In this document: positions 1 through 64,000 of the stretch, piece by piece
How the letters are laid out: each line of letters starts with the position of its first letter
Numbering within the stretch: position 1 is the first letter of the stretch
Assembly (NCBI GenBank): GCA_025963645.1
Contig: JAOQAI010000013.1
Location: 1 to 64,000, forward strand
Direction: 5' to 3'
Source of the DNA: Flaviaestuariibacter sp.
GTDB taxonomy: Bacteria; Bacteroidota; Bacteroidia; Chitinophagales; Chitinophagaceae
DNA: 64,000 bases
Translations under genes and position numbers: made by a program
The notes under the pieces: model-generated
The model's database searches: none
The model's input: only the letters and a program-made list of their open reading frames with translations
What the model was told of the DNA's origin: nothing

Positions 1-59
1 CCCTCATACTGCTTTAACGCGGACACAATCTGCGTCTCTGTGAATTTTTGCTTTTTCAT
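1..59 (-). mobile_element. IS3-family transposase OrfA, N-terminal 20 codons only (truncated by window edge)
   Basis: Reverse complement of 1-59 reads MKKQKFTETQIVSALKQYEG, matching the typical IS3 OrfA N-terminus (HTH_Tnp_1). Confidence 0.8.
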
Positions 60-110
60 ATTTGACAATTTAAATTTAAACTCCAAGAGTCTAATTCGTA
101 ACTGTCCTAA

Positions 111-1844
111 TATCTGAGAAGGCTACATAATCGCTTTGCCCAAGACTGGGAAGAGAAGGGAGGGAGGCAACAATCAGTTTTCTTTTCAAAAATTGCTTTT
201 GAGTCATTGCCTAAATGGATGACCAATTATATCATCCGAAACCAGCCATCATTTTGTGACTGGGGCTGTGCATTGGGTGATGGTACAGATTACTTGCGTA
301 AGTCATTGTTTCTTGAAAGTATCACTGGTATTGATTTCTCGGATTCAAGTATTGAAACAGCAAAAAAGTCTTTCCCCGCGAGTACATTTATTTGTGCAAA
401 CCTTGTTCAAGAGCCTTTTGATCAAAAATTTGATATTATATTTAGCTCAAATACACTCGAACATTTTTATACCCCTTGGCAAACTTTACGTGCTATAGCT
501 AAGTTTGCTAAAGAACACTTAATTGTTCTGATTCCTTTTCAAGAATATGTTTATCCATGTAAAGAGCATTTCTATACTTTCGATTATCAAAATATTCCAG
601 TAATTATTGATGACTTTACTCTTTCATTTGGTAAAGCTATTGATGTTTACGACTCTGAAAATTGGCCAGGTAAGCAAATCCTTCTGATTTATTCATCTAG
701 GAGCTGTTTGAAAAACTTTTTTTTAGGTGATATTTTTATTGAAGGAAATGATTTTGATAAAGTTCGCTACAGTGAATCTTTTACAGTGCTATCTCAGAAC
801 ATTGAGGGGTTAAATGCTCAACTTTTGAACTCAGAGCAGTTAAATGAAAACACGTCCTTATTGGTGAAAACTCTTGAAGAAGAAAAGGCTTCTCTCTCGA
901 AACGGTTATTAGAGAACGTGTCTCAATTAGCGAATGCAAATGTTAGGATATCAGAGTTAGAGCAACAAAAACAGGATATTGAAAGGATTAATAATGAATT
1001 TTCTCTGGCGCAAAAGGATATAGCAAGCTTAAATGAAGAAAATGGTTTGCTAAGAACACTAGCGACTGATTTAAAAGGGCAATTACAAGTTACAGAAGTT
1101 CAGTCTTTAAAAACGAGAGAATATGTTACGCTTTTAGAAAATGAGAATAAAGAACTAAAAGTTGATAGTTCTCAATTGTTTATTGTACAGAAAGAAACCC
1201 AAGACTTAAAGATTTCTATTGAGAATTTGGTAGCTGTAAAGCAAGAAACAGATTTTTTACAACAAGCTCAATTATCTGATGCGCACTCTAGAATTGCAGA
1301 ACTGGAGCAGCAGAAGCAAGACTTTGAAGGGAATATTATGCTAGCTAATAAAAGGATTGAGGACTTAGAAATAGCTGCATCTCAACACACTGATAAGGAG
1401 ATTCAAAAGCAGTATACCATTGCACAATTAACTGATTCCTTGAAAGAAAAAGAAAATATTCTGAATGGCTTGCTGGAAGATAAAAACAAATTTCTGCGAG
1501 AAGTTGAAGAGCTGTCCAAATTATTTTTGGAAAGCGATTTAAAGGCTAAATTAGAACTAGAAGAACAAGCAGTAATAATAAATAGGTTGAAAGAAGAGAT
1601 TAATTCATTATTCACGAAACTTGAATCTGTTGGATCTGAAAATATACTCCTCTTTGAGCAATTGTCTTCAGTGCAAGACATGTTTACTAGTCTTTTAAAA
1701 GAAAAGAGCAAATTACTAGAAACCATTGATGAGCATAAACGACTTTATACAGATATTGCGCATAGTAATTCGTGGAAATATACAAAACAATTGCGTTTAA
1801 TGGTTTATAAGACTAAAAAATTGTTTGGTCAAAAACTTGATTAA
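111..1844 (+). CDS. SAM-dependent methyltransferase with long C-terminal coiled coil; 5' end probably truncated by the adjacent IS
   Basis: Class I MTase motif (FCDWGCALGDGTDYL; FDIIFSSNTLEHF) followed by coiled coil. Called ORF starts at TTG 207, but the frame is open to 111 and encodes plausible protein (HNRFAQDWEEKGGRQQSVFFSKIAFESLPKW). Confidence 0.7.
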   Translation, partial: YLRRLHNRFAQDWEEKGGRQQSVFFSKIAFESLPKWMTNYIIRNQPSFCDWGCALGDGTDYLRKSLFLESITGIDFSDSSIETAKKSFPASTFICANLVQEPFDQKFDIIFSSNTLEHFYTPWQTLRAIAKFAKEHLIVLIPFQEYVYPCKEHFYTFDYQNIPVIIDDFTLSFGKAIDVYDSENWPGKQILLIYSSRSCLKNFFLGDIFIEGNDFDKVRYSESFTVLSQNIEGLNAQLLNSEQLNENTSLLVKTLEEEKASLSKRLLENVSQLANANVRISELEQQKQDIERINNEFSLAQKDIASLNEENGLLRTLATDLKGQLQVTEVQSLKTREYVTLLENENKELKVDSSQLFIVQKETQDLKISIENLVAVKQETDFLQQAQLSDAHSRIAELEQQKQDFEGNIMLANKRIEDLEIAASQHTDKEIQKQYTIAQLTDSLKEKENILNGLLEDKNKFLREVEELSKLFLESDLKAKLELEEQAVIINRLKEEINSLFTKLESVGSENILLFEQLSSVQDMFTSLLKEKSKLLETIDEHKRLYTDIAHSNSWKYTKQLRLMVYKTKKLFGQKLD

Positions 1845-1862
1845 GGGGGTAAATAGGATTAT

Positions 1863-2987
1863 ATGATGAAGATTTTGTTTGTTTTTGGTACCCGTCCTGA
1901 AGCTATTAAAGTAGCTCCGTTAATAAAGATTCTGAAAGAAAAAGAGGGTTTTGAAATTAAAGTGTGCCTCACTGGCCAACATCGCAAGATGCTGGACCAA
2001 GTAATGGAATTCTTTGAAATTGGTGCGGATTACGATTTGGAACTAATGAAGCCTAATCAAACTCTTGTAGATATTACTGGGGATGCCCTGAAAGGTGTTT
2101 ATCATATCATAACATCAGAATTTTTACCAGATTATGTAGTAGTTCAAGGTGATACAACTACGGCTCTGAGTGGTGCACTGGCGGCTTTTTATGCTAAGGT
2201 AAAAGTTATTCATATTGAGGCTGGATTAAGAAGCGGGGACAAGTATTCTCCTTTTCCAGAGGAAATGAACCGTATACTTATCGGACGTATAGCAGATCTG
2301 CATTTTGCGCCTACACAAAAAGCTTATGATGGATTAATTAGTGAAGGGATTGATCGAAAAAAGATTTGGGATGTGGGTAATACTGTCATAGATGCCTTAT
2401 TGCTGGGGCTCGATACAATTAAAAAGAAAAATCAGGAAGGGTTTAATGATTACTTTAATTTCTTAGAGCGTTCAAAGCGCATAATATTAGTTACTGGTCA
2501 TCGAAGAGAGAATTTTGGAGAGCCGTTCGAAGAAATTTGTTATGCACTTAAGCAAATAGCCGAAGCCCATTCTGACGTTGAGATTGTATACCCTGTACAT
2601 CTTAACCCTAATGTACAAGACCCTGTTGCGAGAATTCTGAAAAATCAGCCTCGGATCCATTTAATAGAGCCACTTGATTATCCACACTTAATTTGGCTAA
2701 TGAATATGTCATATTTGGTTATTACAGATTCAGGCGGGATTCAAGAAGAAGCACCTGCACTAGGTAAGCCAGTATTGGTTATGAGGGAAGTGACAGAACG
2801 GACTGAAGGAGTTGATGCAGGCACGGCAAAATTAGTAGGTACAGACAGGAGGAAAATTTTTAGTGAGGCTAACCGTCTTCTAAATGACAAAGATGCTTAT
2901 ACTCGAATGGCTAAAGCTGTAAACCCTTATGGGGACGGTACAACTTGCGAAAAAATTTTAGAAGTTTTGCAAAAGCAAATTAATTAA
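1863..2987 (+). CDS. wecB: UDP-N-acetylglucosamine 2-epimerase (non-hydrolyzing)
   Basis: FGTRPEAIKVAPLI, HIEAGLRSGD, PFPEEMNR, TDSGGIQEEAPALGKPVLVMREVTERTE motifs. Confidence 0.95.
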   Translation: MMKILFVFGTRPEAIKVAPLIKILKEKEGFEIKVCLTGQHRKMLDQVMEFFEIGADYDLELMKPNQTLVDITGDALKGVYHIITSEFLPDYVVVQGDTTTALSGALAAFYAKVKVIHIEAGLRSGDKYSPFPEEMNRILIGRIADLHFAPTQKAYDGLISEGIDRKKIWDVGNTVIDALLLGLDTIKKKNQEGFNDYFNFLERSKRIILVTGHRRENFGEPFEEICYALKQIAEAHSDVEIVYPVHLNPNVQDPVARILKNQPRIHLIEPLDYPHLIWLMNMSYLVITDSGGIQEEAPALGKPVLVMREVTERTEGVDAGTAKLVGTDRRKIFSEANRLLNDKDAYTRMAKAVNPYGDGTTCEKILEVLQKQIN

Positions 2988-2997
2988 GGGTTATAAT

Positions 2998-4374
2998 ATG
3001 ATTAGCAAGCTAAATAGGCATTTAAAAGAAAGAGGTGTGGCTGGTACAGCTAGGCAATTTAAAAAGTGCTTGAACGAAAATGGACTTGAGTATACCATCA
3101 AGCAAATTTTTAAACCCCTGCAACCAGATCTTCAAGAAAATGTGCATATACCTGCAACCATTCCATCTCAGGCAGAAGATGCAAAGAATATTCAAGCTAT
3201 TGACATAACGGATAATCGACCAAAGCGAATTGTGCCACGTCCTTGTGGAATCAGAAAGTATCCTGAAAATGCTCTAGAAACCATTCTTGAATTGCGTTTG
3301 CCACAATGTAAAGGAATATTTGTACAAGCTCCTGTTATTGATTGGGAGGTGCCGCTTTTCCAACGTCCACAGCACATGGCAATAGCTATGGCAAAAGCAG
3401 GATATCTTGTTTTCTACATGACGTTAAATTGGATTGATGAAGTGGAGGGTTTTGTTGAAGTATACCCAAATTTGTTTATAGCAAGTAGGTTGGATCTACC
3501 TTTTACTTTAAAGAATGCATATGTTTCCATCTACTCTACTTCTCCATTCTACGTTCCAGAACAATTAGCAGAAATACGAAAAAACAATAAGATTATATAT
3601 GAATATATCGATGATATTGATCCTAAGATTAGTGGTGAGTATACTCCAAAATTGATTCGGCAATTTGATTATATAAGTGACGATACAGTAGATCTTGTTG
3701 CAGTGAGCGGACGTGTACTAATAGAGGACATTAGGAAAAAGGTTTCCTCGGAAAAAATTGTTTATGTGCCTAATGGGGTTGAATTTGAACACTATCAATC
3801 TGCCTTAGCCTTTGATAGTGCCGTACCAGAAAATTTAAAGTCAATTATAGCTAAAGAGAAACCTATAGTCGGCTATTTTGGTGCCCTAGCCCCCTGGTTA
3901 TGGTATGAACTGATTGAAGAAGTTACACTTAACATGCCTGATTTTGAATTTATTTTTATTGGGCCTGATTATTATGGTGGAGTCGCTCGTCTCCCTCAAC
4001 GTGAAAATGTTCATTATTTAGGCGTAGTGGACTATAAAACGCTCCCTAGTGTGGCAAAACATTTTGATGTAGCTATTATTCCTTTTGCTCCCGGACAGAT
4101 TGCTAAAACCACATCTCCTCTGAAGCTCTTTGAATATTTCGCCTTGCAGATACCTGTGGTGGTAACAAGTGAGATGCAGGAGTGCATCGCATTTCCAGAA
4201 GTGCTATCAGGGCATGCTGCAACTAATTTCATTAAGCAATTAAGAAAAGCTTACTCGCAAAGTGATAGTGATGAATTGAAGAAAAAGTTGCTTTCAAGAG
4301 CTTTGGAAAATTCTTGGGAAATGAGAGCACTTACTTTAAAAGAAAAGATTGAAGATCTCAATAATTGTCGATAA
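2998..4374 (+). CDS. Glycosyltransferase (GT4-like)
   Basis: VPNGVEFEHY, GYFGALAPWLWYELI, SPLKLFEYFALQIPVV motifs. Confidence 0.8.
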   Translation: MISKLNRHLKERGVAGTARQFKKCLNENGLEYTIKQIFKPLQPDLQENVHIPATIPSQAEDAKNIQAIDITDNRPKRIVPRPCGIRKYPENALETILELRLPQCKGIFVQAPVIDWEVPLFQRPQHMAIAMAKAGYLVFYMTLNWIDEVEGFVEVYPNLFIASRLDLPFTLKNAYVSIYSTSPFYVPEQLAEIRKNNKIIYEYIDDIDPKISGEYTPKLIRQFDYISDDTVDLVAVSGRVLIEDIRKKVSSEKIVYVPNGVEFEHYQSALAFDSAVPENLKSIIAKEKPIVGYFGALAPWLWYELIEEVTLNMPDFEFIFIGPDYYGGVARLPQRENVHYLGVVDYKTLPSVAKHFDVAIIPFAPGQIAKTTSPLKLFEYFALQIPVVVTSEMQECIAFPEVLSGHAATNFIKQLRKAYSQSDSDELKKKLLSRALENSWEMRALTLKEKIEDLNNCR

Positions 4375-4424
4375 GCTTATCTCATTTTTATATTTGAACC
4401 CCCACATTAATAAGAATTATTGTT

Positions 4425-5450
4425 ATGGATTTTATTGTTAATAGAATAAGGAAGGTTAAAGAATTAAAAACCCAACTAGAGTCTAAAGAAAAAGAACTTG
4501 CTAGGCTTCAGGAGGAACTCGCTCTTAAACAAAAACATTCCGATGATTTGAACCAAACTATAACTGTTTTAAAAGATGAAAAATATGCATTGCTTGTAGA
4601 AAGAGAAAAGATAGACGAGTCATCTAAGTTTGCAACTCCCGGACATTATTATTCACCAATTCCTTCTATTCCGGAAATAAAAATTGCTGAGGAAAAAATA
4701 TGGGGAGATTTTCCAAGAACTCTACCTGCTATTGATCTTAATACAGAAAAACAATTAAAAATGGTTGAAAGCTTATCGGCTTTTTACAATGAGATTCCAT
4801 TTGGTGAAGAGAAGAAGGAGGGGCTACGTTATTACGCTAATAATATTTTTTATCCATGGACCGATGGAGCGATACTTTATTCTTTCTTAAGACATCTGCA
4901 ACCAAATAGGGTTATCGAAGTAGGATCAGGATTCTCATCTGCAATCATGATGGATACAAATGATCTTTTTTTTAACAATTCCATTAATCTTGAATTTGTT
5001 GAGCCTTATCCAGATCGATTGAATTCGCTAATGACCGAAAGTGATAGCACAAAGTGCAAGATTCATCAGCAGTTTATCCAAGATATTCCAGTGGATTTAT
5101 TTGCAGAACTTGGAGCAAATGATATATTATTTATTGACTCTAGCCATGTATCTAAAGTTCATAGTGATGTAAATAAGATTTTCTTTGAAATCCTTCCAGC
5201 ATTGAAAAAGGGGGTATATATACATTTTCATGATTTATTCTATCCATTCGAGTACCATAAAGAGTGGATTTATAAAGGCGTTGTCTGGAACGAAGCCTAT
5301 TTGTTGAGGGCATTTATGCAGTATAATGACAGCTTTGAGATTGTGTTTTGGAACACTTATTTATATAATTTTCATAAAGAGTCTTTTCGAAATATGCCTA
5401 AATGTATGGAAGGTCCTGGAGGTAACATTTGGCTAAAAAAAATTAAATAA
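4425..5450 (+). CDS. Class I SAM-dependent methyltransferase (Methyltransf_24-like)
   Basis: RVIEVGSGFSSAIMMDT and DILFIDSSHVSKVHSDV motifs; short N-terminal coiled coil. Confidence 0.7.
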   Translation: MDFIVNRIRKVKELKTQLESKEKELARLQEELALKQKHSDDLNQTITVLKDEKYALLVEREKIDESSKFATPGHYYSPIPSIPEIKIAEEKIWGDFPRTLPAIDLNTEKQLKMVESLSAFYNEIPFGEEKKEGLRYYANNIFYPWTDGAILYSFLRHLQPNRVIEVGSGFSSAIMMDTNDLFFNNSINLEFVEPYPDRLNSLMTESDSTKCKIHQQFIQDIPVDLFAELGANDILFIDSSHVSKVHSDVNKIFFEILPALKKGVYIHFHDLFYPFEYHKEWIYKGVVWNEAYLLRAFMQYNDSFEIVFWNTYLYNFHKESFRNMPKCMEGPGGNIWLKKIK

Positions 5451-5659
5451 TAAATAGGATTCAAATTACTCCTTTTATGCTAATTTTTATTATTACTATT
5501 TAACTGTCAGAACTTCCTAATAATTATGTAATGTCCTTTCGTCTAACCTGCTGATAATATGAAATTATAAGATTCTAAGGTCTAGATAGTTGTTTAGGCG
5601 TTATAATTTCTTCTAGCGCAATGGTATACAAAACATGCTAGCATAAACGCAATAATCGG

Positions 5660-6799
5660 ATGAACTTATCAGGAGAGAGGTCAAGTCTTTTAGTATCTAT
5701 AATCTTACCTACGTATAATGGTAGTAAGTATCTACGTAAATCAATTGAAAGCTGTTTATCACAAACATATCGCCATATTGAGGTCATAATTGTCAATGAT
5801 TGTTCTACTGATGATACAGCATTGATTATAAATCACTACGCTAGTATTGATAAACGTGTGCAAATTATTAATAATGCTGCTAATCAGAAACTGCCTCAAT
5901 CCTTAAACATTGGGTTTGCGGCCTCTACAGGTACCTATTTTACTTGGATATCGGATGATAATATTTTTGCTTCGGATGCAATAGCCACACTGGTAGAAAG
6001 CATGGAGCAGGATCCAGGTATTGATATTGTATATTCCTCATATTATTTTATCAATGAAAAAGGAGATCGATTAGATAGTTTCGGATACGAACCGGAGGCA
6101 TTGTTATTTAAATGCGCACCTGGTGCCTGCTTCTTATATAAGAAAGAGGTGCATACGCTTCTCAAAGGATTCGATCCGACAAAATTCCGGATGGAAGACA
6201 TGGATTTCTGGTTACGTGCAGCTGTAAGATTCCGGTATAAATATATTGATCAAAAGCATTTATATTATTACCGTAAACATGCTAATAATCTTACTTCCGC
6301 AATTTATTCCGATGCTAATCTTTACAGGCAATACCGCCAAAACCATTTCCTTTCTTTTCAGCATTTTTTTAGAAACGGGCTAGGATACTATATAACCGAT
6401 CAAGAGCTAGAGTTGCACTTAGAGTTATACTTTGAAGATATTGTGATTAATAAAAATTGGAATTTTAATCTTGCGGATAAAGTTATAGGGTATATTAACT
6501 ATTTAGACAATCTTATTACGCTTCCTTGGGAAAATATAGGGTTCGATAAAAAGAGGATCAATGATATAATAAACAGTAAGAAAAACAGAATAGTGTCACT
6601 TGTTATTAATGATTTGGTATTTGAAAATAAGCTCTTACAAAATGAAAATCCGAAGATTGCAAAAATCATTAATAAGCCAATTTCTTGGTATTACAAAGAA
6701 TATGAAGTCTTACCATCCTGGTATAAAAAGTTAGGACATATAATTAAAGCTTGGCAGGGTAATAAAAATTGGAGGTCGCTGATCAATAAAGGTAAATAG
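5660..6799 (+). CDS. Glycosyltransferase family 2
   Basis: VSIILPTYNGSKYLRKSIESCLSQTY; NDCSTDDT. Confidence 0.9.
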   Translation: MNLSGERSSLLVSIILPTYNGSKYLRKSIESCLSQTYRHIEVIIVNDCSTDDTALIINHYASIDKRVQIINNAANQKLPQSLNIGFAASTGTYFTWISDDNIFASDAIATLVESMEQDPGIDIVYSSYYFINEKGDRLDSFGYEPEALLFKCAPGACFLYKKEVHTLLKGFDPTKFRMEDMDFWLRAAVRFRYKYIDQKHLYYYRKHANNLTSAIYSDANLYRQYRQNHFLSFQHFFRNGLGYYITDQELELHLELYFEDIVINKNWNFNLADKVIGYINYLDNLITLPWENIGFDKKRINDIINSKKNRIVSLVINDLVFENKLLQNENPKIAKIINKPISWYYKEYEVLPSWYKKLGHIIKAWQGNKNWRSLINKGK

Positions 6800-6801
6800 G
6801 A

Positions 6802-8967
6802 ATGAAGTATTGGCTTTTAACAACCGAATATCCTCCCTTTTTTGGCGGTGGAATTAGCACTTATTGCCAATTTACAGCAAAAATGCTTGCCGAAAAAGGA
6901 CATGGGGTTTCTGTTTTTATAAATGATACTTCTGTAAGTGATGTTTTTATTGCTGACAAAGAGGGAGTTAGGCTCATTCGTTTTAACCCCAGTCAGACCA
7001 ATGCTTCTTCCTATTTAGGACACACGACCAATTTAAGCTATGAGTTTGCACACGTTGTCAAGAAATTTGTTGAAGAAGAAGGCAAGCCAGATATTATAGA
7101 GGCACAGGAATATTTAGGTATTGCTTATTATCTCCTCCAGTATAAGTATTTGCTATACAATTGGTGCAAAGATGTTCCGGTGGTCATTACAATGCATTCT
7201 CCTTCCTTTCTTTACTTAGAGCATAACCACGTACCGCTGTATAAATATCCCAATTATTGGATAGGAGAAATGGAGCGTTATTGCATGCAAGCTGCAGACC
7301 TGGTTATTTCACCTAGTGCTTTTTTAGTATCGGAGGTTAAAAAGCGATTTGATTTGACGAGCCCCAATATTGTTGTTGTGCCCAACCCTTATCATATTTC
7401 GAATAATGTGGTGAAAGGAAACGAAAAGGGCAATCAAATTATTTTCTTTGGTAAGCTCTCTGCCCAAAAGGGCATTTTTAAATTACTGCATTACTTTCAT
7501 CAATTATGGGATCAGGGGTTTACCGAATCGCTATACCTAATCGGTGGACAAGATATTGTTTACCATCCTGAAGGGAAAACCATGGGCTCGATAGTAAGAA
7601 GTAAATACAAGTCATTTATTTCTAGAGGGCTTTTAAAGCTAGAGGACAAAATCAGCCCCAATAAAATAAAGGAGCGTTTGAACCAGGCAAAATTAGTCAT
7701 CATTCCCAGCACCGTAGAAAACCTTCCTTACGTACTTTTTGAAATGATGGAAATCGGAAAGATAGTTTTGGTTTCAAAGCAGGGTGGGCATGCGGAAGTT
7801 GTAAAGGATGGTAGTAATGGATTTGTGTTTGATCACAATGAGCCTCAGAGCTTTTTCCAGCAATTGGCCGTTTCGCTCTCATTAAGTAATGAAGAACGAA
7901 ATAAAATAGGCGCAGCGGCCCGTGAGACTATTATTAGCAATTATAGTTTAGATACAATTTACGCTTTAAAGCTGGAGGCGATCAAAATGGCTATAACAGA
8001 AAGTCAAAGCGATCATGCTGAATTTCCATTTATACGAAGTAAAGTGCTTCTTTCACCAGATGAAGGAGTCGCGAGCCATCAAGGGTTGCTGTCAATTGTA
8101 GTACCTTATTACAACATGGGGAAATATATTGATGAAACAATACAATCCCTGGAAGCTACTACTTATTTATACAAAGAAATAATCATTATAAATGATGGTA
8201 GCACAGATGTGATGAGCATTGAGAAGCTAAAGTCGTACGAAGGAAAAGTAGGGATAATTATCTATTCGATTCCGAATAACGGATTAGCTAATGCCCGAAA
8301 CTATGGAGCCCAGATGGCAAAAGGAGAATACATTGCTTACCTGGATGCTGATGATACCGTCAAAAGCGATTATTATAAAAAGGCGATTGCTGTTTTAACA
8401 CAATATAGTAATGTGCACTTTGTGGGCTGTTGGACACAATATTTTGAAGGCTCATCGAAAGTTTGGCCAACATTTACACCTGAAGCCCCAATCATCCTTT
8501 ACCACAATACTGTGAACTCAAGCGCGCTGGTCTGTAAAAGGAATGCTTTTATGAAAGCCGGGCTAAATGATAGATCCATGGCATTTCAAGGGTTAGAAGA
8601 TTATGAAAGTGTGGTTTCGCTTATTAGTTCAGGATATGGAGGCGTTGTCCTGCCTGAAATCTTGTTTGATTACCGCGTCAGGCAAGACTCAATGATTAGG
8701 GGTATAACCAAAACGAAGAAGCTCATCCTTTACCAACACATTAATAATAAGCATAAAGAGTTTTATGCTATTTTTGCCGCCGAAATTTCAAACCTGTTAA
8801 GTGCTAATGGTCCTGGAATTTTTTTAGATAATCCATCAATTGATTATCACTTGGCGGACAAAATTCCTTTTGGAGGGCAGTTATCTAACAGAATAATTCA
8901 TTTAGTTAAGAAAAACAAACTGTCTAAACAGTTGGCGTATAAACTTTACCGGTTAATAAATAAATAG
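6802..8967 (+). CDS. Two-domain glycosyltransferase: N-terminal GT4, C-terminal GT2
   Basis: N half: EYPPFFGGGISTY, IPSTVENLPYVLFEMMEIGK. C half: LSIVVPYYNMGKYIDETIQSLEATTY, NDGSTD, YLDADD. Confidence 0.88.
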   Translation: MKYWLLTTEYPPFFGGGISTYCQFTAKMLAEKGHGVSVFINDTSVSDVFIADKEGVRLIRFNPSQTNASSYLGHTTNLSYEFAHVVKKFVEEEGKPDIIEAQEYLGIAYYLLQYKYLLYNWCKDVPVVITMHSPSFLYLEHNHVPLYKYPNYWIGEMERYCMQAADLVISPSAFLVSEVKKRFDLTSPNIVVVPNPYHISNNVVKGNEKGNQIIFFGKLSAQKGIFKLLHYFHQLWDQGFTESLYLIGGQDIVYHPEGKTMGSIVRSKYKSFISRGLLKLEDKISPNKIKERLNQAKLVIIPSTVENLPYVLFEMMEIGKIVLVSKQGGHAEVVKDGSNGFVFDHNEPQSFFQQLAVSLSLSNEERNKIGAAARETIISNYSLDTIYALKLEAIKMAITESQSDHAEFPFIRSKVLLSPDEGVASHQGLLSIVVPYYNMGKYIDETIQSLEATTYLYKEIIIINDGSTDVMSIEKLKSYEGKVGIIIYSIPNNGLANARNYGAQMAKGEYIAYLDADDTVKSDYYKKAIAVLTQYSNVHFVGCWTQYFEGSSKVWPTFTPEAPIILYHNTVNSSALVCKRNAFMKAGLNDRSMAFQGLEDYESVVSLISSGYGGVVLPEILFDYRVRQDSMIRGITKTKKLILYQHINNKHKEFYAIFAAEISNLLSANGPGIFLDNPSIDYHLADKIPFGGQLSNRIIHLVKKNKLSKQLAYKLYRLINK

Positions 8968-8972
8968 CTTCA

Positions 8973-9770
8973 ATGATTTTAAGGATTGTAAATGATTGGC
9001 TTAGCGGGTCAAACAAATTAGAGCGGCTATGGCTTCTGGCTAAAATCGAATTTAAGCTTCGGTATTATGAAAATAAGTTAGGCTTGTTTTGGGCTCTGCT
9101 TAAGCCTATTATGGATGTCGGTATTTATTACATCGTATTTAAGATCATTTTAAGTACCGATATACCTGCGTTTGCTTCTTACTTGTTTATTGGTTTGATT
9201 CTTTGGAACTTTTTCATGGAAAGCACTTCAGGAACTATACAAATTTTAAATACGAAAAAGTATTTATATGAGTATAGTAATATGAATAAATTAGAAATCT
9301 ATACGTCAACTTTATTAAGTAATAGCATAGGCTTTTTCTTTAACTTAATAATGTTTTTAGTTTTCTATAATGTATTCGAAACTGAATCAATTGGAATGAG
9401 TTCCTACAATTTCTGGATCATTCCGCTCTTTGTCAATTTATTTATTCTGTCGTTGGGCATGTCTCTTATTTTGTCCTGCATTTACATCATAGCCAAAGAC
9501 ATCACCCAAATATGGCAGGTATTCACTTCGCTTTTATTCTTCCTTTCCCCCATTTTTTATAAGCTTTCCGTTTTTAAGGAAGCATTGCCATCCTTTGATT
9601 ATGCTAACCCCATTGCCGGAATTATTATCAATGCCCGGTACGTGATGATGGGCAATACAGCGCCTAATTACGAATTAATGATATGGGATTTCGGGTATGC
9701 AATATTCTTACTTTTCGGAGGGTTAATTTTATTGAACAAACTGGGTGCTAAAGCAGCGGAAAAACTATAA
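8973..9770 (+). CDS. ABC-2 type polysaccharide export permease (Wzm/TagG-like)
   Basis: Multi-TM protein with LLKPIMDVGIYYIVF-type segment; directly upstream of the ATPase. Confidence 0.85.
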   Translation: MILRIVNDWLSGSNKLERLWLLAKIEFKLRYYENKLGLFWALLKPIMDVGIYYIVFKIILSTDIPAFASYLFIGLILWNFFMESTSGTIQILNTKKYLYEYSNMNKLEIYTSTLLSNSIGFFFNLIMFLVFYNVFETESIGMSSYNFWIIPLFVNLFILSLGMSLILSCIYIIAKDITQIWQVFTSLLFFLSPIFYKLSVFKEALPSFDYANPIAGIIINARYVMMGNTAPNYELMIWDFGYAIFLLFGGLILLNKLGAKAAEKL

Positions 9771-9773
9771 CCT

Positions 9774-10508
9774 ATGAAAGAAGAAATTGCCATCAAGGCC
9801 AAAAACATAAGCAAAACCTTCCATATCTCGGAAGACAGCCATAATACGGTGAAGCACCGGTTATTCAACCTTTTTAATCCACCCCGCCGCAAAGAAGTAA
9901 AAGCGGTTAAGATGCTTTCAATAGATATCAAAAAGGGGGAGTGCATTGGGCTTTTAGGACGTAACGGCAGCGGTAAATCAACCCTGGTAAAAGTGCTGGC
10001 GGGTGTTTATCCAACCGATTCCGGCTATGTCAATATCAACGGTACAACCATGCTCATGAACCTGGGGGTGGGCATGAGCCAGGAACTTACAGCCAGGGAA
10101 AATATTTATGTATCGGGCTCTGTTTTGGGGCTCAAGATTAAGGAAATAGATGCTTTGTTTGAAGAGATCGTTTCCTTTGCCGAGCTGGAAGAATTCATTG
10201 ATACCAAGGTAAAATTTTTTTCATCCGGTATGATGGCTCGACTTGGATTTTCCATTGCCGTAAATGCCGGTGCCGATATTATGTTTCTTGATGAGATCTT
10301 TGCCGTGGGCGATATGAAGTTCCAGGAAAAAGCGATTAAGGTTTTTGAAAGCTCCTGGATTGAAGGCCGAACGGTGATCTTGGTGAGCCATAGCATGGAC
10401 ACGATTCGCCAATATTGTTCCAGAGCCGCTTATATGGATCATGGCGAACTAAAGTTCTTTGGCGATACCGAAAAAGCCATTGAAATGTACACGGCAGACA
10501 ACCATTAA
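9774..10508 (+). CDS. ABC transporter ATP-binding protein (Wzt/KpsT/TagH-like, no C-terminal glycan-binding domain)
   Basis: Walker A GRNGSGKST; FSSGMMARLGFSIAV signature; FLDEIFAVGD. Confidence 0.92.
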   Translation: MKEEIAIKAKNISKTFHISEDSHNTVKHRLFNLFNPPRRKEVKAVKMLSIDIKKGECIGLLGRNGSGKSTLVKVLAGVYPTDSGYVNINGTTMLMNLGVGMSQELTARENIYVSGSVLGLKIKEIDALFEEIVSFAELEEFIDTKVKFFSSGMMARLGFSIAVNAGADIMFLDEIFAVGDMKFQEKAIKVFESSWIEGRTVILVSHSMDTIRQYCSRAAYMDHGELKFFGDTEKAIEMYTADNH

Positions 10509-11773
10509 GGTTGTCTTTTCTTTTTAAGGTCCGTTAGTAGAAAAGGAATTAGAAATCCAACGATCCAACCGCCAATCGTCCGGTCAAAATACACCTCTGT
10601 GACCATGGCAATTGCCAACGTTAGTATGATAAAAAGCGAAAGCCAATCCCTGTACCTGAAAACTTTTATTATTGGCAATATCAACCACCCCACCAGAAAT
10701 AATACAAAGGCAATAATGCCCGTTCCATACAACACATCCAGGTAATTGCTGTGAATGTTTTTTTTCGTATCAATGGCAAACTGAAACCCACGTTTTTTAT
10801 ACTCCTCCAGTAGCTTGTGTTGCTTGTCGCCTAAGCCTACTCCAAGTACGGGTTTCTGCTGAAAGAGTTCTAAAGCACAGGGCCAGGCCGCTAACCGGAA
10901 ATTAGCACCGTTCCATTGCTCGGCAGAGACTTCCATATTATAGTGGCTTTCTGCTCCTTGGCTGCTATAGTCAAACTGCGTAAACGTTAGCTCCTTAAAA
11001 CGGTTCAAGGTCTTTGGTGAAAATTTGAAAAGCAGGAAGGCTCCCAACGTGATACCAATTAATACTGTCGCTATCTCTAGGTATTTTTTGCGCTTCACCA
11101 GGTAGTAGGCAAGGAAGGAAAAGCTTAAGGTATATAATACCAGCATCAGATTTCGGCTGGCTAATAAAAAACTAATGATGTATAAAAAAAGGATGGCTAT
11201 GAAAACAGCCGCCCTTTTATTCCCCGAAAGCCCTTTAAAAAAAGCCCAGTAACCATATATGAAAATAGAAAGCGTAACCAATAAGGATATATAAATAGAC
11301 TGGCGGCCTAAAATTTCCGTAAGGGAATCATTGTATAAAAATTCAGGATGCTGAAACCCATTAGCGCGGTAAAGTGCCCACCCAAGGCAAAACAAACAAA
11401 CTACGGTAGTGATAATGGCTAAGCCTAATAAAACGCGGTCCTTAAATTCCTTACGGAGATTTAATAAACCAATGCTTAACGGGAAATACAACAATGGCAG
11501 CCGTGTATCGAGGTAGCGAAATCCCCGTCCTTTGTCTTCCGAAAGTTGAATGCTGATCAGCAGCATGGCAAAGAAAAGCAGCATCGCCAAAATGTATTTG
11601 CGCTCTTTTAGTAACGCCCATTTTTCTTTGAATGAATTAAAGAAAAGAGCATATAGAACTAAGCCGCTGATTCCTACTCCTGTCACTACTTGTCCTTCGT
11701 TGGTAAAAAATGCTGCGAAAAACAAGAGCATCAAAATATAGAGTATCTTTTCTTTCAGCCTCATCGGGTTCAT
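10505..11773 (-). CDS. O-antigen ligase/polymerase family membrane protein
   Basis: Multi-TM, Wzy_C-like segment (KPVLGVGLGDKQHKLLEEY...NIHSNYLDVLYGTGIIAFVLFL). Confidence 0.8.
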   Translation of the reverse strand: MNPMRLKEKILYILMLLFFAAFFTNEGQVVTGVGISGLVLYALFFNSFKEKWALLKERKYILAMLLFFAMLLISIQLSEDKGRGFRYLDTRLPLLYFPLSIGLLNLRKEFKDRVLLGLAIITTVVCLFCLGWALYRANGFQHPEFLYNDSLTEILGRQSIYISLLVTLSIFIYGYWAFFKGLSGNKRAAVFIAILFLYIISFLLASRNLMLVLYTLSFSFLAYYLVKRKKYLEIATVLIGITLGAFLLFKFSPKTLNRFKELTFTQFDYSSQGAESHYNMEVSAEQWNGANFRLAAWPCALELFQQKPVLGVGLGDKQHKLLEEYKKRGFQFAIDTKKNIHSNYLDVLYGTGIIAFVLFLVGWLILPIIKVFRYRDWLSLFIILTLAIAMVTEVYFDRTIGGWIVGFLIPFLLTDLKKKRQP

Positions 11774-11778
11774 TGTGC

Positions 11779-11976
11779 GGTAATATTAGAACGGATATTT
11801 TTCCAACAGGTGACCTTGCCTTGGTGTATGCCATTCATATGACAATAGTCGATCAAACGATTACAAAAGAAAACATGCTGGAAGAAGCGCAAGCCTGGCA
11901 ACCATACCGGTTAATGGCAACCATGCTTTTCTGGCATTATTACATTCAAAAGAAAGGTATCAAACTATTGCATTAG
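11779..11976 (+). pseudogene. 3' fragment of DNA-3-methyladenine glycosylase II (AlkA-like)
   Basis: TDIFPTGDLALVYAI...LEEAQAWQPYRLMATMLFWHYYIQKKG resembles the AlkA-family C-terminus; the upstream part of the ORF is antisense to the ligase gene. Confidence 0.65.
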
Positions 11977-11980
11977 GGCG

Positions 11981-12736
11981 TTACATATATAAACCGCCAT
12001 CTACACTTATAACCTGCCCGGTCACATAGGCGCTCAGGTCCGATGCCAAAAACAAGGTTACGTTAGCTATATCTTCCGCCGTGCCAAACCGACCCAATGG
12101 GATACCTGCCTTGTATTTATCACCCTGCTCTCCTTCTTTAAGGTAAGCCGTCATATCGGTTTCAACAAAGCCCGGCGCGATCACATTGCAACGGATATTA
12201 CGACTGCCTAATTCCTTGGCTACGGATTTAGAAAACCCAATAATACCGGCCTTTGACGCAGCATAGCTGCTTTGCCCGGCGTTGCCCATCAAGCCAATGA
12301 CGGAGCTCATATTAATGATGGAGCCGCTTTTCGCTTTCATCATGGGGCGAATGACCTGCTTGGTCATGTTAAAGATACTTTTTAGATTGATCTGCATCAC
12401 ATCATCCCAGCTCTCCGGTGTCATGCGGAGAAGGAGGTTGTCTTTCGAAATGCCGGCGTTATTCACACAGATATCAACCTGTCCAAATTCTTTCATAACA
12501 TCGTTGACAAACGATTCGCACTCACCAAAATCACCAGCGTTACTGCGATAGGCTTTTGCTTTAACGCCGAAGCCGGTCAGCTTTTCCTGTAACGCTGTTA
12601 CTTTCTCAGCGCTGCCTTCACTAACATAGGTAAAAGCAATATGCGCACCTTGCTCGGCAAGTTTCATGGCAATGCCTTCACCAATTCCCCTGGCGGCTCC
12701 GGTAACGATGGCAACTTTATTTTCGAGGGCTTTCAT
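11981..12736 (-). CDS. fabG: 3-oxoacyl-[ACP] reductase (SDR)
   Basis: VTGAARGIGEGIA, NNAGISKD, SSYAASKAG, VTGQVISVDGG motifs. Confidence 0.93.
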   Translation of the reverse strand: MKALENKVAIVTGAARGIGEGIAMKLAEQGAHIAFTYVSEGSAEKVTALQEKLTGFGVKAKAYRSNAGDFGECESFVNDVMKEFGQVDICVNNAGISKDNLLLRMTPESWDDVMQINLKSIFNMTKQVIRPMMKAKSGSIINMSSVIGLMGNAGQSSYAASKAGIIGFSKSVAKELGSRNIRCNVIAPGFVETDMTAYLKEGEQGDKYKAGIPLGRFGTAEDIANVTLFLASDLSAYVTGQVISVDGGLYM

Positions 12737-12835
12737 GTGTCAATTTTGATACGGGCAAATGTACAGCGGGAAAATTATATCAGGTCTTCATTGATTGTGG
12801 ATCAATTTGACGAAATTGGCGCTCCATCTACTCCA

Positions 12836-14149
12836 ATGAAGGCATCCCAATTTTTTAAAGGACTTTCCTGGCTGCTGCTGCTGAACCTGTTGGTGAAGCC
12901 GGTATGGATCTTTGGAATTGACCGGCAGTTGCAGAACGAGATAGGCTTTGAGGAGTATGGCTCTTATTTCTCTATTCTTAGCTTATCGGTCGTGTTGCTT
13001 TTCATTGCCGATGCGGGACTAACGAATATGCTAAACCGGCAATTGGCAGTGCAACAGCAAAGCTCTGTAGGGCAATTGGTAGGTTATAAATGTATTCTCT
13101 CCCTGGTTTATTTATCCGTTCTCTTTTTTATAGGCTGGCTAACGCATATTCGCCGGTGGGAAATCATAATGCTTGTTGGAGGCATACAGGTACTCACCTC
13201 CATGCTGGTCTTCTTTCGAAACATTATCACTGGTCACCAGCTATTCGCTACCGATGCCTGGCTTTCTATTGTAGATAAAGGGCTGATGATAGTGTTATGC
13301 GGTTTCTATTTGTATGCTCCTTTTTCAACCGGCCTTACGCTGCTGCAATTTTTATACTTCCAATTAGGTAGCACGGCAATGGCTTTGGTAGTCGCGGTTC
13401 TGCTCATTTCAAGAAAGGTATTGCCAGCGAAGGATAAACATAGAGTCAGCGAAATTTTTCGAATGACCTTGCCTTTCACGCTTCTGGTTTTATTAATGGC
13501 AGTGCACAGCCGCCTTGATGCATTTTTGCTGGAACGCATTCATCCGAACGGTGCTTACGAAGCAGGTGTTTATGCGGCAGCATACCGGGTGTTAGATGCA
13601 GGGAATATGCTTGGCTATTTAGCTGCATCCTTCCTGGTGCCTTTCGCGGCGAGGCATTTAAAAGATGGTGAACTGCTGCAGACCACTGTTTTGGGCCTGC
13701 GTCACGGCTTATTATTAATTGCTACAGTAACGGTTGCCATAGTCAGTGTCTTTGCCAAACCTATAATAGAACTTTTTTATTACGCACCTGATCACTATAC
13801 AGCCAAAGTATTGGCATATTGCATAGCTGCTTTGCCGGCTTATTACCTTATTCATATTTACGGATCACTTCTTACGGCAAAAGGTTTGTTCCGCCAGTTT
13901 ATTACGATTATGTTATTAGGTGTTGTCTTGAATGTTTTGCTTAATGTACTCCTGATCCCAGATTATGGTGCCTGGGGATGTTGTATCGCGGCACTTATTA
14001 GCCAATACAGCTGCGGCATTTTATGTACCGTAGCTGCCAGCCGCTCTTTGCTTGTGCCTTATCACTGGAGGTCATTGGCCGGATATGTCTTGGCAGGTGG
14101 CGCTGTCTTTTTTGTTTGTTACTTTCTTTCCCATTACCACATTCCTTGA
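12836..14149 (+). CDS. Polysaccharide flippase (Wzx/MATE-like)
   Basis: Multi-TM flippase-like protein; ATG at 12836 preferred over the track start at 12641, which runs antisense to fabG. Confidence 0.8.
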   Translation: MKASQFFKGLSWLLLLNLLVKPVWIFGIDRQLQNEIGFEEYGSYFSILSLSVVLLFIADAGLTNMLNRQLAVQQQSSVGQLVGYKCILSLVYLSVLFFIGWLTHIRRWEIIMLVGGIQVLTSMLVFFRNIITGHQLFATDAWLSIVDKGLMIVLCGFYLYAPFSTGLTLLQFLYFQLGSTAMALVVAVLLISRKVLPAKDKHRVSEIFRMTLPFTLLVLLMAVHSRLDAFLLERIHPNGAYEAGVYAAAYRVLDAGNMLGYLAASFLVPFAARHLKDGELLQTTVLGLRHGLLLIATVTVAIVSVFAKPIIELFYYAPDHYTAKVLAYCIAALPAYYLIHIYGSLLTAKGLFRQFITIMLLGVVLNVLLNVLLIPDYGAWGCCIAALISQYSCGILCTVAASRSLLVPYHWRSLAGYVLAGGAVFFVCYFLSHYHIP

Positions 14150-14231
14150 TTTCAACTCAATGTTTTTACAGCAATGATTATGTTTGTAAAGAGCAAAACA
14201 ACAATGCTTTTCAATTCTTAATACACTGAAC

Positions 14232-15023
14232 ATGCCTGATTTCTTAACAATAGTTGGACGCTGGTGGAAAGCTACCCTCGGTTTAATGATAGCCGTGATG
14301 ATAGTTACCGGCGTTGCTCTTGCTTTTCAAAAGAAGCTGTATGTTTCTACTGTCACGGCTTTGCCTGCCAATAGTGTGGCTTACGACAAAGGCAACATTT
14401 TTAATAAGAATATTCAGGAACTGTACCCGGCTATCGGGCTGGCAGATGAACTTGACCGTGTAGTGGGAACCGCCAAATTGGATACATTGTACCTTACTTT
14501 AGTTCGGGAAAATAACCTGGTGGAGCATTATGATATAAAGCCACACCCACACGCCATTTATTGGGCAATGGAAAGGCTAAAGAAAAATAGTTCTGTAGCC
14601 AAAAGTGAATACGGGGAATTGAAAATCAAGATGTGGGATGAAGATCCAACATTGGCCGCGGCGATGGCTAACCGTTTTTTTGATGACCTTAATGCCTTAC
14701 ATCAACATCTACAAAGCGAAGGGAATGCGGTCGTATTAAGACGCCTGGAAGAAGAATATAATGCCGCAAAAATCCGAACCGATTCCAGTAATATCCGTAC
14801 GACATCCTCAACTGTAATCGAGGCGCAACAATTTGAAAACCTGATACAGGAATATAGGATCACTGTAGCAGCCAAGCCACCGGTGCTGTTAGCTGTAGAA
14901 CGGGCAAGGCCTGGGTATTATGTAGATCGACCAAACCGTCCGGTAGTGTTGGCAGTTGCTTTATTCGCAGCCCTATTGCTGGGAATTTTGCTGGCTGTGA
15001 TATTGGAAAAACGCGAGAGATAA
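14232..15023 (+). CDS. Wzz-like polysaccharide chain-length/co-polymerase protein
   Basis: N- and C-terminal TM segments; C-terminal PGYYVDRPNRPVVLAVALFAALLLGILLAVILE typical of Wzz-type proteins. Confidence 0.65.
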   Translation: MPDFLTIVGRWWKATLGLMIAVMIVTGVALAFQKKLYVSTVTALPANSVAYDKGNIFNKNIQELYPAIGLADELDRVVGTAKLDTLYLTLVRENNLVEHYDIKPHPHAIYWAMERLKKNSSVAKSEYGELKIKMWDEDPTLAAAMANRFFDDLNALHQHLQSEGNAVVLRRLEEEYNAAKIRTDSSNIRTTSSTVIEAQQFENLIQEYRITVAAKPPVLLAVERARPGYYVDRPNRPVVLAVALFAALLLGILLAVILEKRER

Positions 15024-15024
15024 G

Positions 15025-16461
15025 GTGGCGACATCGCTTCAAATAAGATATTATGTTACAGCCGTATTGCTGGCCGTGCTTTGTGCGGTTGCTGCCGTAT
15101 TTTTAGAATCGCACTTGCTTTTTTTCGCACCAATAGCAATGGTTTGTTTGATTGCTATATCGCATCAACCGCACCTGGTATTTTACCTGTTGCTGGCATC
15201 CGTACCCTGGTCAATAGAATATAATGTAACGCCAAGTTTAGGTACGGATTTGCCTGACGAACCATTGATGCTGCTTACGGGTTTCAGTTTGGTAGCCTTT
15301 CTGCTTTATTCGAAAAGCAGCCTTCGTTTTAGATCCTTTTTTTCTCCTTTGGGTCTCCTCTTGATACTTCAGTTTTCATGGTTCTGCATTACCGTTGCCT
15401 GCTCCACTTTACCACTGATCTCCTTTAAGTTTCTATTGGCGAAAAGTTGGTACCTCCTTGCGTTCGTCATTACGCCATTCGTTCTTTTCCAGGAAAAAAA
15501 GCACTTGCGAAATGCGGCTTTTATCCTGGCTTCTTCCATGATGCTTTGTACGATCATCGGGTTGGTGCGACATGCGGAGCTCGGGTTCACATTCGGTAAG
15601 ATCAACGACAGCCTGCGTCCTTTTTTTCGTAATCATGTAAACTATTCTGCATTGCTGGTTTGCATGATTCCGCTCCTTACATTGTACTATAAAAGGGCGG
15701 TTTCGAAGGTTAAAAAGTGGAGCAGAGCCATTCTTATCATAATAGCAGTAGGTGCTCTTTTTCTCTCGTATGCCCGTGGCGCCTGGCTGGCCCTGATCGT
15801 CGGCGGCGCGGCTTACTGGTTACTGCAAAAGAGAGGGTTTTTAAAAACCTACCTGCTTTCTTTCTTATTGTTATTTATCGGGCTTTTTTGGATGATCAGG
15901 AACGACAAGTATCTGGAGTATGCACATGACTATAATACGACGGTCTTTCATACAAACTTCCAGGAACACCTGGTAGCTACTTACCAGTTCAAGGATGTAT
16001 CAACAGCGGAGCGGTTTTACAGATGGATCGCTGGCGTACGAATGATAAAAGATCGCTGGGAGACAGGCTTTGGACCGAATACATTTTATCACCACTATCG
16101 TGGCTATGCCGTTCCGGCCTATAAAACCTGGGTGAGCGAAAATGAGGAACACTCCACGGTGCACAATTATTTTTTGCTTACCATTATTGAGCAAGGTGTG
16201 ATTGGTTTGCTTTTGTTACTGGTGCTTTTAGGGTATATCTTTTGGAGAGCGCAGTATTTATACCACAATATGCAGGACGCTTTTTGGAAGGCTGCTATTA
16301 GTACAAGCACTGTTATTTTAGCCATGCTTTGCACAGTCAATTTTTTAAGCGACCTCGTAGAAACGGATAAGTTGGGAAGTGTATTTTACATCTGTATTGC
16401 TGTTATTCTTGTAGCAGATGTAAAGACTCGTCAGGATCTACAACTTACCCCGAACGTTTAG
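15025..16461 (+). CDS. O-antigen ligase/polymerase family membrane protein (second copy)
   Basis: Multi-TM; YARGAWLALIVGG and GFGPNTFYHHY...HSTVHNYFLLTIIEQGVIGLLL typical of Wzy_C/WaaL. GTG start. Confidence 0.8.
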   Translation: MATSLQIRYYVTAVLLAVLCAVAAVFLESHLLFFAPIAMVCLIAISHQPHLVFYLLLASVPWSIEYNVTPSLGTDLPDEPLMLLTGFSLVAFLLYSKSSLRFRSFFSPLGLLLILQFSWFCITVACSTLPLISFKFLLAKSWYLLAFVITPFVLFQEKKHLRNAAFILASSMMLCTIIGLVRHAELGFTFGKINDSLRPFFRNHVNYSALLVCMIPLLTLYYKRAVSKVKKWSRAILIIIAVGALFLSYARGAWLALIVGGAAYWLLQKRGFLKTYLLSFLLLFIGLFWMIRNDKYLEYAHDYNTTVFHTNFQEHLVATYQFKDVSTAERFYRWIAGVRMIKDRWETGFGPNTFYHHYRGYAVPAYKTWVSENEEHSTVHNYFLLTIIEQGVIGLLLLLVLLGYIFWRAQYLYHNMQDAFWKAAISTSTVILAMLCTVNFLSDLVETDKLGSVFYICIAVILVADVKTRQDLQLTPNV

Positions 16462-17526
16462 GGCATCCCGCAAACCATTCCCTAAGAGGTTAAAGGCCAA
16501 TACCAGGATCATGATGGCAAAGCCCGGAGCCAGTGCCAGCATGGGATTGTTGGTAATAATGAAGTTGTAATTCTCTTTGATCATCAGTCCCCAGCTAGGC
16601 TGCGGTGGCTGCACACCTACGCCAAGAAAGCTAAGCCCTGCTTCTATAACAATGGCGGAAGCAAAATTGGAAGCAGCAATGACGAGAATAGGTCCTAAAA
16701 TATTCGGTAGAATATGTTTGCTGATGATGCGCAAGTGAGAAAAGCCCAGTGCTTTTGCTGCCTCTACGTATTGTAATTCCCGGGCTGCCAATACTTGTCC
16801 GCGTACTAACCGCGCTACGTTTACCCACATGGTTAACCCTACCGCAATAAACACCTGCCAGAATCCTTTGCCTAATAACAGCGTGATGGCAAAGACAAGC
16901 AGTAAGGTAGGAACGCTCCAAATCACATTGATCAGCCACATGATTAGGTTGTCGGTACGACCTCTGAAATAACCGGCTAAAGCCCCAAGGGTAATACCAA
17001 GGGTTAAGGAAATTAAAACGGTAATTAGTCCAACGCTAAGACTGATGCGGGTTCCGATAATCAAACGGCTAAGGATATCCCGACCGTATTTGTCGGTGCC
17101 CAACCTGAATTTTTTTAAGATCACAGGTGTAGGCGCAACACTTATCTTATGAAATGAAAGCCTTTCTGTTAATCCTTCATCTATGAACTTTTGTACGATG
17201 ATGCTATCGCGGCTTTCACTCCAGGACTGAATAGGCACATATTCAACGGCATCTGTCCTGCCACTTGCAAGGCGTTGGAAAAAATTTGCACCTTCAGGTG
17301 GTGGTTGTTTATTTACCTGTAGAAAAGATTGCGTAAAGCCTGGCTTTTCACCACCTATCTCCAATATAATCCGGTTGGCAAAAGGTGATGGATCCGGCGC
17401 TAAGAAATAACCAAATAAAGCAATGAAAGTGGCAATGAAAATGAGGACCAAGCCTACCAAGGCACTGCGGTTTTTTTTCAACCGCAGCCAGGTGGCTTTC
17501 CAAAAAGAAGGTGATCCGTCATTCAT
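16438..17526 (-). CDS. Oligo/dipeptide ABC transporter permease (OppC/DppC-like)
   Basis: LGTDKYGRDILSRLIIGTRISLSVG and EAAKALGFSHLRIISKHILPN EAA loop. Confidence 0.9.
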   Translation of the reverse strand: MNDGSPSFWKATWLRLKKNRSALVGLVLIFIATFIALFGYFLAPDPSPFANRIILEIGGEKPGFTQSFLQVNKQPPPEGANFFQRLASGRTDAVEYVPIQSWSESRDSIIVQKFIDEGLTERLSFHKISVAPTPVILKKFRLGTDKYGRDILSRLIIGTRISLSVGLITVLISLTLGITLGALAGYFRGRTDNLIMWLINVIWSVPTLLLVFAITLLLGKGFWQVFIAVGLTMWVNVARLVRGQVLAARELQYVEAAKALGFSHLRIISKHILPNILGPILVIAASNFASAIVIEAGLSFLGVGVQPPQPSWGLMIKENYNFIITNNPMLALAPGFAIMILVLAFNLLGNGLRDALNVRGKL

Positions 17527-17541
17527 AAAAGAAAGATAGGG

Positions 17542-18657
17542 CTATTTTGTTTTTCGGCCTTTCCATTGGTACGAACCAGTCTGACTAAGAGCGCCAATAA
17601 CCACTGTGTAAAGAATATGCAGCGGTTGAAATAAGAAAAAAAACCGCACCAGTTTTTGCTGGTGATAGAATTTGGCAACCGAATAAAAAAAAGGCAATTC
17701 CACAGCGGTTTTCAAAACCAATAAGCATAGGGCAGCACTCCAAAAAAGGCTATTCCAGAATCCCGCTATGGCTAAAACAATGAACTGTAAATTGAAAAGA
17801 TAGACCAGTAGCAAAGCCCAAAAGATTCGCTTGTCATCATAGGCTGTCGTCTTGCTGGCCCAACGGATGCGTTGCCAAAAAAACTCTTTCCAGGTGGGCA
17901 TGGGCGCTGTTTGAACAATGGCAGCCGGGGCTTTCAAATAAAATACGTTTTGCGGGTGCTGCTTCCATATCTTATGCATCAGCAGCATGTCGTCGCCGCT
18001 CGCTACTGTATCGATACCTGCAAAACCATTCACATTCATGAATGCCTGCTTGGTATACGCCAGGTTAGCGCCATTGCACATGCTATGAAAGTTTGTTGCA
18101 ACAGAAGCAGCCGTAATACCCTGCAATGTCAGGAAATCCATCGTCTGGAAAAGTTCAACCAGGTTATTTTGATAGTGGTATTGCACGGGTGCTGCAATGA
18201 ACTGCGCGTTCTTTTCTTTGTAAAAATGAACAATTGTTTCCAGCCATTTCGTGCCCGGAAGGCAATCTGCATCTGTTGTAATGATCAACTCGCCGGCGGC
18301 ATGTTCGATACCCGTGCTAATGGCTTTTTTCTTAGATGTAATGCCATCGGGTAAAGAAATAAGTTGGATACTACTGTAATCAAGCACACGAGTTGTCGTC
18401 AGATCTGTAGAGTGGTCATCCACTACAATCACTTCAAAACAGTCGGGAGGATACGTCTGGAGCTGCAAGGCTTTTAGAAGCTGCGCGATATTGCCTTCTT
18501 CGTTGCGAGCCGCAATGATGACAGAAACTTTTACTCTATATGCCGTAGCTGAATCTGTTTTAGAAAAGGCTCCCAGTCTTTCCCAGCCACGTTTATAAAA
18601 TAGAATAAGAGCTGCATAGCCAATAAAGAGAAAAGAACAGGCTATTAGAAGGAGCAT
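17542..18657 (-). CDS. Glycosyltransferase family 2 membrane protein
   Basis: VSVIIAARNEEGNIAQLLKAL, VVDDHSTD, TDADC, QRIRW motifs and C-terminal TMs. Confidence 0.88.
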   Translation of the reverse strand: MLLLIACSFLFIGYAALILFYKRGWERLGAFSKTDSATAYRVKVSVIIAARNEEGNIAQLLKALQLQTYPPDCFEVIVVDDHSTDLTTTRVLDYSSIQLISLPDGITSKKKAISTGIEHAAGELIITTDADCLPGTKWLETIVHFYKEKNAQFIAAPVQYHYQNNLVELFQTMDFLTLQGITAASVATNFHSMCNGANLAYTKQAFMNVNGFAGIDTVASGDDMLLMHKIWKQHPQNVFYLKAPAAIVQTAPMPTWKEFFWQRIRWASKTTAYDDKRIFWALLLVYLFNLQFIVLAIAGFWNSLFWSAALCLLVLKTAVELPFFYSVAKFYHQQKLVRFFFLFQPLHILYTVVIGALSQTGSYQWKGRKTK

Positions 18658-18712
18658 GTAAAATTTTTAAATGCCATTGGGCCAAATTAGAAGAATCTTT
18701 CTTACATTTACT

Positions 18713-18730
18713 TAGTTGCATAAACAACTA
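18713..18730. promoter_or_regulatory. Putative MarR-type operator (TAGTTG-CATAAA-CAACTA)
   Basis: Perfect 6+6 inverted repeat ending 1 bp before the marR-like ATG. Confidence 0.55.
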
Positions 18731-18731
18731 T

Positions 18732-19175
18732 ATGCCAAACAACCAATTTAAAAAAGGGGAACTTTATAGTTTTATTACGGGTAAGGCCTCAATAGCAATT
18801 GCGCGGCGCTTGCAGAAGAAATTCAACCAGCAGGAGTTGTCGCTTACGATAGAGCAATGGAGCGTATTGTATCATTTGTGGAAGCAGGATGGCATGAGCC
18901 AGCAGGAGCTATGCAATGCTACCTTTCGGGACAAGCCAAGTATTACAAGGCTGATTGACAACCTCGAAAAAGCAGGATTGGTGCAACGTGTGGCCCACGA
19001 GGCAGACCGCCGCATTAATAAAGTATTACTCACAAAGCAGGCATTGAAACTACAGGAGCAAACGATGCAGCTGGCTGAGGAAACTTTGAATGAAGCATTA
19101 GAAGGTGTACCGCCAGACCAGGTTGACCTCTGTAAAGCGGTATTGCAACGTGTGTATGACAATCTGAATAATTAA
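18732..19175 (+). CDS. MarR-family transcriptional regulator
   Basis: LTIEQWSVLYHLWKQDGMSQQELCNATFRDKPSITRLIDNLEKAGLVQR...DRRINKVLLT winged helix. Confidence 0.93.
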   Translation: MPNNQFKKGELYSFITGKASIAIARRLQKKFNQQELSLTIEQWSVLYHLWKQDGMSQQELCNATFRDKPSITRLIDNLEKAGLVQRVAHEADRRINKVLLTKQALKLQEQTMQLAEETLNEALEGVPPDQVDLCKAVLQRVYDNLNN

Positions 19176-19195
19176 TAAAAATTCAAATAAACCCA

Positions 19196-20977
19196 ATGAG
19201 CACGGCACAAACAGCAAGTCTTAAAGGTGGCGAATGGCTGATCAGGGAAAGTGAGCCCGCCTCCACTTTTATCCCTGAAAACTTTACTGAAGAACAGCAC
19301 ATGATCAGCGATATGTGCAACCAGTACCTTGATACGGAGGTTTTTCCGATACTGGATCGCATTGACTCCATGGAGCCAGGCTTGATGCGTTCCCTGGTGC
19401 AAAAAGCAGGTGAACAAGGCTTGTTGGCCACTTCTTTTCCGGAGGAATATGGGGGATTGGGAAAGGATTTTGTTACATCAACCATTGTGAATGAGCATTT
19501 AGGTGCCGGGCATTCTTTTTCGGTAGCTATTTCGGCTCATACAGGAATTGGCACTTTACCTATTCTCTACTTCGGCACTGAGGATCAAAAGCAGAAGTAC
19601 ATCCCAAAATTAATAAGTGGTGAATGGACAGGCGCTTACGGTCTAACAGAACCGAATAGTGGCAGCGACGCGTTGGGCGCTAAAACAACGGCGAAGTTGA
19701 GCGGGGATGGGAAGCATTATTTATTGAATGGTCAAAAATGCTGGATCACCAATGGCGGCTTTGCTGATGTTTTTAATGTATATGCGAAGATTGACGGCGA
19801 TAAGTTTACGGGCTTTATTGTAGAAAGAGGGTTCGAGGGTTTTACGCAAGGCCCCGAAGAGCACAAAATGGGTATTAAGGGCTCGTCCACGGTGCAGCTT
19901 TATTTCCAGGATTGTAAAGTGCCGGTGGAGAATGTTTTAGGTGAAATAGGAAAAGGCCATAAGATCGCTTTCAATATCTTGAACATTGGTCGTTTGAAGC
20001 TTTGCGCGGCAGCCTTAGGAGGTGCCAAGCGGGCTATCACTACTTCGGTGGATTATGCAATCAACCGCGAACAATTTCAGACATCTATTTCAAAGTTCGG
20101 TGCTATCCGTCATAAGCTGGCCGAAATGGTGATTGGTACGTATGCCAGCGAGAGTGCGCTGTATCGCACCGCCTCATTGATCGATGAAAGAGAGAAAGAA
20201 TTATTGGAAGAAGGCAAGCCTTTTAATGAGGCTTTGCTGGGCGCTGCGGAAGAATACGCTATCGAGTGCGCCATCTTAAAAGTGCATGGAAGCGAGGTAT
20301 TGGATTTTTGCGTGGACGAAGGTGTGCAGATACACGGTGGCAATGGCTTTAGCGATGAATACAATATTTCCCGTGCTTACCGCGATAGCCGCATCAACCG
20401 CATCTACGAAGGCACGAATGAAATTAACCGCCTGCTTACGGTTGATATGACCCTGAAACGGGCTATGCAAGGGCGTTTGGCCATGATGGGGCCAGCTATG
20501 AAAGTGTCGCAGGAGCTAATGTCCATTCCTGATTTTGGCGAAGAAGATGAAACACCTTTTGGCCCGGAGCGCAAGCTGGTAGCCAATTTTAAGAAAACCA
20601 TTCTCTTGACGGCTGGGGCAGCTGCGCAAAAGCTGATGATGAAGCTGGAGCGGGAGCAAGAGCTTTTAATGAATATCGCCGATATGTCCATTGATACGTT
20701 TGTAGCGGAAAGCCTGCTGCTGCGGGTGATGCGTCTTACCGAAGAAGGGAAAGCCACCGAAGTGCATCGCGATATTTTGGGTTGCTTTTTATATGACGCA
20801 GCGGACCGGATTGGCAAAGCCGGTAAGGATGCGGTAAATGCCTTTGCCGAAGGCGATGAGCAGCGTATGATTCTTATGGGATTGAAGCGGTTTACGAAGG
20901 CGCAACCATTTAATAGTAAGGAGGCACGCCGCCGGATTGCAAAAGCATTGATTGAAGAAAAGCGTTATTTCTTATAA
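19196..20977 (+). CDS. Acyl-CoA dehydrogenase
   Basis: AYGLTEPNSGSDA, KCWITNGGFADVF, QIHGGNGFSDEYNISRAYRDSRINRIYEGTNEINR. Confidence 0.95.
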   Translation: MSTAQTASLKGGEWLIRESEPASTFIPENFTEEQHMISDMCNQYLDTEVFPILDRIDSMEPGLMRSLVQKAGEQGLLATSFPEEYGGLGKDFVTSTIVNEHLGAGHSFSVAISAHTGIGTLPILYFGTEDQKQKYIPKLISGEWTGAYGLTEPNSGSDALGAKTTAKLSGDGKHYLLNGQKCWITNGGFADVFNVYAKIDGDKFTGFIVERGFEGFTQGPEEHKMGIKGSSTVQLYFQDCKVPVENVLGEIGKGHKIAFNILNIGRLKLCAAALGGAKRAITTSVDYAINREQFQTSISKFGAIRHKLAEMVIGTYASESALYRTASLIDEREKELLEEGKPFNEALLGAAEEYAIECAILKVHGSEVLDFCVDEGVQIHGGNGFSDEYNISRAYRDSRINRIYEGTNEINRLLTVDMTLKRAMQGRLAMMGPAMKVSQELMSIPDFGEEDETPFGPERKLVANFKKTILLTAGAAAQKLMMKLEREQELLMNIADMSIDTFVAESLLLRVMRLTEEGKATEVHRDILGCFLYDAADRIGKAGKDAVNAFAEGDEQRMILMGLKRFTKAQPFNSKEARRRIAKALIEEKRYFL

Positions 20978-20993
20978 ATATGTTTTGATTACA

Positions 20994-21023
20994 TTGGCAC
21001 TCGTTATGAGTGCCAATTTTTTT
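20994..21023 (+). terminator. Rho-independent terminator-like hairpin
   Basis: TTGGCACTC-GTTAT-GAGTGCCAA followed by TTTTTTT; perfect 9-bp stem. Confidence 0.8.
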
Positions 21024-22175
21024 ACCAGGACTTTCCTGCTGTTCTTTTTTACAGCTAATCTTTTTTCAGCTGCTGCGCAAACCCCATTCTATGGTCGCAC
21101 CACCGGTCGCCTGCCTTACCTCGAATATGGCTTAGGAGATGACCGGCTGGGTGGCGCTAAAATGGGCTATCTCGACTCAAATATTTTAGTGAAAGTGGTA
21201 GATACGGCCGGTGGCGATTATAAGGTACAATTATCCGCAGCGCACTCAGCCTATCTCCCCAAAACCGCCTTTAAATTTGATACGGCGATCAAACCAAAGC
21301 CTTATTACCTCACCGGCAGCTGGCGGGTTTGGGGCGATTCAGCGTATGATTATGTAACGGTGGGCTTGCCGGAAAAGCTGCCCTACCGGAGTGTGCAACA
21401 GGTGGCCCCATCGCGTATTGTGGTAGATGTTTTTGGCGCTACCTCGAATACCAATTGGATCACCCAATTAAAAACCGTTAAAGAGATAAAGCGGGCCTGG
21501 TATGAACAAGTGGAAGCTGATGTTTTTCGCATTTATATTGAATTGAAGCACGACCAGCATTGGGGCCATCTTGTTTATTACCGCGGCAATGCCTTGACGG
21601 TTCGCATTAAACGCCAGCCCTCTTCTTTGAAACCCAAAGCACTTACGATTGCGATTGACGCTGGTCATGGTGGCGCTAATGCAGGCGCTAAAGGGACTAC
21701 AACCGGTATTGCCGAAAAAGACTACACGCTAAAGATGGCAAAGCAGCTGGAAGGCTACCTGAAGCGAAAGGGCTTTCATGTGTATATGACCCGCACCGAA
21801 GATGTGGACATTAGCATGGTAGATAGAACAATCCTGCTGCGGGAAGCGGCGCCAGACCTGCTTCTTAGCATTCACCTGAACTCTTCCGGCAACAAAACGG
21901 TGAAAGGTGTGAGCACTTACTATCGCTATATCGGTTTTCAGCCGCTCACAGAAAAAGTGCTGAACCGCATGCTGGATTTAGGTCTAAACAACTTCGGTAA
22001 CATCGGTGCGTTTAATTTTTCTTTAAGCGGGCCAACCGAGTACCCGAACTGTTTAGTAGAGGTGGCGTTTTTAAGCAATGCAGAAGACGAGCAGAAAATT
22101 ACCAGTGAGAAGTTTCATAAGGACGTTGCCAAAAAGATTTATAAAGGTGTGCGGGATTGGTTACGCTCATTGTAG
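21006..22175 (+). CDS. N-acetylmuramoyl-L-alanine amidase (Amidase_3), exported
   Basis: IAIDAGHGGANAGAKG, EKDYTLKMAKQL, SIHLNSS, VEVAFLSNAEDE. Start at 21006 gives a signal-peptide-like N-terminus; track start is 20952. Confidence 0.85.
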   Translation: MSANFFTRTFLLFFFTANLFSAAAQTPFYGRTTGRLPYLEYGLGDDRLGGAKMGYLDSNILVKVVDTAGGDYKVQLSAAHSAYLPKTAFKFDTAIKPKPYYLTGSWRVWGDSAYDYVTVGLPEKLPYRSVQQVAPSRIVVDVFGATSNTNWITQLKTVKEIKRAWYEQVEADVFRIYIELKHDQHWGHLVYYRGNALTVRIKRQPSSLKPKALTIAIDAGHGGANAGAKGTTTGIAEKDYTLKMAKQLEGYLKRKGFHVYMTRTEDVDISMVDRTILLREAAPDLLLSIHLNSSGNKTVKGVSTYYRYIGFQPLTEKVLNRMLDLGLNNFGNIGAFNFSLSGPTEYPNCLVEVAFLSNAEDEQKITSEKFHKDVAKKIYKGVRDWLRSL

Positions 22176-22985
22176 ATCCACATGTTTTGATGTAATGGCG
22201 CTTCCAAAAAAGGAAACGGCCTTTGCATCAAAATCCTGTGTCGAATCGGTTGTATAGAACCGTTGCTTTCCATTCTTGCTCAATGAGCTTTCCATTTCCG
22301 GATGACGGCCGAGGTATTCTTGTAAACTTTCGGCGACAATTTCTCCCTGCGATACAAGATTAACAGAGTCGGGAAGGAATTGCCGGATCTTGTCTTTCAA
22401 TAAAGGATAATGGGTGCAGGCTAATAAAAGCGTATCAATTTGGGTGTGCTGTTGCAGCAAGTTATCTATATGCTTCTTGATAAAATAATCAGCGCCATCG
22501 CCCAGGTGCTCGCCATTTTCTACCAATGGCACCCACATGGGGCAGGCTTCTTGCGCAACATTCAATTCCGGGAAGAATTTTTCAATTTCCAAAAGATAGG
22601 ATCCCGATTGAACCGTGCCGCTTGTCGCTAATATGCCGATGCTGCCTGTGGTTGAATAATTGCCAATTACCTCAGTAGTGGGCCGAAGAACGCCCAATAC
22701 TCTGGCTGTTGGATTTAGGGAAGCCAGGTCTTGCTGTTGAATGCTGCGAAGGGCTTTTGCTGAAGCGGTGTTGCAGGCAAGGATAATCAGCGGGCAATCT
22801 TTCTCCAGCAGCCATTTCACACATTGCAGCGTATAGCGATAAACCGTTTCAAAAGACCGGTTGCCATAAGGCGCACGGGCATTATCGCCTAAGTATAAAT
22901 AGTCATAGGCAGGGAGCTTATTTACCAGCTCCCGCAGTATGGTTAAGCCTCCATACCCTGAATCAAAAACACCGATGGGCCCCAT
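22167..22985 (-). CDS. murI: Glutamate racemase
   Basis: IGVFDSGYGGLTILREL, YLGDNARAPYG, ACNTASA, LLACTHYPLL. Confidence 0.95.
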   Translation of the reverse strand: MGPIGVFDSGYGGLTILRELVNKLPAYDYLYLGDNARAPYGNRSFETVYRYTLQCVKWLLEKDCPLIILACNTASAKALRSIQQQDLASLNPTARVLGVLRPTTEVIGNYSTTGSIGILATSGTVQSGSYLLEIEKFFPELNVAQEACPMWVPLVENGEHLGDGADYFIKKHIDNLLQQHTQIDTLLLACTHYPLLKDKIRQFLPDSVNLVSQGEIVAESLQEYLGRHPEMESSLSKNGKQRFYTTDSTQDFDAKAVSFFGSAITSKHVDLQ

Positions 22986-22993
22986 AAATAAAA

Positions 22994-23021
22994 TTAGAAG
23001 TACGAAGTTAGAAGTACAAAG
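22994..23021. repeat. Tandem heptad repeat, 14 bp x 2 (TTAGAAGTACRAAG)
   Basis: TTAGAAG TACGAAG TTAGAAG TACAAAG, seen directly. Confidence 0.85.
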
Positions 23022-23052
23022 CCCCGCAAAAGATTTTTGTTTGCTGCAAAAT

Positions 23053-23081
23053 AAAAACCCATCAGGCTATGATGGGTTTTT
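23053..23081 (-). terminator. Rho-independent terminator downstream of ompH
   Basis: AAAAACCCATCA-GGCTA-TGATGGGTTTTT, 12-bp perfect stem. Confidence 0.85.
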
Positions 23082-23097
23082 ATAAAAAAAGGTAAGC

Positions 23098-23646
23098 TTA
23101 TTTCTTCGGAGTGGCGGCAGGGGCACCTACACCAGCTGGCAATTTGATGTTTAATCTCTTAGCAACCAAAGGAAACAGGTCATCGTTTGGCGGCGCTACT
23201 AATAACTGCTCTTTATTGATAACGAATGAATAGCCATTTTCTTTAGCAACAGCGTTCAAAGCAGCCATCACTTTGCGGTAAACGGGGTCCAATAATTCGC
23301 CTTGCTTGCCTTGCATTGCCTGCTGCACAATGCTCTGCCAGTTTTGGATCTGGTAAGCCATCCCTTCCATTTCCTGGCGGGCAATAGTACGAACGGATGC
23401 AGGAGTTTTAGAAGAATCTTTGCTGTTCACCATGCTGTCTTTGCGCTGGTACTCGGAGATCATATAAGCATACTGCGGGTTCAAAGAATCCGCCTGGAAA
23501 CGTTGTAATAAGGTATCGATCTTGCCAACTTCCGGCATCAAGCCTACTACCTGGTCTAAACTGATATAACCTGTCTTTTGTGCAGATGCGCTAACTGTGC
23601 TGAATACAGCGATAAGGGCAACAACTACTAATTTGATCTTGTTCAT
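23098..23646 (-). CDS. OmpH/Skp family periplasmic chaperone
   Basis: Signal peptide, KTGYISLDQVVGLMPEV; next to a second OmpH and bamA. Confidence 0.85.
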   Translation of the reverse strand: MNKIKLVVVALIAVFSTVSASAQKTGYISLDQVVGLMPEVGKIDTLLQRFQADSLNPQYAYMISEYQRKDSMVNSKDSSKTPASVRTIARQEMEGMAYQIQNWQSIVQQAMQGKQGELLDPVYRKVMAALNAVAKENGYSFVINKEQLLVAPPNDDLFPLVAKRLNIKLPAGVGAPAATPKK

Positions 23647-23726
23647 GAGAGTTTGTAATGTTTTAATGATGATATTTTATTGGTAGAATTGGTTGTCTGC
23701 TGGAAGAGCCTTTGACATTTTTTTAA

Positions 23727-24239
23727 TTATTTCACACCCAGCTCTTTCAAAACGTCTTCGCTTTTTTCAAGTTTTGGGTCGGCAAATATAACCGTTATTC
23801 CTTCGCTTTTGTCGAGGATAAAATCATAACCGCGCTGCACTGCCAGTTTCTGAACGGCATTGTAAACCTTGTCCTGTACCGGCTTTATCAGCTCCTGGCG
23901 CTTTTTAAATAAGTCGCCTTCAAAACCAAAACGCTGGCGCTGCAGATCACGCAATGCCTTTTCTTTTACAAATAACTGGTCTTCGCGTTTTTTGCGCAGA
24001 TCGTCGCTAAGCATCACTTTTTCCGCATCAAAGTCAACATACATTTTATTCAGTTCGGCTTCCTGCTTGCTGATCTCTTTTTGCCAGCCTTCTGCAATAA
24101 CATCCAGGTTCTTTTGCGCCGACTTATAATCCGGCATGCGGTCCAGGATGTATTTGGTGTCTATCACGGCATAGCGCTGGGCAAATGTTGTTGCGCCAAG
24201 CACCAAGCTGCAAGCGAACAATAAAAAAATCTTTTTCAT
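23727..24239 (-). CDS. OmpH/Skp family periplasmic chaperone
   Basis: QRYAVIDTKYILDRMPDYKSAQKNLD, coiled coil, KPVQDKVYNAVQKLAVQRGYDFILDKS. Confidence 0.9.
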   Translation of the reverse strand: MKKIFLLFACSLVLGATTFAQRYAVIDTKYILDRMPDYKSAQKNLDVIAEGWQKEISKQEAELNKMYVDFDAEKVMLSDDLRKKREDQLFVKEKALRDLQRQRFGFEGDLFKKRQELIKPVQDKVYNAVQKLAVQRGYDFILDKSEGITVIFADPKLEKSEDVLKELGVK

Positions 24240-24273
24240 AAATCTTGAATTAGAAATTTAAAATCTTTAAATC

Positions 24274-27000
24274 TTATTCTGGTTCAAAGCCTAACATAAA
24301 GGTGAACTTACTCGCATTCTTCAAGCCTTTTTCTGCCGGGTTGATGCGGTCTAAACCGATACCATAATCAAAGCCCAGCATACCAAACATCGGCAGGAAG
24401 AAACGCATACCCACACCCACGCTGCGGCGAAGACGAAACGGATTGTACTCCTGGAAATTCTTCCAGCCGTTAGCGGCATCAAAGAAGGTTAAGGCATAAA
24501 TGGTGCTGGCAGCGCTGCGAACGATCGGGTAGCGCAACTCCATTGAATACTTATTGAAGATCGTAAAGTATTCGCTTGCCTGGCTGAGGTCCGGATTGAT
24601 CGCCGGGTTAGATGTTTGGAAAACCGGGTAACCACGAAGGGCAATAACATCATAACCCAGGATACCCTGGTTATTGGTCAAGCCATCACCACCCACCTGG
24701 AAGCGTTCAAAGGGTGAGAAATCAAGTTTCTTGGTATAGCGGCCCATGAAGCCATACTTCGCAGCCAATTTCAATACAAACTGGCGGTTCTTGTCTTCGC
24801 CTTTTGCACGACCGATCGGTACAAACCATTCTGCGTTGAAACGCCATTTATGATATTCCGGATTCTTAAATTGATTTCCGGAAGTCAGCAGGTCTTTGTT
24901 GAATAAGGAATAGGGTGGCGTAAACTGCACACTCGCGGTCATGTTCGAACCACTGGTAGGGAACTGCGGATCGAATACAGAAGAGCGTTGCAGCGCTACT
25001 TTCAGACTAACGTTGTTAGAAGTGCCATTATCAAAACCAAAGCCCTGGAACGCATAGTTCTTTAATTTATACTGCGTATAGTTTAAAGAATACATCAGGC
25101 TGAAATAGTCATCCGGCCATTTCAATTGCTTACCTAACGACAAGCCCACACCTACGGTGCGCAGGTAGCTATTGTTACCGGCTTCTTTAGAAATCTGCCC
25201 CGTCAACGGGTCATACACGTTAGCGAATTTGCTATTATACAAGCTAATCGTTAACGGATTACGTTTCTTACCGCTCAGCCAAGGTTCTGTAAAAGAAAAA
25301 TTATAAGAGCGATAGGCACGCCCATTGGATTGTACCCGCAGACTAAGTTTCTGACCATCGCCGGACGGCAATGGATCCCAGGTTTCTTTTTTAAAGATGT
25401 TGCGGATAGAAAAATTATTGAAGGTCACACCTAAGGTTCCTGTCAAACCGATGCCGCCGCCCCAGCCGGCAGAAAGCTCCAACTGGTCAGATGATTTTTC
25501 TTCCAGGTTCCAGTTGATGTCAACCGTTCCATCTTCCTGGTTTGGATTTACACCGGGGTTGATCTTTTCCTGGTTGAAGAATTGGAGTTGCGACAACTCA
25601 CGTTGGGAGCGAATAAGGTCCGAACGGCTAAACTTATCGCCAGGCATGGTGCGCAATTCACGACGGATGACATAATCCTTTGTTTTGTCATTGCCGTAAA
25701 TATTCACGTTCTTGATAGTGGCTTGCGGCCCTTCTACCAGGCGGATCTCGTAATCAATGGTGTCGTTGTAAACCGAAGTTTCTACAGGATCGGCACGGAA
25801 GAAAAGGTAGCCATCATCCATGTAAAGACCACTGATATCGCCGCCTTCAGCGGAAAGCTCTTTTCCCAGACGCTTGTTTAAAACACTCAGGTTATAGGTA
25901 TCGCCTTTGCGTATGCGAAGGAATGCATTCAATACAGAATCGCTGTATTTGGTATTGCCCCGGAAAGCAATGTTGCCGAAATAATATTTACGTCCTTCGT
26001 TCACTTTTACATCAATATTCAGGTTGCCGTCGGAAGTATAATACATCGCGGTGTCTTCTATCTGCGCATCGCGGTAGCCTTGGGCATTATAGTAATCAAG
26101 CACCTTTTCAAGGTCTTCTTCATATTTCTTGGCATCGAACTTGGCGCCGCTGAATAACTTAAACCGTACATAAGGATCAAGGAAAGCCTTTGTTTTAGAG
26201 AAAGAGAGAAAACCCCAGTTGCCTGCCCATTCATTAAAAGAAATACGGTCGTTAGTGCCGAAAGGAGAAGAGGACTTAGCAGGGTTGAGCGTTAGCTTGC
26301 TCATTTCCTTTGTGCCCTTCATTTCTTTCTTCAGCTTCAGGTCACTTATATTTTCATTGCCATAAAAGCTTACCTGGTTCACTTTTACTTTTGAACCCCT
26401 GTCAACGTAAATGGTAATGTCGTTTGAATTCGCTAAACCGGCGCTTGGCTTTTCTTCAATACGAACCTGCACATTGCGGAAGCCTTTACCCGCATAAAAC
26501 TTTTGGATCACCTCGGTGGCATTGCGCCTTGTGTTTTCGGTAATGATAGTGGATTTGCTTAACCCTATTTTCCCTTGCAATTCTTCCGCATCCGATTTTT
26601 TAATGCCTTCGAATTTAAAATTGCCTAAGCGCGGTCGCTCCTGAACCGCAATTTCCAAAGTGATGGCATCGCCCTCTATACTGGTGATAAATATTTGGAT
26701 ATTGGAAAAAAGCCGCTGGCGCCAAAGGTTGGCAATGGCTTTTGAAAAAACATCGCTGCCAGGAATTTGAATTTTGTCCCCTGCCTGCAAACCGGAAATA
26801 GAAATTACGATGGCTGTATCCAGGAAGTTGGCACCGGTTACGCTTACCGACCGAACTGTATATTCTTTAGGACGCCCGGCCTCCAATCCTAATAGAGTAG
26901 GATCAACGGATGTGGTCGTAGTATCCTGTGCAAAAGAAGCCGTGCCGGCAACACTGATGCAAAGCAGAAGAAGGCAAAAACGGTTTAGAAGTTGTCGCAT
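24274..27000 (-). CDS. bamA: Outer membrane protein assembly factor BamA
   Basis: POTRA repeats plus C-terminal barrel; clustered with ompH and uppS. Confidence 0.93.
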   Translation of the reverse strand: MRQLLNRFCLLLLCISVAGTASFAQDTTTTSVDPTLLGLEAGRPKEYTVRSVSVTGANFLDTAIVISISGLQAGDKIQIPGSDVFSKAIANLWRQRLFSNIQIFITSIEGDAITLEIAVQERPRLGNFKFEGIKKSDAEELQGKIGLSKSTIITENTRRNATEVIQKFYAGKGFRNVQVRIEEKPSAGLANSNDITIYVDRGSKVKVNQVSFYGNENISDLKLKKEMKGTKEMSKLTLNPAKSSSPFGTNDRISFNEWAGNWGFLSFSKTKAFLDPYVRFKLFSGAKFDAKKYEEDLEKVLDYYNAQGYRDAQIEDTAMYYTSDGNLNIDVKVNEGRKYYFGNIAFRGNTKYSDSVLNAFLRIRKGDTYNLSVLNKRLGKELSAEGGDISGLYMDDGYLFFRADPVETSVYNDTIDYEIRLVEGPQATIKNVNIYGNDKTKDYVIRRELRTMPGDKFSRSDLIRSQRELSQLQFFNQEKINPGVNPNQEDGTVDINWNLEEKSSDQLELSAGWGGGIGLTGTLGVTFNNFSIRNIFKKETWDPLPSGDGQKLSLRVQSNGRAYRSYNFSFTEPWLSGKKRNPLTISLYNSKFANVYDPLTGQISKEAGNNSYLRTVGVGLSLGKQLKWPDDYFSLMYSLNYTQYKLKNYAFQGFGFDNGTSNNVSLKVALQRSSVFDPQFPTSGSNMTASVQFTPPYSLFNKDLLTSGNQFKNPEYHKWRFNAEWFVPIGRAKGEDKNRQFVLKLAAKYGFMGRYTKKLDFSPFERFQVGGDGLTNNQGILGYDVIALRGYPVFQTSNPAINPDLSQASEYFTIFNKYSMELRYPIVRSAASTIYALTFFDAANGWKNFQEYNPFRLRRSVGVGMRFFLPMFGMLGFDYGIGLDRINPAEKGLKNASKFTFMLGFEPE

Positions 27001-27106
27001 AAATAGGAAAATTCAGTCAAAACCCACAGCAGTCAGGGCTTTGGGAAGGCAAATTAACGGTAATAATTGAAGGGTTTTGTTAAAAGAGAAGCCCTAATAA
27101 TAAGTA

Positions 27107-27862
27107 TTAAGAAGAAGTTGGGCTTACCTGCTCACTGGTCTTTCCGAACCGCCGCTCCCGGTTCTGGTAGTCAAGAATGGCTTCATAAAGATTCGTTTTA
27201 CGAAAGTCGGGCCAACGGACGGGAGTGAAGTAAAGCTCGGCATAAGCCAGTTGGTACAGCAAAAAGTTGGAGATGCGGTATTCTCCGCTGGTGCGGATCA
27301 TTAGTTCGGGGTCGGGCAGCTCACTGGTGGACAGGTATTGCTGAAGGGTGGATTGATCAATTTCTTCGATATTCAGGGCTCCTTTTTTTACCTCCCAGGC
27401 AATGCTCTTTACCGCGTTCAATAGCTCCCAGCGGCCACTATAACTAAGCGCCATCACCAGGTTTAAGCCGGTGTTTTCCTTTGTAAAGTCTAAAGCTTCC
27501 TGCAGCTCTTTCTGGGCATAGGCCGGTAACATACTCAGGTCGCCAATCACATGCAACTTAATATTGTTCTTGTGCAGGCTTTCCACTTCGTTGCGGATGG
27601 TGGTCACCAGCAGTTCCATTAAGCCTACTACTTCGTATTGCGGACGATCCCAATTCTCGGTGGAAAAAGCGTATAGCGTGAGATAACCAATACCCAATTC
27701 CGCACAGCCTTCCACAATATCGCGTACGCTTTCAACCCCGTGGTAATGACCAAAAAGACGGTCCTTGCCGTGTTCTTTCGCCCAACGCCCGTTGCCATCC
27801 ATAATGATGGCGATATGCCGGGGCAGGCGTTCTTTGTCGATCTGGTCTAACAGCGCTGACAT
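27107..27862 (-). CDS. uppS: Isoprenyl (undecaprenyl diphosphate) synthase
   Basis: PRHIAIIMDGNGRWAKEHG, TLYAFSTENWDRP, DPELMIRTSGEYRISNFLLYQLAYAELYFTPVRWPDF. Confidence 0.96.
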   Translation of the reverse strand: MSALLDQIDKERLPRHIAIIMDGNGRWAKEHGKDRLFGHYHGVESVRDIVEGCAELGIGYLTLYAFSTENWDRPQYEVVGLMELLVTTIRNEVESLHKNNIKLHVIGDLSMLPAYAQKELQEALDFTKENTGLNLVMALSYSGRWELLNAVKSIAWEVKKGALNIEEIDQSTLQQYLSTSELPDPELMIRTSGEYRISNFLLYQLAYAELYFTPVRWPDFRKTNLYEAILDYQNRERRFGKTSEQVSPTSS

Positions 27863-27909
27863 ATAGTAGTTATGCCGGCAAATGTAAGCGGAATGTTTAA
27901 CTGTAGCGC

Positions 27910-28749
27910 CTATTTAAACTTAGGGCATTTGTAGGATTGCAGGTTGAAACTGACATAAAGAATAGCGGTTGCAAACTGGTCGTTCTGCTTGCTATTGCCC
28001 CGCTGAAAGCCTTTTGGATTGGTGATACCGAACTCGTAAGAGCGATCCGATAGCAAAGCAGCCGGAGAAGGTGTTCCATCAGGATTGTCAGGAAATATAG
28101 CTGGATCAACATAGGTTTTGCTCACATCGTCCAGGTAATCGGTTGTAGTAAAGCGATGAACGATCTCGAAACCAATATTAATGCGTTCGTTGATAGCGTA
28201 CTTCACCCCCACACCAAACGGAATAGAAAAAGCCATGCTGTTATAAGGCTTGCGGTCCCGGTAGCTGGTATCTCCCTGCCCTTCCGTGCCTAAAGGACGG
28301 AGGTAATATTTTTCGCCACCGAGGTAAGCGTACGGATCATAATTAAAAATACCGACGCCTAAGGTAACGTATGGTGAGAACCGGAAATCAGGGTTACCTG
28401 GCATAAAGCGGTAGAAGTTGAAATCGCCTTGTATGCCTAATTCCCATACATTGGAATTGAAGCTCAGGTTGCGCTGGCGCATGGTCAGGTTCTCTTTGTT
28501 ATACGCATCGGAATAACCCAACTGCGCAAAAGAGGCACCGACGCGGAGAGCGATATAATTGCCGAAATTTTTACGGAAGAATGCGGTTGCTGCTGGCTTT
28601 GGACGATTAAGATGCGCTCTTGTATTCAGGTCGCCAAAATAATGAGCGCCGCCAATGCCTATTCCAAACTCACCTTCCTGGAAATAACCTTGTTGGGCAA
28701 ATAAAGCGGTAGGCAGGCAAAGAGCCAGAACGGCAAGAATCTTTCTCAT
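27910..28749 (-). CDS. Outer membrane beta-barrel protein (DUF6089-like)
   Basis: Signal peptide MRKILAVLALCLPTALFAQQ, then EGEFGIGIGGAHYFGDLN; internal ATG at 28749 preferred. Confidence 0.8.
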   Translation of the reverse strand: MRKILAVLALCLPTALFAQQGYFQEGEFGIGIGGAHYFGDLNTRAHLNRPKPAATAFFRKNFGNYIALRVGASFAQLGYSDAYNKENLTMRQRNLSFNSNVWELGIQGDFNFYRFMPGNPDFRFSPYVTLGVGIFNYDPYAYLGGEKYYLRPLGTEGQGDTSYRDRKPYNSMAFSIPFGVGVKYAINERINIGFEIVHRFTTTDYLDDVSKTYVDPAIFPDNPDGTPSPAALLSDRSYEFGITNPKGFQRGNSKQNDQFATAILYVSFNLQSYKCPKFK

Positions 28750-28816
28750 AATGGTGCAAATTACAATTTCTCGAAAAGTGAAACGCAAAAAATGGGCTTT
28801 TGTTATATACGGCTCT

Positions 28817-29695
28817 TTAATTCCGCTTGTCCAGTCCCCAGGAAAGCTTATTCCGCAGGGTTTGCAGGAAATTATTTTCGTTGAGCCGCACCAGGTTTAT
28901 CATAAACGATTCCTTGCGGACGGCTAATTGTACGTTTTTGGAAACAAGTTCCCTGCGGGAGTCTAATGCTATGATCACATCGTCCGAGCGGCTTTCCACT
29001 TCAAAAGATATAATGGTGTTGTCCGGAATAATGATAGAGCGGACATTTAAGTTGTGCGGGGCAATAGGCGTAATGACAAATGAACTGGAGTCCGGGAAAA
29101 TGACCGGGCCCTGGCAGGAGAGCGAATAGCCGGTAGAACCGGTAGGCGTGGCTACGATCAATCCATCCGCCCAATAGGTATTCAACAGGTCGCCATTTAC
29201 ATAGGTATGGATCTTCACCATCGGCGCCGTGTCGCGCTTATGAATGGCAAACTCGTTCAGTGCGTAAGGTGTTTCCTGGAAGAGCGGAATATCAGCGTCC
29301 AAATGTATCAGCGATCGCTTGTCCAGAATATAAGAGCGGCGGGAAAGCGCTTTTACGGCTTCCTGCATTTCATCGCGGCCAATGGAGGCTAAGAAGCCAA
29401 GCCGCCCGAAATTGATGCCTGCTATGGGAATATTTTTATTGCGGACAAGCGTTGCCGTATCCAGCAAAGTGCCATCGCCGCCAAGGCTGATCATGAAATC
29501 AATATCGTCTGAAAGGTCTTCGGAATGGGTAAAGCTTTGTACGTTATCCGGCAGGCTTACCTGCCCTCTTATCTCATGAAGCAAAGGTTCGAATATGACA
29601 GGAATAATCTCTTCTTTTTGCAGCTCTTCAAAAAAAAGCTGCACATCTCTTTGCTGACCCAACTCGACAACCCTGCTATATACAGCTACTTTCAA
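28817..29695 (-). CDS. nadK: NAD kinase
   Basis: ISLGGDGTLLDTA, GINFGRLGFLA, DGLIVATPTGSTGYSLSCQGP. Confidence 0.96.
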   Translation of the reverse strand: MKVAVYSRVVELGQQRDVQLFFEELQKEEIIPVIFEPLLHEIRGQVSLPDNVQSFTHSEDLSDDIDFMISLGGDGTLLDTATLVRNKNIPIAGINFGRLGFLASIGRDEMQEAVKALSRRSYILDKRSLIHLDADIPLFQETPYALNEFAIHKRDTAPMVKIHTYVNGDLLNTYWADGLIVATPTGSTGYSLSCQGPVIFPDSSSFVITPIAPHNLNVRSIIIPDNTIISFEVESRSDDVIIALDSRRELVSKNVQLAVRKESFMINLVRLNENNFLQTLRNKLSWGLDKRN

Positions 29696-29775
29696 TGGCG
29701 AACTTTTGTTGTAATACCTGTTTGGCTTTGAAACAGGAAATGTGAGAATAATTGTTTAGAAACGGCTTCACGAAC

Positions 29776-31221
29776 TTAGAGATTGTTCTTGTCATGTAAA
29801 TATAAACCGTTTCCGCCTAAATGGTTGAAGCTATACTCGAACCGGAAAATAACATCGTAAAAAAGCACGATGTCGAGCCCGACCCCGCCGGAATAAAGAA
29901 AGGTATTATTGAGAAAATTAGAGCCGCGGTTTGAATTATAAACATAGCCAGCATTGCCAAATGCTTTGCCATACACTTTTAACGGAATATCATTAAGCTG
30001 CTTGAATTTTTTCGACTTGATATGAAAGTTATGATCCAGCAGGTTGCGGTTGAAGCTTGCTTTGGTAAAACCACCGGCAACACCATCAATTACATAGTCT
30101 TCGTAGCCTTGCAGGAACATTCCGTTCTGACCAACAAACCCTTGCTGCGTATAGGGTTGATCAAATGGAAGCTTGATAGTGCCGGTCACTTGCAGGTTAA
30201 TAAAGGTTTTAGGCGATAGCGGCCAAAATGCCGTAGTGCGGGCTGTTAATTGCCAAAGATCTATTGGGCTGTTCAACCCCTTTTTCTGAAACAGAAAATT
30301 TGCCGCATAACCTTTGGTAGGATAAGGAATGAAATCCAGGTCCTGGTACTGCATATTGTAAAACACTTCCGGATAAGTGACCTTGCTGTACTCGTTCGTG
30401 AAGTTCTTATTCATTTTCCCTAAGCTGTCACAGAAAGCCTGTTTGGTAAAGCCAATACCAAAGGTGTGTTTTGTCCTGATGGCCGGACGATAGGTAAGGG
30501 AGGCAGTTGCTTCTAAATAGGAATAAATAAAACGGTTGTTATCATTGTAAGATAGCCGCTGGTTAGCCTCCGTGCAATAAGCTATGTCCCGCACTTTGCC
30601 AGTTGATACTGAAAAGCCGGCTGACCATTTCAACTCATGGTCCAATGCGAGGCCACTATATTTCAATCCTAATTCTTTCGCATAGCCATTACTCCATTTA
30701 AGGTCAACCTGGTCGTTCAATCCCGAAATATTCTTATGCTTTAGCTTGATGCCGTACGTTACCTGTTCGAAATTCATTGCCTGGCACCACTCCTGGAAGG
30801 TTTGTCCGATGATCTTTACAAAAGGCGTAGGAAAAACATAACAGCGTTCTTTAACCGTTACGTTCACCACCGCTTCGTTGCCCCGGACATTTTCCAGTGA
30901 TACCACCACGTTGTCAAATAACGTTGTGTTCATCAATTGCAGCTTAGCGCTATTAAATCTTTGAATCAAAACATTTAACGGATATTGTTCGCCTTCTCCA
31001 AAGGAAAGTTCCCGAAGGATAATTTTATCTTTCGTATGCTTATTGCCTTCAATAACAATCTCCCGGATAGTAAAAACAGCCGTTGTATCAGCGAGTGTGC
31101 CCGCATCATTGGTAGAATAGATGATGCTGCTTTGCACAAAAGCAACCTGTGCGGATAGTGTAGTGCCGGCAAGCGACAATAATACGATTAGGACGTGTCT
31201 TAGTGTTTTACGGGTTAGCAT
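29776..31221 (-). CDS. BamA/TamA-like outer membrane protein
   Basis: POTRA-like IREIVIEGNKHTKDKIILREL and C-terminal barrel. Confidence 0.8.
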   Translation of the reverse strand: MLTRKTLRHVLIVLLSLAGTTLSAQVAFVQSSIIYSTNDAGTLADTTAVFTIREIVIEGNKHTKDKIILRELSFGEGEQYPLNVLIQRFNSAKLQLMNTTLFDNVVVSLENVRGNEAVVNVTVKERCYVFPTPFVKIIGQTFQEWCQAMNFEQVTYGIKLKHKNISGLNDQVDLKWSNGYAKELGLKYSGLALDHELKWSAGFSVSTGKVRDIAYCTEANQRLSYNDNNRFIYSYLEATASLTYRPAIRTKHTFGIGFTKQAFCDSLGKMNKNFTNEYSKVTYPEVFYNMQYQDLDFIPYPTKGYAANFLFQKKGLNSPIDLWQLTARTTAFWPLSPKTFINLQVTGTIKLPFDQPYTQQGFVGQNGMFLQGYEDYVIDGVAGGFTKASFNRNLLDHNFHIKSKKFKQLNDIPLKVYGKAFGNAGYVYNSNRGSNFLNNTFLYSGGVGLDIVLFYDVIFRFEYSFNHLGGNGLYLHDKNNL

Positions 31222-31287
31222 CTGGGTGTTATTCCAGAAACTATAATTAAAATAGAGTGCCGATTTTTTTAAGCGGGAAGAGGAAAT

Positions 31288-31944
31288 TTAGATTTTGAGG
31301 TAGTTCATCAGGTTGTCAAAGTTGGTTTTGAGTTCATTTTGGTAGATTTCTTCGCCAAAATAATACTTTACGTTGTACTCGTATCGCTGAAAAGTGCTGA
31401 TAATATCAGAAATTTCAACCTTGCTAACCCGTAAGGTAAGTTGCATGATGCCCGTTTCCGGGTCGGAGAAAGTGTTCAGTTGGGTAATTTGCGCATCATT
31501 TGATTCGACGATGCGGCTGATCTCGCTAAATGAATAGTTCTTGCCTTCCAGTTCCAGCACGATCAAACCGCCCGGTTCGTTCAGGCTCATAAAATCAGAT
31601 GCGTTGCGCAACAAGTCAGTATAGGTCACAAGGCCCAGCATCTCTTTTTCCTGAATCACCGGCACTACGCTAAGGTTGTTTTGTACGGCTACCTGGATGG
31701 CTTTGAGGAAATGTTCATTGCCTTGCACCGCTGTTCCGCCATCTGAAATAGGCAGTTGCTGCAGAATGCTTTGCTCGTCAGTGTGCAGCAATTGCTCTTC
31801 GGAGATAATGCCTAAATATTGGTCATTTTGAACGATTGGCAAATGGGCTACATGATAATCGTTCATCAGTTGCAGGGCATGAAAAACCTTATCATCTAAA
31901 TGCAGGTAGGGAATGGAGTTCGATATGAGGTCTTTGGTTAACAT
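31288..31944 (-). CDS. CBS-domain protein
   Basis: Two CBS motifs (AHLPIVQNDQYLGIISEEQLL; SVVPVIQEKEMLGLVTYTDLL). Start at 31944 (MLTKDLIS) preferred over 31986. Confidence 0.85.
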   Translation of the reverse strand: MLTKDLISNSIPYLHLDDKVFHALQLMNDYHVAHLPIVQNDQYLGIISEEQLLHTDEQSILQQLPISDGGTAVQGNEHFLKAIQVAVQNNLSVVPVIQEKEMLGLVTYTDLLRNASDFMSLNEPGGLIVLELEGKNYSFSEISRIVESNDAQITQLNTFSDPETGIMQLTLRVSKVEISDIISTFQRYEYNVKYYFGEEIYQNELKTNFDNLMNYLKI

Positions 31945-31975
31945 GGATAGTGGCCCTTTATGAATAAGACAAGTG

Positions 31976-32755
31976 TTAGCCAACAACTGTTGCAGAGGGC
32001 TCCAGCTTTTTCAAAAAATTATGTAATAAGGCATTGAACGCCTGGGGTTGTTCCATCATGGGGGCATGCCCGCATTTATCAACAAAATGCAGCTCGCTGT
32101 TCGGGATCAGTTTGTTAAACTCTCTTGCCACAAATGGTGGTGTGATGGTATCGTTATTCCCCCAGATGAGGAGCGTCGGTTGTTTGATCTGCGTCAATTC
32201 ATCGCCAAGGTTATTGCGGATGGCACTTTTCGCTAAAGCGATGATCTTAATAACCTTTATGCGATTCCTTGTTATTTCAAAAACTTCACCTACCAGTTCA
32301 TCGGTTGCCATGGCAGGATCGTAAAAAGTAAGTTCTGTTTTTTTGCGGATGTAGTCGTAGTCGCCACGCTTTGGATAAGAGTCGCCCATGCCATTTTCAA
32401 ACAGCCCCGAGCTGCCGGTAAGCGTTAGTGATTTGATCCGCTCTGGGTGCTTCAGCAAATAAACCATGGCTACGTGCCCACCCAAGGAGTTGCCCAAAAG
32501 ATGAACAGCCTTATAGTCGCGGGCTTCCATAAACCGGTGAACATATTTTGCCAACCCACCAACGGTTGTATGCAGAATATCCAGCTCAAAAAGAGGCAGC
32601 ATCGGCACTATCACTTTATAATGCTGGCGGAAATATTCGATCAGGTCTTTAAAGTTGCTTAACGCACCAAAAAGGCCATGCAATAGCACCAGCGGTTCCC
32701 CTTCGCCTACTTCTATAAATTTGAACTTATCCTGTTGTTTTAATTCGTACTCCAT
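31976..32755 (-). CDS. Alpha/beta-fold hydrolase
   Basis: LVLLHGLFGALSNF, LLGNSLGGHVAM, CGHAPMMEQP. Confidence 0.92.
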   Translation of the reverse strand: MEYELKQQDKFKFIEVGEGEPLVLLHGLFGALSNFKDLIEYFRQHYKVIVPMLPLFELDILHTTVGGLAKYVHRFMEARDYKAVHLLGNSLGGHVAMVYLLKHPERIKSLTLTGSSGLFENGMGDSYPKRGDYDYIRKKTELTFYDPAMATDELVGEVFEITRNRIKVIKIIALAKSAIRNNLGDELTQIKQPTLLIWGNNDTITPPFVAREFNKLIPNSELHFVDKCGHAPMMEQPQAFNALLHNFLKKLEPSATVVG

Positions 32756-32867
32756 TGCTGGTCTATGGTTCTCTGTTGCTAAAAATACTTTATTTACTTA
32801 AAACACATGAATTATACCATTTGCTTTGGGCAAATATAATTGTCAGGGGCGTTGCAGCAGCAGGCTA

Positions 32868-34079
32868 TCAACCTTTTTGATATAAAAGCCGAAGGTAGCG
32901 TTGTTGCATGCCCTCAAAATTAAGGAGCGCCGTTACGAATAATAGGAGCATTACAAAAAGGAATACCGGATTCTGAAACAGCACACTAATATATACCAGC
33001 ACCAGGGAAGCCCTTGCAAATTCAAGATAAAATATCCAGCTCCGTTGATCAAGCATGGCACCTGTAGTGATAAGACTGAGGATAATGAAAAGTGAAAGTA
33101 AAAGAAGATGCTTTCCTTGCAGATGATGTTCGAATAAGGCAGTTAAAAAAAGAAGGAATAACGATACTGTCGTTTGCGAAACAATATATCGCTTTAATGC
33201 CGGCGTAGCGGCTTGCTGAGGCGCTACATTTAATAGCCTTCTTTCCAAAGCTGTCTTATACTTAGGGTCAATGCCATCCGGTGCGCCAAACAAAACAGCG
33301 CATTTTGATCGCCAGCCTCTTGCCTTACTAAATGCTAAGGATAGTTCCAGCGGAAAATGGAAATGCTGCCATAGAAAGCTATGGCTGTTCAGGGGCTTCG
33401 TTAAGCCATATTTTGGAGCCGCTTTTTCTGGTGCGAATGTGCCGAAAAGCTTATCCCATATAATAAGCACATCTCCATAATTTTTATCAAGGTATTCGGG
33501 ATTAGAGGCATGATGCACCCGGTGATGAGACGGTGTAACCAAGATATACTCAAGCCAACCCATCTTGCCAATCGTTTGGGTATGAATAAAAAAAGGATAA
33601 AAGCCGTGAACAAGTAGTAAAGTAGTAATCATTTCCGCCGGAAACCCAATGAGGGGAAGCACCGACCAAAACCCGCTACGGACAACGGCTTGAAAGACGG
33701 TAATGCGGGCCGAAACCGTATAATTAAAATCCTCGCTTTGGTGATGCACGACATGAACGGCCCAAAACAGGTTTATCTCGTGGGCATAGCGATGATACCA
33801 GTACCAAACAAAATCGGTAAGCAGGAAAAGCAATACCCAAATAAACGGACTGGCGCTAATTGTGAAGAGGGCAAAATGTTGCTGGATGTATTGAAAAAAG
33901 TAAAAGAAGAGACCAGTGGTGAAGAGATCCAGCAGTCGCTCCGCAATGCCCACATTTATATTGGCTACGGATTCGGCAAACTGAAAAAAGTTTGCCCCTT
34001 TTTTTCTTGAATAGTAATATTCGGCCGCCATAAAAAGCAGGAAAAGGGGAACCGCGAAGGCAATAAAATTAAGCTTCAT
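32868..34079 (-). CDS. Sterol desaturase/fatty acid hydroxylase family protein
   Basis: Histidine clusters WYHRYAHE, HVVHHQSEDFN, HHRVHHASN. Confidence 0.9.
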   Translation of the reverse strand: MKLNFIAFAVPLFLLFMAAEYYYSRKKGANFFQFAESVANINVGIAERLLDLFTTGLFFYFFQYIQQHFALFTISASPFIWVLLFLLTDFVWYWYHRYAHEINLFWAVHVVHHQSEDFNYTVSARITVFQAVVRSGFWSVLPLIGFPAEMITTLLLVHGFYPFFIHTQTIGKMGWLEYILVTPSHHRVHHASNPEYLDKNYGDVLIIWDKLFGTFAPEKAAPKYGLTKPLNSHSFLWQHFHFPLELSLAFSKARGWRSKCAVLFGAPDGIDPKYKTALERRLLNVAPQQAATPALKRYIVSQTTVSLFLLFLTALFEHHLQGKHLLLLSLFIILSLITTGAMLDQRSWIFYLEFARASLVLVYISVLFQNPVFLFVMLLLFVTALLNFEGMQQRYLRLLYQKG

Positions 34080-34169
34080 TTTTTATTCTACTTATTTGGT
34101 AGACTAATCAAAAATAAGGTTTCCACAGATGCAAATGCCTGTTCACATTTTTAATAGTTACTAGTTTGT

Positions 34170-34691
34170 TTAAAGCCGGCTGAAAAACGTTGTCAACTCA
34201 GCAAACATATTTTTAAAGAAAGGAAGAATACGGCCTAAGCCATTAATGATCTTTGGTGCCAGCGGTTGCAGGTAAGAATAGGTGGCTGAGGCTTTTTTAG
34301 TGTCTTCATTTAGAAGATGCAAATTATCCGCATAAAACAATACAATGCTGAATACAAAAAGGTAAAGGATGGCGAAGAACACAACACCGCCAATGCGGTT
34401 CAGCCAGCCCAACAGCACCAGCCGGAAAACCGTTTCCAAAGCTTTTGCGCCCAGGCGCACCAATAACACAACGATCAGGAAAACGGCAATAAAAGCCACT
34501 ACAGGCAACCAGCGTTGCGAAATGCTGATATTATCGCCAAGATAAGACGCCATGGCTGTAGATAATTTCAGGGCTGCGGCAAGGCCGATGATGAAAGCAA
34601 GCAAGGAAAAAATACCTACTATCAAACCTTTGCGCAGCCCTTTAAAAACGGCCACTAACAGTAAAATAAAAACAATGATGTCAATAAACAT
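34170..34691 (-). CDS. CvpA family protein
   Basis: FIDIIVFILLLVAVFKGLRKGLIVGIFSLLAFIIGLAAAL. Confidence 0.9.
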   Translation of the reverse strand: MFIDIIVFILLLVAVFKGLRKGLIVGIFSLLAFIIGLAAALKLSTAMASYLGDNISISQRWLPVVAFIAVFLIVVLLVRLGAKALETVFRLVLLGWLNRIGGVVFFAILYLFVFSIVLFYADNLHLLNEDTKKASATYSYLQPLAPKIINGLGRILPFFKNMFAELTTFFSRL

Positions 34692-34699
34692 GCGGCTGT

Positions 34700-35152
34700 T
34701 TATTTTGCCAGCAGCTCTTTCACAGCAGCTGAAATAGCCTTGCCTTCAGCGCGTCCGGCAAAATGCTTGCTTGCCACGCCCATTACTTTTCCCATGTCGG
34801 CTGGAGAAGAAGCGCCGGTTTGCGCAATGATGGTTTGGAGTTCGGCTTTCAATTCTTCGGGGCTTAGTTGCGCCGGCAAAAATTGTTCAATGACAGCAAT
34901 CTCTTCTTGTTCTTTTTGCGCTAATTCTTCACGGTTTTGCTGCTGGTAGATCTCCAGTGAGTCGCGGCGCTGTTTTACCATTTTTTGCAGCATGGCAATT
35001 TCTTTTTCAGCAGACACTTCACCGCCGGCGCCCGGCTCTGTTTTGGCTTTGATGATCTCGGCTTTGATAGCACGGAGGCTTCGTAGCCCGCTTTCATTCT
35101 TGGACTTCATCGCGTCCTTCATCTGCTCCATTATTTTTTGTTCGAGACTCAT
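34700..35152 (-). CDS. GatB/YqeY domain-containing protein
   Basis: MSLEQKIMEQMKDAMKSKNESGLRSLRAIKAEI...EQFLPAQLSPEEL...GKVMGVASKHFAGRAEGKAIS. Confidence 0.93.
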   Translation of the reverse strand: MSLEQKIMEQMKDAMKSKNESGLRSLRAIKAEIIKAKTEPGAGGEVSAEKEIAMLQKMVKQRRDSLEIYQQQNREELAQKEQEEIAVIEQFLPAQLSPEELKAELQTIIAQTGASSPADMGKVMGVASKHFAGRAEGKAISAAVKELLAK

Positions 35153-35211
35153 AATTGATTTTTTATAGTCGGCAAAAGTAACGTAACCTTTGGTAAGCAT
35201 CCAATGCGTTC

Positions 35212-35718
35212 CTACTTGGTACGCCCTGTTACGATCTTATCATACTCCGCATCATTCGGCTCCCACAGCTCAATCTTGTTGCCTTCCGGGTCCATAATGT
35301 GCACAAATTTTCCATAGTCAACCGTTTCTATTTTATCGGTGATCGTCACACCGTCTTTACGCAATGCTTCCACCAACGCCTCCAGGTTTTCTACCCGGTA
35401 GTTGATCATGAATTCTTTAGTGGAGGGCTCAAAATACTTGGTGGTTTCTTTAAAAGGGCTCCATTGGGTAAAGCCCTTTTTTGTGCTGTCTTCTCCTTGC
35501 CTCCACTCAAAGTTTGTTCCGTATTGATCGGTCTGTAAGCCAAGGTTTTTAGCATACCATTCCTGCATGGCTTTTGGATCTTTGCATTTGAAAAAGATGC
35601 CGCCAATGCCTGTTACTTTTTTCATGATCGGTTGGTTTGGTGAGTAGAAGAACCGGTTGACACTATAGCCCATGGCGAATGATAAGGACAGCCCGGATAC
35701 TAAAAATACCTTTTTCAT
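35212..35718 (-). CDS. VOC/glyoxalase family protein
   Basis: TGIGGIFFKCKDPKAMQEWYAKNLGL...FVHIMDPEGNKIELWEP. Confidence 0.9.
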   Translation of the reverse strand: MKKVFLVSGLSLSFAMGYSVNRFFYSPNQPIMKKVTGIGGIFFKCKDPKAMQEWYAKNLGLQTDQYGTNFEWRQGEDSTKKGFTQWSPFKETTKYFEPSTKEFMINYRVENLEALVEALRKDGVTITDKIETVDYGKFVHIMDPEGNKIELWEPNDAEYDKIVTGRTK

Positions 35719-35753
35719 GGCAGTAAGTTGAATGGTTGCAGGTAAATAAAAAA

Positions 35754-35781
35754 AACCCGGTGCTGATAGCGGCACCGGGTT
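35754..35781 (-). terminator. Terminator-like hairpin downstream of gldC
   Basis: AACCCGGTGC-TGATAGCG-GCACCGGGTT; A-tract on + strand gives U-tract for minus transcripts. Confidence 0.75.
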
Positions 35782-35798
35782 ATAAATGTATCCTCTTT

Positions 35799-36149
35799 TT
35801 AATCAGCTTTGTTTTCTTTCAGTTGTTGCTCCTGGAACTTGCGGTAGAACTCTTTAGCAAAAGCCTTCATATCATCCACTAATTCTGTTTGCTTGGTAGC
35901 CCGGTTCAGCGTATCTGCCATGGTCATTATGGTCTGGTAATAAAAGTCTGCCATTTCATCCACCATCATTTTATTGGTCCACAGGTCAATGCGGAGGGCC
36001 GTTTTTTCCGCACTGTCCCAAAGCGATAACATCATGGCTTTGGCTTGTTGCGGCCTTCCCGACGTGCCTTCCGTGGCGTTCCATTCGATGCTTTCCGGAA
36101 CGCGGGAATCGTCCAGCGCCACATCAATGGTTATCGTTGATTTCAACAT
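35799..36149 (-). CDS. gldC: Gliding motility protein GldC
   Basis: TITIDVALDDSRVPESIEWNATEG...AKAMMLSLWDSAEKTALRIDLWTNKMMVDEM. Confidence 0.92.
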   Translation of the reverse strand: MLKSTITIDVALDDSRVPESIEWNATEGTSGRPQQAKAMMLSLWDSAEKTALRIDLWTNKMMVDEMADFYYQTIMTMADTLNRATKQTELVDDMKAFAKEFYRKFQEQQLKENKAD

Positions 36150-36178
36150 AGTTCTTATTTTGCCGCGAAGGTAAGGGC

Positions 36179-37306
36179 TTAGGGTTTTACCGCTTTTAGA
36201 ATGCTTTCCCAGAGCAGGTCGGCTGTCCGGTCCCAGCTATAATTTGCTGAAACCTTCTTGCCCCGTTCAATCAAATGGCTGCGCCAGGTTTCATCTTTGT
36301 AAATAAGCATCATGGCATCGGCAATGGAAGCCGGATCCGCGGGATCAAAATACAGCGCCGCATCGCCGGCAATTTCCTGCATGGAAGAATCTTGGGAAGT
36401 TAGCGGTGGGACGCCGCATTTCATGGCTTCCAAAACCGGTACGCCAAAGCCCTCAAAAAGAGATGGATAGACTAAGGCATAGGAAGCCGCTACCAGCTTT
36501 ACCAACTCCGCCTCTTCTACATAGCCAGTTAGCACTACATCGTCCCTGTATTTATAGGTTTTCAGTAACTCCAGGAAATCGCCGTTCTTCCATGCGAGCC
36601 TTCCAGCTAAAACAAGCTTCCAGTTGCTTTTCTGGCGCTTTTTAAATAGGGAGAAGGCTTTTAGCAGGTTAACCAGGTTCTTGCGCGGTTGAATAGCGCC
36701 TGCATAGATAAAATATTCGCGGCTACCGGTATATTTCTCTTTTATGGCTTGCCTGCTTTCAAAATCCAATGGCCGGAATGCTTCCTTGACGGCACTGTAA
36801 ACGACATCTATTTTACCAGCCTTCACCTTATAATGGGTTAGCAGGTCAGCCTTTGAAAAGGAGGAAACGGTGGCTATCATAGCCACTTTTTGCACGAACC
36901 GCGGGGTATAATGCCTTAAAAATTGTACATGACTCTTCTTATAAGTGTCTGCCTGATGCAGGAATCCCAGGTCATGCACCACCATACACTGGGGCACTTT
37001 TGTGGTGAGGGAAGCGAAACCATCCGGGGAAACAAACACATCCGCCTTGACCCGCTTAAGCGTCAAGGGCACCTTTATATCATACCAGTATTTCCATAAA
37101 AGAGGGTGGCGGGCCGGGGGAGAAAGCGTGAGCATTTTCACATTAGCCGGTAAACTGGTTTCGGCGCTGTAGGGGCGGTCAAGCAGAAAAAAAAACTGGT
37201 GGTCAGGGTGCCGGATAGCCAGCCGGGTAAAAACCTCTTTTATAAAATAGCCTATTCCTTCGAGATGCGTAGAAAGAAGTAAGCGGGTGTTCACGGCAAT
37301 GATCAT
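36179..37306 (-). CDS. Glycosyltransferase family 1/4
   Basis: YAGAIQPRKNLVNLLKAF, PSLFEGFGVPVLEAMKCGVPPLTS. Confidence 0.93.
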   Translation of the reverse strand: MIIAVNTRLLLSTHLEGIGYFIKEVFTRLAIRHPDHQFFFLLDRPYSAETSLPANVKMLTLSPPARHPLLWKYWYDIKVPLTLKRVKADVFVSPDGFASLTTKVPQCMVVHDLGFLHQADTYKKSHVQFLRHYTPRFVQKVAMIATVSSFSKADLLTHYKVKAGKIDVVYSAVKEAFRPLDFESRQAIKEKYTGSREYFIYAGAIQPRKNLVNLLKAFSLFKKRQKSNWKLVLAGRLAWKNGDFLELLKTYKYRDDVVLTGYVEEAELVKLVAASYALVYPSLFEGFGVPVLEAMKCGVPPLTSQDSSMQEIAGDAALYFDPADPASIADAMMLIYKDETWRSHLIERGKKVSANYSWDRTADLLWESILKAVKP

Positions 37307-37479
37307 GAGCGACAAAGGTAAGATTCAAAGCGGGTCGGTTGTGGCGAATGCAATTGTGGAATATGTTTCCATGTTTCTACATTTTGCACGCAAGGGTGGT
37401 ACAAAATGTGTAGAAATTCAAATGATTTCCTCTTTTTTAAACATAGTAAATTTTTGGTATCTTATTTGCCTTACCAACC

Positions 37480-37640
37480 CGTCGTTCGTGCTTCACCCTT
37501 AACCTTACACTTTTTTTTAGAAGCCGGCTTCACCCTTAACTTGTACGGATGCCTTGCCGCATCTTTTCATAAACGACCTCTTAGGTGGAAGAGGATGGTG
37601 GCTTGTAAAAGGGGCCTTGGTTCGGGGCCCCTTTCTTTAT
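37480..37640 (+). ncRNA. Candidate structured RNA ending in a terminator-like hairpin
   Basis: GAAGCCGGCTTC (37520-37531), GATGC-CTTGCC-GCATC (37548-37563), CCTCTT-AGGTGG-AAGAGG (37577-37594), then AAAGGGGCC-9nt-GGCCCCTTT-CTTT; no convincing protein. Confidence 0.4.
37608..37640 (+). terminator. Rho-independent terminator-like hairpin
   Basis: AAAGGGGCC TTGGTTCGG GGCCCCTTT then CTTTAT. Confidence 0.7.
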
Positions 37641-37725
37641 GCCCCATTTCGATGTTACGGATTTTTACTCCAACTTCAATTCCTTTTACAACTTTTGCGG
37701 TGTGCTGTTTTCCTGTTTCTCCCTT

Positions 37726-37757
37726 TCAACCCGTCAACTTAATCAACTAATCAACTT
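37726..37757. repeat. TCAACT short-period repeat array upstream of DUF4290
   Basis: TTCAACCCGTCAACTTAATCAACTAATCAACTT. Confidence 0.8.
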
Positions 37758-37764
37758 ACTTTTG
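37757..37764 (+). promoter_or_regulatory. Bacteroidetes -7-like promoter element TACTTTTG
   Basis: Matches TAnnTTTG; 5 bp before the DUF4290 ATG. Confidence 0.4.
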
Positions 37765-37769
37765 CCCTA

Positions 37770-38510
37770 ATGGAATATAATACTGGACGAAATCATCTGG
37801 TCATCCGTGAGTACGGACGGCACATTCAAAAGATGGTGGATCATATATTAACGATTGAGGACCGCGACCGCCGCCAGAAGCAGGCAGGTGTGGTAATAGA
37901 ACTAATGGGTATTTTAAATCCTCACCTCAAAAATGTTGAGGATTTCCGCCATAAGCTTTGGGATCACCTTTTTCTTATCTCCGATTTTAAGCTGGATGTA
38001 GATTCTCCTTACCCCATCCCAACAAGGGAAAAGCTGATGGCGCGGCCCGAGCCGCTTTCTTACCCCCGTCGTTATCCAAAATATGCGCACTTAGGCAAGA
38101 ACCTCGAGTTGGTTATCAATAAGGCATTGAAGGAAGAGGATGGAGCCAAGCGACAGGGCTTTGCCAATGCCATCGCTTACTACATGAAGCTGGCCTATAA
38201 CAACTGGCACAAAGACCAGGTGCAGGACGACGCGATCCAGCAGGAACTGACGAATATCACGAAAGGACAATTGGAATTTACCAATACGGGTTATGTAAAA
38301 GCTTACCGGCCTACCCAGGAGCGGGAACGTGACACACGCGGCGGCTACGGTGGACGCCAGAATAATAACCGCAAATTCGGGCAGCGTGGCGGTGGTGGCG
38401 ATCGTGATCGCGGACAGGCAGGTCAAGGAGGGCAAAGCGGCCAGCGGAATGACAAGCGCAACGGACCTGGTGGCGGTGGCGGAAAGAATTTTGGCAAAAA
38501 GAGATACTAA
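37770..38510 (+). CDS. DUF4290 family protein with Gly/Arg-rich (RGG-like) C-terminal tail
   Basis: MEYNTGRNHLVIREYGRHIQKMVDHILTIEDRDRRQKQAGVVIELM; tail RGGYGGRQNNNRKFGQRGGGGDRDRGQAGQGG. Confidence 0.88.
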   Translation: MEYNTGRNHLVIREYGRHIQKMVDHILTIEDRDRRQKQAGVVIELMGILNPHLKNVEDFRHKLWDHLFLISDFKLDVDSPYPIPTREKLMARPEPLSYPRRYPKYAHLGKNLELVINKALKEEDGAKRQGFANAIAYYMKLAYNNWHKDQVQDDAIQQELTNITKGQLEFTNTGYVKAYRPTQERERDTRGGYGGRQNNNRKFGQRGGGGDRDRGQAGQGGQSGQRNDKRNGPGGGGGKNFGKKRY

Positions 38511-38533
38511 TAAGTTGATACGTTGATTCATTG

Positions 38534-38571
38534 AAAGGTTGATAAGTTCTGCTTATTAACCTTTTCTTTTT
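38534..38571 (+). terminator. Rho-independent terminator of the DUF4290 gene
   Basis: AAGGTTGATAAG-TTCTG-CTTATTAACCTT (one G-U pair) followed by TTCTTTTT. Confidence 0.8.
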
Positions 38572-38601
38572 ATGGACTAAATTGCCGGCAGGGTAACGCT
38601 A

Positions 38602-38640
38602 ACCTATCAACTAATCAAGCATTCAACTTAATCAACTAAA
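38602..38640. repeat. TCAACT short-period repeat array ending 2 bp before murA
   Basis: CTATCAACTAATCAAGCATTCAACTTAATCAACTAAA. Confidence 0.8.
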
Positions 38641-38642
38641 AC

Positions 38643-39947
38643 ATGGGTTCATTTGAAGTAAGGGGCGGGAAGCGGCTAAAAGGTGAGATCATACCACAAG
38701 GCGCAAAGAACGAAGCATTGCAGGTGATCAGCGCGGTACTGCTGACCCCCGAAAAAGTTACCATCACAAACATCCCGGATATATTGGATGTCAATAACCT
38801 GATTGACCTCCTGGAAGGTATTAATGTAAAAGTAGAGCGCCCTCAACGCGACACTTGTATCTTCCAGGCAGATGATGTGAATATTAATTACCTGCGCAGC
38901 GATGAATTTAAAGCAAAAAGCGGCCACCTGCGGGGTTCGGTAATGTTTGCGGGGCCTATGTTAGGGCGTTTTAAAAAGGCCTTTATACCAAAGCCAGGCG
39001 GTGATAAGATTGGTCGCCGCCGGTTAGATACGCATATCATTGGCTTTGAAAAACTGGGTGCTGAATTTTATTATTATGCGGAAGATGGCTTTTTCTACTT
39101 CACCACCGAAGGATTGAAAGGCACTTATATGTTGCTGGACGAACCATCGGTTACCGGTACGGCCAATATTATCATGGCAGCTGTTTTGGCGGAGGGAGAA
39201 AGCACGATCTATAACGCCGCATGTGAACCGTATATACAGCAGCTTTGTAAAATGCTGAACAGTATGGGTGCCAGGATCACTGGCATTGGCAGCAACCTGT
39301 TAACCATTCAGGGTGTAGAACAGCTGCATGGAACAGATCATCGTATTTTACCGGATATGATCGAGATCGGTTCTTTCATTGGGCTCGCGGCGATGACGCA
39401 GAGCGATATCACCATCAAAAATGTAAGTCTTCAAAACCTTGGCGTCATACCCGAAAAGTTTGCACAGCTTGGCATTAAGATGAATATTGTAGGCGATGAT
39501 ATTCATATTCCCGAGCAGGAGCTTTACGAGATTCAAACGTATATGGACGGCGGGGTATTGACCATTTATGACCATCCGTGGCCGGGATTAACCCCTGACC
39601 TGATTAGCTTGCTATTAGTAGTAGCCACACAGGCAAAGGGCTCTGTGTTGATACACCAGAAGATGTTTGAAAGCCGGTTGTTCTTTGTTGATAAACTGAT
39701 TGACATGGGCGCCCGCATCATCCTCTGCGATCCGCATCGTGCCGCCATCATAGGCTTGGAACGTCAATATAAATTGCGGGGCATCAAAATGACCTCACCC
39801 GACATCAGGGCAGGTGTATCGCTGCTCATCGCAGCATTAAGTGCAGAAGGCACCAGCATTATCCAGAATATAGACCAGATAGATCGTGGGTATCAATATA
39901 TTGATAAACGATTGCAGGCCTTGGGTGCCGATATTCAACGGATCTGA
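38643..39947 (+). CDS. murA: UDP-N-acetylglucosamine 1-carboxyvinyltransferase
   Basis: GGKRLKGEIIPQGAKNEALQVISA, LDEPSVTGTANIIMAAVLAEG, PDLISLLLVVATQAKGSVLIHQKMFESRLFFVDKL. Confidence 0.95.
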   Translation: MGSFEVRGGKRLKGEIIPQGAKNEALQVISAVLLTPEKVTITNIPDILDVNNLIDLLEGINVKVERPQRDTCIFQADDVNINYLRSDEFKAKSGHLRGSVMFAGPMLGRFKKAFIPKPGGDKIGRRRLDTHIIGFEKLGAEFYYYAEDGFFYFTTEGLKGTYMLLDEPSVTGTANIIMAAVLAEGESTIYNAACEPYIQQLCKMLNSMGARITGIGSNLLTIQGVEQLHGTDHRILPDMIEIGSFIGLAAMTQSDITIKNVSLQNLGVIPEKFAQLGIKMNIVGDDIHIPEQELYEIQTYMDGGVLTIYDHPWPGLTPDLISLLLVVATQAKGSVLIHQKMFESRLFFVDKLIDMGARIILCDPHRAAIIGLERQYKLRGIKMTSPDIRAGVSLLIAALSAEGTSIIQNIDQIDRGYQYIDKRLQALGADIQRI

Positions 39948-39960
39948 AGAAGTAATCAGC

Positions 39961-40005
39961 AGTTGGCAATTTGAGACGTTGTGCAAATTGCCAACTACAA
40001 TTTTT
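39961..40005 (+). terminator. Rho-independent terminator of murA
   Basis: AGTTGGCAATTTG ... CAAATTGCCAACT 13-bp perfect stem, then ACAATTTTT. Confidence 0.85.
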
Positions 40006-40027
40006 ATAAATGGAGATCGCCTGAATG

Positions 40028-40559
40028 CTAATCAGCCATTGCTTCTGCGTGTGATAACTCCCGTTCCCCAACCTCTATCTTTTTAGTGCGCCGGGTAAAG
40101 ATGGCGACAATAGCGGTTGTTACGATACCCATTACAGGTGTAGCCAGCGTTCCTTGAATGAGGTAGTTGCGAAGGTTGAAATATGCCTCGGCTTCCGGCT
40201 GAGTGAGTGCGCCGGAAGAAACGGCATATTGCGTAGCCGTAGTAAAATAATTGGGTGTGATAAATTCGAAAGAAGCCAATTGCATCAATGGACTTAGGAT
40301 GGTAACAAACAGGGTAATGATAAGACCTGAAACAAAAACCTTGTGCGTAGGTCATGCTGCCGTCAAAATCCTTGCGCCGCTTTTCGAGCAGGGCAAAAAC
40401 ATAAATGGCGATTGCCGGAATCGCAACAAAATTGGTAAAGAGAGCATGCTTGGCAATGTTCTCGTCGTGGAGGCCGGTTAACTTTTCCAAACCCATCCAA
40501 CAAAACATCATAGCAGTGAAAAGGAGAGCCCATTTGAGCTCCAAAGAACGCTTTCTCAT
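40028..40559 (-). pseudogene. DUF4199-like membrane protein split by a +1 frameshift (or sequencing error)
   Basis: N part MRKRSLELKWALLFTAMMFCWMGLEKLTG...TYAQGF in one frame; VSGLIITLFVTILSPLMQLASFEFITPNYFTTATQYAV... continues in another; junction at an A5 run near 40332-40339. Confidence 0.75.
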
Positions 40560-40788
40560 AATTTTTTTGTTTGGTTCCCCGAAAGATAAGTAAAAATGAT
40601 AGGGCTGCAAATCAAAAAGATTGGAAAAGCAGGAGGGAAGCGTAAAACAAAGTTCAAAAGACTATGTAAAAATCAGACACGATACGTTTCGTAAGATGTC
40701 GGATTTTGTCCGCTTATCGCTTCAGTACCTCGTTCATGATGGTTTTCGTTTTGAAAGCCCTTTCGATTAAGTTCTTTGCACCAAATTA

Positions 40789-43265
40789 ATGAGTATGAGG
40801 AAGTTTTTTACCCTGTGGATGTTGCTGCTAACCAGCATTTTTGCAATGGCGCAAACACCGAAAGGCACCGCAACAGTCAGCGTTAGTGCTGCACAAGCGA
40901 CTGTAGAAGGAGCCACCGTAGAAATTGTACGCAGCAAGGATTCCTCTCTTGTACGCACCGCCCTTACTGACAAAAAAGGCGAAGCAATGGCTGAGAACCT
41001 TACAATGGGCACCTATCTGGCCAAGGTGAGCATGGTAGGATATAAGACGCAATACAGCGCCCCTTTTTCAATAACTGAGAGCAATCTCTCCGTTTCCATA
41101 CCCTCTATTTTTTTGACATCAAAAGAAGCTTCAGAACTGCAAAATGTAACCGTTACTGCCCGCAAGCCTTTTATTCAAAAGTTAAGCGACCGCATTGTGG
41201 TGAACGTGGAGAACAGTATTGTTAGTGCCGGTAGCACTGCACTGGACATCCTGGAACGTTCACCCGGCGTTACGGTTGACCAGGATGATGTGATCAGCCT
41301 ACGGGGGAGGGCAGGGGTTATCATTATGATTGATGGAAAGATCTCGCCGATGACAGGCGCCGACCTGGGAAACTATTTAAGAGGCTTGCCCAGCAATGCG
41401 ATTGAGCGTATCGAAATTATTACCAACCCTTCTGCCAAGTATGATGCCGCAGGAAATTCGGGCATCATTGACATCCGCTTGAAAAAGGACCAGCGACTGG
41501 GCACAAACGGAACCCTTACAGGAAGCTTGGGGAAAGGCGTTTATCCAAAAGCCGCCGCAGGCGGCACCTTAAACTACCGCAATAAAAAAGTAAACGTTTT
41601 CGGAAACTACAACCATGCCTACCGCCAGGGATTTGGGCACCTGATTGTAAACCGGAACTTTTTTGAGAATGGAACTTTTATAGGTTCGGATGATAAGGAT
41701 AATTATGGGCGTGCACGTTCCAACTCAAATGCAGTGCGTGTTGGAGCCGATTTCTTTCCATCAAAAAACACAACACTCGGGGTTGTAGTTAATAGCAACC
41801 TCAACCGGTTTAGAAGAGATGGTGAGATAAACACGATCGTTAACGATAATGCAGCCCAGCGCAAGTTTACCTTCTTCACGTTAAGCAATAACAATGAGCC
41901 TTCGCAAAATGCGGTAGGCAATATCAACTTCAAACACAAGTTGGATACAACCGGTAAAGAGTTAACAGCTGATATTGATTACGGAATTTTCAGTTCCCGG
42001 GTCGTATCCAGCACCACCAGTTCTTTTTACAACCTGGCTGGCGCCAAGTTTCGCGAAGACGATAGATTGGATGGCGACCAGGAAGGAGAGCTGACATTGA
42101 AAACAGCAAAAGTTGATTATGTAATCCCCTGAAGCGCGGTGCAAAGTTGGAGCTTGGTTTAAAAACCAGTTATGTGGCTTCCGACAACGATGCGAAATTT
42201 TTCGATGTGAAACCTACGCAGACCGACGTGGATAGCGGCAAAACCAACCGGTTTTTTTACAAAGAATATAACCAGGCAGCTTACGCGAATTATAGCAAAG
42301 AATTCAAAAAGTTTAGTATGCAGGTTGGCCTGCGTGGCGAACAAACAGCCTTACGAACACGCCAGGTAAAAGGCGATACCAGTTTTAAGCGGGATTATTT
42401 CTTACTGTTTCCAAGTGCTTACTTCAATTATAAGTTGAAAGAAACAGCTACGCTGGGTGTATCCGTCAGCCGCCGGATCGACCGGCCCGGTTATTCTGCT
42501 CTCAATCCATTCCTTACGCAAGTAGATGCCACGATCTACAACACGGGTAATCCTAATTTAAAGCCACAAATGACCTGGTCGTATGAGTTAAGCTACACCG
42601 TAAAAAATATGGCCTTCACGTTGGGATATAGCCGCACGATCGATCCGCAAAACACCGTTCTTTCAAAGATTCTTGATGTGATACCGGCTTTTGAGATCAA
42701 GCCGGGGCAGGACTCCAACATAACCGTGCAGATTCCCGTCAATCTTGAATCTTCTGACTATTTCGGACTAACCGCTACCGTGCCACTACGCATCAGTAAG
42801 TCGTGGAACATGATCAATAACCTGAATGTTTTTTACAACCACTTCAATGGCGCTTTAGGTGGGGTGCTGTTGAACAGCGGCGCACCAGCGGTGAACATTC
42901 GCACTAATAATTCTTTCACTTTCAAGAAAGGCTGGGGCGCGGAAATAAATGCCAACCTGCGAAGCGGGAGTCGGTACGGGTACTCACGTTTCAAACCACA
43001 GGGTGGCATTGATCTGGGGGCGCAAAAAACAGTGCTGCAAGGTAAGGGCACACTACGGTTCAACATGACCGATATTCTTTGGACAAATCGTCCAAGAGTT
43101 GCGGTTACCTACGAAGGTAGCTATATCGAGAACTGGCATGCGTTCCGCGAAACCCGTGTTGGAACCCTAAGCTTCACTTACCGCTTTGGTAGCAATAAGG
43201 TGCAGGCGGCCCGCCGCCGGGCAACAGCTTCGGAAGAGGAGATTCGCAGGGCAGGCGGTAATTAA
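40789..43265 (+). pseudogene. Outer membrane beta-barrel/TonB-dependent receptor-like protein, split by a -1 frameshift near 42126
   Basis: 40789-42132 ends TAKVDYVIP*; 42147-43265 continues the same barrel. Adding one C to CCCC gives VDYVIPLKRGAKLELGLKTSYVAS. Confidence 0.8.
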
Positions 43266-43315
43266 TAAAATCTTGATAAACCATAAATAGAACGCCATCA
43301 GGATGAAGGCATTTT

Positions 43316-44167
43316 TCATATAGCGGTACTCCCTTTCAGCAGGTGCAAATGGGGTTGAAGAAGGTCAATGGTGTGTTTGCTGATAAAGCCTTTGAGGTGC
43401 TTGTAAAAATGACTGTAATCATAATAGCCGTAAAGGCTATAATGAAAAGAGTCGTTGTCGTTGGTTATATGCTCCAGGGCCTTGCGGATACGCAAAATTT
43501 GTAGCGCCTGCTTGCTGCTGATGCTGGTGGTGGCCTCAAAATAGCGCTGCAGGGTGCGGGAACTGATACCATAATTATGTGATAGTTCTTCTATTGAGAC
43601 AGAAAAATTATTGGTGTCGGAGTGCTCTTTTAGGATCTGCGTCACTACTTCTGCCTGCTTCATAGAGCCCGAATATTTTTCAATAATGCGGTTGTAATAA
43701 GTTGATATAATATCTACCCGCTTTTCAAAAGAGTCAGCCGTTTTAATGCGTTCAATGATAGTTCTGTCAATAAGATAAGCAAGTGGATAAAGATGTTCTT
43801 TGTACTCTGAAAAGTTCACCTTCTTTTCAAAGATGATCGGCGATACTTTGAATTTGATACCGAAGATGCGATTGCCAAACATGTGATGACAGATCATGAT
43901 CTTGTGTCGTGGTAGAAAGGTGTCAGACCGCACTTCATGCTTGTTATTTTCCAGTTGCATCACGAAAGGCGTACCTAGGTTGATCATATAGGTATAGCCG
44001 ATATTCGGAAACAGGGCATCCGAAAAACCCTGGGGATAGTGCTGCCACAAAGGGTCGAAGTCAGTCTCCCAAAAGAAATCAATGAAATGCGACAGCGCCT
44101 TCTTTACCTTCCGGCGGTGGTAGCGGTATTCAAAATGATCCCTATGAAAAAATTCGACGTGTTGCAC
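43316..44167 (-). CDS. AraC-family transcriptional regulator
   Basis: C-terminal SIEELSHNYGISSRTLQRYFEATTSISSKQALQILRIRKAL HTH. Confidence 0.88.
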   Translation of the reverse strand: MQHVEFFHRDHFEYRYHRRKVKKALSHFIDFFWETDFDPLWQHYPQGFSDALFPNIGYTYMINLGTPFVMQLENNKHEVRSDTFLPRHKIMICHHMFGNRIFGIKFKVSPIIFEKKVNFSEYKEHLYPLAYLIDRTIIERIKTADSFEKRVDIISTYYNRIIEKYSGSMKQAEVVTQILKEHSDTNNFSVSIEELSHNYGISSRTLQRYFEATTSISSKQALQILRIRKALEHITNDNDSFHYSLYGYYDYSHFYKHLKGFISKHTIDLLQPHLHLLKGSTAI

Positions 44168-44185
44168 GGAGGCAAATTAGGAATT

Positions 44186-44227
44186 AGTTGACAGAGTACA
44201 GTTGACATCCATCAACTGCCAACTGTC
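44186..44227. repeat. Heptad repeat, partly palindromic (AGTTGAC AGAGTAC AGTTGAC ATCCATC AACTGCC AACTGTC)
   Basis: 7-bp periodic units read directly; upstream of gmk. Confidence 0.7.
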
Positions 44228-44246
44228 ATCTTCCCCCTTCTCTCCC

Positions 44247-44254
44247 TACCTTCG
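44247..44254 (+). promoter_or_regulatory. Bacteroidetes -7-like promoter element TACCTTCG for gmk
   Basis: TAnnTTYG match, 22 bp before ATG. Confidence 0.35.
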
Positions 44255-44275
44255 CAGCTTCGTCAACTACCTCTT

Positions 44276-44860
44276 ATGACACTTGTAAATCCGGGTAAGA
44301 TCATCATTCTCACGGCGCCATCGGGTGCTGGCAAGACCAGCATTACCCGCCACCTCTTGGGCAAATACCCGGACAAGCTCGCCTTTTCCATCTCCGCCGC
44401 TACCCGTCAACCGAGGGGCACCGAAAAAAACGGCGTGGATTATTATTTCATGAGCGAGGAGGATTTTACTTACAAAATTCAGCACGAAGCATTTGTGGAG
44501 TGGGAGATGGTGTATGAAGGGAAGTATTATGGAACCCTGAAGTCAGAACTGGAGCGGCTTTGGGCGGTGGGCAAGGTGCCGCTATTGGATATTGATGTGA
44601 AAGGCGCGATTCATGTGCAACAGCAGTTCCCGGATACAACGCTTTCTCTTTTTATTGAGCCGCCTTCTATTGATGAATTGCACCGGCGCCTGACCGGTCG
44701 TGGCACCGAAAGTCCGGAGTCCTTGCAGGCACGAGTCAGCAAAGCGGAATACGAGCTTTCGTTCAAGCATTCCTTTCACCAGGTGATCGTGAATGAAAAC
44801 TTAGGTAAGGCTTGCGAAGAAGCGGAAGCGGCAGTGTTGAAGTTTATTGGGAGCGAGTAG
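44276..44860 (+). CDS. gmk: Guanylate kinase
   Basis: IILTAPSGAGKTSITRHLL, FSISAATRQPRGTEKNGVDYYF, EWEMVYEGKYYGTL. Confidence 0.97.
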   Translation: MTLVNPGKIIILTAPSGAGKTSITRHLLGKYPDKLAFSISAATRQPRGTEKNGVDYYFMSEEDFTYKIQHEAFVEWEMVYEGKYYGTLKSELERLWAVGKVPLLDIDVKGAIHVQQQFPDTTLSLFIEPPSIDELHRRLTGRGTESPESLQARVSKAEYELSFKHSFHQVIVNENLGKACEEAEAAVLKFIGSE

Positions 44861-44905
44861 TGGGAAGCGAGTAGCAAGTGGCGAGTAGCAAGTAGGCTTT
44901 GTGTG
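44853..44905. repeat. Left inverted heptad array of the four-helix-bundle element
   Basis: GCGAGTA GTGGGAA GCGAGTA GCAAGTG GCGAGTA GCAAGTA GGCTT; exact 14-bp register (44853, 44867, 44881). Confidence 0.9.
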
Positions 44906-44930
44906 CAATAGCTTTTTAGTAGCTTAGCTT

Positions 44931-45290
44931 ATGCTAGACTTGAGTCATAAGAAATTGATTGCCTGGCAAAAAGCAATGGCGTTTTTCCCGCCCCTTTATC
45001 AACTATGCACAAAACTTCCGAAGGAGGAGATGTACAATCTATCCAGTCAAATGAAACGGGCTGCACTTTCTATTTCTAATAATCTCGTCGAAGGCGCTTC
45101 CCGTAAATCCAAGCTTGAGAAAAATCGTTTCTTTGAAGTCGCCCGGTCATCTGCTGTTGAAATAGACAACTGCCTCACTGCTTGCTTAGCTTTACAGTAT
45201 TTTAAAATAGAACAGATATCTGCAATAAATGCTGCCTTACTAGAAATCTTTAAACTGATAACCGGCCTGATTGAGTCCAATAGAGACTAA
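44931..45290 (+). CDS. Four helix bundle protein (S23 rRNA-intervening-sequence / Avd-like, TIGR02436 type)
   Basis: LIAWQKAMAFFPPLYQLCTKLPKEEMYNLSSQMKRAALSISNNLVEGASRKSKLEKNRFFEVARSSAVEIDNCLTAC matches the family pattern. Confidence 0.93.
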   Translation: MLDLSHKKLIAWQKAMAFFPPLYQLCTKLPKEEMYNLSSQMKRAALSISNNLVEGASRKSKLEKNRFFEVARSSAVEIDNCLTACLALQYFKIEQISAINAALLEIFKLITGLIESNRD

Positions 45291-45334
45291 TTGCGCTAAG
45301 CCCTACTTGCCACTCGCCACTCGCCACTCGCTAT
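45291..45334. repeat. Right inverted heptad array of the four-helix-bundle element
   Basis: Reverse complement reads TAGCGAGTGGCGAGTGGCGAGTGGCAAGTAGGGCTTAGCGCAA, an imperfect inverse of the left array. Confidence 0.9.
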
Positions 45335-45340
45335 TTCTCC

Positions 45341-45348
45341 TATCTTCG
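45341..45348 (+). promoter_or_regulatory. Bacteroidetes -7-like promoter element TATCTTCG
   Basis: TAnnTTYG match between the right array and the ATG at 45355. Confidence 0.35.
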
Positions 45349-45354
45349 TAACCA

Positions 45355-46608
45355 ATGGAAACTGTCTTTACCTGGTTCTTCGTCACCATTTTCATGATGG
45401 CCTTTTTTTCGGGTATCGAAATGGCCTTCTTCAGCGTCAACCGCTTTGGCGTGGAATTGAAGAAAAAACAAGGCCGCCCCGGGGCCCACATGCTCTCCCG
45501 CTTTATTCAGACCCCCGAAATATTTGTCAGCACGACGCTTATTGGATTCACCATTTCATTGGTGTGTTTCGTGTTGCTGTTTGGCGCCGTCACGCAACCC
45601 CTTTGGAACTTCGTAGGACTCCGTTCAGATACAGCTATACTGGTGCTGGACATTATCCTTGCCGCTTTCATAGTATTGGTGTTTGGCGAGTTTATTCCAC
45701 GGGCTATTTTCCGGGCTCACAGCAATGTGATTCTTTCCCGGCTGGTGTGGGTGGTCAACCTGTTTTATACACTCTTGCAACCTATCGCTTCGGCCTTTAT
45801 CGGGCTATCCAACTGGTTTTTAAAGTACGTGTTCGGTGTTCGGATGGACGACACCAAAGAAGCGTTTTTGCATACCGATTTCGATACACTTTTTCAGCAG
45901 CACAACGAGGACGAATACGAGCACAAAGACCTCAATACCGAGTTGTTTGAAAATGCGTTGGAACTGCCAAAGACCAAGATCCGCCAATGCCTTGTGCCTC
46001 GCAAAGAAATTATTGCGGTAGATCAAACCACCACGATAGAAGGTGTGCGGCAAAAGCTTGTGGAAACAAAGCTGAGCAAGCTCGTAGTGTTTGAGGGAAA
46101 CATCGATCACATTGTCGGTTATGTACACCAGTTAGACCTGTTCAAAAACCCACCCGATCTGCAAACGATCCTGTTGCCGATCCCGGCTATCCCCGAAAGC
46201 ATGAGCGCTGCTGATCTTATCACCAAGTTTACCAAGGAAGGCAAGAGCATTGCCTGGGTGGTGGATGAATTTGGCGGCACGGCCGGCATTGTTACCATGG
46301 AAGATGTGCTGGAAGAGATCTTTGGCGAGATACACGACGAATACGACAGCGAGGAGTTTGTAGAAAAACGCCTGGCAGAGAACGAGTATATTTTTTCGGG
46401 ACGGCTGGAACTGGACTACCTCTGTGACAAATACGATCTTTCTTTCCCTGAAGATGAAGAATCGGAAACCCTCTCCGGTTATATCATCAACCACCACGAA
46501 ACGATACCAAAGCAAAAAGAACGCATCATTATAGCCAACTACGAATTTGATATTTTGAATGTGGGCGATACGCGAATTGAGATGGTGAAACTGAAGATTT
46601 TAAAGTAG
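45355..46608 (+). CDS. CNNM/CorC-family (hemolysin-like) transporter
   Basis: N-terminal CNNM TMs; CBS domains; VDEFGGTAGIVTMEDVLEEIFGEIHDEYD; C-terminal CorC_HlyC. Confidence 0.93.
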   Translation: METVFTWFFVTIFMMAFFSGIEMAFFSVNRFGVELKKKQGRPGAHMLSRFIQTPEIFVSTTLIGFTISLVCFVLLFGAVTQPLWNFVGLRSDTAILVLDIILAAFIVLVFGEFIPRAIFRAHSNVILSRLVWVVNLFYTLLQPIASAFIGLSNWFLKYVFGVRMDDTKEAFLHTDFDTLFQQHNEDEYEHKDLNTELFENALELPKTKIRQCLVPRKEIIAVDQTTTIEGVRQKLVETKLSKLVVFEGNIDHIVGYVHQLDLFKNPPDLQTILLPIPAIPESMSAADLITKFTKEGKSIAWVVDEFGGTAGIVTMEDVLEEIFGEIHDEYDSEEFVEKRLAENEYIFSGRLELDYLCDKYDLSFPEDEESETLSGYIINHHETIPKQKERIIIANYEFDILNVGDTRIEMVKLKILK

Positions 46609-46643
46609 GAGCTTCTCGGATGCCTAAAATATAGTAGTAAACA

Positions 46644-47114
46644 ATGTATATGCTTAGTAAGGCTATTTTCTTTGTCACATTTTTTATTGCTATAAGTTGT
46701 TCAAGTATAAAGCGTGACAATATTGAGTATATAATTTACGGAGTCTACACTGGAGAATGTTTTGAACATTGTGCAACCATGTACAAGCTTGAAAAGGATC
46801 GTCTATATGTTGATACAACTGATAGCTTTTTTAAGAATGACAACAATGTAAGATTTAGCGATCACGTTTTAGGGGACGAGGAGTTTGAGAAGGCGCTAAT
46901 TGTAAAAAATCAACTTCCTGAACTTTTACTTAAGTCTAATGTTGAAGAATTCGGTAGCCCTGATGGTCACGACCAGGGCGGCATATTTATAGAAATAAAA
47001 AGCGGTGCAACAATCAAAAGATTTTACATTGATACTGTATTAGACAGAATTCCTAAAGAACTAAGAGGTTATGCTAAACTTATAATGAAAATGAGAGGCT
47101 TTACGTCTTTGTAA
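46644..47114 (+). CDS. Hypothetical lipoprotein
   Basis: Lipobox-like FFIAISCSS; no recognised family. Confidence 0.6.
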   Translation: MYMLSKAIFFVTFFIAISCSSIKRDNIEYIIYGVYTGECFEHCATMYKLEKDRLYVDTTDSFFKNDNNVRFSDHVLGDEEFEKALIVKNQLPELLLKSNVEEFGSPDGHDQGGIFIEIKSGATIKRFYIDTVLDRIPKELRGYAKLIMKMRGFTSL

Positions 47115-47204
47115 AAATTTCGGTATTGCTTGTACAAGTTCTTACATCGTACACCACAAATCTGCATTTTTTGAATTTTACATTCCCTCAAACCTCTTTT
47201 CCTT

Positions 47205-47233
47205 AAAGCCCGTATGTAGTACGGGCTTTTTTT
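47205..47233 (+). terminator. Rho-independent terminator
   Basis: AAAGCCCGTA-TGTAG-TACGGGCTTT-TTTT. Confidence 0.88.
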
Positions 47234-47255
47234 ATGGGCGGCAGGCCCGGCTCAT

Positions 47256-47263
47256 TATCTTTG
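47256..47263 (+). promoter_or_regulatory. Bacteroidetes -7-like promoter element TATCTTTG for tatC
   Basis: Exact TAnnTTTG match 19 bp before ATG. Confidence 0.45.
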
Positions 47264-47282
47264 ACCCACTTTAAGAAAAACC

Positions 47283-48146
47283 ATGGCGTTAAGCATTTTA
47301 AAAAGAGGCGGCAGACCGGAAAAGACGGATATGTCTTTTATAGATCATTTGGAAGACCTGCGGGGACACTTGTTTCGCAGCGTGATCGCCATTGCAGCCG
47401 GCGCCATCATCGTGGGCATTTTCAATGATTTTTTTATAAAAGATGTTTTGCTGGGGCCTACTAATGGCACCTTTCCTACCTATAAAGTTCTGTGCAAAAT
47501 GGGTAATGCCCTCAATCTTGGTAATGCCCTTTGCATGACTACGATCGGCATTAAGATGCAAAGCACGGAAGTGGGTGCGCAGTTCAGTATGTGGTTTACC
47601 GTAGTGCTGGTGGGTGGTATCATCATCGCTTTTCCCTATATCTTCTACGAGTTCTGGAACTTTATCAAGCCGGCGCTTACCAAGAAGGAATTAGGTAAAA
47701 CAAAAGGTGTTATTTTCTGGGTTTCCTTTCTTTTTTTCCTGGGTGTATTCTTCGGCTATTTTGTTATCGCTCCATATACTATCAAGTTTTTCGCTGGCTT
47801 TCAGCTCGATGAAAAGATTGAGAATATCTGGACCATCTCCAGCTATATCGACACCATCATTCCGTTGGTGTTAGGCAGTGGGCTGGCCTTCCAGTTGCCA
47901 CTGGTGATTTTCTTCCTGGCGAAAGTGGGCATTGTGAATGGTACGTATTTGAAAAAAGTACGCAAGTACGCGGTAGTGGTGATCTTCATCATCGCGGGTA
48001 TCATCACGCCTGGTCCTGACCTGGTAAGCCAGTTGACAGTTGCCATGCCGCTCCTTTTACTTTACGAGATCAGCATTATTCTATCCCGCCGCGTGGAGAA
48101 GCAACGGGCTAAGGAAGAAGCGGAGGAGGAGAAGCAGTGGAGTTAA
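47283..48146 (+). CDS. tatC: Sec-independent protein translocase TatC
   Basis: MSFIDHLEDLRGHLFRS, FPYIFYEFWNFIKPALTKKE, FQLPLVIFFLAKVGIV. Confidence 0.95.
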   Translation: MALSILKRGGRPEKTDMSFIDHLEDLRGHLFRSVIAIAAGAIIVGIFNDFFIKDVLLGPTNGTFPTYKVLCKMGNALNLGNALCMTTIGIKMQSTEVGAQFSMWFTVVLVGGIIIAFPYIFYEFWNFIKPALTKKELGKTKGVIFWVSFLFFLGVFFGYFVIAPYTIKFFAGFQLDEKIENIWTISSYIDTIIPLVLGSGLAFQLPLVIFFLAKVGIVNGTYLKKVRKYAVVVIFIIAGIITPGPDLVSQLTVAMPLLLLYEISIILSRRVEKQRAKEEAEEEKQWS

Positions 48147-48185
48147 ATTTCGGTTGTTGATTAGTAGCTTTTTACATTATAATGC

Positions 48186-48221
48186 AAAGCCCTATTGGAC
48201 TAAATAACCAATAGGGCTTTT
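48186..48221. terminator. Bidirectional terminator between convergent tatC and msrBA
   Basis: AAAGCCCTATTGG-9nt-CCAATAGGGCTTT, 13-bp perfect stem with flanking A/T. Confidence 0.85.
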
Positions 48222-48236
48222 ATATTCGCTTGATGA

Positions 48237-49235
48237 TCAAGCGGGTTGCTTCTTCAGGTAGTCTTTAAAATTCTCCCGCAGCTTTGCCAGCTTCGGACTG
48301 ATCACCGATTGACAATAGGCCTTGGAAGGATCGCTTTTATAATAGTCCTGGTGATGGGCTTCTGCCGGGAAGAACGCTGGCAACGGCGAAAGCTCTGTTA
48401 CAATAGGCTTATCAAAATACGGTTGCAGTTCTTTAATCACAGCTTCCGCTTGTTCCTGCTGCGCATCGCTATGATAAAAAATTACCGACCGGTATTGTGT
48501 GCCTACGTCTGCGCCTTGGCGGTTAAGCGTGGTAGGATTGTGCATAATTAAGAACAGCTTTACCAGGTCGCTGTAACTGATTTGCGTAGGATCAAATTCC
48601 ACTTGCACCACTTCCGCATGACCCGTATGACCACCGCATACCTGCTGGTAGGTTGGGTTGTCCTTTTCGCCACCGGCATAGCCAGAAGTAACACTTTTTA
48701 CGCCTTTGAATTCATCCAGGATAGCTTCGATGCACCAAAAACAACCCCCGCCCATTGTTGCCGTTTCCAGCGCATTGTCAACCGATTCCTTTTCGCCATT
48801 ATCTATCTTTTTCAGCGAGGCCGAGTTGATGCAGAACCGTAAACCCGAGGGCTTCGGTCCGTCCGGGAATACATGACCCAGGTGCGCCTCGCAAACATTG
48901 CACAGCACTTCTACCCGCTGCATCCCCCAGGAGCTGTCTAATTTGTATTGAATGACATTGTCTTTTACCGGTTCTGTAAACGAGGGCCAACCGGTACCCG
49001 ATTCAAATTTTACGGTGGAATCAAAAAGCTCGGTGCCGCAACAAACGCAGGCGTAGATACCCGCTGAATGCGCTTCGCAATACTCTCCGGTGAAAGCTCT
49101 TTCTGTGCCATGCTGCCGCGTTACGCGGTATTGCTCAGGGGTTAGCTGCGCCTTCCATTCCGCATCGGTCTTTTGTATCTTTTGATCTGGTGCCGGGTTG
49201 TTTTGGCTATAGTTAAGGACATCGTTCCAATTCAT
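48237..49235 (-). CDS. Bifunctional methionine sulfoxide reductase (MsrB-MsrA fusion)
   Basis: Msr[36 protein letters not shown]. Msr[32 protein letters not shown]. Confidence 0.95.
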
Positions 49236-49252
49236 AAAGGGTTGGTGTTTTA

Positions 49253-50779
49253 TTAATGCGGTAAATACAAAGAACCATACTTTGTCCCCATGGCTCTTGG
49301 GAAAATGCGAATGTATACCTGACCGGCTATAGGATTATCACCGTACAGTTGGCTTAACCGTTTATCAGGATTGTAAAAGCTAAATTGTGTACCCAAAGCA
49401 AACTTAGTGTTGCCAATATTCAGGATGTCGTAAGAGGCGCCTGCTGTAAAAGCGTGTACTGGAAAAACAGCATCGTGTCCAAATTCGGCGTCATCTAAAT
49501 TTAATTCCTCCAGTGACTTTTGCACCCATTCATAACGGGCATACATGGCTTTCCTTCTAACGTTGCGGGAAGCTTCCAGCAACACACCGTTTTCACCATC
49601 GTGCCCATGCGTTTTGTTCATACCCCAAAGCGCCGTGATATTGTTGAAACTTTCACCAAAGCCCCTGGTGCTGTAGGTAGCGGAAACAGTAGTGCGGGCT
49701 ACATCTTCCCCGGGGTGCAGAACCTCTGGTTCTTTTATAAATCCGTGTGAAGCCTGCAGCGCCCATTTTGCATTAGGATTGTAAGAAAGTCTTCCACTCC
49801 AACTATCGAAACGGGGCTTATCTAAATTATAGCGGTTCTCTCCCGGTTCACGACCAGTAAAAGACGATCCTTCGATCTTCCAGTTGCCATAGCGGTACCC
49901 TAATGTAGCGACGCCGAATGTAATATGGGTGGCATCTACCCAATGATGGGTAAGCGGCGCGTCAGGATTAAAAAAGCCGGAAGGACGATGTACGTAAGCA
50001 GCAGGACCTAACGCTGGTTCGCCAGGATAACCTACATACAGGAATACATCGCTTTTAGAGGAAAAGGAATGTGCATAGCTGACGGATAATTCGGAGATAA
50101 GATCATGCGGATGCTGGCGGTCTACGAGTGGGCGACCTTTATAGCTTTCGCCCGTCTGAAAAAGAAGCGGATAGCCTTCACCGCCTACGGTTATGGGGTC
50201 AAGTGAGAACATGGTATTAAAATGAAATAAGCCACGCCTGCCAACGTTGCGCTGCCCCATTAACATCACCATATTTGGGGCATCCCATTTTTGATCGCCT
50301 CTCGATCCTTTATTCAAAAGGTCCTGCTTATTATAGCGCAGATATACATCTCCATGCAGCATGTACATCCAATCGCCTTTGTGAAACATATAGCCATACA
50401 TGGGCGAATTGTCAGGTAACCAAGCCGTACCGGACCCGTTGCGTGTCATAGGCAGATTACGGGAAAAAGCATGGGACATACTCATTCCTCCATTTTCATG
50501 TTCTCCTGCAGTGTGCTCGTGACCGGATGACTCAATATGGTCATGCCCGGTGGTGGCTCGTTGCGGAACTGCATGATCGTGTCCGTCATTATGGGGTGTT
50601 TCCACAGTTTTTGAAACTGCGACTTTTTTTGTTGTAGTATCTTTCTTAGCCGCTGTGGCAGGTACCGTTGTAGTTTTCGTCTTAACGGTGTCTTTATGGT
50701 CATGCTTATGGTTGTGCTGTGCAATGGCCGTGGTTGCGGAAGAGAAAAGCACCGCAAGTATTAAGTAAAAGGTCTTCAT
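49253..50779 (-). CDS. Exported protein with His-rich N-terminus and barrel-like C-terminus, probably metal-associated
   Basis: Signal peptide; [36 protein letters not shown]; adjacent HMA protein. Confidence 0.7.
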
Positions 50780-50807
50780 TATGTTCTGTTTAAGGGCTCT
50801 TGAATTT

Positions 50808-51539
50808 TTATAGCATAGTGATCAACATTATGCCGCTCATTACTATCATTAATCCATCCTCAACAATAGTGATCGTGCTCATGGGTAAATTGAAAACGGC
50901 GCCTAAGCAAGCGCACTTGATCTGGCGCCTGTTTATAACACTTTGCACGACTCCCATCAAACTGATAGCCATTACCGCAAAACTTACACCATTCGTAAGC
51001 AGGGGATAAAAGCGGGTCAAATAAGCAAGTCCTAACCCCAATTCCAGGAAGGCATAAACATAGCCCCAGCCTTGCCATCTTTTTGCAATGATGTCGTAAG
51101 TGCTATAACTGGACGCAAAACCTTTAAGATCCAGTAATTTAAAAAAGGCGAAGACAAGAAAGAAGCCCGCCATGAAGTTTGTCATCCATCGCTCAATGAA
51201 AAAAGTACCATGGGTTACTTCTGTCAATAAGGTGATGCCAATGATAAACGCAAATATGAGGAGGATAGGTTTATAGGTAGCAAGCCAGGACACATCAGAA
51301 TCGATAGGAGCATCATTAACTGTACGATGTTCTGTTTCTGTAATAGTATAATTTCCTGCTTTTGAAATGGCTGCCTGCAAAGCGGCAAGTTTAATATGGT
51401 TTTGCATGGAGATAGTAGCTTGCGGGCTTGCCAGTTGTACGTCAGCCTCGGTAATATCTCCCAGCTTAAGCAAGCTGCTTTTAACCTTGGCAACGCAACT
51501 TTTACAGGTCATGCCGGTAATGGAATATGTATGTGTCAT
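50808..51539 (-). CDS. HMA-domain / MauE-like membrane fusion protein
   Basis: N-term TYSITGMTCKSCVAKVKSSLLKL (HMA CxxC) plus four-TM C-terminal region. Confidence 0.8.
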   Translation of the reverse strand: MTHTYSITGMTCKSCVAKVKSSLLKLGDITEADVQLASPQATISMQNHIKLAALQAAISKAGNYTITETEHRTVNDAPIDSDVSWLATYKPILLIFAFIIGITLLTEVTHGTFFIERWMTNFMAGFFLVFAFFKLLDLKGFASSYSTYDIIAKRWQGWGYVYAFLELGLGLAYLTRFYPLLTNGVSFAVMAISLMGVVQSVINRRQIKCACLGAVFNLPMSTITIVEDGLMIVMSGIMLITML

Positions 51540-51622
51540 AGTAATTATTTATGACACAAAACTACTTGCACCATTGAGGGGGCTGTTATACAATTATGGA
51601 GAAAATTTATATTATTTGGTGG

Positions 51623-52183
51623 TCAGAGGTTATCGATCGCCTTACGGTGAATGCCGCCGAGCTTCTTAAAATGGGAAGGCGTAAGCCCAGTTACTTTTTT
51701 GAATTGATAGGATAAATGCGCTACGCTGCTATAGCCAAGCCGAAAGGAAATCTCGCTCAGGTTCATTTCATCATAGACAAGCAGTTCTTTTACTTTTTCA
51801 ATCTTTTGATGAATAAAATATTTTTCGATAGTTGTGCCTTCTACCTCTGAAAAGAGGTGGCTGAGATAGGAGTAGTCTTTGTGTATTTTAGAGGAGAGCG
51901 CTTCGGACAAGTTATACGGTTGATAGTCAACGCTATGATGCACCTGTTGAATAATGATGTTCTTTATCTTTTCAATGAGTCTCTGTTTGCTATCATCTAA
52001 TAACTCAAATCCAATAGCTTCGAGGCTTTCCTTCAGCGTAAAAGTTTGGTTGTGCGATAAGGGTTGTGCCAGCTCTATTTCACCTAATTGTAAATTGAGG
52101 AAGCCAATTTCCTGGCGGGTCAAAATGTCTCTTACAGCGGTAAGGCACCGGTTGCAGACCATATTCTTTATATAGAGATGCAT
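51623..52183 (-). CDS. AraC-family regulator with HMA-like N-terminal region
   Basis: MHLYIKNMVCNRCLTAVRDIL (CxxC) and C-terminal HTH MNLSEISFRLGYSSVAHLSYQFKKVTGLTPSHFK. Confidence 0.85.
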   Translation of the reverse strand: MHLYIKNMVCNRCLTAVRDILTRQEIGFLNLQLGEIELAQPLSHNQTFTLKESLEAIGFELLDDSKQRLIEKIKNIIIQQVHHSVDYQPYNLSEALSSKIHKDYSYLSHLFSEVEGTTIEKYFIHQKIEKVKELLVYDEMNLSEISFRLGYSSVAHLSYQFKKVTGLTPSHFKKLGGIHRKAIDNL

Positions 52184-52206
52184 AGTATAAAGTTAGCGCT
52201 GTTAAC

Positions 52207-53196
52207 CTATGCCATTGCACCCACTGACCGGCTGCGGTTATACTTAGCACGGTATTCCACCGGAGACAATCCCGTAATCTTTTTGAATGTCGTACGAAAG
52301 GCTTTTGTATCGGTATAACCCACACCGTACATCACCTCAGCTACATTTTCCCGGGATGTTTCAAGGCTCATTTTCGCGGCTTCTATTTTCACCCGCTGTA
52401 TATATTCCACAACCGTATTTGCCGTGGCTTTTTTAAAGCGCCGCTCCAGGTTACGGCGGCCAATAGCGAACTGCGATGCCAGTTGATCCACCGTGATCTT
52501 CTCGCCTACATTTTGTTCGATAAATTCCTGCGCTTTTTTTATATCCACATCCTCGTGTCCTTTTTGCCCGTTGAACACCATAAAAGGCGATTGGCTGCGG
52601 CGCTCAATATCTATCTGGAAAGCCTTCGACATGAAGACAGCAATATCGCGACCGGCATATTTTTCTACGAGGTAAAGAATGAGGTTCAGGTAAGAAAAAG
52701 CCCCGCCGCTGGAGTAGATGCCACCTTCATCGGTAATGATCTTGTCTTCCACCAATAGCACTTCCGGGAACATCTTACGGAAGCCGGCAGCCGCCATCCA
52801 GTGCGTGGCGCATTGGCGGCCGTTTACCAAACCGGTTGATGCGAGCAGGAAAGCGCCAATGCATAAAGAGGCTATTTCTGCACCACTGTTATATTGCTTA
52901 ATGATCCACGGAATAAAGGATGCGTTCTTCTCTAAGGTTTGCTGCATATCACCGTCTAATGCGGGTATGATGACAAGATCGGTTTTGGCAAGATCCTTTG
53001 TCAATATATCGGCGTGCACGGTGTAAATGCTACCGGCAGCTGCTGTTTCATCTTGTAGGCCTACCAGTTGCACTTTAAAAAGTGCCGGGCGGCCAATACT
53101 TTGCAGGAATTTGTTCACTTCGGTAAATACCTGGCGTGGACCTTCAATGCTTCCTAAAACAGCCGTGTGCGGAACAAGGATGGAGATATGCTTCAT
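52207..53196 (-). CDS. GlxA-family AraC transcriptional regulator (DJ-1/PfpI domain + HTH)
   Basis: IASLCIGAFLLASTGLVNGRQCATHW and SQFAIGRRNLERRFKKATANTVVEYIQRVKIEAAK. Confidence 0.93.
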   Translation of the reverse strand: MKHISILVPHTAVLGSIEGPRQVFTEVNKFLQSIGRPALFKVQLVGLQDETAAAGSIYTVHADILTKDLAKTDLVIIPALDGDMQQTLEKNASFIPWIIKQYNSGAEIASLCIGAFLLASTGLVNGRQCATHWMAAAGFRKMFPEVLLVEDKIITDEGGIYSSGGAFSYLNLILYLVEKYAGRDIAVFMSKAFQIDIERRSQSPFMVFNGQKGHEDVDIKKAQEFIEQNVGEKITVDQLASQFAIGRRNLERRFKKATANTVVEYIQRVKIEAAKMSLETSRENVAEVMYGVGYTDTKAFRTTFKKITGLSPVEYRAKYNRSRSVGAMA

Positions 53197-53306
53197 GCAG
53201 TAAAAGTAAGTATCCTATTTGTCGTAATCAACCCCTTCATTTGCCGTAATTACACCCCTTCTCTTACAAAATAGCGGCGCAACTTTGCTGAAGAAACGGC
53301 AACCAC

Positions 53307-53549
53307 TTGGAACATCTATCAATAACCGCAATTAACAACCGCATCGAGATATTTAAAACCGATGTGGAGAACGAAAGGCAGGCAGCTGCATTGGTGCGAT
53401 TGATAGGGGACCAATTCTCTGTAGCCAGGGTAAATGTAGACCTGCACGATGAGGACAAGGTACTGCGGGTTGAAGGCGAGTTTTTTGAGGCAAAGAGAAT
53501 CATTGAAGTGGTATGGAGCGCCGGGTTCTATTGCCGGTTAATTGAGTAA
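53307..53549 (+). CDS. Small conserved hypothetical protein (80 aa)
   Basis: Short ORF, HMA-like spacing but no Cys; divergent from the GlxA-like gene. Confidence 0.5.
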   Translation: MEHLSITAINNRIEIFKTDVENERQAAALVRLIGDQFSVARVNVDLHDEDKVLRVEGEFFEAKRIIEVVWSAGFYCRLIE

Positions 53550-53599
53550 GAGTGAATCCATATTAAAAGAATAACTTTCAAAACATAAAACCAACAATC

Positions 53600-54616
53600 A
53601 TGGAAACAACAACTGCCATGCAAACCATGAAAAAAAGCATTCTTATCAACGCTTCAAAAGAAGCGGTGTGGGATCTACTCACACAGGATCACCATAACCG
53701 CATCTGGTATGCGGCGTTCAGCCCCGGCACGTATGCCGAAACGGATTGGAAGGAAGGCAGCAAGGTCGTATTCAAAGACGCGGGCAATTGCGGTATGATC
53801 GGCGTTGTAAAAGAGAACAAGCCCGGTGAGATACTTTCCATTGAATACACCGGTGAGATCAAGAATGGCGTGGAGGACTATGATAGCGAGGCGGTGCAGG
53901 CATTCAAGGGCGGTCGGGAAATTTATTGGATGAAAAGCGTGGCTAGTGGTACGCAATTGGACATTGCCGGTGATATGGCGCCTGCTTATTTCGATTGGAT
54001 GTCTGCCGCCTGGGATAAGGCATTGGTAATGTTAAAAGATCTGGCAGAAGGCGGTGATGGTAAAGTAGCGGGCATTGAAACGGATCGAAAAGTTTACCCC
54101 GATTTTGTGATAGAGCGAACTGTAGAGGCACCCCTGGAAACGGTTTATAAAGCCTGGACCGAAGCTAACCGCTTGGCGCAGTGGTGGGGGCCAAAAGGTT
54201 TTGATATCGCAATTAAGAAGTTGGAAGTTACCCCCTGTGGCATTTTTCATTACAGTATGACCTTGCCCAACGGACAGGTGATGTGGGGACGGTTCATCTA
54301 CCGCGAAGTACAAGCGCCGGAGCGTCTTGTTTATATCAATTCTTTTTCTGATGCGGATGGTGGTATTACCCGGGTGCCATTTGCTGATAACTGGCCGATG
54401 GAAATGCTGAATGAACTTACCTTACAAGCAGATGGTGATAGAACAAAGCTATCGCTCCAAGGAAGACCTATCAATGCTACACCAGAAGAAGAAGCCACTT
54501 ATTTTAATGGACATGCTTCGATGCAGCAAGGCTTTGCCGGAACCTTTGAACAACTGGAAGCTTATCTGGCTAAAGAAAAAGCACTCCAATCTCAATCACT
54601 TTTAAATACTATTTGA
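53600..54616 (+). CDS. Tandem SRPBCC/AHSA1 domain protein
   Basis: Two AHSA1-like halves: MKKSILINASKEAVWDLLTQDHHNRIWY and VIERTVEAPLETVYKAWTEANRLAQWWGPKGF. Confidence 0.9.
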   Translation: METTTAMQTMKKSILINASKEAVWDLLTQDHHNRIWYAAFSPGTYAETDWKEGSKVVFKDAGNCGMIGVVKENKPGEILSIEYTGEIKNGVEDYDSEAVQAFKGGREIYWMKSVASGTQLDIAGDMAPAYFDWMSAAWDKALVMLKDLAEGGDGKVAGIETDRKVYPDFVIERTVEAPLETVYKAWTEANRLAQWWGPKGFDIAIKKLEVTPCGIFHYSMTLPNGQVMWGRFIYREVQAPERLVYINSFSDADGGITRVPFADNWPMEMLNELTLQADGDRTKLSLQGRPINATPEEEATYFNGHASMQQGFAGTFEQLEAYLAKEKALQSQSLLNTI

Positions 54617-55039
54617 ATGTCTCCTCTTTCTGTTTACCTGCATTTTAGCGGCAATTGCCGCGAGGCTATGAATTTTTATAAAGATGCTATTGGTGGCGAA
54701 CTAATGGTGCAAACTGTTGGTGAATCGCCTATGAAAGAACAGTTTCCGGATACGCCGGACCAAGTGCTACACGCCGTTCTTACAAAGGAACACTATATGA
54801 TAATGGCTTCGGACATGCTGGGCAAGAACAGCCTTGTCCACGGAAACAATATTGCCCTGTCTGTCAATTGCAGCAGCGAAGATGAGATCAATAATTTGTA
54901 TGCAAAGCTTTCCGAAGGCGGTGAGATCATAGAGGCATTAAAAACTCAATTCTGGGGCGCTATTTTCGGGATGTTCACGGACAAATTTGGCATTCGATGG
55001 ATGTTCAACTTTGACAAGGAGCCTCAGCCCGGAACTTAG
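54617..55039 (+). CDS. VOC family protein (PhnB-like)
   Basis: VYLHFSGNCREAMNFYKDAIGGELMVQTVGESPM...WGAIFGMFTDKFGIRWMFNF. Confidence 0.92.
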   Translation: MSPLSVYLHFSGNCREAMNFYKDAIGGELMVQTVGESPMKEQFPDTPDQVLHAVLTKEHYMIMASDMLGKNSLVHGNNIALSVNCSSEDEINNLYAKLSEGGEIIEALKTQFWGAIFGMFTDKFGIRWMFNFDKEPQPGT

Positions 55040-55070
55040 TTTTTATTTCCTCACATAAAACCAAAACATC

Positions 55071-55601
55071 ATGAAAATTCTAAAGATCATCGGGCTTATT
55101 ATCGCCGTCGTCATTGCCATTCCACTCAATGGCGCTCTGTTCGTTAAGAAGGATTACGTTGTAGAGCGTTCCATCATCATCAACAAGCCAAAAGCGGACG
55201 TTTTCAATTTTGTACGCTACCTTAAGAACCAGGATCAATACAGCAAATGGGTGAACCTCGATCCGGCTATGAAGAAAGAGTTTCGGGGCACCGATGGTCA
55301 ACCCGGATTTGTATATGCCTGGGACGGCAATAGCGATGCGGGCCAAGGGGAACAAGAGATTAAAAATGTGGGCGATGGCAGACTGGATGTAGAAGTGCGT
55401 TTCCTGCGTCCCTTTGAAAGTGTGGCACAAGCGCCAATGACCACCGAAGAACTATCGCCAACGCAAACACGGGTGAAGTGGGCGATGACCGGGAAAAGCG
55501 GCTATCCGATGAACTTCATGAACCTCTTTATGGACGGAATGATCGGCAAGGACCTGGAAGAAGGACTGACTAATTTGAAACGCGTTATGGAGGCCTCATA
55601 A
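55071..55601 (+). CDS. SRPBCC family protein
   Basis: YVVERSIIINKPKADVFNFVRYLKNQDQYSKW. Confidence 0.88.
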   Translation: MKILKIIGLIIAVVIAIPLNGALFVKKDYVVERSIIINKPKADVFNFVRYLKNQDQYSKWVNLDPAMKKEFRGTDGQPGFVYAWDGNSDAGQGEQEIKNVGDGRLDVEVRFLRPFESVAQAPMTTEELSPTQTRVKWAMTGKSGYPMNFMNLFMDGMIGKDLEEGLTNLKRVMEAS

Positions 55602-55990
55602 TGGTGGCAACAAAGAAGCCGAAGCTTACAGGTGCAGAAGAAGTGGCTGCATTTATGCAAGTCCTGGAGCACCCGTTGAAAGAAGTAGTGGAAGCAGTGC
55701 GGACAATCATCTTGGCGGCCAATCCGGCGATGGCGGAACGTATCAAGTGGAAGTCGCCGAGCTTTTATTGCATTGAAGACTTAGGGGCGTTTAACCTGCG
55801 CCGACACGATGTGGTGCATCTGGTACTGGTCTTTCCAAAGGGTTTGGTCTGTGAAGATATTCCGTGGCTCGAGGGCGACTACAGAGATCGCCGCATGGCT
55901 TATTTCAGCAGCCTTTCAGACGTGGCAGCGAAGAGGGCAGAATTAGAGCGGCTTGTAAACGATTGGGTCGAACGCATCGATGCCTCTTGA
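55601..55990 (+). CDS. DUF1801 family protein
   Basis: VEAVRTIILAANPAMAERIKWKSPSFYCIEDLGAFNLRRHDVVHLVLVFPKG. Confidence 0.85.
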   Translation: MVATKKPKLTGAEEVAAFMQVLEHPLKEVVEAVRTIILAANPAMAERIKWKSPSFYCIEDLGAFNLRRHDVVHLVLVFPKGLVCEDIPWLEGDYRDRRMAYFSSLSDVAAKRAELERLVNDWVERIDAS

Positions 55991-56031
55991 ATCATTTTAT
56001 TAATCACAAACAAATACTTTAAACTCTTTTT

Positions 56032-56457
56032 ATGGCAACAAAAATCTTTGTCAACCTACCTGTAAAAGACTTACCGAAATCTATTGAATTCTTCACTGCT
56101 TTAGGCTACACGTTTAATCCCCAGTTCACCGATGAAACAGCCACCTGCATGATCATCAGCGAGGATATTTTCGCCATGCTTGTCACCGAACCAAAGTTCC
56201 TCACCTTCACTAAAAAAGGGATCGCCGATACGACCAAAACCACGGAAGTGCTGCTGTGTGTATCTGTCGAAACCCGCGAGGCAGTGGATGACATGATCGC
56301 CAAAGCACTAGCAGCTGGCGGCACTTCCGCAGCCGAAAAAGCAGACCATGGCTTTATGTATTATGGAGCTTTTTGCGACCTTGATGGTCATCATTGGGAG
56401 ATCATGTGGATGAACCTGGATGCGGCAATGCCGGAAAACAATTCTACCAACACTTAA
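56032..56457 (+). CDS. VOC/glyoxalase family protein
   Basis: KIFVNLPVKDLPKSIEFFTALGYTFNPQF...CDLDGHHWEIMWMN. Confidence 0.92.
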   Translation: MATKIFVNLPVKDLPKSIEFFTALGYTFNPQFTDETATCMIISEDIFAMLVTEPKFLTFTKKGIADTTKTTEVLLCVSVETREAVDDMIAKALAAGGTSAAEKADHGFMYYGAFCDLDGHHWEIMWMNLDAAMPENNSTNT

Positions 56458-56467
56458 TCTAATAATT

Positions 56468-56932
56468 ATGTCTAAAATCACTCCCTTTCTCTGGTTCAAT
56501 ACTAACGCTGAAGAAGCGATGAACTTCTACGTATCGCTTTTCAAAAGCGCCAGCATCGGCAACATCAGTCGCTATGGACCGGGCGGTCCCGGACCGGAAG
56601 GATCTGTCATGGTAGCGTCCTTTGAACTGGAAGGACAACAATTTGCCGTGCTGAATGGCGGACCAATGTATCAATTTACCGAAGCGGTCTCTTTCGTCAT
56701 CAACTGCGACACCCAGGAAGAAGTGGACCACTTCTGGAATGCGCTGACGGCAGATGGCGGACAGGAAAGCCGTTGCGGCTGGTTGAAAGATCGCTTCGGA
56801 TTATCGTGGCAGGTGGTGCCAACAGCGCTGCCAAAGCTTTTATCAAACCCTGACAAAGCAAAGGCTGGACGTGCCATGCAGGCGATGATGGGCATGAACA
56901 AACTGGATATAAAGGCGCTGGAAGAAGCGTAG
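56468..56932 (+). CDS. VOC family protein (PhnB-like)
   Basis: KITPFLWFNTNAEEAMNFYVSLFKSA...CGWLKDRFGLSWQVVP. Confidence 0.92.
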   Translation: MSKITPFLWFNTNAEEAMNFYVSLFKSASIGNISRYGPGGPGPEGSVMVASFELEGQQFAVLNGGPMYQFTEAVSFVINCDTQEEVDHFWNALTADGGQESRCGWLKDRFGLSWQVVPTALPKLLSNPDKAKAGRAMQAMMGMNKLDIKALEEA

Positions 56933-56934
56933 TA

Positions 56935-56973
56935 AAAGAAAGGCTGTATGAATGCATACAGCCTTTCTTTTTT
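56935..56973. terminator. Bidirectional terminator
   Basis: AAAGAAAGGCTGTATG-AATG-CATACAGCCTTTCTTT, 16-bp perfect stem between convergent genes. Confidence 0.9.
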
Positions 56974-56986
56974 AAATAGGCACCTT

Positions 56987-59137
56987 TTACAATCGAATCT
57001 TAAACCCGCCATTCACCACAAATCCATCCACCGGCGCATAGATATCACGGAAGTTTGGCGCATCAATAGAGCCGGTATAGATGGTATCGAAACGGGTTTG
57101 ACGGGTGTCGGTAAAGTTCTCAAAGTTGATGAACAGGGAAAACTTCTCCCACAGCTTTTCCACCATAAAACCCGTTACCCAATACGGTTTGCCTCTGCTT
57201 CCATCGCTCAGCCGCTGCTGCGAGGTGTAATAAGCTTCCAATCCTATTTTCCACTTCTCTTGCACTTCATACATCAGCACATTATTCAGACGGTGTTTCG
57301 CGGTTAAGGGTAACCGTTGTTTGACGCCATTAAAATGCGTTTCGACATCAGCATAGGTATAGCCTACGAACAATTTAAAATCGCCGTAGGTAAACTTGAT
57401 ATTTGTCTCCAACCCTTTGGTATCAATATGCCCGTTAGCGTTTTTAAACTCGAAGGTAAAGCCTGCGGCGGGTTGCAGCACCAATGGCTTTTCCAAACGG
57501 GTATAGAAAAATAGCTGGTTGATGCTGAAGCCTAATTCACCAAAGCTTCTTCTATAATTAATATCAAAGTTTCCACCAAGGGAGCGTTCATTGACCGTGC
57601 CTCTTGCGATGGGCCGGATGTTTTGAAACTGCACCCGCTCCGATTCTTCGTTGAACACGGTAGGCGTTTTATAGCCTGCGCCGCCACCTAAGCGGAAGGT
57701 AAGTTGGGGTGTGGCTTTCAGCAAAGCAGAGATACGGGGCAACAGTTCAAACCCGTATTCATATACGTAATCACCACGCAAACCCGTCTCCAATGTAAAG
57801 CGTTCCATAGGCGACCAGGTGTTTTGCACAAACACGCCATAGGTATCGTAGTGATAGTTGCGCACTGGTGTTGAAGTTTGCGGCACTTCAGCCAAATCAT
57901 CTGTCAGGAAATTCGCACCGAAGACCCATGCCGATGATTCTTTTCCAAAAGCATAGGTAAGCTCCGAAAACGATGACTGTTGTAATGCTTCAAAACTATA
58001 AGCCGGAATAGCAATCGAGCGATCGAACCGGGTATAGCTGTTCTTGAAATTGAGCACACCTTGTCCTAATTGATGTGCTATTGCTACCTGTGTTGTAAAG
58101 CGGTCAGAATTGTTTTGCTCGAAGAAGCCATTGCCGCCTCTTTTTATATAATTCATATTACCACCAACCCGGTCTTCGGTGATATAACTGAAACCTGCAT
58201 TGGCACTGGTCTTTTTGCCATATACAAACAGCCGCGGGTTGATCGTATACCGGTCGAACTTCGGTATAGCGGTTAGCCCGATATTCGCGGGGTCGTAAGG
58301 GCTGCCATAATTAGCCGAGCCAAAAAGGGTCACGCCAACCTTACCAAATCGCTGGCTGTAAAAAGAGCTTAGGTCAAGCCCCCCGGCAGACGTGCCATTT
58401 GCCATAAGGCTGATATCTCTTTGGTCGGTTGGCGTTTTCGAAACGAGGTTTACCAAGCCTGCAATGGCGCCGCCGCCATAGAGGGTAGACGATGAGCCCT
58501 TGATTACTTCCACCTGGCGCAGGTCCAGCGGGGCTATTTGCATGATGCTCAATCCGCCGGAGAAGCCGGCATACAGCGGGTAACCATCGCGGAGTATGTG
58601 CGTATAGCGTCCGTCCAATCCTTGTATGCGGATGCTGGAATTATACGAAGTGGCGGAGGTTTGCTGGGTTTGAATGCCCGTGCTTTCATTTAGCAGCATG
58701 CGTATGTCGCCCGGCTTCATATTGCCTTTTTCATCCAGCTCTTCGCCGGAGATCACTTCAACCCGGGTCGGGGTATTGGAGATGGTGCGACTGGTGCGGG
58801 TGGCATTCACAATCACTTCTTCCTCACCTTCCTCGCCTTCTTCCAGCGATACTTCAAGAGGCGTGTCTGTCAGCTGTGGCACTTCAATATTCAGTTCTTG
58901 TTCCGTAAGCCCGGCATACGAAACTTTTATAGGGTAATTGCCCTTTGGCAGGTCAGTAAAAAGTGCAGTTCCGGTACTGTCGGCAACGGCGGTTTTGTTA
59001 AGGGACGGAATAATAACGGTAGCGCCGGAGAGCGGAGATTTGTCTGTAGCGCTTCTTATGGAGAGGCGAAAGGTGTGCTGTGCCTGAATGCTGCCATATA
59101 AAAACAGCAAGACACATAACGTGAGTATATGCTTCAT
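56987..59137 (-). CDS. TonB-dependent receptor
   Basis: Carboxypeptidase-like N-terminus, plug (RTISNTPTRVEVISGEELDEKG...EVIKGSSSTLYGGGAIAGLVNLVSK), barrel. Confidence 0.95.
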   Translation of the reverse strand: MKHILTLCVLLFLYGSIQAQHTFRLSIRSATDKSPLSGATVIIPSLNKTAVADSTGTALFTDLPKGNYPIKVSYAGLTEQELNIEVPQLTDTPLEVSLEEGEEGEEEVIVNATRTSRTISNTPTRVEVISGEELDEKGNMKPGDIRMLLNESTGIQTQQTSATSYNSSIRIQGLDGRYTHILRDGYPLYAGFSGGLSIMQIAPLDLRQVEVIKGSSSTLYGGGAIAGLVNLVSKTPTDQRDISLMANGTSAGGLDLSSFYSQRFGKVGVTLFGSANYGSPYDPANIGLTAIPKFDRYTINPRLFVYGKKTSANAGFSYITEDRVGGNMNYIKRGGNGFFEQNNSDRFTTQVAIAHQLGQGVLNFKNSYTRFDRSIAIPAYSFEALQQSSFSELTYAFGKESSAWVFGANFLTDDLAEVPQTSTPVRNYHYDTYGVFVQNTWSPMERFTLETGLRGDYVYEYGFELLPRISALLKATPQLTFRLGGGAGYKTPTVFNEESERVQFQNIRPIARGTVNERSLGGNFDINYRRSFGELGFSINQLFFYTRLEKPLVLQPAAGFTFEFKNANGHIDTKGLETNIKFTYGDFKLFVGYTYADVETHFNGVKQRLPLTAKHRLNNVLMYEVQEKWKIGLEAYYTSQQRLSDGSRGKPYWVTGFMVEKLWEKFSLFINFENFTDTRQTRFDTIYTGSIDAPNFRDIYAPVDGFVVNGGFKIRL

Positions 59138-59181
59138 AAATTGATGTAAAAAATAAATTAGAAATAGTAGGAAACAGTGAC

Positions 59182-59490
59182 CTAAACTTCCCGTGGCGGC
59201 TGAAAAAACGAGTCGTGGTAGTCGGTTAATAAGGATAAGGAATAATGGCAGTAAGAAGAATTCGCAGCTTTCCGGGATGGTAGTGGGGCGGTGCTTTCGC
59301 TAATCGTAGTAAAACCCGCCCGGTCGCCACAAATGGAAAAAGGCGAGCAATTCTTGCAGTCATCTGCCGGGCTTTTTGAAGAACGGCCTTGACTCATCTC
59401 TTCTTCATCACAATTGTCAAAAACGTCGCACGGGACAAGGGTTATGAACAGGATGTAAAGAGATAAGAAGGTTGCGATCCATTTCTTCAT
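59182..59490 (-). CDS. Small Cys-rich exported protein (DUF6660-like)
   Basis: Signal peptide; CDVFDNCDEEE...CKNCSPFSICG; upstream of the TonB receptor. Confidence 0.65.
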   Translation of the reverse strand: MKKWIATFLSLYILFITLVPCDVFDNCDEEEMSQGRSSKSPADDCKNCSPFSICGDRAGFTTISESTAPLPSRKAANSSYCHYSLSLLTDYHDSFFQPPREV

Positions 59491-59678
59491 TAGGGCAAAG
59501 ATAGGGCAGGTAGGGAAGTGCTTTAATGGTTCAATGCTATACTAGATTATTCTTTTGCCATTTGCCAAGCTAAGTCTAAAGAAGGCTTTGAAGCTGGCAA
59601 ATAGCCTATAGACCCACTGCTTAAACCCTAAATGAAACTTAAACCTCCCGCTATCTCTGGCTACCCCGGTCTTTTGCC

Positions 59679-59686
59679 TTACCTTC
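59679..59686 (+). promoter_or_regulatory. Bacteroidetes -7-like promoter element TACCTTCG upstream of typA
   Basis: TAnnTTYG match. Confidence 0.35.
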
Positions 59687-59703
59687 GCGCCTCTAAAAAA
59701 CCA

Positions 59704-59773
59704 GCTATTAGCCGTTAGCTGTGAGCCCTTGGCCTTTGGTTTTGCTCACAGCTCATAGCTTACAGCTCATAGC
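59704..59773. repeat. Inverted heptad repeat arrays (GCTATTA GCCGTTA GCTGTGA / GCTCACA GCTCATA GCTTACA GCTCATA)
   Basis: Two 7-bp periodic arrays; GCTGTGAGC (59718-59726) pairs with GCTCACAGC (59744-59752). Confidence 0.88.
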
Positions 59774-59781
59774 CTTTTATT

Positions 59782-61596
59782 ATGGATATCAGAAATATAG
59801 CGATCATCGCTCACGTTGACCACGGAAAAACCACCCTGGTAGATAAGATTCTTCACGCCACGAAAACGTTCCGCGACAACCAGGACACCGGTGACCTGAT
59901 CATGGACAGTAATGACCTTGAAAAAGAACGTGGTATCACCATCTTCAGCAAGAACGCCGCCGTTATCTACAAAGGGATCAAGATCAATGTGATCGATACC
60001 CCGGGTCACGCCGACTTTGGCGGTGAGGTGGAGCGTGTGTTGAAAATGGCAGATGGCGTGTGTTTGCTGGTGGATGCCTTCGAAGGACCGATGCCGCAAA
60101 CCCGTTTTGTATTGCAGAAAGCATTGGCGCTGGGCTTGAAGCCGATCGTTATCATCAATAAAGTAGATAAGCCCAACTGCCGCCCGGACGAAGTGCATGA
60201 CGCGGTATTCGAGCTGTTCTTTAACCTCGATGCCAGCGAAGAACAGCTGAACTTCCCAACTTATTACGGTTCGGGCAAGAACGGTTGGTTCAACGATACC
60301 CTGGAGCAGTCGGCTGATATTACACCGCTATTGGATGGTATCATCAAGTATGTACCCCCACCAAAAGTGGCTGAAGGTCCGCTGCAAATGCAGATCACTT
60401 CCCTTGATTACTCTTCTTTCTTAGGCCGTATCGCCATTGGCTCTGTTGCCCGCGGTGTGGTGAAGGAAGGACAAAATATTGCCCTGATGCAGGCCGATGG
60501 CGTCATCAAGAAGCAAAAAGTGCGTGAGCTCTATGTGTTTGAAGGCATGGGCAAAAAGAAAGTGACCGAAGTGGTTGCCGGTGATCTTTGCGCCATTGTA
60601 GGACTCGAAGGCTTCAACATTGGCGACACCGTTGCCGACCAGGACAACCCTGAGGCACTCGCGGTAATTTCCGTGGACGAGCCGACGATGAACATGCAGT
60701 TCTCCATCAACAACTCGCCTTTCTTCGGACGCGATGGTAAGTTCGTGACCTCCCGTCACCTGCGCGACCGCCTGATGAAAGAAACCGAAAAGAACCTTGC
60801 CCTCCGGGTATATGATACAGACAGCGCCGACTCCTTCATGGTGTACGGCCGCGGTATCCTTCACTTAGGTGTGTTGGTGGAAACCATGCGTCGCGAAGGC
60901 TACGAGTTGACCATCGGTCAGCCGCAGGTTATTACCAAAGAAATTGACGGCAAAAAGAACGAGCCGTATGAAACCCTGGTGGTGGATGTGCCCCAGGAAT
61001 ATGCCTCCAAAGTCATTGATCTCGTTACCCGTCGCAAAGGCGAAATGCTGATCATGGAAACAAAAGGCGACATGCAGCATTTGGAATTTGATATTCCTTC
61101 CCGTGGTCTGTTAGGCTTGCGTACCAGCATGCTCACCAGCACCGCCGGCGAGGCGGTAATGAACCACCGCTTCAGCGAATACCGTCCGTGGAAAGGACCG
61201 ATCCCCGGTCGTAACAATGGTGTGTTGATCGCAAAAGACAATGGTAACACCACCGGTTATTCTCTTGATAAACTGCAGGACCGCGGCTACTTCTTTGTAG
61301 ACGCCGGTGAAGAGGTTTATCGCGGACAGGTGATCGGTGAAAGCAACAAGCCGGGCGATATCGTGGTGAACTCCAATGAAGGAAAGAAACTGACGAACCA
61401 CCGTGCCTCCGGTTCGGATGCGGCTACCAACATTCAACCGCCACGTGAAATGACACTGGAAGAATGCATGGAGTATATCCAGCAGGACGAATGCATCGAG
61501 GTAACACCGAACCATATCCGTATGCGGAAGGTGGTGCTTGATGAAGATGAAAGAAAGAAAGTAGCGAAGCGCATGAGCTCTGAAGCTGTGTCGTAA
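59782..61596 (+). CDS. typA: Translational GTPase TypA/BipA
   Basis: RNIAIIAHVDHGKTTLVDKIL, ERGITIFSKNAAV, DTPGHADFGGEVERVLKMADG. Confidence 0.97.
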   Translation: MDIRNIAIIAHVDHGKTTLVDKILHATKTFRDNQDTGDLIMDSNDLEKERGITIFSKNAAVIYKGIKINVIDTPGHADFGGEVERVLKMADGVCLLVDAFEGPMPQTRFVLQKALALGLKPIVIINKVDKPNCRPDEVHDAVFELFFNLDASEEQLNFPTYYGSGKNGWFNDTLEQSADITPLLDGIIKYVPPPKVAEGPLQMQITSLDYSSFLGRIAIGSVARGVVKEGQNIALMQADGVIKKQKVRELYVFEGMGKKKVTEVVAGDLCAIVGLEGFNIGDTVADQDNPEALAVISVDEPTMNMQFSINNSPFFGRDGKFVTSRHLRDRLMKETEKNLALRVYDTDSADSFMVYGRGILHLGVLVETMRREGYELTIGQPQVITKEIDGKKNEPYETLVVDVPQEYASKVIDLVTRRKGEMLIMETKGDMQHLEFDIPSRGLLGLRTSMLTSTAGEAVMNHRFSEYRPWKGPIPGRNNGVLIAKDNGNTTGYSLDKLQDRGYFFVDAGEEVYRGQVIGESNKPGDIVVNSNEGKKLTNHRASGSDAATNIQPPREMTLEECMEYIQQDECIEVTPNHIRMRKVVLDEDERKKVAKRMSSEAVS

Positions 61597-61615
61597 ACGC
61601 CAAGATTATAATTGT

Positions 61616-61644
61616 AAAGCCCTGGTTTATGCCGGGGCTTTTTT
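61616..61644 (+). terminator. Rho-independent terminator of typA
   Basis: AAAGCCCTGG-TTTATG-CCGGGGCTTT-TTT. Confidence 0.88.
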
Positions 61645-61768
61645 GTGTTAAGGGTAATTCCTTCAGTTTATAATAAATTTTGATTTAGAAAATTTTGGTT
61701 GTATACAATAATATCTATACGGTACTCTAATGCAGCAATGCAGAAAGCGAATGATTCTCGTGCAAAAG

Positions 61769-62599
61769 TCAATTTTCATTTGCGAGTAAAGGGTTCGGTC
61801 CAACCTTGATTTCTTTCAATCTTTCTACATCAGTAATCTCCTGGTAGTTGTTTTTTTCCCAAAGCCTGGCTACTTCCAAAAAGCGATAGAACTCCATGAA
61901 TTTACTTAGCATAAAGCCATGAAAGCCGTCTTTGTATCCTTTTTCCAGAAAGAAGCGGTTATTAAATTCCCCTTCGAAATAATTGATAAAATTCTCCGCT
62001 TGAGCTACCTTTTCCAGGGTTAAGTTATTTTCATGACGGGTATACTCCGTTATTTTAGCTACTAACTGGTCAATTGATCTGAAGTTGTAATGAAGAATGG
62101 AAAGGTCTTCTTTTGCAGGTATGGTAAAATAGTTATCCGGAAATTCAGGCACATTGTGTATCTGGCTACCCCAATTGACTTTAGACCTCTGGAAAAATCT
62201 AAGCTGATGATCGGGCCACCAGCCTGTATGCTTCGTCCATTTGCCGAAGTGGATATTCTTACGGGGTATTTTTACAGAATCGTATTTGTTTTCGCCGGCA
62301 ATAGTGGCCAGCAATTGCGATAGCTGGGGAGTTAATCTTTCATCGGCATCCAGCAAAAGCACCCATTGGTTAGAGGCTTTTTGAATAGCGAAATTTCTCG
62401 CGGGTTCTACATAGCTACAATCGTCAAAATAAAAGATAACAGCGCCTAAGCCTTTTGCAATCTCAACCGTTTTATCCGTTGAATGCATATCCACTACAAC
62501 GATTTCATCTACGATATTCTTAGCCGATAAAATACAATCTTCGATAAAAGCTTCTTCGTTCTTTGTATTTATTACAAGGCTAATCTTTGGCATCAACAA
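61769..62599 (-). CDS. Glycosyltransferase family 2 (WaaE-like)
   Basis: ISLVINTKNEEAFIEDCILSAKNIVDEIVVVDMHSTDKTVEIA; LLDADERLTP. Confidence 0.93.
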   Translation of the reverse strand: MLMPKISLVINTKNEEAFIEDCILSAKNIVDEIVVVDMHSTDKTVEIAKGLGAVIFYFDDCSYVEPARNFAIQKASNQWVLLLDADERLTPQLSQLLATIAGENKYDSVKIPRKNIHFGKWTKHTGWWPDHQLRFFQRSKVNWGSQIHNVPEFPDNYFTIPAKEDLSILHYNFRSIDQLVAKITEYTRHENNLTLEKVAQAENFINYFEGEFNNRFFLEKGYKDGFHGFMLSKFMEFYRFLEVARLWEKNNYQEITDVERLKEIKVGPNPLLANEN

Positions 62600-62697
62600 A
62601 TGTAACGATTCAAAAATAAGGGCATATAATCTGAGAACAGGGTGACAAGGCTATTCCAATATGCTTACTACCTAACCACAAAGCCTGTAAGAATGAA

Positions 62698-62910
62698 TTA
62701 GGCTACTTCATCTCCGCGACGGTTATCATCACGCTGCTGGTCCGTGTTATAAATGCCACGCCCCCGGCTGCCTTTCCGGTAGCCATTGGCTACATCCTCT
62801 GCTATCGTATCCCAAAAATCTTTACGCGGTTGTGCCGTGTTTTTAGTAAGCTTGCCACTTCCGGATCGGGAAGCGGGCTCTCTTCCGGGTTCACTGTTTC
62901 TCTGTCTCAT
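62698..62910 (-). CDS. Small hypothetical protein (70 aa)
   Basis: MRQRNSEPGREPASRSGSGKLTKNTAQPRKDFWDTIAEDVANGYRKGSRGRGIYNTDQQRDDNRRGDEVA; internal ATG preferred. Confidence 0.45.
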   Translation of the reverse strand: MRQRNSEPGREPASRSGSGKLTKNTAQPRKDFWDTIAEDVANGYRKGSRGRGIYNTDQQRDDNRRGDEVA

Positions 62911-63043
62911 GCTTGGCTGTTTTATAATTTCATGCAACCTTAAAGTATGCCCAAATAAATGGCAGTGTTTCTCGCCATTCCCCTGTTCATGGCACCAATT
63001 TAGTGGCGTTGAATAATATTTTTTAACCAATAAACAGCCAGCT

Positions 63044-63232
63044 ATGAATGATAAGCAGCCACAAAGCGAAGAAACAAAACAATGGGGCGAAGAACTGCGG
63101 CAGGATGAGAACACACGGCAGCAGCCAGATCCTTTTAAAGAAGTGCAGCAGAATACCGGCGGGGAAAGGTCTCCGGAAGAAGAAGCCGAAGCAGAACAGC
63201 AATACAAAGAGGCCCTTACCGAAAGAGACTGA
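63044..63232 (+). CDS. Small Glu/Gln-rich hypothetical protein (62 aa)
   Basis: MNDKQPQSEETKQWGEELRQDENTRQQPDPFKEVQQNTGGERSPEEEAEAEQQYKEALTERD. Confidence 0.5.
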   Translation: MNDKQPQSEETKQWGEELRQDENTRQQPDPFKEVQQNTGGERSPEEEAEAEQQYKEALTERD

Positions 63233-63280
63233 TGGAATGCCATGATCAAACCTTGGCGTTCCTTTTGCATTTTTGCAGCC

Positions 63281-64000
63281 ATGCTACGAACCCTGATCTA
63301 TTCCCTGAGTGTGCTCATCCTTTTAAGCTGCAACGATATAGACCGTGTTATCGGTCGCGACAAGCCCAAGGCCGTTTCCTATTCCTATAGCTGCCTGGAC
63401 AGCGCCATTGGCGGCGCCAACGTCAACAAGCGCCTCGATAAGGTCGGCGATCTCATTCGCGACATCGGTGTTTCGGAAAAATCCGTCACCGACGAAGTAC
63501 AGACCGAATACGGCACCATGTTTCACGACCAGATGACGAAGGATGGCACCTTCAAGCTTATAACGGATGGCGCTCTGCAACGGCAGCTGTCCAAAGCCCT
63601 CAATGATCTTTTAGCTAAGCGGGAAACGCCATCGAAAATTCAATACGCCGTATACGCTTTGGAGGATACGGTGGTCAATGCCTTTACGTTTGGTGGCCGC
63701 ATCTACGTTACCCGCGCCATGCTGCAGAAATGTGCGGGCAAAACCGATCTCCTTTACGCCATCCTCGGCCACGAGATCGGACATTCCGAAATGGGGCATA
63801 TCAAAGCCACCATCCAGGAACTCGAATTGTCAACAAAGATTTTTGGTGAGCAAAGCGGCAGCACTTTCTACCAAATCAAAAAGTTTCTCACCGCTTCCTC
63901 TAACCAAAAGAACGAGCTCGAAGCCGATTATTACGGTATCAACCTTACCAACGAACTGGGCTATGATGTTTGCACCGCCGTCGCCTTCTGGAAAGAAATG
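63281..64000 (+). CDS. M48-family metalloprotease lipoprotein (truncated by window end)
   Basis: Manual translation: MLRTLIYSLSVLILLSCND...TFGGRIYVTRAMLQKCAGKTDLLYAILGHEIGHSEMGH (HEXXH)...NELEADYYGINLTNELGYD. Not in the ORF track because it runs off the edge. Confidence 0.88.
   Translation, partial: MLRTLIYSLSVLILLSCNDIDRVIGRDKPKAVSYSYSCLDSAIGGANVNKRLDKVGDLIRDIGVSEKSVTDEVQTEYGTMFHDQMTKDGTFKLITDGALQRQLSKALNDLLAKRETPSKIQYAVYALEDTVVNAFTFGGRIYVTRAMLQKCAGKTDLLYAILGHEIGHSEMGHIKATIQELELSTKIFGEQSGSTFYQIKKFLTASSNQKNELEADYYGINLTNELGYDVCTAVAFWKEM

Follow-up and report, generated by a model that had tools for sequence, protein, structure and literature searches.

The window, by which we mean the whole stretch of 64,000 nucleotides from Flaviaestuariibacter sp. 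analysed here, carries a compact unit of ~480 nt that lies between gmk and a gldE-like gene, outside any 23S rRNA gene. Inverted arrays of the heptad GCGAGTR flank its single ORF (44931–45290) on both sides, and smaller hairpins of related build lie elsewhere in the window:

38511–38630, no strand assigned: related hairpin lacking an ORF, built from 8-mer units (AGTTGATA type) and lying between two plus-strand ORFs, from the paired-array scan.
44186–44230, no strand assigned: small ORF-less hairpin of AGTTGAC type a short way upstream of gmk, picked out by eye and below the scan threshold.
44276–44860, plus strand: left neighbour gmk (guanylate kinase), a host gene (PF00625).
44853–44894, plus strand: left arm of six tandem heptads (GCGAGTA, GTGGGAA, GCGAGTA, GCAAGTG, GCGAGTA, GCAAGTA), overlapping the gmk stop codon.
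44895–44930, plus strand: inner left segment upstream of the ORF, in which weaker inverted similarity carries on.
44931–45290, plus strand: IVP / S23 four-helix-bundle ORF of 119 aa (PF05635, TIGR02436, AlphaFold2).
45302–45332, minus strand: right arm, with heptads TACTTGC, CACTCGC, CACTCGC and CACTCGC at 45304–45331, whose reverse complement is three copies of GCGAGTG and one of GCAAGTA.
45355–46608, plus strand: right neighbour, a CNNM/CBS/CorC_HlyC protein (GldE-like) encoded by a host gene, from its profile match.
59703–59767, no strand assigned: related hairpin lacking an ORF, built from 7-mer units (AGCTRTKAGC type), from the paired-array scan.

Both arrays were found where an earlier note on this DNA had placed them, with an inverted match of 31 nt at 90% across a 405-nt loop. 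The left array does supply the stop codon of gmk, which ends at 44860, and the gap between the right array and the corC-like ATG at 45355, put at about 20 bp in that note, measures 23 bp. Folded as RNA, the whole unit is closed by its stem (MFE −147.9 kcal/mol, z −3.8, no shuffle equal), and the locus (L006) had no Rfam match.

The encoded protein belongs to the S23 / 23S_rRNA_IVP family, here called IVP (PF05635, 98.4 bits, 3.5e-28; TIGR02436, 5e-26). Its AlphaFold2 model has four helices (pLDDT 95.9) and matches best, among PDB structures, 2GSC (TM 0.89), with 2RLD at ~0.8. Avd of diversity-generating retroelements, to which the protein had been likened, shares the four-helix fold (8UB7 and 4DWL, TM about 0.77–0.79), but the analogy goes no further than the fold because no reverse transcriptase is needed, as described below, and the NCBIfam Avd model NF033474 matches weakly, far under its cut-off (27.3 bits against 80). 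IVP genes are under purifying selection (dN/dS 0.08–0.13, for comparisons where dS is unsaturated), so the protein does something useful, at least for the element. No catalytic residues for DNA joining were evident in it.

Arms are a general feature of the family. The window genome (63% complete) has 12 IVP members and, by eye, nearly all of them lie inside inverted tandem words, one private word each, such as a long CACTCAC array (L004), GTTTAAG (L007), AGTACGA (L009) and TAAAATG (L011). For 80 loci of relatives, the 180-bp flanks gave a best self-lag of 7 in 44 and 46 cases and of 8 in 15 and 12. Using ungapped scoring and one threshold throughout, we found arms in relatives at 94 of 118 IVP loci, in a broad sample at 49 of 78 and in non-Bacteroidota at 18 of 22, as against 3 of 503 similar-sized control ORFs and none of 196 loci with shuffled flanks. 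Arrays are thus rare beside unrelated genes, contrary to the equal frequency that the earlier note had named as a point against its proposal. A stricter threshold (IR ≥ 20 and shared periodicity) retained 56 of 118 and 32 of 78 loci, respectively, and no control ORF (0/503). At the common threshold, about one-fifth of IVP genes in relatives and about one-third in the broad sample are armless. The broad set covers Acidobacteriota, Planctomycetota, Nitrospirota, Geobacter, Thiobacillus, Clostridia, Fibrobacter, two CPR lineages and Methanophagales archaea. All ten plasmid IVP loci looked at, mostly cyanobacterial, have arms. For 20 non-Bacteroidota loci, Rfam covered the stems with no family and placed 0/20 in rRNA. 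One clear case was seen of a non-IVP small gene inside inverted 7-mer arrays (L103, 12649–13062, genome G004), and in genome G003 a one-sided array of about nine tandem TTGACGA copies lies directly upstream of gmk (L088).

The word is private to each element, usually of 7 nt, sometimes of 8 and rarely of 9. A fixed 7-nt signal is rejected, because element families have their own units, some of them 8 or 9 nt long. Left and right arms agree in unit length in 126 of 128 elements (97 are 7/7, 27 are 8/8, one is 9/9, one is 6/6 and two are discordant), a count that is favoured by the picking of arms for matching. G outnumbers C in the arm read towards the ORF in 86 of 94 and 42 of 49 elements (about 90%). 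Stop codons were rejected as a reason for the arrays, as 92 of 94 arms hold a stop triplet and shuffles give 91.8.

Arm and protein vary together. For pairs of elements at different junctions, arm-unit similarity is correlated with protein identity (Mantel rho 0.26, 0/500 permutations). The median arm match is 7 for pairs with less than 35% protein identity and 22 for those with more than 65%, and the share of pairs equal in unit length goes from ~60% to 97% between low and high identity. The closest kin of the window unit (L170 in genome G008 and L158 in G010) have AGCGAGT-type arms and occupy other sites. The two arms of one element match at 22, compared with 15 across elements of the same family, where again the arms were selected for matching. 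From this agreement, co-divergence and within-element match, it follows that the word drifts, both arms together and linked to the protein; the comparisons shown here indicate that arms and IVP protein travel and diverge together, which suggests that the protein may read its word.

Most hairpins have no ORF. A paired-array scan of sampled genome stretches found 51 hairpins in 1.4 Mb from five IVP-carrying genomes and 2 in 0.9 Mb from four IVP-less genomes (p 3e-9), a density about 16 times lower on the IVP-less side (n = 4 genomes); against the sole IVP-less genome of the genus, the counts are 51 and 1 (p 7e-5). Markov controls of the sampled stretches contained none. ORF-less arms are widespread in IVP-carrying genomes. 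Their resemblance to IVP arms is no closer within a genome than between genomes (mean rank 0.53, against 0.5 by chance, with an incomplete IVP set per genome), a failure that is perhaps due to the incomplete sample.

The arrays could be intergenic simple repeats born of slippage, their hairpins formed by chance or by terminator-like selection, with the IVP gene merely tolerating such sites. Many bacteria have an excess of heptameric repeats of this sort (cited in PMC4692102), and the lack of an ORF in most hairpins would fit. That reading is already disfavoured by the arm counts, as 80% of IVP genes in relatives are enclosed and 0.6% of control ORFs. The unit type also follows IVP identity across junctions, hairpins are nearly absent from IVP-less genomes, and homologous sites occur with or without whole units, which leaves slippage as the sole origin very unlikely.

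Comparison of homologous sites reveals occupied and empty forms. Across 17 same-genus genomes with gmk found, the gmk junction has the ORF only in the window genome; a short empty spacer is found in five, and ORF-less hairpins of other words stand behind gmk in four. None of the relatives examined had the ORF at the gmk–gldE junction without arrays, the other outcome that the earlier note had named as a point against its proposal. In genome G010, the gmk–gldE junction is empty and an element of the window unit's family sits beside the distal end of gldE. Nostoc plasmids resolve a site nearly to the base, with an occupied form TTCTA|AATCAGGAGTC...IVP...GGATTCTGA|TTATGC and an empty form TTCTAGGTTATGC; a second IVP family sits one gene beyond the occupied site, and ORF-less hairpins with identical CAGGAGT words lie one gene away. 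In Nostoc sp. N6 plasmid pNPM1 (L279, 1604–2168), an ORF-less heptad hairpin splits the IVP gene of another element; this gene is intact in two other loci (L264 and L275). This nested insertion, GGGAGAGCAG|element|ATAAAGC, has neither target duplication nor loss. Target-site repeats, lacking there, may be ATG or TTCTA at two other sites. The element of a Calothrix brevissima plasmid is missing from three homologous plasmids. Arms plus ORF are shown here, by these alignments, to form a discrete insertable unit. A phage origin was rejected, as no phage match was found.

These sites also bear on whether gene and stem might instead be an immobile cassette, kept by vertical descent for regulation or RNA processing, in which the hairpin separates co-transcribed genes and the protein is an RNA chaperone. 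Strong purifying selection on the ORF would suit such a role, as would certain orthologous IVP junctions that are kept across species. Against it, close homologues have empty sites, one common junction with closely similar flanks holds unrelated IVPs of 24% identity (L076 and L078), another holds IVP elements in opposite orientation (L020 and L073), and the Nostoc plasmid has its nested insertion. We regard an immobile cassette as highly improbable.

The elements have no obvious recombinase, and another enzyme could move the unit with IVP as an accessory, either a reverse transcriptase as in diversity-generating retroelements, given the shared Avd fold, or a REP-associated Y1 transposase, since such enzymes act on hairpins. 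RVT_1 is, however, absent from the nearly complete, IVP-rich genomes G003, G008, G010 and G013 and present in the IVP-less G006, G020 and G024; none was found in the window genome (G000, 63% complete). Both RVT_1 and Y1_Tnp are missing from G003, which is 100% complete and has 11 IVP copies, and no heptad arms flank the Y1_Tnp gene of L092. Either enzyme as a required helper is therefore rejected, and movement by an outside enzyme of these kinds seems unlikely overall, while help from other host enzymes (RecA, replication restart, ligase) is compatible with the data. At one locus (L041, G040:C24:2609-4667), a reverse transcriptase domain lies beside two IVP-family genes that have no good heptad arms; this is possibly a diversity-generating retroelement with Avd-like proteins.

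The family is best known from rRNA. Intervening sequences (IVSs) of 23S rRNA in Leptospira, Coxiella and Azospirillum share with the window unit the protein family and the layout of a stem-loop with the ORF in the loop, and the Coxiella IVS is of similar size (428 nt, compared with ~480 nt). It has GACAGAT heptameric repeats upstream of the ORF, and excision by RNase III cuts at the first of the bordering repeats, with loss of the loop (PMC4990558); its S23 protein is reported to be probably not produced in vivo (PMC4990558). A mobile origin of rRNA IVSs, with the ORF as mobility component, has been put forward as a hypothesis only (Ralph and McClelland 1993, as cited in PMC4990558). Azospirillum lipoferum 4B has the helix 45 IVS in only one of two 23S copies compared (L266 and L269): without it, h45 reads GCGGAT[GTGATCTTATGATCAC]GTGGTAG, and another copy, which has heptad arms and an IVP ORF, reads GCGGAT[TCAGAGG...CTTCTGA]GTGGTAG. 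Because these inverted heptad arms are like those of the window unit, we place rRNA IVSs and the window unit in one class. Unlike rRNA IVSs, the window unit sits between protein genes, as do nearly all other units; they occur many per genome, with diverse words, and have ORF-less companions. As the armed architecture surrounds most IVP genes across bacteria and archaea, a widespread mobile element appears to have one of its outlets in rRNA IVSs.

We therefore read the window unit, with a probability of roughly 70%, as a mobile element of the IVS class that lives outside rRNA, the heptad stem being its cis part and the four-helix protein its trans part. The proposal of an IVS-like or minimal transposable unit outside rRNA, made in the earlier note, gains support from the family-wide arms, the empty sites, the armed rRNA IVS and the co-divergence of arm and protein. 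The cis part would be the long stem built from two inverted arrays of a 7-nt (sometimes 8–9-nt) word, and the trans part the S23/IVP protein encoded in the loop, predicted by homology to 2GSC to form a five-fold ring of four-helix bundles. Each protein may recognise its own family's repeat hairpin, in RNA or in extruded DNA, and promote the spread of that hairpin, including in trans that of ORF-less copies. Slippage together with arm-templated correction could keep the arms alike while the word drifts. By analogy with rRNA IVSs, RNase III would cut the stem out of transcripts, mRNAs included, which would explain tolerance in tight operons (accB–accC-like, cas6–cas4).

More tentatively, and with odds that we put clearly short of even, IVP could be the specificity factor of a transposition without transposase or reverse transcriptase of known families, reading the word of its own stem so that protein and word co-evolve. 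If so, one system would have produced ribosomal IVSs, many of the heptameric repeats of bacteria and the S23 genes called 'CRISPR-associated'. The data tie together formerly separate questions, namely the origin of rRNA IVSs, the function of S23/IVP and the abundance of heptamers, in one element class spanning Bacteroidota, cyanobacteria, proteobacteria, CPR and archaea, with one small protein and a stem word private to each family. Matched protein–hairpin pairs, occupied and empty sites and ORF-less derivatives now offer testable substrates.

Other small mobile elements are built differently. Insertion sequences and MITEs have a fixed terminal inverted repeat common to their copies, whereas IVP arms are inverted tandem words that differ by element. 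The ORF-less copies resemble REP/RAYT, REPINs and MITEs as small hairpins spread with help of a gene elsewhere in the genome, but need no Y1 transposase. The cyanobacterial tRNA-Leu intron has heptamer hairpins, and Elhai and colleagues are said to have described, in 2008, small dispersed repeats and tandem heptamers of Nostoc. Among the freely accessible journal papers searched, none was found to link S23/IVP genes generally to heptad arms.

Heptameric repeats of Xanthomonas (GGGAATC) and Nostoc are tandem heptads like the arms in the window, and the arrays often form convergent pairs close together, with 70 cases reported in X. campestris (Rehm et al. 2015, PMC4692102). That study found generally no link of heptamers to mobile elements, and S23 is absent from its main text; the tandem arrays are here, by contrast, the arms of IVP units. 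In a gammaproteobacterium with GGGAATC arrays (L371), a GGGAATC-armed IVP gene lies between accB-like and accC-like genes, named from the flanking sequence.

PF05635 genes are listed among CRISPR-Cas-associated functions in a survey of cas loci (PMC3936711). The cas6–cas4 IVP elements on plasmids of Pseudanabaena (L259) and Anabaena sp. 90 (L265) both have heptad arms, which makes insertion the simpler reading, and cas loci may carry IVP genes as passengers. In Flavobacterium columnare, guanylate kinase is followed by a four-helix-bundle gene and then nadD, in what is listed as a phage region (PMC5524665, Table 5); this gene is probably another IVP insertion beside gmk.
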